Positions 1 to 36,419 of a stretch of 36,419 nucleotides of DNA are shown here, one piece after another. Positions within the stretch are counted from its first letter, which is position 1, and each line of letters begins with the position of its first letter. Both the position numbers and the translations under genes were made by a program. The stretch comes from Deltaproteobacteria bacterium (GTDB taxonomy: Bacteria > Desulfobacterota > Binatia > UTPRO1), in NCBI GenBank assembly GCA_005879405.1, contig VBKW01000202.1, forward strand, positions 1-36,419, written 5' to 3'. A model generated the notes under the pieces. It was not told where the DNA came from. It worked only from the letters and a program-made list of their open reading frames with translations, and ran no database searches.

Positions 1-1
1 C

Positions 2-511
2 GGCCACGAGGGCTACATCCACGTCGGCTTCTACGAGGACGGGTCGCCGGGCGAAATCTTCATCAAGATGGCGAAGGAGGGCAGCACCATCTCCGGCTTG
101 ATGGACACCATCGCGACGTTGACGTCGATGGCGCTCCAATACGGCGTGCCGCTCGAGGTGCTCGTGAACAAGTTCGGGCACGTCCGCTTCGAGCCGTCGG
201 GGTTCACGAAGAATCCGCAGATCCCGATGGCGAAGTCGTTGACCGACTACATCTTCCGCTTCCTCGGCGTGCGCTTCCTCTCCGCCGATCAGCGACGCGA
301 GGTCGGCCTCACGGAATCGATGCCGTCGGATGCGGCCGCGACGTCGAGTCCTACGAGCGCGGGCGTCCCCGACCTGAGCGCGCGCGCAACCGTGATCAGC
401 TTCAGCCCGCAAGCCGATGCGCCGAGCTGCTCGGACTGCGGCGCGATCATGATTCGCAACGGGAGCTGCTACAAATGTCTCAACTGCGGCGCGACGAGTG
501 GGTGCTCGTGA
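2..511 (+). CDS. nrdJ: Adenosylcobalamin-dependent (class II) ribonucleotide reductase, C-terminal part (5' end outside window)
   Basis: In-frame open from window start; GHEGYIHVGFYEDGSPGEIFIKMAKEGSTISGLMDTIA...LVNKFGHVRFEPSGFTKNPQIPMAKSLTDYIFRFLG, plus C-terminal CxxC...CYKCLNCG Cys tail typical of NrdJ. Confidence 0.93.
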   Translation, partial: GHEGYIHVGFYEDGSPGEIFIKMAKEGSTISGLMDTIATLTSMALQYGVPLEVLVNKFGHVRFEPSGFTKNPQIPMAKSLTDYIFRFLGVRFLSADQRREVGLTESMPSDAAATSSPTSAGVPDLSARATVISFSPQADAPSCSDCGAIMIRNGSCYKCLNCGATSGCS

Positions 512-651
512 GCTGCACTGCACACGTGTCCAATGCCGCGCGCCACGCTCGTGGCGTCGGCGTGGAGGGGCGAGGGGTCGGCGGGGGATGAGGCGGCGGT
601 CGTAGGAATCGATCCCAGAGTCTCGATGTGGTCGAGGGGTGGGGGGAGAGG

Positions 652-690
652 AGAGCCGGCTCGCGCATGCGTGAGCCGGCTCTTCTCGTC
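652..690 (+). terminator. Hairpin terminator candidate downstream of nrdJ
   Basis: Perfect 11-bp inverted repeat AGAGCCGGCTC-gcgcatgcgt-GAGCCGGCTCT followed by T-rich tctcgtcttgt. Confidence 0.6.
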
Positions 691-712
691 TTGTCGTGCG
701 GCGAAAGTTCGC

Positions 713-740
713 TTGACACTGAAAAGATGGGCCCTATAAG
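713..740 (+). promoter_or_regulatory. Sigma70-like promoter upstream of gcvH
   Basis: TTGACA (713-718), 16-nt spacer, TATAAG (735-740), 26 nt before the gcvH ATG. Confidence 0.65.
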
Positions 741-765
741 GCGACATGCAGAAGAGGACCCGCGG

Positions 766-1152
766 ATGGCGGACACACTGAAGTTCACTCCCGATCATTT
801 GTGGCTGCGCGTCGAAGGATCGCGCGCCCACCTCGGTATCTCCGAGCATGCGCAAGACGAGCTCGGCGAGATCATCGCCGTCGAGCTTCCCGATGTCGGT
901 GACGAAGTCGAGAAGGGACAATCGTTCGGTGAGCTGGAATCGGTGAAGACCGTCAACGAGCTGATCGCGCCGATCACCGGGCAAGTGGTGGAGATCAACA
1001 CCGAGCTCGACGATCACCCGAACATCGTCAACGAGGACCCGTATCACGAGGGATGGCTCATCGAGGTCGAGCTCAACGACGACACCGAGCTCGACACGCT
1101 CCTCGATGCGGACGAGTACGACGCGCTGATCTCCGGCGAGGAGGAGGCGTGA
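766..1152 (+). CDS. gcvH: Glycine cleavage system H protein
   Basis: MADTLKFTPDHLWLRVEGSRAHLGISEHAQDELGEIIAVELP...GELESVKTVNELIAPITGQVVEIN...PNIVNEDPYHEGWLIEVEL; lipoyl-Lys context ESVK. Confidence 0.95.
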   Translation: MADTLKFTPDHLWLRVEGSRAHLGISEHAQDELGEIIAVELPDVGDEVEKGQSFGELESVKTVNELIAPITGQVVEINTELDDHPNIVNEDPYHEGWLIEVELNDDTELDTLLDADEYDALISGEEEA

Positions 1153-1989
1153 GCCGCGGGCGAGGTCCCGCGCTCTTCGCCCTTTTCGCGCTTCTCACCT
1201 TCCTTCCCGCGGCACACGCCTTCGGAGCCTCCGCGGCGCAGCTCGCCTCCGAGCTGCAGGGGCGCGGCATTCGCGACCCGCACGTGCTCGATGCGATCCG
1301 CCGCGTGCCGCGCGACGCGTTCGCGCCGTCGGCCGCGCACGACCACGCGTACGACGACACGCCGCTCGACATCGGCCACGGGCAGACGATGTCGCAGCCG
1401 TACGTCGTCGCGTTGATGGCCCAGCAGGTCGGTCTCGAAGGCAACGAGCGCGTGCTCGAGATCGGCACCGGCTCCGGGTACAACGCGGCGGTCCTCGGAA
1501 CGCTCGCGCACGAGGTCTACTCCGTAGAGCTCATCCCCGAGCTCGCCAGCGCCGCACGGCTCGCCTTGACCCGCGCCGGTTACCGCAACGTGCACGTGAA
1601 GCAAGGCGACGGAACGCTCGGCTGGCGCGAGTACGGACCCTACGACGCGATCGTCGTCACCGCCGCCGGCCCGACGGTGCCGCGCGCGCTCATCGATCAG
1701 CTGCGCGAGGGCGGTGTGCTGGTGATGCCGGTCGGCGATCCGAACGGACGGCAGGTGCTGGTGCGCGGCGTGAAGCGCGGCCTCAAGCTACGCACGCGCG
1801 AGATCGCCGAAGTGCGCTTCGTGCCGCTCCTCGGCGGTGGTGCCGGCTACAACGCGACGGCCGAGCAGCCGCGCCGGCAGCCGCCCCGCGACGACGCCGG
1901 CGAGCGGCGCCGGCCGCCCGCGCTCGACACCGAGCGCCCGCCAGCGGCAGCGCACGTCGAAGAGCGCCAGCGGAGCGCGCCGCCGTCCG

Positions 1990-2155
1990 TCGACGTCGAT
2001 GAGGACGAGGGGCGGCGATCACTCGACGTCGACGAGGACGAGCGACGCCCGCCGTCGTCACCGGACGTGGAGGAGCACGAGCGGCGCCCGCCGTCGTCGA
2101 CGGACGTGCAGGAGCACGAGCGACGTCCGTCCGCGCCCGACCTCGAGGAGCGCCG
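1990..2155 (+). repeat. Degenerate 33-39 bp tandem repeat inside pcm tail
   Basis: Repeated (H)ERRPPSSPDVEE / ERRPPSSTDVQEH / ERRPSAPDLEER units; 39-nt period at 2038-2151 after two ~33-nt VDVDEDEGRRSL-type units. Confidence 0.75.
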
Positions 2156-2262
2156 ACGCGAACGCGACGCGGATCTGGAGGACGAGGATCACCACGCTCC
2201 GGACGATCGCGGCGACCGCGCGCGCCCGGCGCCGGACGTCGAGCGCCGGCCGCCGCGCGATC

Positions 2263-4013
<1,751 letters not shown>

Positions 4014-4106
4014 GCGAGTTGGTGAACGGCATTTTACGAGCCCGCATCTACGACGGCATCGTCCTGTTTCTCCTCGCGAAATCCGAAGCAAAATGTGATT
4101 TTCCTC

Positions 4107-4136
4107 TTGACATGTACAACGCCTTCTCCCTATGAT
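4107..4136 (+). promoter_or_regulatory. Near-consensus sigma70 promoter
   Basis: TTGACA (4107-4112), 18-nt spacer, TATGAT (4131-4136). Confidence 0.75.
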
Positions 4137-4239
4137 GCGCGGCGTTGAGGGGTGGTGGTGGAGAGTGGGTTGGGGGAGCGCTCGCCTGAGCGAACCAGAA
4201 CTCGAACGCAGCGAACAGTAGCCGTTGAGGGAGGTGTCT

Positions 4240-4317
4240 ATGGCAGCTAAGAAGAAATCGTCGAAGAGCAAGAAGAAGGCCCCGGCCAAGAAGGGCGGCG
4301 CCAAGAAGAAGAAGTAG
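4240..4317 (+). CDS. 25-aa lysine-rich basic peptide (MAAKKKSSKSKKKAPAKKGGAKKKK)
   Basis: ATG preceded by SD-like gagggaggtg; upstream near-consensus promoter and downstream intrinsic terminator; not in the supplied ORF track. Confidence 0.75.
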   Translation: MAAKKKSSKSKKKAPAKKGGAKKKK

Positions 4318-4403
4318 TCCCGTCCTGATCACGACTCATCGAAAGAGTTTCTAGCTTGTAGCTTCCGTTCTCAGGCGAGATGTAGAGCCCCCGGGCTCTA
4401 ACG

Positions 4404-4445
4404 AAAAAGGCCCTTTGACGCTCACTCGTCGAAGGGCTTTTTTCA
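4404..4445 (+). terminator. Intrinsic terminator downstream of the 25-aa ORF
   Basis: AAAAAGGCCCTTTGACG-ctcact-CGTCGAAGGGCTTTTTT hairpin with T-tract. Confidence 0.8.
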
Positions 4446-4454
4446 TTGCTGGTC

Positions 4455-5231
4455 ATGCGCACGCACGTCGCCGGCCATGCGGTCGAGATCACGCGGCCGG
4501 AGTCGCCGAAGTTCCATCATCCGCTGCTATTGCTGCACGGCCTCTGGACGGACGCGTGGATTTGGGAGCGGTTCGCGACGTACCTCGCACACCGCGGGTG
4601 GGAATCGTGGGCGCCGTCGCTGACCGCCGCGACGGCGATCGACTCGGCGCCCGCGCTCGCCCCGATCATCGCCGCCCTCCCGTCGACGCCCGTCGTCATC
4701 GCGCACGACGTCGCGACGCTCGGGGCTGCCGCCTGCGCCGCGCGCGGCATCGTGTCGGCGGTGGTCGCGATCGCGCCGCTCGTCGCGCCCGCCGACATGG
4801 ACGGCGTCCGCATCGTCTTCGCGTGGCCGCAATTCTGGCGCGCGCGCCTCTTCGGTACCCACGTCGCGCCGCCGCGCGGCTCGGCGGCGCGGGTGTTTCT
4901 CGGCGACGCCATCACGCACCGCGAGCGGCTCCGCGACGATTCGGGCCCGGCGTTTCGCGCCGTCGCGTCGGGAGGCGTCCGCCTACCTCCACGGATCGAG
5001 GTGCCGGGGCTCGTCGTCGGCGGCGAGCGCGACGTCATTGCTCCGGACGCCGCGATGCGCGCGGTCGCGACGCGTTTCGGCTGGACGCGGCGCGCGCACG
5101 CCGGCCGCGGGCATTTTCCGATGCTCGAGCCCGGCTGGGAGAACGTCGCGGACGACGTGCATCGCTGGATCGTCCAGACGCTCGGCGCCGAGCTCCTCGC
5201 CTTCCTCGACGAGGAGGAAGACCCGCAGTGA
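4455..5231 (+). CDS. Alpha/beta hydrolase fold protein
   Basis: LLLLHGLWTDAWIWERFATYLAHRGWESWAP; nucleophile-elbow position VVIAHDVATLGA; acid GGERDVIAP; His GRGHFPMLEPGWENVADDVHRWI. Confidence 0.85.
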   Translation: MRTHVAGHAVEITRPESPKFHHPLLLLHGLWTDAWIWERFATYLAHRGWESWAPSLTAATAIDSAPALAPIIAALPSTPVVIAHDVATLGAAACAARGIVSAVVAIAPLVAPADMDGVRIVFAWPQFWRARLFGTHVAPPRGSAARVFLGDAITHRERLRDDSGPAFRAVASGGVRLPPRIEVPGLVVGGERDVIAPDAAMRAVATRFGWTRRAHAGRGHFPMLEPGWENVADDVHRWIVQTLGAELLAFLDEEEDPQ

Positions 5232-5327
5232 TTTCGCGGCCGACCCCCTTTGACTCTATGGAACACGTTAGATATGCCACCGCGGGTAAAATCCACCACC
5301 ACGTCCTCGACAAAGGGAGGGAGCCCC

Positions 5328-5666
5328 ATGGCAGACCGTCCGCAAGCGACAAACGTTCCCGAAGTGTTCAAAGAGATGCCCAATCGCTTCAACGCGAACG
5401 CGGCGAAGGGCATGAAGGCCGTCTACCAATTCGACCTGACCGGCGACGGCGGCGGCAAGTACAATCTCGCGATCGACGACGGCAAGCTGAACGTCGCCGA
5501 GGGCGCGCATGCGTCGCCGAACATCACCATTACCATGGCTGCGAGCGACTACCTCGACATGGTGAACGGGAAGCTCAACCCGCAGATGGCGTTCATGAGC
5601 GGCAAGCTCAAGATCGCCGGCGACATGGGGCTGGCCATGAAGATGGCGCAGCTCTTCCCCATGTAA
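5328..5666 (+). CDS. SCP2 sterol-binding domain protein, copy 1
   Basis: MADRPQATNVPEVFKEMPNRFNANAAKGMKAVYQFDLTGDGGGKYNLAIDDGKLNVAEGAHASPNITITMAASDYLDMVNGKLNPQMAFMSGKLKIAGDMGLAMKMAQLFPM, typical standalone SCP2; SD agggagggag. Confidence 0.9.
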   Translation: MADRPQATNVPEVFKEMPNRFNANAAKGMKAVYQFDLTGDGGGKYNLAIDDGKLNVAEGAHASPNITITMAASDYLDMVNGKLNPQMAFMSGKLKIAGDMGLAMKMAQLFPM

Positions 5667-5695
5667 GCTTGTGAGCTGATCCGCGACGACCGTCT

Positions 5696-5728
5696 CGGGG
5701 AGCCTCGTTCGCGGGGCTCCCTTTTTTT
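5696..5728 (+). terminator. Intrinsic terminator, SCP2 copy 1
   Basis: GGGAGCC...GGGCTCCC followed by CTTTTTTT. Confidence 0.8.
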
Positions 5729-5767
5729 GTGCCGTCCGGCTGCCGCCGCGCACCGGCTGACTGCTGC

Positions 5768-6226
5768 TCAGTCCGCGGTCGGCTCGGCGTCGAGTGCGCC
5801 GTGGATGCCGCACTCGACCTTGTCGCGACCCGCCCAGCGACCCGCACGCTCGTCCTCGCCGGCGAGCACGGGCCGCGTGCACGGCGCGCAGCCGATGCTC
5901 GTGTAGCCGCGCTCGAAGAGCGGGTGGAACGGCAGCCCGTGCTGCTTCAGATAGTAGTAGGTATCCTTCGAGCTCCAGCGCGCCAGCGGATTCACCTTCA
6001 CAAGGCCGCTCGGTAACGTCTCGAGGATCGGCAGGCCGCGGCGGGTGCTCGCTTGGTCGCGACGCCGGCCGTTGATCCACGCCCGGACGCCGGCGATCGC
6101 GCGGCGCAGCGGCGCGACCTTGTTGATCTCGCAGCAGAGGTCGGGATCGCGCCGATACAGCTCGGCGCCGTGGCGCGCCTCGACGTCCGCCTGCGAGAGC
6201 TCGGGCCCGACCTCGACGAGGTTCCA
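5768..6226 (-). pseudogene. Truncated 3' fragment of cysH (APS reductase) created by the duplication
   Basis: Same sequence as the C-terminal part of the full gene at 6775-7497 (WNLVEVGPELSQ...VECGIHGALDAEPTAD); N-terminal half absent, joined to the hydrolase/SCP2 segment at 6226/6227. Confidence 0.9.
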
Positions 6227-6334
6227 GACCCGCAGTGATTTCGCGGCCGACCCCCTTTGACTCTATGGAACACGTTAGATATGCCACCGCGGGTAAAATC
6301 CACCACCACGTCCTCGACAAAGGGAGGGAGCCCC

Positions 6335-6673
6335 ATGGCAGACCGTCCGCAAGCGACAAACGTTCCCGAAGTGTTCAAAGAGATGCCCAATCGCTTCAAC
6401 GCGAACGCGGCGAAGGGCATGAAGGCCGTCTACCAATTCGACCTGACCGGCGACGGCGGCGGCAAGTACAATCTCGCGATCGACGACGGCAAGCTGAACG
6501 TCGCCGAGGGCGCGCATGCGTCGCCGAACATCACCATTACCATGGCTGCGAGCGACTACCTCGACATGGTGAACGGGAAGCTCAACCCGCAGATGGCGTT
6601 CATGAGCGGCAAGCTCAAGATCGCCGGCGACATGGGGCTGGCCATGAAGATGGCGCAGCTCTTCCCCATGTAA
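6335..6673 (+). CDS. SCP2 sterol-binding domain protein, copy 2
   Basis: Same protein as 5328-5666. Confidence 0.9.
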   Translation: MADRPQATNVPEVFKEMPNRFNANAAKGMKAVYQFDLTGDGGGKYNLAIDDGKLNVAEGAHASPNITITMAASDYLDMVNGKLNPQMAFMSGKLKIAGDMGLAMKMAQLFPM

Positions 6674-6702
6674 GCTTGTGAGCTGATCCGCGACGACCGT
6701 CT

Positions 6703-6735
6703 CGGGGAGCCTCGTTCGCGGGGCTCCCTTTTTTT
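6703..6735 (+). terminator. Intrinsic terminator, SCP2 copy 2
   Basis: Same hairpin + T-tract as 5696-5728. Confidence 0.8.
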
Positions 6736-6774
6736 GTGCCGTCCGGCTGCCGCCGCGCACCGGCTGACTGCTGC

Positions 6775-7497
6775 TCAGTCCGCGGTCGGCTCGGCGTCGA
6801 GTGCGCCGTGGATGCCGCACTCGACCTTGTCGCGACCCGCCCAGCGACCCGCACGCTCGTCCTCGCCGGCGAGCACGGGCCGCGTGCACGGCGCGCAGCC
6901 GATGCTCGTGTAGCCGCGCTCGAAGAGCGGGTGGAACGGCAGCCCGTGCTGCTTCAGATAGTAGTAGGTATCCTTCGAGCTCCAGCGCGCCAGCGGATTC
7001 ACCTTCACAAGGCCGCTCGGTAACGTCTCGAGGATCGGCAGGCCGCGGCGGGTGCTCGCTTGGTCGCGACGCCGGCCGTTGATCCACGCCCGGACGCCGG
7101 CGATCGCGCGGCGCAGCGGCGCGACCTTGTTGATCTCGCAGCAGAGGTCGGGATCGCGCCGATACAGCTCGGCGCCGTGGCGCGCCTCGACGTCCGCCTG
7201 CGAGAGCTCGGGCCCGACCTCGACGAGGTTCCACCCGTACGTCGACAGCAGGAGATCGCGATACGCGAGCGTCTCGGGGAAATGATACCCGGTGTTGATG
7301 AACACGATCGGCGTCCGCGGCGCGATCGCTTGCAGCATGTGCCCGAGCGCCACGCCCTCGTGCTGGAACGAGCAGGTGAGCACGGCATCGGGCGCGTACG
7401 TCGCGACCGTCCAGCGCAAGATCTCTTGCGGTGGGGCATCTTCGAGCTGGAGCGAGAGCGCGTCGAGATCCGGAATGGCGAGTTGGGGCTGAGACAT
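6775..7497 (-). CDS. cysH: Phosphoadenylyl/adenylyl-sulfate (APS) reductase, full-length
   Basis: CSFQHEGVALGHMLQAIAPRTPIVFINTGYHFPETLAYRDLL; DLCCEINKVAPLRRAI; SIGCAPCTRP; KVECGIH (CC/CxxC Fe-S pattern plus catalytic ECGIH). Confidence 0.92.
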   Translation of the reverse strand: MSQPQLAIPDLDALSLQLEDAPPQEILRWTVATYAPDAVLTCSFQHEGVALGHMLQAIAPRTPIVFINTGYHFPETLAYRDLLLSTYGWNLVEVGPELSQADVEARHGAELYRRDPDLCCEINKVAPLRRAIAGVRAWINGRRRDQASTRRGLPILETLPSGLVKVNPLARWSSKDTYYYLKQHGLPFHPLFERGYTSIGCAPCTRPVLAGEDERAGRWAGRDKVECGIHGALDAEPTAD

Positions 7498-7626
7498 CCG
7501 TGGAAACCGTAACATGCGCTTCCCGTACCGGCAACGTCGTGAACGCTGAAGGAAGTATGGCGACGCGAATCGACGCGGTCGGCGCGGCACCTTGCCGTGT
7601 CGGTGGACGGTGACTAAGAGCAGCTC

Positions 7627-7953
7627 ATGCCCATCACGATGGTGAAAAAGAAGCTCGCCGACGGCAGCGACTGCCGGAAGTGCGCGGAAGCGACGGAGCA
7701 CCTCCGCAGCCGCGGGCTGTGGGACCGGATCGACGAGGTGGTCTGGGCCGAGGAAGGGAATCCGGCGAGCGCGGGCATGGTCTTGGGCGCGCGGCTCGGC
7801 GTCGATCGCGCGCCGTTCTTCATCGTCCGCGACGACGACGGTCGCGAAACCGTCTACACCAGCGTCCTGCAACTCGTCCGTCGTCTCGGCGACGATGCGC
7901 CGAGCGCCGACCAGGCACGCACCGTAGATCCCGACGACGTCGGCGGGATCTAG
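7627..7953 (+). CDS. Thioredoxin/glutaredoxin-fold-like CxxC protein
   Basis: MVKKKLADGSDCRKCAEATEHLRSRGLWDRI...GARLGVDRAPFFIVRDDDGRETVYTSVLQLVRRL: N-terminal CRKC and APF (cis-Pro position) pattern. Confidence 0.65.
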   Translation: MPITMVKKKLADGSDCRKCAEATEHLRSRGLWDRIDEVVWAEEGNPASAGMVLGARLGVDRAPFFIVRDDDGRETVYTSVLQLVRRLGDDAPSADQARTVDPDDVGGI

Positions 7954-8439
7954 CTACTTCAGCTCGCCTTCATCGTGGTCTTGCGATGCCGGAAGGACCA
8001 CTACGCAATCCGAATCGCACCCGGTCGCCGTGAAATCGCGCCGTGGTGCGTGTCGGTGCAGGACGGCCCTCGTCGGGGTCACGAGGAGACGATGACCGTC
8101 ACGGGTCGCCCGGACGGCGGCGGTGCCGTCCACGATGAGGCTGTAGTCGTCGTCGGTCCGTACGGGATAGAGCAGCGAGACCTCCGGCCGCGCGGCCGCG
8201 TTCGCGGCGCTACGTCGGCCCACGTCGACGATCAGCGTGCCGCGTTCCCAGCGCACGGTGCCGTGCACCGCATGCGGACGCGCGTCGGCTGGTCGGTTCG
8301 TTGTCGTCGAAAAGGCCGGCGTTACTTCTGCACGTTTCCGGCGTGGAGGCCGCACTCCTTCATCGTCTCCTCCTCCCACCACCACCGGCCCTCGCGCTCG
8401 TGCTGACCCGGGTTCACCGGGCGTGTGCAAGGCTCGCAC
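7954..8439 (-). CDS. Pyridoxamine 5'-phosphate oxidase-like (FMN split-barrel) protein; true start uncertain, probably downstream of 8320
   Basis: [54 protein letters not shown] resembles a PNPOx-like core; the ORF 5' part overlaps the 3' end of the cysH paralog. Confidence 0.5.
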
Positions 8440-9053
8440 CCGATCGAGACGAATCCGCGGTCGTGGAGCGCGTTGTACGGCACACCGTGCTCACGGATGT
8501 AGGCCCAAACCTGCTTCGACGTCCAATTCGCGATCGGGTTGAACTTGACGAGCGGTCGCTCCTCCGAGCCGAACGTCGGATCGAGCTGCACGACCGGCAC
8601 CTCGGCGCGCGTGCCAGGGCTCTGGTCGCGACGCTGGCCGGTCACCCACGCCGCGAGTGGACGGAGAGCGCGCACGAGCGGCTCGACTTTACGAATCCCA
8701 CAGCACTCCTTGTGGCCGTCCTGGTAGAAGGAGAAGAGGCCCTTCTCGCGCACCAGCTTCTGCACCGCGTCGGGTTGCGGAAAGAACGCCTCGATCTCGA
8801 TGCCGTAATGGCCGCGCACTCGCTCGAGGAACTGGTACGTCTCGGGGTGCAGCCGTCCGGTATCGAGCGAGAACACGCGAAACCGGCCGCCGATCTTCGC
8901 TGCCATGTCGACGAGGACGACGTCCTCGGCGCCGCTGAACGAGATCGCGAGATCCGGCGCGTACTCGCGGATCGCGATCGCGAGGATCTCGCGGGGATCA
9001 CGCGATGCGTACTCGGCAGCCAGCGCGGGAATTGCCGTGGGATCGAGTGCCAT
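8322..9053 (-). CDS. cysH: Second APS/PAPS reductase (CysH-type, Fe-S Cys motifs)
   Basis: [95 protein letters not shown]. Confidence 0.95.
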
Positions 9054-9413
9054 TGGTAGTTCTCCGGGTAGGGAGCGAAATTGAGCCTCGTTATGTACCC
9101 CCCTCGCATCTGTGTCGCAAGCGAATCCGCGCGGGGGTAATGGGGCGATTTGCGTCGCGATACTTCGTTGCTCGGTCGTTCCGCTGCTCGGCGTAGCGCT
9201 GCTACGCCTGCGCTGCTCACTTCCCTCGCGCCTCGTCTCGCTCGCAACTCCCCCCCTTACCAGCGGCGCCTCCGCCGGCGCGCAAATCGACTCGGTGCTC
9301 GCGCGGGACGTCGCCGATGCGGCGGGCGCCTCGCGACGAACGTAGCCTGCGACGCAGCTGCCGCGAAGTCCCCGGCGCGGCGACCTGCGCGACCTTTCGG
9401 CGCGGCGCGCTCA

Positions 9414-9621
9414 CCGAAGCGGGATCTGTCCGTCGCGCGACGGGCAGCATCTCACGACGGCGGCGCGGTGGCAGGAGGGCGGGAGCTCTTCTCTGCACCC
9501 GTGGTGCGCAAACTTACCCTCTTGCGCACGTCGGGTGCAGAGAAGAGCTCCCGCCCTCCTGCCACCGCGCCGCCGCCGTGAGGAGACGCTACGCCTTCGC
9601 GACGGACAGATCCCGCTTCGG
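9414..9621. repeat. Long quasi-palindrome (imperfect inverted repeat) with nested arms
   Basis: Outer arms 9414-9437/9598-9621 (24/24), inner arms 9451-9501/9532-9582 (50/51), central stem 9504-9511/9522-9529 (8/8), loop 10 nt. Confidence 0.95.
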
Positions 9622-10842
9622 GACCTCGCGCATGAGGACGTCGGACGCTTCTTCGGGCGTGTCGGCGGCCTGCATGCGTTGCACGCCTTCGCTGACCGTC
9701 TTGCGCGTCATGAGTATCCCGTAGCTCTCGAGGATGCGCCGCACCATGTCGTAATGGGTGTCGATCGATTGCGTGACCGACAGGTAGCCGTGCTGCGCGG
9801 CGCGCTGACGCTCCCAGAACGCGAGCGGCGTCATCTGGAAGAAGTCGATGTCGTTTTCCGTCGGCTCGATGAGGATGATGTCGCCCTTGAAGTTCGGATC
9901 GTCCTGGTACTGGCGCAGCCCGAGCTGCAGGCGCGAGTGCAGGAGCGTCCGCAGCACCTGGTTCAGGATCATCAGCATGCCGCGGTCGGCGAGCTGCATG
10001 CTCTCGGCGACGTAGTCGTCCTTCTGCGGATCGTACTTGCGGACGACGCGGTTCGAGAACGGCCGGAATGGGTTGTAGCAGATGATGAGATCGGCGCCGT
10101 GTTCGATCGCGACGTCGATGTTCGCGGTGCGCCGCACGCCGCCGTCGACGTAGTCGACGCCGCGGATGCGCGCCGGACAGTAGAAGCCGGGCAGCGCCGT
10201 CGACGCCTGCACCGCCTCGGAGATGCTGAGCGAGCTGTCCTCGTCGTGGCCGAAGACGACACGCTCCGCCGAGTCGAGGTTCATCGCGACGATGTGCCCC
10301 GACGGCAGGTAGTCGAGCGGGAACGGGAACGGGCGCGTCGTGATCAGCGCGTCGGCGATCGGCATCAGGATCTCGCGCAGGTGCGCGAGCGAGCGCTCGC
10401 GCAAGAACGACTGGACCGGGGCGCTGATGCGCTCCGCGAGCGCCGGGCTCTTCGCCACCAGGTCGAGCACTGACCCGGGGATGAATGCCGCGAGATCGAG
10501 CACGTACCGCAGCGGCTTCTCCAGGAACTCGTGGTAGTTGGGCTGGTAGAAGTCGAGCAGGCCGAACTGGGTGAACTCGGTCGAGCTACCCTCGAGGCTG
10601 CGCATCATCACCGGCGGCGTGACGCCGCTCGCGAGCGGCGCCCCCAGGAACGCGCCCGCGGAGAGACCGACGTACATGTCGAAGTCGGTCGTCTTGCGGT
10701 TCACCAGGAAGTCGTCGAACGCCTTCAAGCCGCCGAGCTTGAAGCCACCGCCGCTGATCGCGCCGCCGGCGAGCACGAGCGCAACGCGGGGGTTGCGCTT
10801 CCGAACGGTGAGATCGCTCTTCTGGACGATCGTGATTCCCAT
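9589..10842 (-). CDS. Patatin-like phospholipase family protein (possible N-terminal extension to 11094)
   Basis: VALVLAGGAISGGGFKLGGLKAFDDF; GLSAGAFLGA (GxSxG); YVDGGVRRTANIDVAIEHGADLIICYNPF (DGG). Confidence 0.88.
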   Translation of the reverse strand: MGITIVQKSDLTVRKRNPRVALVLAGGAISGGGFKLGGLKAFDDFLVNRKTTDFDMYVGLSAGAFLGAPLASGVTPPVMMRSLEGSSTEFTQFGLLDFYQPNYHEFLEKPLRYVLDLAAFIPGSVLDLVAKSPALAERISAPVQSFLRERSLAHLREILMPIADALITTRPFPFPLDYLPSGHIVAMNLDSAERVVFGHDEDSSLSISEAVQASTALPGFYCPARIRGVDYVDGGVRRTANIDVAIEHGADLIICYNPFRPFSNRVVRKYDPQKDDYVAESMQLADRGMLMILNQVLRTLLHSRLQLGLRQYQDDPNFKGDIILIEPTENDIDFFQMTPLAFWERQRAAQHGYLSVTQSIDTHYDMVRRILESYGILMTRKTVSEGVQRMQAADTPEEASDVLMREVPKRDLSVAKA

Positions 10843-11283
10843 GTCAGTCTTCCATGCGGAGCCTGCGCCGGGCGCCTCCGCCATTATGGTGGATGCGCGC
10901 GGTGTACGCAGCTGCCGCTCTCGTCGCGCCAGACCGATCAGCCGTTGGATGTCGCCGGCGAGGTCCGGATAGCGACCGCGCAGGCGCCACAAATGCCCAA
11001 CGTCGGGATCGTCGTGCGGCGACCCTCCCCACCGTGGTGCGGCCGACAGACGTCGTCCGCGCTCTGGATCGTCCACTCCCGTTCCGCGAGCCATTCCTCA
11101 CGCCACCCCGAAGCAGCAAGCTGTGTGCCACTTCCGCCATGCGCCACATTCCCGTGCTCACGTGGAAACCGGTGTGACTCCGCTCCGCGAATTGGAAACT
11201 TCACCGCCCCGTAACCCAGAAGGACGCAGAGCGTCAAGAGGGAACTTTTGATTCGGTGTGTCATCGCGACCCGACGCACGGTC

Positions 11284-12015
11284 TCACAGGAAGTGCAGCG
11301 GCGGTCGCTCCTCGAGGATTGCGTTGGCGCGCGCGAGATCCGCCGCCGTGTCGATGACGCGCCAGAATCCGGCGAACGGAAAGCCGTACAAGCCTTCGTC
11401 TGCCGCGAGCATCGCCGGGTACGTCGCGCGCGTGATGCTGAAGGTGGTGCCCGGGTCCGGCATGTAGTCGAGCACGCGCGACGAGAGCACGTGCACGCCC
11501 GCGAACATGTACGGCACGAGCGCCGTTTCGACCTCCGCCGGACGCCCGAGGAAGCGGCGGATGCGTTCCTCGCCGTCGATCTCGACGAGACCGTACCGCT
11601 GCTGCTCGGGATCGTGACGCAGGACGAGCGTCGCTGCGGCACGCCGGGCGCGGTGCGCGGCGAGGAGCGCGTCGAGTGGCAGGTCGATGATCGTGTCGCC
11701 GTTCAGCACGAGGAAGTCGTCGTCGCCGAGGAGCGACGCCGCGTTCTTGATCGCGCCGCCGGTATCGAGCAGCGGGTCCTCCGGCGAGTACACGATGCGC
11801 ACCCCCAACGTGTCGCCGCTGCCGAGCGCCGCGCGCAGCGCATCGCCTTGATGGTGAAGATTGATGATCACGTCGACGATTCCGTAGCGCCGCAGCAAGA
11901 GCAGGTTGTATTCGATGAGCGGCCGCCCGTGGACGTCGACGAGCGGCTTCGGACGATCGAGTGTCAGCGGTCGCAGCCGGGTCCCGAGACCCGCGGCGAG
12001 AATCATCGCTTTCAC
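11284..12015 (-). CDS. murU: Nucleotidyltransferase, likely N-acetylmuramate-1-phosphate uridylyltransferase
   Basis: MILAAGLGTRLRPLTLDRPKPLVDVHGRPLIEYNL; FLVLNGDTIIDLPL; directly downstream of AmgK-like kinase, GTGA overlap. Confidence 0.82.
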   Translation of the reverse strand: MKAMILAAGLGTRLRPLTLDRPKPLVDVHGRPLIEYNLLLLRRYGIVDVIINLHHQGDALRAALGSGDTLGVRIVYSPEDPLLDTGGAIKNAASLLGDDDFLVLNGDTIIDLPLDALLAAHRARRAAATLVLRHDPEQQRYGLVEIDGEERIRRFLGRPAEVETALVPYMFAGVHVLSSRVLDYMPDPGTTFSITRATYPAMLAADEGLYGFPFAGFWRVIDTAADLARANAILEERPPLHFL

Positions 12016-13097
12016 GACGAGCCCGCGTCCGCGCGCTCGGGCCAGGGGAGCGCCGCGAACTCGTCGGCGAGGCCGCCGGGGAGCGCCGTTTCGGCGATGA
12101 AGCGCCGCGCCGTCGCGACGACGTCGGGAAGGAACGCGAGCGGCGCCGGTTTCTCCTTCGCGAGCGCGACGTACTGAATGCGGCCGATCACCTTGAGCGC
12201 GCGCTGCAGCGCCAGCAAACGATAACGCCGCGCCGACGCCGCGTCGTCGGCGCCGCCACGAAGGCGCCAGTAGTGCGCACGCAGGCGGTCGACCATCGGC
12301 GCCGAGACGATCCGCGGCGTCACGCGATCGGTCAAGAGCGAAGCCAGGTCGTACTCCGGCGGCGCGAGCAGTGCGTCCTGGAAGTCGATGATGAACGGAT
12401 CGTCGCCGCGCAGGAGGATGTTCCAGCCGTGATAATCGCGGTGGCTGAGCACGAGCGGCGCGTCGGCGAGCTCGGCCGTGAGCGCGGCGAAGCTCGCCTC
12501 GAAGCCGGCGCGCGCACGCGCGGCGAGCGGCGCGCCGAGACGGCGCTCGACGCCCCACTCGAGAAAATGCTCGAGCTCCCAGCGATAGAGGCGATCGTCG
12601 AAGCGCTGCCCGAACGCGATGCTCGTGCGGTCGCGACTCGCGGTGCCGCGCTCGTGTAGGACCACGAGCGCCTCGAGCGCACGCGCGTAGAGCCTTTCCG
12701 CGTCGCGCGGCGCCTTGGCGACGCGATCCCACAGCACGACGTCGCCGCCGTCCTCGAGCAGCAGGATGCCGGCGTCGAGATCGGCCGCATACACCGCGGG
12801 GACCGCGGCGCCGATCGACGTCAGCAAGCGGTGTACGTCGAGAAACGGCAGCTCGCGCAGCGGCTCCGGAAAAATGCAGAGCTCCTCCGAGCTGAGCGGC
12901 AATCCGCTGCCGGCGAGCACCATGACCACGATCGTCGCCGGGGCGTCGCCGTCGGTCGTGCGCGCACGCAGGTACCGCCGCGCGGAGAAATCGCCGGCGA
13001 CGTGCGCCAGCGCCGTCACGCGCGCGCCCGGCCAGCGTCGGGCGACGACCGCGGCGATCGCGGGCGCGACGGCATCGCTCGTCATTCGATCGTCCAC
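12012..13097 (-). CDS. amgK: Aminoglycoside phosphotransferase-family kinase, likely AmgK (MurNAc/GlcNAc anomeric kinase)
   Basis: ARRYLRAR...APATIVVMVL; LVLSHRDYHGWNILLRGDDPFIIDFQDALLAPPEYDLASLL; paired with MurU. Confidence 0.82.
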   Translation of the reverse strand: MDDRMTSDAVAPAIAAVVARRWPGARVTALAHVAGDFSARRYLRARTTDGDAPATIVVMVLAGSGLPLSSEELCIFPEPLRELPFLDVHRLLTSIGAAVPAVYAADLDAGILLLEDGGDVVLWDRVAKAPRDAERLYARALEALVVLHERGTASRDRTSIAFGQRFDDRLYRWELEHFLEWGVERRLGAPLAARARAGFEASFAALTAELADAPLVLSHRDYHGWNILLRGDDPFIIDFQDALLAPPEYDLASLLTDRVTPRIVSAPMVDRLRAHYWRLRGGADDAASARRYRLLALQRALKVIGRIQYVALAKEKPAPLAFLPDVVATARRFIAETALPGGLADEFAALPWPERADAGSS

Positions 13098-13252
13098 CGC
13101 CGCTCCTCCTGCACCGCCGCTATCAGAGCCCGCAAAACGTTGTCAAAACAGCGCGCCAGCGCAGCGTTGCGCACGGCGTTCACCTTGACTTGCTGGGACC
13201 CCTGGCATAGTCGACACGCGTTCTCACGGCGGCGATTGCCGCGTTCCTGCAC

Positions 13253-13609
13253 ATGCTAGACCAATATCTCGGCGTCATCATCACGTTCGGGTTCGCCGCG
13301 GTGATCGTCGGCATCATGTGCGGCGCCAGCATGATTCTCGGCGTGCACCATCCCGGTCCGGTGAAGCAGCAGGTGTTCGAGTGCGGCAATCCGCCGACCG
13401 GTCCCGCGCGCGGTCGCTTCTCGGTGCGATTCTATCTCGTCGCCATTCTCTTCATCGTGTTCGACGTCGAGGTCGTGTTCTTGTATCCCTGGGCGATCGT
13501 CTTCCGCCGTCTCGGCGTGCCCGGGCTCGTCGAGATGGTCGTCTTCATCGGCGTGCTCGCGGCCGGGCTCGCGTACGTGTGGAAGAAGGGCGCGCTCGCC
13601 TGGGATTGA
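13253..13609 (+). CDS. nuoA: NADH-quinone oxidoreductase subunit A
   Basis: VKQQVFECGNPPTGPARGRFSVRFYLVAILFIVFDVEVVFLYPWAI. Confidence 0.96.
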   Translation: MLDQYLGVIITFGFAAVIVGIMCGASMILGVHHPGPVKQQVFECGNPPTGPARGRFSVRFYLVAILFIVFDVEVVFLYPWAIVFRRLGVPGLVEMVVFIGVLAAGLAYVWKKGALAWD

Positions 13610-13658
13610 GCGTGTGAAGCGCTGAGCCGACGCGAGCGCGAGGAGAGGAATCCGACGG

Positions 13659-14756
13659 GTGTGGGCTGACGCGGCGATAGCGGCCGTCAAGTCACTGGTG
13701 ATGCTGCTTCTAGCGCTCAACTTGACAGTCCTGCTCTTGTGGGTCGAGCGCAAAGGCAGCGCGCTCATCCAAGATCGCATCGGCGCCAATCGCGCCAACA
13801 TCTTCGGCGGCATCCTGCCGTTCAATCTCGGCATCGTGAACACGCTGATCGCCGACCCGATCAAGATGTTCACGAAGGAAGACGTCATTCCCGCCGGCGC
13901 CGACAAGCTCTTGCACTTCTTCGGCCCGTTCCTCGCGGTGTTTCCGGTGTTGGTGACGTTCGCCGCGGTGCCGTTCGGCGACGTCCTCGTGATCGGCGGT
14001 CGCGAGATCAACCTCCAAGTCGCGGAGCTGAACGTCGGCATCCTGTACGTGCTCGCGATGTCAGGGCTCTCCGTCTACGGCGTCGTCCTCGGCGGCTGGG
14101 CGACGAACAGCCGCTGGTCGCTCCTCGGCGCGATTCGCGGCTCCGCGCAGATGATCTCGTACGAGATCGCGATGGGACTCGGCTTGATCGGCGCGATCCT
14201 CGTCTTCGGCACGCTCGACTTACAGGCGATCGCGCGCGCCCAAGGCGCCACCATCTGGGGCGTGATCCCGGCGTGGGGCATCATCTATCAGCCGCTCGGG
14301 TTCCTGATCTTTCTCGTCGCCGGCATCGCCGAGACGAAGCGCGTGCCGTTCGATCTGCCCGAAGGCGAGTCGGAGCTGACGAGCGGGTACTTCACCGAGT
14401 ACTCGGGCAGCAAGCAGGCGACGTACATGATGAGCGACTTCGCCGAGATCGTCGTCGTCTCGGCGCTCGCGACCACGCTCTTCTTCGGCGCGTGGCAGGT
14501 GCCGTATCTCGCGCGCGACGGCTTCCATTTTCCCGGCGGCTTCGCGCTCGCGCTACCGCAAGTCGTCGTGGTCGTGATGCAGGTCGCGAGCTTCGTCCTG
14601 AAGGTGCTCATCCTCTGTTGCTTCCAGATCCTCGTGCGCTGGAGCTTGCCGCGCTACCGCTACGACCAGCTGATGGACCTCGGGTGGAAGACGCTTTTGC
14701 CACTCGCGCTCGCCAACGTGCTGATCACCGCGATCGTCATCGTGCTCGCCGGTTGA
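13659..14756 (+). CDS. nuoH: NADH-quinone oxidoreductase subunit H
   Basis: [70 protein letters not shown]. Confidence 0.97.
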
Positions 14757-14758
14757 CG

Positions 14759-15262
14759 ATGGGATCCGTCACCTTCTTTCTCCTCGCGACCGCGCTCGTC
14801 GTCTCGGCGCTGACGGTCGTCGTGCACCCGAACCCGGTGAAGAGCGCGATGGCGCTCGTCGCGACGCTCTTCTTGCTGGCGGTCGAGTTCGTGTTTCTCG
14901 GCGCGCACATGATCGCGGCGCTGCAGGTGATCGTGTACGCGGGCGCGATCATGGTGCTCTTCCTCTTCGTGATCATGCTGCTGAACCTCTCCGACGAGGA
15001 AGCCGAGGCGCGCCGCCGCGGCCGCGCGCTCTTTCGGATCGGGGCGTGGATCGGCGGCGGCGTGCTCGCCGCCGAGCTCGCGGCGCTGTTCCTGCGCGTG
15101 CCGTTTCCCGCGCCGGCAGCGCCGCCGGCGGGCTACGGGGGAGCGGAGTCGGTCGCCACCGCGCTCTTCGTCGACTACGCCTTGCCCTTCGAGCTGACCT
15201 CGATCCTGCTGTTGATCGCGGTCATCGGCACCGTCGTCCTCGCGCAACGGCGGGCGAGCTGA
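14759..15262 (+). CDS. nuoJ: NADH-quinone oxidoreductase subunit J
   Basis: [58 protein letters not shown]. Confidence 0.95.
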
Positions 15263-15564
15263 TGGTCCCGACGAGCTGGTACCTCGCGCTCTCGGCGGTG
15301 CTCTTCGCGATCGGTGCGGTCGGCGTGCTCGTGCGCCGCAACATCATCGTCGTGTTCATGGCGATCGAGCTGATGCTGAACGCGGTGAACCTGACGTTCG
15401 TCGCGTTCGCGCGCCAGCTCGGCACGATCGACGGTCAGGTGATCGTGTTCTTCGTCATGACGGTCGCCGCCGCGGAGGCCGCCGTCGGGTTGGCGATCAT
15501 CATCGCCGCGTTCCGCAACCGTCCGACGGTGAACGCCGACGAGCTCGCCGTCTTGCGCTGGTGA
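15262..15564 (+). CDS. nuoK: NADH-quinone oxidoreductase subunit K
   Basis: [53 protein letters not shown] overlap with nuoJ. Confidence 0.96.
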
Positions 15565-15568
15565 GACG

Positions 15569-17491
15569 ATGCACGGCGGCGAGATCATCCCGACGTCGAC
15601 GCTCTGGCTGATTCCGGCGCTGCCGCTCGCCGGGTTGCTCCTCGCGATCGTTTTCGGCGACAGGAAGCGCCTCGTCACGATCGTCGCGCCGGGTGTGGTC
15701 GGCATCGCGTTCGCCGTCGCGCTCGCGTCGGTCGTGACGCTGCTGCGCGCGCCCGCGGGCGCGCGGCTCGTCGACGACGTCTATCCGTGGATCGTCGCCG
15801 GTCCCTTCCGCGCCGACGTCGCGTTCCGCGTCGACGCGCTCGCGGCGGTGATGGTGCTGATCGTGACCGGCGTCGGGTTTCTCATCCACGTCTATTCCGT
15901 CGGCTACATGGCGCACGACGAGAGCCTGCCGCGCTTCTTCGCCTATCTGAACCTCTTCATGTTCGCGATGCTGCTCCTCGTCCTCGCCGACAATCTCGTC
16001 GTGCTCTTCGTCGGCTGGGAGGGCGTCGGTCTCTGCTCATACCTGCTCATCGGGTTCTGGTACGAGAAGGACGAGAACGCCGCCGCCGGCAAGAAAGCGT
16101 TCGTGGTGAACCGCATCGGCGACCTCGGGTTCGTTCTCGGCCTGCTCCTCTTGGCGTGGAGCACGGCGGCGAACGGTGCCATCAGTCTCGACGTCGCGCA
16201 CGTCGAGGAGCACGTGCACTTGCTCGCGCCGCAGACGGCGACGGCGGTCGCGCTCCTCCTCCTCGTCGGCGCCGCCGGCAAGTCGGCGCAGCTGCCACTC
16301 TACGTCTGGCTGCCCGACGCCATGGCGGGACCGACACCGGTCTCCGCCTTGATCCACGCCGCGACGATGGTGACCGCGGGCATCTACATGATCGCGCGCC
16401 TCCACGTCGTGTTCCTCGCGAGCCCGTTCGCGCTCGAGGTCGTGGCGATCGTCGGCGCGGCGACCGCGCTCTTCGCGGCGACGATCGCCCTGGTGCAGAC
16501 CGACATCAAGAAGGTGCTCGCGTACTCGACGGTGAGCCAGCTCGGCTTCATGGTGCTTGCGCTCGGCGTCGGCGCGTTCGCGACCGCGATCTTCCACGTG
16601 ATGACGCACGCGTTCTTCAAGGCGCTGCTCTTCCTCGGCGCGGGCAGCGTCATCCACGGAATGAGCGGCGAGCAGGACGTGAGCCAGATGGGCGGACTCC
16701 GCGAAAAGATGCCGATCACGTGGTGGACGTTCCTCGTCGGCACGCTCGCGATCGCCGGCGCGCCCGGTTTCGCCGGCTTCTTCAGTAAGGACGAGATCCT
16801 CGCCCACACTTGGGGCACCGGGCACTACGCGCTCTGGGCGGTCGGTGCGTTCACCGCGGGTCTCACCGCGTTCTACATGTTCCGGCTCCTCTTCCTGACC
16901 TTCTTCGGCGAGCTGCGCGCCGCGCCCGAGATTGCGCACCACGTGCACGAGTCGCCGCCGGTCATGACGGTGCCGCTCGTGATCCTCGCGGCGCTGTCGA
17001 TCGTCGGCGGCTGGGTCGGATTGCCGGAAGGATGGCTCTGGGGGCCGGCGTTCGGCCGCTTCCTCGCGCCCGTCACCGGCCACTCCGCGCTCGGTGAGCA
17101 CGGCGCCGGCGTCGAGACGGCGCTCATGCTGGTCGCGACGCTCCTCGCCGCCGGCGGCGCGACGCTCGCGTACGTCTTCTACGTCCGCATGCCGGGTCTG
17201 CCGTACCTCTTGGCGTGGCGCTTGAAGCCCGTCTACGAGCTGCTCGTCGGCAAGTACTGGATCGACGAGCTCTACGACGCGGTCGTCGTGCGGCCGTACG
17301 TCGCGCTGTCGAATCTCCTCTGGCGCATCGTCGATCAGATGATGATCGACGGCGCGGTGAACGGCGTCGCGACCACCGTCCTCGCGAACGGCCAGCTCTG
17401 GCGCTACGTACAGGACGGTAACGTCCAGCACTACGCGCTCGTCTTCCTCGGCGGCGCGATCGCCCTCCTGTCGTACTACCTGGTGCGCTGA
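15569..17491 (+). CDS. nuoL: NADH-quinone oxidoreductase subunit L
   Basis: WEGVGLCSYLLIGFWY; GKSAQLPLYVWLPDAMAGPTPVSALIHAATMVTAGIYMIARL; AYSTVSQLGFM. Confidence 0.97.
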   Translation: MHGGEIIPTSTLWLIPALPLAGLLLAIVFGDRKRLVTIVAPGVVGIAFAVALASVVTLLRAPAGARLVDDVYPWIVAGPFRADVAFRVDALAAVMVLIVTGVGFLIHVYSVGYMAHDESLPRFFAYLNLFMFAMLLLVLADNLVVLFVGWEGVGLCSYLLIGFWYEKDENAAAGKKAFVVNRIGDLGFVLGLLLLAWSTAANGAISLDVAHVEEHVHLLAPQTATAVALLLLVGAAGKSAQLPLYVWLPDAMAGPTPVSALIHAATMVTAGIYMIARLHVVFLASPFALEVVAIVGAATALFAATIALVQTDIKKVLAYSTVSQLGFMVLALGVGAFATAIFHVMTHAFFKALLFLGAGSVIHGMSGEQDVSQMGGLREKMPITWWTFLVGTLAIAGAPGFAGFFSKDEILAHTWGTGHYALWAVGAFTAGLTAFYMFRLLFLTFFGELRAAPEIAHHVHESPPVMTVPLVILAALSIVGGWVGLPEGWLWGPAFGRFLAPVTGHSALGEHGAGVETALMLVATLLAAGGATLAYVFYVRMPGLPYLLAWRLKPVYELLVGKYWIDELYDAVVVRPYVALSNLLWRIVDQMMIDGAVNGVATTVLANGQLWRYVQDGNVQHYALVFLGGAIALLSYYLVR

Positions 17492-19021
17492 ATGACCGGG
17501 AACGTGCTGCTCAGCCTGATCGTGTGGACGCCGCTCGTCGGCGCGCTGCTCGTGCTGCTCGTGCCGCGCGATCAGCCCGATGGCGCGCGTCGCGCCGCGT
17601 TCGCGTTCTCGTCGCTGACGTTCGTGCTCTCGCTCGCGCTCTGGGCCGGGTTCCGCGCCGACACCGCCGACTTCCAGTGGATCGAACAGGGCGCGTGGGT
17701 GCCGAGCTTCGGCATCCAATACATTCTCGGCGTCGATGGCGTGAGCCTCTTTCTCGTGCTGCTCACGACGTTCCTCACCCCGCTCGTCATCCTCTTCTCC
17801 TTCGGCGACATCACGACGCGGGTGAAGGAGTACTTCTTCTTCCTGCTGATGCTCGAGACGGGAATGCTCGGCGCGTTCCTCGCGCTCGATCTCTTCCTCT
17901 TCTACGTGTTCTGGGAGCTGATGCTGATCCCGATGTACTTCATCATCGGGGTGTGGGGTGGGGCGCGGCGCATCTACGCGTCGCTCAAGTTCCTCATCTA
18001 CACGCTCGCCGCGAGCCTGCTGATGCTGGTCGCGATTCTCTATCTGGTCAGCGTCCACGCCCATGGCGCCGCGGTCACCTTCGACGTCCGCGAGCTCTAC
18101 GGCACCGTGCTGAGCCCGACCGAGCAGCTGTGGCTCTTCACCGCCTTCGCGCTCGCGTTCGCGGTGAAGGTGCCGATGTTCCCGCTCCACACCTGGCTGC
18201 CGGACGCCCACGTCGAGGCGCCGACGGGCGGCTCGGTCATCCTCGCCGGCGTGCTCCTCAAGATGGGAACGTACGGCTTCCTCCGCTTCGCGATGCCCCT
18301 CTTCCCCGACGCGACGCGCGCCGCGACGCCGCTCATCCTCGCGCTCGCCGTCGTCGGCATCCTCTACGGCGCCGCGGTCGCGATGGTGCAACCCGACTTG
18401 AAGAAGCTCGTCGCCTACTCGTCGGTGTCGCACCTCGGCTTCGTGATGCTCGGCCTCTTCGCGGTGAACACGATCGGCGTCGAGGGCGCCATCTATCAAA
18501 TGTTGAACCACGGGCTCTCGACCGGCGCGCTCTTCCTCCTCGTCGGCGTGATCTACGGCCGCCGCCACACGCGCGCGATCGCCGACTTCGGCGGCCTCTG
18601 GAAGCCGCTGCCGCGCTACGCCGCGGTCTTCCTCGTCGTGATGCTGTCGTCGATCGGCCTGCCGGGGCTGAACGGGTTCATCGGCGAGTTCCTGATCCTG
18701 CTCGGCTCGTTCGCTGCGAACCGCGCCGCGACCGTGTTCGCCAGCGGCGGTCTCGTCCTCGGCGCCGTCTACATGCTGTGGATGTTCCAGCGCGTGATCT
18801 TCGGACCGCTGCGCCACGAGGAGAACGCGCACCTGCAAGATCTGACCGGACGCGAGATCGCCGTGCTGGCGCCGGTCGTGGCGATGATCGTCGTCATGGG
18901 CGTGTACCCGCGGCCGTTCCTGCGCGCGATGGAGCCGTCGGTGAAGGCGCTCGTCGCCCGCATCGAGGCGCATGACGGGCCGGCGACACGCATCGCCGCG
19001 CGCGTGAACGGACAGCGATGA
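17492..19021 (+). CDS. nuoM: NADH-quinone oxidoreductase subunit M
   Basis: FWELMLIPMYFIIGVWGG; FPLHTWLPDAHVEAPTGGSVILAGVLLKMGTYGFLRF; AYSSVSHLGFV. Confidence 0.97.
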   Translation: MTGNVLLSLIVWTPLVGALLVLLVPRDQPDGARRAAFAFSSLTFVLSLALWAGFRADTADFQWIEQGAWVPSFGIQYILGVDGVSLFLVLLTTFLTPLVILFSFGDITTRVKEYFFFLLMLETGMLGAFLALDLFLFYVFWELMLIPMYFIIGVWGGARRIYASLKFLIYTLAASLLMLVAILYLVSVHAHGAAVTFDVRELYGTVLSPTEQLWLFTAFALAFAVKVPMFPLHTWLPDAHVEAPTGGSVILAGVLLKMGTYGFLRFAMPLFPDATRAATPLILALAVVGILYGAAVAMVQPDLKKLVAYSSVSHLGFVMLGLFAVNTIGVEGAIYQMLNHGLSTGALFLLVGVIYGRRHTRAIADFGGLWKPLPRYAAVFLVVMLSSIGLPGLNGFIGEFLILLGSFAANRAATVFASGGLVLGAVYMLWMFQRVIFGPLRHEENAHLQDLTGREIAVLAPVVAMIVVMGVYPRPFLRAMEPSVKALVARIEAHDGPATRIAARVNGQR

Positions 19022-20454
19022 CGTTTCCCGCGATCGATTGGATCGCCGTCCTGCCGCTCCTCCTCGTGGCCTGCCTCGGCGTCGTCTGCCTCGGCGTCGG
19101 GCTGTTCGTCGACGACGACGAGGTCTTGGGGTGGGGCGCGCTCGTCGGCCTCGGCGTGACGTTCATCACGACCGCCGTCCTCATCGGGCAGCACGGGAGC
19201 GCTTTCAACGGTACGCTCGTTCTCGACGGCTATGCGCTCTTCTTCGATCTGCTCATCCTCGCCGTCGGCTGCGTCGTGGTGCTGATGTCGATGAGCTACG
19301 TCGAGGAGACCGGGATCGGCGCCGGCGAGTACTACGCGCTCCTGCTGTTCGCGCTCTCCGGCATGATCGTCATGGCGTCGGCGACCGATCTGATCCTCAT
19401 CTTCCTCGGCCTCGAGGTGATGTCGATCAGCGTCTACATTCTCGCCGGCGCGTGGCGCACGCAGATGCGCTCGAACGAGGCGGCGATGAAGTACTTCCTC
19501 CTCGGCGCCTTCGCGACTGGCTTTCTCCTCTACGGCATCGCGCTGATCTACGGCGCGACCGGCGCGACGCGCATCGACGTGATCGCGGACAAGCTCGGCG
19601 GCGTGATCGACCGCCACCTGCTCCTCGCCGGAGTTGCCATGCTGCTCGTCGCGTTCGGCTTCAAGGTCGCGGCGGTGCCGTTCCACATGTGGACGCCCGA
19701 CGTGTACGAGGGCGCGCCGACGTCCGTCACCGCGCTCATGGCGGTCGCGGTGAAGAGCGCCGGGTTCGCCGCGTTCACCCGCGTCTTCCTGCGCGGCTTC
19801 GGCGGCCTGCACGCCGACTGGTCGATGCTGCTCTGGGTGCTCGCGGTCGCGACGATGACCGTCGGCAACGTCCTCGCGCTCGCGCAGCACAACATCAAGC
19901 GCATGCTCGCGTACTCGAGCATCGCGCACGCCGGCTACATCCTGGTGGCGCTCACGGCTGGCGGCCCGACCGGGGGCGCTGCGGCGCTCTTCTATCTCCT
20001 CGCGTATGCCGGCATGAACCTCGGCGCGTTCGGTGTCGTCCTCGCCCTCGGGCGGCGCGGCGAGCCGCATGAGGAGATCGACGACTATGCCGGCCTCGGC
20101 TTCCGCTCGCCGCTGCTCGGCGCGGCGATGGCGATCTTCATGCTGTCGCTGACCGGCATCCCGCCGCTCGCCGGCTTCGCCGGCAAGATCTACGTCTTCA
20201 CCGCCGCCGTGCGCGAGGGTTACTACGCGCTCGCCGTGATCGGCGTGATCAATAGCGTCATCTCCGCCGGCTACTACGTTCGCGTGCTGGTGGTGATGTT
20301 CATGACCCCCGGCGCCGTCGACGTCGTACGCGCCAGTCGGCGACCCTACCTCTTCACCAGCATCGTCTTCTCCGCGGTCGTGACGGTGCTGATCGGCGTC
20401 TTCCCCGCGCCCTGGCTCGAGCTCGCGCGTCTGAGCTTCTTGTCGCAACCCTGA
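19018..20454 (+). CDS. nuoN: NADH-quinone oxidoreductase subunit N
   Basis: FHMWTPDVYEGAPTSVTALMAVAVKSAGFAAFTRVF; LAYSSIAHAGYILVAL; ATGA overlap with nuoM. Confidence 0.96.
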   Translation: MTFPAIDWIAVLPLLLVACLGVVCLGVGLFVDDDEVLGWGALVGLGVTFITTAVLIGQHGSAFNGTLVLDGYALFFDLLILAVGCVVVLMSMSYVEETGIGAGEYYALLLFALSGMIVMASATDLILIFLGLEVMSISVYILAGAWRTQMRSNEAAMKYFLLGAFATGFLLYGIALIYGATGATRIDVIADKLGGVIDRHLLLAGVAMLLVAFGFKVAAVPFHMWTPDVYEGAPTSVTALMAVAVKSAGFAAFTRVFLRGFGGLHADWSMLLWVLAVATMTVGNVLALAQHNIKRMLAYSSIAHAGYILVALTAGGPTGGAAALFYLLAYAGMNLGAFGVVLALGRRGEPHEEIDDYAGLGFRSPLLGAAMAIFMLSLTGIPPLAGFAGKIYVFTAAVREGYYALAVIGVINSVISAGYYVRVLVVMFMTPGAVDVVRASRRPYLFTSIVFSAVVTVLIGVFPAPWLELARLSFLSQP

Positions 20455-20509
20455 CCCGCCGCCGCTCGCACCGTTCGCCGTGCGCGCTCCGATCGTCTGG
20501 CCGGCGAGG

Positions 20510-20917
20510 CTACCAGATCACCGCCACCCGTTCCGCCGTCGCGATCCTGGCGTCGGGAGTGACCAGAGGTACGCCGAGGGCGACGGCGGTCCCGGCGATG
20601 AGACGATCGAACGGATCGCGCAGTGCAGGTAGCGATCGGGCCTCCGACACGTGGGCGCGCTCGAGTGGCAGGAGCAGCAACGGTTCCGCCTGGGCGACGA
20701 GATCACACCAGCGCTCGAATGCGATCGCCAACGAGATCCGCCCCCGCTCTTCGAGCTGACCGACTTCGAAGAGACAGATCGTCGGCACGACGAGGCGAAC
20801 GTGACCGCGGCGCGCCCGCTCGAAGAGGCGCCGCGCGGATCGTCCGAGGCCGCGCGCGCTGGCGGTGAGGTAGCCGAGCAGAGCAACGGTATCGAGGACG
20901 GCTGCGGTCTCACGCAC
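20510..20917 (-). CDS. vapC: PIN-domain ribonuclease toxin (VapC-like)
   Basis: AAVLDTVALLGYL; CLFEVGQL; LPALRDPFDRLIAGTAVALGVPLVTPDARI; 8-bp overlap with upstream antitoxin ORF. Confidence 0.88.
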   Translation of the reverse strand: MRETAAVLDTVALLGYLTASARGLGRSARRLFERARRGHVRLVVPTICLFEVGQLEERGRISLAIAFERWCDLVAQAEPLLLLPLERAHVSEARSLPALRDPFDRLIAGTAVALGVPLVTPDARIATAERVAVIW

Positions 20918-21224
20918 GGCGCGGCATGGTGCGACGGCGAAGCGCTGCCGCGCGACGATCGAGGCTGGCGCCGAACTCCGATCTCAGATCGCGGATGGCA
21001 TGCTGCAGCTCGTCGAGCGTACCGTTGAGTCGGACGGTGCCCCGCAGCTCCGCAAAAGGATCGTTCGCGCTCGACCGCCCGGCCGCAATGGCCGGCTCGG
21101 GAGCGATGCGGGCGATGGCGTGGCCGCGGCGCGTGAGGATCACCGGTTGCCCGGTCCGCCGCACCTCGTCAGCCAGACGACCCAGTTCCCGACGGGCGGC
21201 GACGATCGATACGGTTTTGCTCAT
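20910..21224 (-). CDS. Phd/YefM-family antitoxin
   Basis: MSKTVSIVAARRELGRLADEVRRTGQPVILTRRGHAIARIAPEP; immediately upstream of PIN toxin. Confidence 0.88.
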   Translation of the reverse strand: MSKTVSIVAARRELGRLADEVRRTGQPVILTRRGHAIARIAPEPAIAAGRSSANDPFAELRGTVRLNGTLDELQHAIRDLRSEFGASLDRRAAALRRRTMPRRA

Positions 21225-21247
21225 GTGTTCACCGAAAGTGTACACAT
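21223..21247. promoter_or_regulatory. Candidate TA autoregulatory operator
   Basis: Inverted repeat ATGTGTTCAC-cgaaa-GTGTACACAT (9/10 match), overlapping the antitoxin start codon. Confidence 0.6.
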
Positions 21248-21302
21248 ACTTGGTGTCGCGAGCAACCGTGCGACGCGCGGAGGGGCGCAAGAGCGCGCTC
21301 GA

Positions 21303-22262
21303 TCAACCCCGGATCGGCGTCACTCTGCCCGCGCCGCGCTCTCCCGTGGGCCGCTGCGGATCGAGCGCGGCGAGCAACGCGACGAGCGCGCGGTTGAGCG
21401 GCGTCGGCACGCCGATCGCGTCGCCGGCGCGCACGACGGCGCCGTTGATCGCGTCGTACTCGAGACGGCGGCCGCGCTCGACGTCCTGCAGCATCGACGT
21501 GCGCAGGGTCCCGAGGTGCTCGGCGGCGTACGCGATCACCGGATCGACGCGCGCCGGGTCGAGGAGAATGCCCTGCGCGCGTGCCACCGCGATCACCTCC
21601 AGCATGACGTCGCGGAGAAGCTGCGCCGTCTGCGGCAGGCGCGCCGCCTGGCCGCTCGTCGCGCGGGTGAGCGCGGTGACCGCGTTGAACGCGGCGTTCC
21701 ACGAGAGCTTGTCCCACAGCATGAGCAGGATGTGCGCCGACGGCCGATGACGGATGCCCGCGCCGCCGAAGAGCTCGACGAGCACACGGGTGCGCGTACT
21801 CTCGTGGCCATTCATCTCGCCGAAGAAGATCGTGCCCTGCGCGACGTGGCGTACGACGCCGGGCGCGGTGAGCTCGGCGCCGATCTGCGTCATCGCGCCG
21901 AGGAGCGGCGGCAGGCCGAGCGCCGCCGCGAGCACACCCTCGTTCTCGATGCCGTTTTGCAGCGAGAGGACGATCGTCTCGCGCGTGACGACCGGCGCGA
22001 TGACGGCGGCCGTCGCGCTGGTGTCGTAGGACTTCACGGTCACGAGGACGAGGTCCACGGGCGCCGCGTCCGCGAGCGTGTCGGTCGCGGTGACGTGCGG
22101 CAGCCGCATGTCACCGTCGACGCTCTCGACCGTGAGACCGCGCTCGCGGAGCGCTGCGAGGTTGCGGCCGCGGGCGAGAAACACGACGTCGCGCCCGGCG
22201 CGCGCTAGGAGCGCGCCGAAGTAGCCGCCGACGCCGCCCGTCCCGGCGATCAGGATGCGCAT
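21303..22262 (-). CDS. panE: 2-dehydropantoate 2-reductase family (PanE/ApbA)
   Basis: MRILIAGTGGVGGYFGALLARAGRDVVFLARG; LVLVTVKSYDT; LSLQNGIENE; LWDKLSWNAAFNAVTALTRAT. Confidence 0.92.
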   Translation of the reverse strand: MRILIAGTGGVGGYFGALLARAGRDVVFLARGRNLAALRERGLTVESVDGDMRLPHVTATDTLADAAPVDLVLVTVKSYDTSATAAVIAPVVTRETIVLSLQNGIENEGVLAAALGLPPLLGAMTQIGAELTAPGVVRHVAQGTIFFGEMNGHESTRTRVLVELFGGAGIRHRPSAHILLMLWDKLSWNAAFNAVTALTRATSGQAARLPQTAQLLRDVMLEVIAVARAQGILLDPARVDPVIAYAAEHLGTLRTSMLQDVERGRRLEYDAINGAVVRAGDAIGVPTPLNRALVALLAALDPQRPTGERGAGRVTPIRG

Positions 22263-22335
22263 CGTGTCGGCGCGTCGTCGCCGCGGAGCGTGGACGCTCG
22301 GTGCGCATCCGCGGCTGGCTCGTCGAGCCGTGCCG

Positions 22336-22905
22336 TCACTCGAACTTCACCGCCGGCACTTGCTGCGCGGCTTCCGGTGCCTCGAAATACTTCTGCGGCG
22401 TGAAGCCCGTGGCGCGCGCGGTCAGCATCGTCGGGAAGCTGCGCACCAGCGTGTTGTACTCGCGGACGGCGTCGTTGTACCGGCGGCGCTCGGTCGCGAT
22501 GCGGTTCTCCGTGCCGGCGAGCTCGTCGGAGAGACGGCCGAACTGCTGGTCGGCCTTGAGGTCCGGATAGCGCTCGGAGAGCGCGAGCAGGCGCGACAGC
22601 GCCGACGACATGTCGCTCGCGGCGTCGATCTGGGCGTCGCGCGAGCCGCCGGCCGCGAGCATTCTGGCGCGCGCGTTCGCGACCGCCTCGAAAATCTCGC
22701 GCTCGTGCTTGGCGTAGCCTTTCGTCACCTCGACGAGGTTCGGGACGAGGTCGTTGCGCCGCTGCAGCTGTACCTCGACCTGCGCCCACGCGCCGTCGAT
22801 CGCCTCGCGCAAGCTGACGAGACGGTTGTAGCCGCAGCCCGTGAGCGCCGTCGCCAGCAGCGCGACGCCGACCGTGATCGATCGCCTCATGTGCGCCATT
22901 CGCAT
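22336..22905 (-). CDS. LemA family protein (lipobox-like LTGC)
   Basis: ALTGCGYNRLVSLREAIDGAWAQVEVQLQRRNDLVPNLVEVTKGYAKHEREIFEAVANARARML; strong SD aaggagg. Confidence 0.93.
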   Translation of the reverse strand: MRMAHMRRSITVGVALLATALTGCGYNRLVSLREAIDGAWAQVEVQLQRRNDLVPNLVEVTKGYAKHEREIFEAVANARARMLAAGGSRDAQIDAASDMSSALSRLLALSERYPDLKADQQFGRLSDELAGTENRIATERRRYNDAVREYNTLVRSFPTMLTARATGFTPQKYFEAPEAAQQVPAVKFE

Positions 22906-22928
22906 GATGTCCTCCTTCCGAAGCCTGA

Positions 22929-23747
22929 TCACCAGCTTCCGCCGGCGCCGCCACCCCCGAAGCTGCCGCCGCCGAAACCCCCGAATCCGCCGCCCGGTCC
23001 GCCGAAGCCGCCGCCGCCGAAGCCGCCGCCCCACATCGGCGGCCCCCACATCATGCCGCGCCGCCGCCCGCCCGCAGCCGCCGACATCATCGGCAGCACC
23101 ACGAAGAAGAGGATGAGCAAGAGCAGCAGCAGGCCGGGACTGATGGCGATGCCGCCGGGCTCGCGTCGACGCTCGGGGACGGACGGCGCGCCCGAGAGCG
23201 TGACGCCGTACTCGCGGGCGATGATCGCCGCCATGCGCTCGACACCGGCACGGATGCCGCCGGAAAGGTCGCCGGCGCGAAAGCGCGGCACGATGTTGCG
23301 GTCGCGGATCTCGCCGACGAGCCCGTCGGGAAGCGCGCCCTCGATGCCGTAGCCGGTCAGGATGAAGAGGTCGCGGTCGGCGACCGAGACGAGAAAGACG
23401 ACGCCGTTGTCCTTGCCCGCGGCGCCCGGCTTCCATGCTTCGGCGAGCCGCATCGCGTAGTCGAACGCGGTGTCGGGCTTGGTCGTCGGGACGGTGACGA
23501 CCGCGATCTCGGCGCCGGTCTTGCGCTTCAGCTCGTCGATCCGCGCGGTGAGCGCCGCCGCGGTTGCCGCGTCGATCACGTGCGCGTAGTCGGACACGTA
23601 CCCGAGCGGGGTCGGCGCGGGCGCCGGCGCCGCGTGCGCCGCCGACGCCGCGGCGATCACCGCTGCCGTAGCGACCAACGCTGCCGCGACGAGCGCGAGA
23701 ACGACCGACGCATCGACGCGCTCCGCCGTCGCGATCGCACGCCTCAT
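22929..23747 (-). CDS. TPM-domain (YgcG-type) membrane protein with Gly-rich C-terminus
   Basis: GYVSDYAHVIDAATAAALTARIDELKRKTGAEIAVVTVPTT; KDNGVVFLVSVADRDLFILTGYGIEGALPDG; TM; GGGFGGGGFGGPGGGFGG tail. Confidence 0.92.
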   Translation of the reverse strand: MRRAIATAERVDASVVLALVAAALVATAAVIAAASAAHAAPAPAPTPLGYVSDYAHVIDAATAAALTARIDELKRKTGAEIAVVTVPTTKPDTAFDYAMRLAEAWKPGAAGKDNGVVFLVSVADRDLFILTGYGIEGALPDGLVGEIRDRNIVPRFRAGDLSGGIRAGVERMAAIIAREYGVTLSGAPSVPERRREPGGIAISPGLLLLLLILFFVVLPMMSAAAGGRRRGMMWGPPMWGGGFGGGGFGGPGGGFGGFGGGSFGGGGAGGSW

Positions 23748-24493
23748 GCCTGCCGCGTCGCCGCCGGCGAGACCGCCGTCGGCGGCGACGCGTCGCGGTC
23801 CGTGATCATCGCCAGGGTCTCGATCTCCGTGAGGTAGGCGCCGAATCGTTCCGTGCCCGCGCCCGTCACGTCGGGCTCGCCCAGCGCCGCAAGGACGGGG
23901 AGCGCGCACGCGTACTCACGCTCGAACGCGTGCACGATCTCCGTGCCGTGAACCGTCCACGGCTGGTTGCGGAGGTAGAGCAGCCCGCGCATCACGTGCA
24001 GGAACGTCTTCCTGGAGTCGAGCATCAGTTCGTGCAGATCGCGCGCGGAGCCGGCGAGCTCGAGATAGAGGGCGCGCAGCCGGAACAGCTTGCCCTTTGC
24101 CTCGCGCTCGCACTCCATACGTACGGCCTCTGCCGAGACCGCGAGCCCGTCGAACAGCTCGGCGCCGGCGAGCGTGCGATGGCGGGCGCGAATGTCGAGG
24201 AGCTCGAGTGGGTAGACGTCGCGCGCGCCCTCAAGCTCGGCGCGTGAGAGCACGAGCGGCGCCGCGACGCGACGTCGGCGCCACCGCGCCCACCACTGCG
24301 CGATGCGCTGCAGGTCGACGAACTGCAGCGGGTCGAGGACGACGGCGAAGTTCACGTCCGAGCGCTCGGGACGAAACCCTGCGCCCGCTGCGCTGCCGTA
24401 GAGGACGAGCGACTTCAGCGCCTCGCCGGCGAGCGCAACCAGCTCGCCCGACGCCTGCGGCACGATCTCGCGCGGGTCGCCTCCCCATCGCAT
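23744..24493 (-). CDS. Nucleotidyltransferase-fold protein with DxN in place of DxD
   Basis: LVLYGSAAGAGFRPERSDVNFAVVL (GS...SDVN); ATGA overlap with TPM gene. Confidence 0.75.
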   Translation of the reverse strand: MRWGGDPREIVPQASGELVALAGEALKSLVLYGSAAGAGFRPERSDVNFAVVLDPLQFVDLQRIAQWWARWRRRRVAAPLVLSRAELEGARDVYPLELLDIRARHRTLAGAELFDGLAVSAEAVRMECEREAKGKLFRLRALYLELAGSARDLHELMLDSRKTFLHVMRGLLYLRNQPWTVHGTEIVHAFEREYACALPVLAALGEPDVTGAGTERFGAYLTEIETLAMITDRDASPPTAVSPAATRQA

Positions 24494-24596
24494 GGCGCGC
24501 GGATGATAAGGACGCGTTCGGGGGCGCGCAAACGTCGCCGCGCCGTCGCGGCGCGGTGGCCGCTTGCCGCCCGAGCTGCTAAGGGTCGCGCCTGCC

Positions 24597-25679
24597 GTGC
24601 TGACGCCGACGCGCAACCTCGCCGCGACGCTCGCCGCGATCGCGCCGCTCGACGAGCGGCGTCGCGCCGCCGCGTGGGCGCGCCTCGACGCGCTGACGAA
24701 GCCGCGGCGGAGCCTGGGACGCCTCGAGGAGCTCGCGGCGACGGCTGCGACCGTCCTCGGTGAGCGCCGCGGCGCCACGAGCGCGCTCGTGTTCGCCGCC
24801 GACCACGGCGTCGCCGCCGAAGGCGTGAGCGCGTATCCGCAGGCGGTGACGGCGCAGATGGTCGCGAACTTCGCGGCCGGCGGTGCCGCCGTCAACGTGA
24901 TCGCGCGCCAGCACGGCATCGAGGTCGTCGTCGTCGACGTGGGCGTCGCGTCGACCGCGCCGCCGCCGGCAGGTGTCGTCGCGGCGCGGGTCGCGCCCGG
25001 CACGTGCAACATGCTGCGCGAGCCGGCGATGACCGCCGACGAGGCGCGGCGCGCGCTCGAGGTCGGCATCGCGATCGCCGAGCGCGAGGCGGGGCGCGGC
25101 GTGACGATGATCGCGCTCGGCGAGATGGGCATCGCCAACACGACCGCGGCGGCGGCGGTCACCGCGGCATTGCTGCGCGCGCCGGTCGCCACCGTCGTCG
25201 GTCCGGGAACGGGTCTCGACCCCGCCGGCGTGGCGCGGAAGCAGGAAGTGATCGCCGCGGCGCTCGCGCGCCATACGCCCGATCCGTCGCGTCCGCTCGA
25301 CGTGCTCGCCGCCGTCGGCGGCCTCGAGATCGCCGCGATCGCCGGCGCGTGCCTCGGTGCGGCGGCCGCGCGCTGCCTCGTCGTCGTCGACGGCTTCATC
25401 GCCAGCGCCGGCGCGCTCGTCGCGCTCCGGCTCGCTCCGGCGGCGCGTCCGTACTGCGTCTTCGCGCACCGCTCCCCCGAGCCGGGTCACGCGGCGATCC
25501 TCGCCGCGCTCGACGCGTCGCCGCTCCTCGATCTCGAGATGCGGCTCGGCGAGGGGACCGGCGCGTGTCTCGGGATCGCGCTCGCGGAGACGAGTCTCCG
25601 CCTCTTCGACGAGATGGCGACCTTCGAGTCGGCGGGAGTGGCGCGACGGCGCGACCTCGAGCCCGACGGCGGCGACTGA
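24597..25679 (+). CDS. cobT: Nicotinate-nucleotide--dimethylbenzimidazole phosphoribosyltransferase (possible start 24564)
   Basis: LDALTKPRRSLGRLEELA; VFAADHGVAAEGVSAYPQAVTAQMVANFAAGGAAVNVIARQ; GEMGIANTTAAAAV; GPGTGLDPAGVARK; LGEGTGACLGI. Confidence 0.95.
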   Translation: MLTPTRNLAATLAAIAPLDERRRAAAWARLDALTKPRRSLGRLEELAATAATVLGERRGATSALVFAADHGVAAEGVSAYPQAVTAQMVANFAAGGAAVNVIARQHGIEVVVVDVGVASTAPPPAGVVAARVAPGTCNMLREPAMTADEARRALEVGIAIAEREAGRGVTMIALGEMGIANTTAAAAVTAALLRAPVATVVGPGTGLDPAGVARKQEVIAAALARHTPDPSRPLDVLAAVGGLEIAAIAGACLGAAAARCLVVVDGFIASAGALVALRLAPAARPYCVFAHRSPEPGHAAILAALDASPLLDLEMRLGEGTGACLGIALAETSLRLFDEMATFESAGVARRRDLEPDGGD

Positions 25680-25689
25680 GCGTCGCGCC

Positions 25690-26547
25690 ATGGCCGACGA
25701 GGACGCCGGTCGGCGCGACGCTGCGGTGCCGAGCGCGGCCGCCAGTGCGGACGGCGCCGCCGCGGCGGACGCCGAAGCCGCCGCCGCAGCGCGCCGGCGG
25801 GCGCTGAACGCGCCGGCGGCGCTCCTCGCACAGCTCGCGACCGCGGTGCGCTTTCTCACCGTCGTCCCCGTTCCGGGCTCGACGGTCGAGGTCGGCACGA
25901 GCGCGCTCTTCTTCCCGCTCGTCGGCTTCGCACTCGGCGCCGTGCTCGTCGCGCTCGACCGGGTGACGGCGCCCGTCGTGCCGCTGGCGATCCGCGACGT
26001 GCTGCTCGTCGGTGTTCTGGTCGTCATCACCGGCGGCCTGCATCTCGACGGCCTCGCGGACGCCGCCGACGGGCTCTTCACCGGCCACCGCGAGCGCGCG
26101 CTCACGATCATGCGCGAAGGCGCCGTCGGTCCGTTCGGCGTCGCCGCGGTCGTGCTCGTCGTCGCCCTGAAGCTCCGCAGCCTCGACGCGCTGCCGCCGG
26201 AGACACGTACGGCGGCGCTGCTCTATGCGCCGCTGCTGGCGCGCTGGGCGATGGTCGTCCTCGGCTTCGGATCGCAGCCAGCGCAGCCCGACGGCCTCGG
26301 CCACGCCATGGTGCGCTCACTCACGTTCCGCGAGTTCGCGATCGCGACGGTCTTCGCGCTCTGGATCGTGCTCGCCCAGACCGGCGCCCGCGGCTTGCTC
26401 GCGATTCTCCTCGTCGCCGCGACGACCATCGGCTGCCGCATCCTCGCGCACGCGCGCCTCGGCGGCGTGACCGGCGACGTGCTCGGCGCGATCGGCGAGG
26501 TCGTCGAGGCGCTCGTCTTCGCGGTGTTCGCGCTCGGGGCGCACTGA
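25690..26547 (+). CDS. cobS: Adenosylcobinamide-GDP ribazoletransferase, with Ala-rich N-terminal extension
   Basis: AVRFLTVVPVPG; GGLHLDGLADAADGLFTGHRERALTIMREGAVGPFGVAAV. Confidence 0.94.
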   Translation: MADEDAGRRDAAVPSAAASADGAAAADAEAAAAARRRALNAPAALLAQLATAVRFLTVVPVPGSTVEVGTSALFFPLVGFALGAVLVALDRVTAPVVPLAIRDVLLVGVLVVITGGLHLDGLADAADGLFTGHRERALTIMREGAVGPFGVAAVVLVVALKLRSLDALPPETRTAALLYAPLLARWAMVVLGFGSQPAQPDGLGHAMVRSLTFREFAIATVFALWIVLAQTGARGLLAILLVAATTIGCRILAHARLGGVTGDVLGAIGEVVEALVFAVFALGAH

Positions 26548-26949
26548 GCACGGCGTAGGACAACCGACGGCGCCCGCCACCCGCGTCGTCGGACGTTCGA
26601 CGACACCTTCGCGCGGCCGCGCGCGAGCGTCGGCGACGCCGACGCCGCGGTCGACCATACGTCGGCCGCGGTCGCGAGCGCGCCGGCGGTCGCGAGCGTG
26701 CGCCTGAATCGGCGGCGGTCGACGCGGCGGAGCGCGAGGAAGGGGTGCGCGGGGACGTAGAATTTGCAAAGCGTGCCTCCCCGCCCGCTCGTACGCAGAG
26801 GTCCGCATGCGCCCGCGACGTTGGCGCGGGCGCGGCCGCCGAGCGCGCGTGCCGGCCCCGCGCACCCCTTCCTCGCGCTCCGCCGCGCGTCGGCGTCCGT
26901 TCAGGCGCACATCGCAAGGCGGATCGCGCCGCCGCAAGAGATGAGGTAG

Positions 26950-28464
26950 ATGCCTGCGCCGATGGCGACCAAACGCACGCACGTGATGGCGATCGATCAA
27001 GGTACGACGGGGTCGACGGTGCTGGTGTTCGATCGGCGCGGCCGCATCGTCGGGCGCGGCTACTCGGAGTTTCGGCAGCACTACCCGCGGCCGGGCTGGG
27101 TGGAGCACGACGCGGAGGAGATCTGGCGCGTCACGTTGCGCGTCGCGCGTAAGGCACTGCGCCGCGCCGGCATCGGCGGTGCGGCCGTCGCCGCGCTCGG
27201 CATCACGAATCAGCGCGAGACGACGATCGTGTGGGATCGGCGCACCGGTGCGCCGATCGGGCGTGCGATCGTGTGGCAGGATCGGCGCACCGCCGACCGC
27301 TGCGCCGCGCTCAAGGCGGGTGGCCACGAAGACGTCGTTCGCGCCAAGACCGGTCTCGTCCTCGACCCGTACTTCTCCGGCACGAAAGTCGCGTGGATCC
27401 TCGACAACGTGCGCAACGCACGCGGCCGCGCCGAGCACGGCGACCTCGCGTTCGGCACCGTCGACGCGTGGCTCATCTGGAAGCTGACCGGCGGGCGCGT
27501 GCACGCGACCGACCCGACGAACGCCTCGCGCACGCTCCTCTACGACATCCACAATCGCGCGTGGGACCCGGATTTGCTGGGGCTCCTCGGTGTCCCCGCG
27601 GAGATGCTCCCCGAGGTGCGGCCATCGAGCGGCGTCATCGCCGAGACCGAGCCGGCGCTCTTCGGGGCGCCGATTCCGATCGCCGGCGTCGCCGGTGATC
27701 AGCAAGCGGCCCTCTTCGGGCAGGCATGCTTCGAGCCCGGCACCGTGAAGAACACCTACGGCACCGGTTGCTTCGTGCTCATGCAGACCGGTGCGTCGGC
27801 GGTCGCGAGCACGCGCGGCCTCCTCACGACGGTCGCGTGCGGCGGCGACGGGCAGCCGAGCTACGCGCTCGAGGGCGCGATCTTCGTCGCTGGCGCGGCG
27901 ATCCAGTGGCTGCGCGACGGGCTCGCGATCCTGCGCACCGCCGCCGAGAGTGAGCCTCTCGCGCGCAGCGTCGACTCGACGCTCGGCGTGTATGTGGTGC
28001 CGGCGTTCGTCGGCCTGGGGGCGCCGTATTGGGACCCCGAGGCGCGCGGCGCGGTCCTCGGCCTGACGCGCGGGGTGACGCGCGCACACGTCGTACGCGC
28101 CGCGCTCGAGTCGCTGGCGTACCAAACCCGTGACGTCGTCGACACGATGGCGGAAGAAGCGGGTCGTCCGATCCGCGTCCTCCGCGTCGACGGCGGTGCC
28201 GCCGCCAACGACTTCCTGATGCAGTTCCAGGCCGACGTCCTCGCGACCACGGTCGACCGCCCGAAGGTCGTCGAGACGACGGCGCTCGGAGCGGCGATGC
28301 TCGCCGGCCTCGGCGCCGGTCTCTGGACGATGGCGGAGTTGGAGCGCGTCCGTGCCGTCGACCGCGTGTTCAAGCCGAAGATGGTGCCCGAACGGCGTGA
28401 CGCGCTCTACGACGGGTGGAAGGCGGCGGTCGCCCGCGTTCGCACCGGCGGGGTCGAGACCTGA
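26950..28464 (+). CDS. glpK: Glycerol kinase
   Basis: [65 protein letters not shown]. Confidence 0.97.
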
Positions 28465-28528
28465 TTTGCGAGCGGGCCTGCTTCAGCCGAGCCGCGCCTC
28501 CTCGTAGCTCCCCGCAGGGCCGCCTGCT

Positions 28529-29029
28529 ATGGCAGCGGCCGTGACGCTCCGCGCCCGCGACGTGATGCAGACCGACGTGATCAGCGTCGCGCCGACGCTG
28601 CCGCTCGTCGACCTCGCGGACTTCCTCATCCGCGAGCGCATCAGCGGCGCGCCGGTCGTGGACGACGGTGCGCTCGTCGGGCACGTGTCGCGCTCGGATC
28701 TGGTGCGTGCTGGCAGCCTCGAGCGCTCGCTCGCCGGCGCCGTCGCCGAGGTGGCCGACCCGCCGGAGTTCGCGCCGGCCGAGGAGCCGACGCTCGTCGC
28801 GTCGCTGGCGAGCGTCGCGCCCGCGCTCCAGGCGAAGACCGTCCGTGACATCATGGTGACCGAGGTCGTGACCGTCAGGCCCGAGACGCCGCTCACGGAG
28901 GTCGCACGGACGCTCTTCACCCGACATCTGCATCGCGTCCTGGTGACCGAGGGCGCCACGGTGCGCGGCGTGATCAGCACGCTCGATCTGGTGCGCCTCA
29001 TCGCCGACGAACGCCTGCGGTCAGCGTGA
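28529..29029 (+). CDS. Two-CBS-domain protein
   Basis: ARDVMQTDVISVAPTLPLVDLADFLIRERISGAPVVDDG...VRDIMVTEVVTVRPETPLTEVARTLFTRHLHRVLVTEG. Confidence 0.9.
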   Translation: MAAAVTLRARDVMQTDVISVAPTLPLVDLADFLIRERISGAPVVDDGALVGHVSRSDLVRAGSLERSLAGAVAEVADPPEFAPAEEPTLVASLASVAPALQAKTVRDIMVTEVVTVRPETPLTEVARTLFTRHLHRVLVTEGATVRGVISTLDLVRLIADERLRSA

Positions 29030-29051
29030 GCCGTGCGCGGTCGGCGCGCAG

Positions 29052-29080
29052 TTGAAGGGACGCGACGGCATTGCTATATC
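29052..29080 (+). promoter_or_regulatory. Sigma70-like promoter upstream of rpmE
   Basis: TTGAAG (29052-29057), 17-nt spacer, TATATC (29075-29080). Confidence 0.55.
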
Positions 29081-29110
29081 TTTTCGTTCCCACGAGAAGG
29101 AGCAGCGTCC

Positions 29111-29320
29111 ATGAAGGAAGGCATTCATCCGGCGTACCAGCCGGCGAAGATCATCTGTGCGTGCGGTAACGTCATCGATACCCGCTCGACGGTCAAAAGC
29201 ATCCACGTCGAGATCTGCTCCGCGTGCCACCCCTTCTACACGGGCAAGCAAAAGCTCGTGGACACCGCCGGCCGCGTCGAGCGCTTCCGCCGCAAGTACG
29301 GCGCCAACGCGGCGAAGTAG
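29111..29320 (+). CDS. rpmE: 50S ribosomal protein L31 (Cys-containing, zinc type)
   Basis: [64 protein letters not shown]. Confidence 0.97.
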
Positions 29321-29377
29321 CCCTCGCACGCCGATCGGAGCGCGACGCGCGATACGTGTCCCGCGGACGGTGGCGTA

Positions 29378-30454
29378 GTGTACCAAAAGCTCGAAGCGGT
29401 CGAGCGGCGGTACAGCGAGATCGAGGGGCTGCTCGTCGCGCCCGACGTGATCGCGAACCGCAAGGAGTTCGCGAAGCTCGCGAAGGAGCGCTCAGGGCTC
29501 GAGGAGATCGTGCGGACCTTCCGCGAGTGGAAGGACGTGCAGCAGGAGATCGACGGCAGCAAGTCGCTCCTGCACGACGCCGACGAGGCGATGCGCGCGC
29601 TCGCGCAAGAGGAGCTGCCGGCGCTGCGCGCCCGCAACGAAACGCTCGAGGAGCGCCTGAAGATCCTGCTCGTGCCACGCGATCCGAACGACGACCGCAA
29701 CGTGCTGCTCGAGATCCGCGCCGGCACCGGCGGCGATGAGGCGAGCCTCTTCGCGGCGGAGCTCTTTCGCATGTACTGCCGCTACGCCGAGACGCGCCGC
29801 TGGCGCGTCGACATCTTTAGCTCGAGCCCGACGGGGCTCGGCGGCTTCAAGGAGGTGATCGCCTCGATCGAAGGACAGGGGGCGTTCAGCCGACTCAAGT
29901 TCGAAGGCGGCGTGCACCGCGTGCAGCGCGTGCCGGAGACCGAGGGGTCGGGACGGATCCACACGTCGGCCGTGACGGTCGCCGTGCTGCCCGAAGCGGA
30001 CGAGGTGGATGTCGCGATCGACGAGAAGGACCTCAAGATCGACGTCTTCCGCTCGTCGGGGCCGGGCGGGCAGAGCGTCAACACCACCGACTCCGCCGTG
30101 CGCGTCACGCACCTGCCGACGAACCTCGTCGTCACCTGCCAAGACGAGAAGTCGCAGCACAAGAACAAAGCCAAGGCACTGAAGATCCTGCGCGCGCGCC
30201 TCCTCGAACGCGCCGAGGAAGCGCAGCGCAGTGAGATCGCGGCGAACCGCCGCAGCATGGTCGGCACCGGCGACCGCTCGGAGCGTATCCGGACCTACAA
30301 TTTTCCGCAGAGTCGGGTGACCGATCACCGCATCAACCTCACGCTCCATTCGCTGGATCGCGTCCTCGAAGGCGAGCTCGACTCGGTGATCGACGCGCTC
30401 GTGACCCACTACCAAGCCGAGCTGCTGAAGGCGGCGCCGACCGATGAGCGCTGA
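29378..30454 (+). CDS. prfA: Peptide chain release factor 1
   Basis: [77 protein letters not shown]. Confidence 0.98.
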
Positions 30455-31439
30455 GCGAACCCCGCCGGGCGGCGCGGCGCGGACCGGCAGCAGCGGGGAT
30501 CGTACCCCCGCGGCGCGCGCCGCGGACGCCACGCCCGCGCCGCGGACGGCGCTCGCGTATCTGCGGCGCGCGACGGAGTTCCTCGCGGCGCGCGGCGTCG
30601 CAACCGCGCGCCTCGACGCCGAGGTGCTGCTCGCGTCCGTCCTCGCGACGGATCGGATCGGCGTCTACCTGCGCTTCGATCAACCGCTCGCACCGCGCGA
30701 GGTCGACGCGTATCGCGAGCTCGTCCGCCGCCGCGCCGCCGGCGAGCCCGTCGCGTATCTCATCGGGTCGCGCGAGTTCTGGTCGATTCCGCTGGCCGTC
30801 ACTCCCGACGTGCTGATCCCGCGTCCCGAGACCGAGCTCCTCGTCGAGCGCGCCCTCGCCGTCGTGGCGGTCGCGAGTACGGAGCCGCCGGCCGCGCCGA
30901 CGCCGCGTCGCATCCTCGACCTCGGGACCGGCAGCGGCGCGCTGGCGATCGCCCTTGCCCGCGAGCTGCCGCATGCGCTCGTGACGGCCGTCGACGTGTC
31001 GCCGCGCGCCGCGGCGATCGCGGCCGCGAACGCGCGGCGCGCCGGTGTCGCGGATCGGGTCGAGGTCGTCGTCGGCTCGTGGACGGCAGCGCTCGATCCC
31101 GCGACGCGTTTCGACGTGATCGTGAGCAACCCGCCGTACGTGCCGACGGCCGCGCTGGCGGCGCTGTCGGCCGAGGTGCGCGCCGAGCCCGTGGTGGCGC
31201 TCGACGGCGGCGACGACGGGTTGGCCGCGTATCGCGCCCTCGTTCCCGGCGCCGCGGCGCACCTTGCGCCAGGCGGATGGCTGCTCGTCGAGGTCGGCGT
31301 CGGACAGGCGGAGGCGGTCGCCGCGATCATGGCGGCCGCCGGGTTGCGAGGCGTGGCGTGGCACACCGATCTCGCCGGAGTGTCGCGCGTCGTGGCGGCG
31401 ACGGCGGCGATCGCCGCGGTCACGGAGGTGGCGGTGTGA
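30444..31439 (+). CDS. prmC: Release factor glutamine methyltransferase
   Basis: [62 protein letters not shown]. Confidence 0.96.
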
Positions 31440-31449
31440 GGTGCGGGCG

Positions 31450-32702
<1,253 letters not shown>

Positions 32703-32706
<4 letters not shown>

Positions 32707-34085
32707 GCGCGCGAGGAGCGGCGCGCGAACGCGGCGGCGCGGCCCGCACCGCGGAGCGTGCGCGACGCGACGGCCGGCCCGAGGTCATGGCGGATCTTCT
32801 CACGGTCGTGCCGGCGCGCGGCGCCGCGTTCGCGCGTCGTCTGGCGTTACTCGAGGCGCGCGGCGGTCGCACCGATGCGACGATCGAGCATACGGTGCGG
32901 GCGATCGTCGACGACGTGCGCCGGCGCGGCGACGCGGCGCTCTTCGCGTACACGCGGCGTTTCGACGGCGTCGCGCTCACCGCGCGGACGGTCGAGGTGC
33001 CGCGCGCCGCGATGGAGCGTGCGGCGGCGGCGCTGCCGCGCGCGGTGCGACGCGACCTCGAGCTCGCCGCGCGTCGCATCCGCGATTTCCACCGCCGGCA
33101 GCGGCAAGCGTCGTGGAGCTACCGTGACGCGGCGGGCGCCCTGCTCGGACAGCAGGTGCGGGCGCTCGATCGCGTCGGCGTGTACATTCCCGGCGGCACC
33201 GCGGCGTATCCCTCGTCGGTGCTGATGAACGTCGTGCCGGCAAAGGTCGCGGGTGTCGGCGAGGTGATCGGCGTCACGCCCGCGAAAGCCGACGGCATCC
33301 CCACGTCCGTGCTCGCCGCGGCGCACGTTGCGGGTCTCGATCGCCTGTTCCGCATCGGCGGCGCGCAGGCGATCGCCGCGCTCGCCTACGGGACGAAGTC
33401 GGTGCCGCGCGTCGACAAGATCTGCGGGCCGGGAAACGCCTACGTCGCGACCGCGAAGCGGCTCGTGTTCGGCAGCGTCGACATCGACATGATCGCCGGC
33501 CCGAGCGAGGTGCTGATCGTCGCCGACGGACGCGCGACCCCGGCGCGCGTCGCCGCCGATCTGCTCTCGCAGGCGGAGCACGATCCGCTCGCCGCCGCGA
33601 TGCTGGTGACGCCGTCGGCGGCGCTCGTCCGCGCCGTCCAACGCGAGCTCGCGACACAGCTCGCGCGCTTGCCGCGGCGGGCGATCGCGCGCCGCGCGCT
33701 CCGCCGTCACGGCACCGCCTTCGTCACGGCGAGCGTCGCCGAGGCGATCGACGTCGCCAACCGGATCGCGCCGGAGCACCTCGAGCTCGCCGTCGCGCGT
33801 CCGCGGCGTTGGCTCCCGGCGGTGCGGCACGCGGGCGCGATCTTCCTCGGCGAGGATTCCCCCGAGCCGTTCGGCGACTACCTCGCGGGTCCGAACCACG
33901 TGCTCCCGACGGGCGGCAGCGCCCGCTTCTCGTCGCCGCTCGGAGTCTACGATTTCATCAAGCGCTCGAGCGTCATCGGAGCGTCGCCCGCGGTGCTCCG
34001 CCGCCTCGGCCCGGCGGTCGTGCGCCTCGCGGAGCTCGAAGGTCTCGACGCGCACGCACGCGCCGTCCGACTCCGCTTGCGTTAG
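32703..34085 (+). CDS. hisD: Histidinol dehydrogenase
   Basis: [76 protein letters not shown] overlap with murA. Confidence 0.97.
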
Positions 34086-34116
34086 GTCACGTCGCTACCC
34101 GGCGGACGACGGTTCA

Positions 34117-35157
34117 CTAGCCGCCGCGGGTGTGCATCTCGAGGTGCGGGTCTTGTTTCAATTGCGACTTCGGGACGAACGGCGCCCGCTCGCGCAGCCC
34201 CAGCCGGTCTTCCGCGCCGCGGTCGGTTCGCCGACGCCAGCCGCCGGTGATGAGCGCCTGAAGCTCCGCCGCGCTCGCGCCGGCGCGCAGCGGCCCGCGA
34301 AGATCGATTCCCTGCCGGCCGTAGAGACAGAGATACCACGTGCCGTCGGCCGTCAGCCGACTGCGGTCGCAGCGGGCGCAGAAGGGCGCCGTCGTCGACG
34401 CGATGATCCCGAACGTGGTGCCGTCGGGAAGGCGATACCGGTCGGCGGGCGCGCTCGACTCCTCGATGATCGGCGCGACGCGGCCGTAACGGCGCGTGAT
34501 CGCCGCGAGCATCTCGTCGCGGCCGACCACCTGATCCATCGACCAGCGTGTCGCGCCGCCGACGTCCATGTACTCGATGAAGCGAATCTCCGCCGCCACG
34601 GTGCGGGCGAACTCGAGCAAGTCGACGAGCTCGTCGTGATTCACGCCGCGCATGACGACCGTGTCGATCTTGAGCGACGCGAATCCCGTAGCCGCGGCGA
34701 CGCGGATCCCGTCGAGCACTTGCGCGTGCGTGTCACGGCGCGTGAGGGCGAGCGCGCGCGCTGAGCGTAACGTATCGAGGCTCACCGTGATGCGATGCAG
34801 CCCCGCGGCGCGCAGGGCGGCAGCGCGTTCCGCGAGCAGGACGCCGTTCGTCGTGAGCGCGAGGTCGCGTAGGCGCGACTTCGCGGCCAGCATACCGACG
34901 AGGCGCGGCAAGTTGCGTCGCAGGAGCGGCTCCCCGCCCGTGAGGCGCACCTTGTCCACGCCGAGGTCGAGGAATACGTCGACGAGCTTGGCGATCTCCT
35001 CGAAGTGGAGGATCTGCTCCCGCGGCAGCCAGACGTAGTCCTCCTCCGGCATGCAATACGCGCAGCGCAGGTTGCAGCGGTCGGTCACCGAGACGCGGAG
35101 ATTGCGCAGCGGACGGGCGTACGCGTCCTCGACGGGCATCACCGGAAGCCTGCTCAA
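34117..35157 (-). CDS. moaA: GTP 3',8-cyclase (molybdopterin biosynthesis)
   Basis: [56 protein letters not shown]-terminal GG. Confidence 0.96.
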
Positions 35158-35240
35158 TCGGGCGACCTACCGCAAGGGTGTCGACGACCGTATGCGTCAG
35201 CCGATGGCGGCGTCGGACGGTGAATGGTAGATACATCCGC

Positions 35241-35900
35241 ATGAAGAAGATCGCGGAGCGGGCGAGCGGCGCGGTCGCGTCGCGCATCGCGGCGCCGCGC
35301 CGGCGGCCGAACGGCGGGCGCACGGCGACGGTGACGCGCGCCACCAAGGAGACCACGGTCGAGGTCACGCTCGCAGTCGACGGCAGCGGCCGCTACGACG
35401 TGCAGACCGGTGTGCCGTTCTTGAACCACATGCTGGAGCTCTTCACCCGCCATGGCTTCTTCGATCTGACCATCCGCGCCTCGGGCGACGTCGAGGTCGA
35501 CGATCATCACACCGTCGAGGACGTCGGGTTGACGTTGGGACAAGCGTTCCACCAGGCGCTCGGCGGCAAGGAAGGGATCCGCCGTTTCGGCGAGGCGACG
35601 GTGCCGCTCGACGAGGCGCTGACGAACGTCGTCGTCGACGTCAGCGGCCGCCCGTTTCTCGCGTACGACTTGAAGACGAAACAGGCGCGCGTCGGCACGT
35701 TCGACGTCGAGTTGGTACACGATTTCCTCTTGGCGTTCGTGAACCAGCTCGGCATCAATCTGCACGTGCGCATGCTCGCCGGGCGCAACCCGCATCACAT
35801 CATCGAGGCCGCGTTCAAGGGCTTCGCGCGCGCGATGGACCTCGCGACCCAGCGCGATCCGCGGGTCGTCGGTGTACTGTCGACGAAAGGGACGCTCTAG
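35241..35900 (+). CDS. hisB: Imidazoleglycerol-phosphate dehydratase
   Basis: TGVPFLNHMLELFTRHGFFDLTIRASGDVEVDDHHTVEDVGLTLGQAF; NPHHIIEAAFKGFARAM. Confidence 0.96.
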   Translation: MKKIAERASGAVASRIAAPRRRPNGGRTATVTRATKETTVEVTLAVDGSGRYDVQTGVPFLNHMLELFTRHGFFDLTIRASGDVEVDDHHTVEDVGLTLGQAFHQALGGKEGIRRFGEATVPLDEALTNVVVDVSGRPFLAYDLKTKQARVGTFDVELVHDFLLAFVNQLGINLHVRMLAGRNPHHIIEAAFKGFARAMDLATQRDPRVVGVLSTKGTL

Positions 35901-35903
35901 CCA

Positions 35904-36419
35904 TGCCCGGCATCGCGGTCATCGATTATGAGATGGGGAACCTGCGCAGCGTGCAGAAGGCGCTCGAGTCCGTCGGCGCGACCGCCGTCGTCACGCGCGA
36001 CCCGCGCGTCATCGCCGACGCGGCGGCGGCGGTGCTGCCCGGCGTCGGCGCGTTCGGCGTCTGCATGGAGAACCTCCGTCGCCACGACCTCGTCTCGCCC
36101 GTGAAGGACTTCATCGCCTCGGGACGGCCGTTCCTCGGCATCTGCCTCGGCATGCAGCTCCTCTTCGACGAGAGCGAGGAGTTCGGACCGGTGCGCGGCC
36201 TCGGGGTGCTGCCCGGGCGCGTCGTGCGGTTCCCGGACGACCCGGCGGGGCTGCGCAAGGTTCCGCACATGGGCTGGAACGCGCTCCAGATCCTGCGCCG
36301 CGCGCCGCACCTCGACGGCCTCGACGACGGCGCGCAGGTGTACTTCGTGCACTCGTACTATCCCGTGCCCGAGGACCCGCGCGTCATCGCGACCACGACC
36401 AACTACGGCGGCGATTTCG
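35904..36419 (+). CDS. hisH: Imidazole glycerol phosphate synthase subunit HisH (3' truncated by window end)
   Basis: MPGIAVIDYEMGNLRSVQKALESVGA; VLPGVGAFG; FLGICLGMQLLFDESEEFG; VPHMGWN; YFVHSYYP; absent from ORF track because no stop in window. Confidence 0.96.

Follow-up and report, generated by a model that had tools for sequence, protein, structure and literature searches.

The window, that is the whole stretch of 36,419 nucleotides that was analysed, is contig C163 of a 4.49-Mb assembly in 468 contigs. Between the genes for an enolase (eno) and an alpha/beta hydrolase it carries a compact unit made up of a sigma-70 promoter, a leader, a Shine-Dalgarno sequence (SD), a 25-codon lysine-rich ORF and an intrinsic terminator (Table 1), with a predicted transcript of ~300 nt (4143–4443). 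The coordinates confirm the original prediction, which had proposed a stand-alone unit of these parts with a ~100-nt G-rich leader and a transcript of ~300 nt. The promoter, with a −35 element (TTGACA) at 4107–4112 and a −10 element (TATGAT) at 4131–4136, had also rightly been named as the nearest to consensus; no other promoter-like site in these 36 kb (70% G+C) matches more than 9 of the 12 consensus positions. TTGACA is present in all six genomes of the window's family, where the −10 element is TATGAT or TATTAT (family alignment), and relatives with a clear promoter have leaders of 63–111 nt. High expression of the 25-aa gene is inferred from the promoter only, there being no expression data. 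The small hairpin that precedes the terminator has a counterpart at the position equivalent to 4384–4399 in the alignment of another family, f2 (families are labelled f1, f2 and so on; the window belongs to f1).

Table 1. The lysine-rich unit and its neighbours in the window.
Feature	Position	Strand	Sequence and remarks
Enolase gene, upstream neighbour	2667–4013	+	
Upstream conserved box	4024–4036	+	GAACGGCATTTTA; family alignment; similar box in other families; function inferred
Promoter-proximal box	4090–4102	+	AAAATGTGATTTT; abuts −35; pattern AAAATGNNATTNT-N1-6-TTGAC marks Lys-rich units
Sigma-70 promoter	4107–4136	+	TTGACA-N18-TATGAT; 11/12 consensus positions, best promoter-like site in window
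Leader	4143–4239	+	~97 nt; predicted start of transcription at ~4143, placed from promoter; G-rich first part 4149–4178
5′ arm of long-range helix	4181–4190	+	CUCGCCUGAG (DNA CTCGCCTGAG); perfect complement of 4370–4379; invariant in 6/6 family genomes
Shine-Dalgarno	4229–4236	+	GGGAGGTG; conserved in 6/6 family genomes
ORF, 25-aa lysine-rich microprotein	4240–4317	+	MAAKKKSSKSKKKAPAKKGGAKKKK; 13 Lys (12 AAG, 1 AAA)
3′ arm of long-range helix	4370–4379	+	CUCAGGCGAG (DNA CTCAGGCGAG); just 5′ of small hairpin and terminator; family alignment, centroid structure
Small pre-terminator hairpin	4384–4399	+	AGAGCCCCCGGGCUCU; between 3′ arm and terminator; kept in 6/6 family genomes
Intrinsic terminator	4404–4443	+	Hairpin and T-run; from sequence; kept in 6/6 family genomes
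Alpha/beta hydrolase (Abhydrolase_6)	4455–5231	+	Pfam PF12697, 43.3 bits; starts 12 nt past terminator

Two boxes lie upstream of the promoter. The pattern of the promoter-proximal box is almost exclusive to the Lys-rich gene, occurring about once per genome (148 genomes), and this exclusivity suggests a dedicated regulator or a specialised strong promoter. The box further upstream is possibly a regulator site, a function that is inferred; its pattern GAACGNCATTYTA has a single site in the window's own genome, and a regulon for this box was rejected for lack of a second genome site.

The ORF is exceptional in composition and conserved as a protein. Among the 364 ORFs of 15–150 aa in the window, MAAKKKSSKSKKKAPAKKGGAKKKK alone has at least 28% lysine, and 20 shuffled windows yielded no ORF with at least 40%. 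A DNA search recovered the unit in every other genome of its family, and 6/6 family genomes retain promoter, leader core, SD, ORF, 3′UTR core and terminator, with all indels in frame. Differences at codon positions 1/2/3 number 10/12/38 in f1, 134/106/767 in f2 and 8/4/32 in f6. Since searching for Lys-rich ORFs is circular, 148 genomes were also searched in two ways that do not depend on the ORF. With a leader-only pattern (TGGGAGGGTT-N10-35-GCCTGAG) there were 18 sites, of which 17 have an SD, an intact 13–17-aa Lys ORF and the 3′ motif, the remaining site being a chance match. A promoter-only pattern (AAAATGNNATTNT-N1-6-TTGAC) found 31 sites, comprising 29 Lys-rich units and two chance matches; six new loci were predicted from the promoter alone, and a Lys-rich ORF was then confirmed at every one.

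The original prediction, that of a so far overlooked family of microproteins expressed from a promoter and terminator of their own, would have been refuted by relatives that keep the flanks around a broken ORF. None was met: the ORF is intact in all six family genomes, and at the ORF-independent loci the same test found it intact in 17/17 units from the leader-only pattern and in the six new ones from the promoter-only pattern. Survival of the ORF and third-position-dominated differences support the predicted family, and the comparison of sequences identifies the 25-aa ORF as coding and under protein-level selection. That a non-coding stretch merely contains a fortuitous Lys-rich frame, as the length of the ORF (shorter than in normal gene calling) would allow, is refuted by the comparisons, since conservation of the unit, the pattern of codon differences, the unique promoter and the occurrence across the class all oppose it, and can be considered virtually ruled out.

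Of the 17 families sampled in one uncultured bacterial class (148 species), at least 14 have homologous units, with products from 13 aa (MAAKKKAKKKKKK, in f2) to 138 aa. Products of 21–40 aa are found in f1, f8, f9, f13 and f15, and products of 56–138 aa with KKAPAKK- or KKKATKKKA-type repeats in f4, f5, f10, f11, f14, f16 and part of f6. The unit lies directly 3′ of eno in f1, f4, f5, f7, f10, f11, f14, f15 and f16, and eno relatives at 61–91% identity adjoin it in f1, f4, f5 and f7, as well as in further families, so that the predicted location downstream of eno extends to relatives in several families. None of 80 enolase loci from other phyla, taken as a control, has a comparable Lys-rich ORF. 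A search of a phylum sample with the leader pattern gave no clear unit outside the class; this pattern fits only some families, and restriction to the class is therefore not proven. No description of such a family was found in the literature searched, the coverage of which was partial. On present evidence the unit is larger in extent than first described, in the length range of its products, its link to a hydrolase gene and the pairing of its untranslated regions.

On the downstream side, most families (f1, f5–f9, f11, f13, f17 and part of f2) have a hydrolase homologue after the unit; none was detected downstream of many f2 units, nor of f4 units. The hydrolase gene of the window's genome starts 12 nt past the T-run of the terminator and has no evident SD. 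Families f1, f4, f10 and f14 share another conserved neighbour, a stand-alone protein with an SCP2 sterol-carrier domain (PF02036, 5328–5666). An exact tandem duplication of ~1007 bp (5219–6226 and 6226–7233, 0 mismatches) takes in the 3′ end of the hydrolase gene, the gene for the SCP2 protein and a portion of a PAPS-reductase-like gene; as three relatives gave a single-copy match, the duplication (5219–7233) has probably arisen either in the assembly or very recently.

This arrangement raises the question of a leader-peptide attenuator, in which translation of the Lys-rich ORF, through lysyl-tRNA or ribosome stalling, would set read-through into the hydrolase gene. Runs of lysine codons are typical of stalling leaders and are present here, the hydrolase gene stands directly past the terminator with no clear SD, and a hydrolase homologue comes after the unit in most families. 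An attenuator would however require a constant following gene, and many f2 units and the f4 units lack a detected downstream hydrolase; moreover, the ORF reaches 138 aa, and the partner of the leader arm precedes the terminator stem instead of lying inside it. We regard attenuation as quite unlikely.

The leader and the 3′UTR of the window's transcript share a 10-nt perfect complementarity (4181–4190 with 4370–4379). The 5′ arm is also contained in a local hairpin (4179–4192, CGCUC-GCCU-GAGCG). The centroid structure of the transcript has the long-range helix, the minimum free energy (MFE) structure has the local hairpin, and the folding energy is ordinary (z = −0.9). RNAalifold does not recover the long-range helix in f1, where the local hairpin competes. 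With the helix invariant in its own family and the local hairpin winning the MFE, the own-family helix rests on perfect complementarity together with the evidence from other families.

Between families the sequences of the arms are wholly different and their complementarity is retained. Complementary arm pairs are UCGCCUGAG/CUCAGGCGA in f2, GUUCUCGCCUGAGA/UCUCAGGCGAGAAU in f8, UUUGCCUGUGAGGGUG/CACCCUCACAGGCGAA and UCGUCUGAGAGGA/UCCUCUCAGACGA in f4, CUCGUGCGGAGGGA/UCCCUUCGCACGAG in f7, AGUGUCUGUG/CACAGACACU in f11 and GAGUUCGAGACGGGGG/CCCCCGUCUCGAACUC in f15; the helices of GAGTTCGAGACGGGGG/CCCCCGTCTCGAACTC (f15), TCGTCTGAGAGGA/TCCTCTCAGACGA (f4) and CTCGTGCGGAGGGA/TCCCTTCGCACGAG (f7) are perfect or nearly so and unrelated to one another in sequence. 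The mean best leader/3′UTR stem scores 26.0 for true partners vs 21.9 ± 0.4 (maximum 23.4) for permuted ones, a separation of ~10 SD (ungapped stems, near-duplicates removed, 500 partner permutations). This test was adopted because unrestricted RNAduplex energies failed to separate real from shuffled partners. Gapped local alignment of the arms was dropped for its high background, and core-anchored pair counting gained little, the core being invariant and some 3′ cores being mis-picked inside terminators.

In f9 (MAFFT alignment, RNAalifold) a 12-pair long-range helix has both-side changes at several pairs, including UA to CG at two neighbouring pairs (three sequences) and AU to GC at another; five helix pairs are changed on both sides in one family. 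RNAalifold also recovers the long-range helix in f2, f4 and f6. The criterion for pairing between the 5′ and 3′UTRs of an mRNA, complementarity kept by compensatory change, is thus met; a few members (e.g. loci L211 and L221) have a weak helix or none that could be found. A second leader/3′UTR pairing, which would cross the first as a pseudoknot, is clear in f2 (GGGAGGGTTT with AAACCCTCC), suggestive in f11, f13 and f15, and absent in the window's own family.

Some 3′UTRs have further elements. Four f9 loci (L129, L132, L138 and L141) carry an extra hairpin, CCGGGGC...GCCUCG, right after the 3′ arm, with CG to UA at one pair, and in f9 a GGCUGGC of the 3′UTR is a possible pairing partner of the start region. 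All six f8 units (L026, L143, L144, L174, L007 and L011) contain the near-invariant GCTAGGCACGTA in the 3′UTR.

The conserved helix is located 25–75 nt 5′ of the start codon; it has SD and ORF inside its loop and its 3′ end beside the terminator. This placement speaks against control of the icaR type, in which base pairing of the 3′UTR with the SD region stops translation and brings in RNase III. Such control has its precedent in icaR (PMC3868564), the SD of f2 (AAGGAGG) has a perfect 3′UTR partner (CCTCCTT), and RNAalifold pairs the SD/start region of f9 with the 3′UTR; there is, however, no class-wide excess of SD/3′UTR pairing (15.95 vs 16.14 permuted), and f1 and f6 show less of it than swapped partners do. 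Masking of the SD by the 3′UTR is supported only in f2, with f9 suggestive in RNAalifold, and as an account of the unit it is very unlikely.

The pairing could also mean that the RNA comes first, as a structured regulatory RNA whose very short ORF yields a secondary product (dual function) or acts as a ribosome-dependent switch. Family f2 lends this some weight, its UTRs being more elaborately conserved than its ORF (13 aa within ~300 nt) and having two further long-range pairings, the GGGAGGGTTT/AAACCCTCC pair and that of the SD with an anti-SD-like CCTCCTT. Against it, the ORF is always intact and changes mainly at third positions, the unit has no match above the gathering score in Rfam 15, and f4, f10, f14 and f16 have products of 68–138 aa, from which it follows that the protein is not incidental. 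A functional RNA with an incidental ORF is in our judgement unlikely.

The reading that we favour, and think probable, is that the locus encodes, in single copy and on an mRNA that closes on itself, a miniature, intrinsically disordered Lys-rich polycation; this would be the short form of a family found across the class, whose members run from near-pure Lys peptides of 13 aa to histone-H1-tail-like repeats of 138 aa. The strong characteristic promoter, the selection on the ORF, the class-wide occurrence and the long-range complementarity are shown by sequence; function and feedback are inferred. Disorder and polyanion binding of the peptide are likewise inferences, drawn from the residues it contains and by analogy with H1-like tails that have been studied, that of AlgP for example, in the absence of binding data. 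The peptide would bind polyanions (DNA, RNA or polyphosphate) electrostatically and so serve as a small factor for condensation or annealing. The closing helix would hold the ~300-nt mRNA in a stable, closed loop, and opening of this loop would set the amount of peptide. In the least certain step, the peptide itself may promote annealing of the two arms and so act as a feedback brake. A bolder version, a self-titrating gene in which the polycation anneals the arms of its own UTRs and the mRNA senses free polycation relative to cellular polyanions, is doubtful.

Genes of 13–25 codons, half or more of them for lysine, are among the smallest plausible bacterial protein genes; the unit shows that they can be conserved in single copy across a class, and ordinary gene calling would miss them. 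The unit is also a rare case of bacterial 5′/3′-UTR pairing backed by evolution across many families and not in one species. Two questions are now testable, namely the role of a stand-alone histone-tail-like peptide and mRNA closure as a control of tiny genes.

The original prediction had likened the peptide to H1/Hc1-like and SASP-like proteins. The resemblance to H1/Hc1 holds in composition and fails in profile matching. The Lys/Ala/Pro-rich low complexity of HC2 and hist_H1_lk_Burk is met (13/25 Lys, a KKAPAKK core, repeats in longer relatives), but no profile match is above cut-off; a 78-aa relative reaches 19.4 bits (cut-off 40) with Pfam HC2 (PF07382) and 23 bits (cut-off 80) with hist_H1_lk_Burk (NF038053). 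The 25-aa peptide itself has no Pfam or NCBIfam match at E ≤ 0.1; SASP-like character is thus without support, and the peptide, which would at most function in the manner of an H1 tail, is not assigned as a member. With Hc1 and Hc2 of Chlamydia and the Burkholderia-type H1-like proteins the family shares a disordered Lys/Ala/Pro-rich sequence, KKAPAKK-like repeats and a lineage-dependent length set by repeat number; Hc2 varies from 165 to 237 aa (PMC2848022). It differs from them in size (25 aa here, 13–138 in relatives) and in matching none of the curated profiles above cut-off. To our knowledge, neither a conserved eno/hydrolase neighbourhood nor a structured mRNA is known for bacterial H1-like proteins. 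The C-terminal tails of AlgP and PhaF (Pseudomonas) are similarly low in complexity and Lys-rich, and AlgP is a DNA-binding protein that organises polyphosphate granules (PMC9239181); in both, however, a long tail is attached to a folded N-terminal domain, whereas the microprotein is a tail only. With the icaR mRNA of Staphylococcus aureus the unit has in common a long-range 5′/3′-UTR pairing within one mRNA. In icaR the pairing covers the SD (PMC3868564), whereas the helix conserved here is upstream of the SD, encloses it and occurs class-wide with complete turnover of sequence. The gene thus belongs to a known kind, the bacterial Lys-rich H1-like proteins, and what is new is a near-pure polylysine miniature with class-wide paired mRNA ends.
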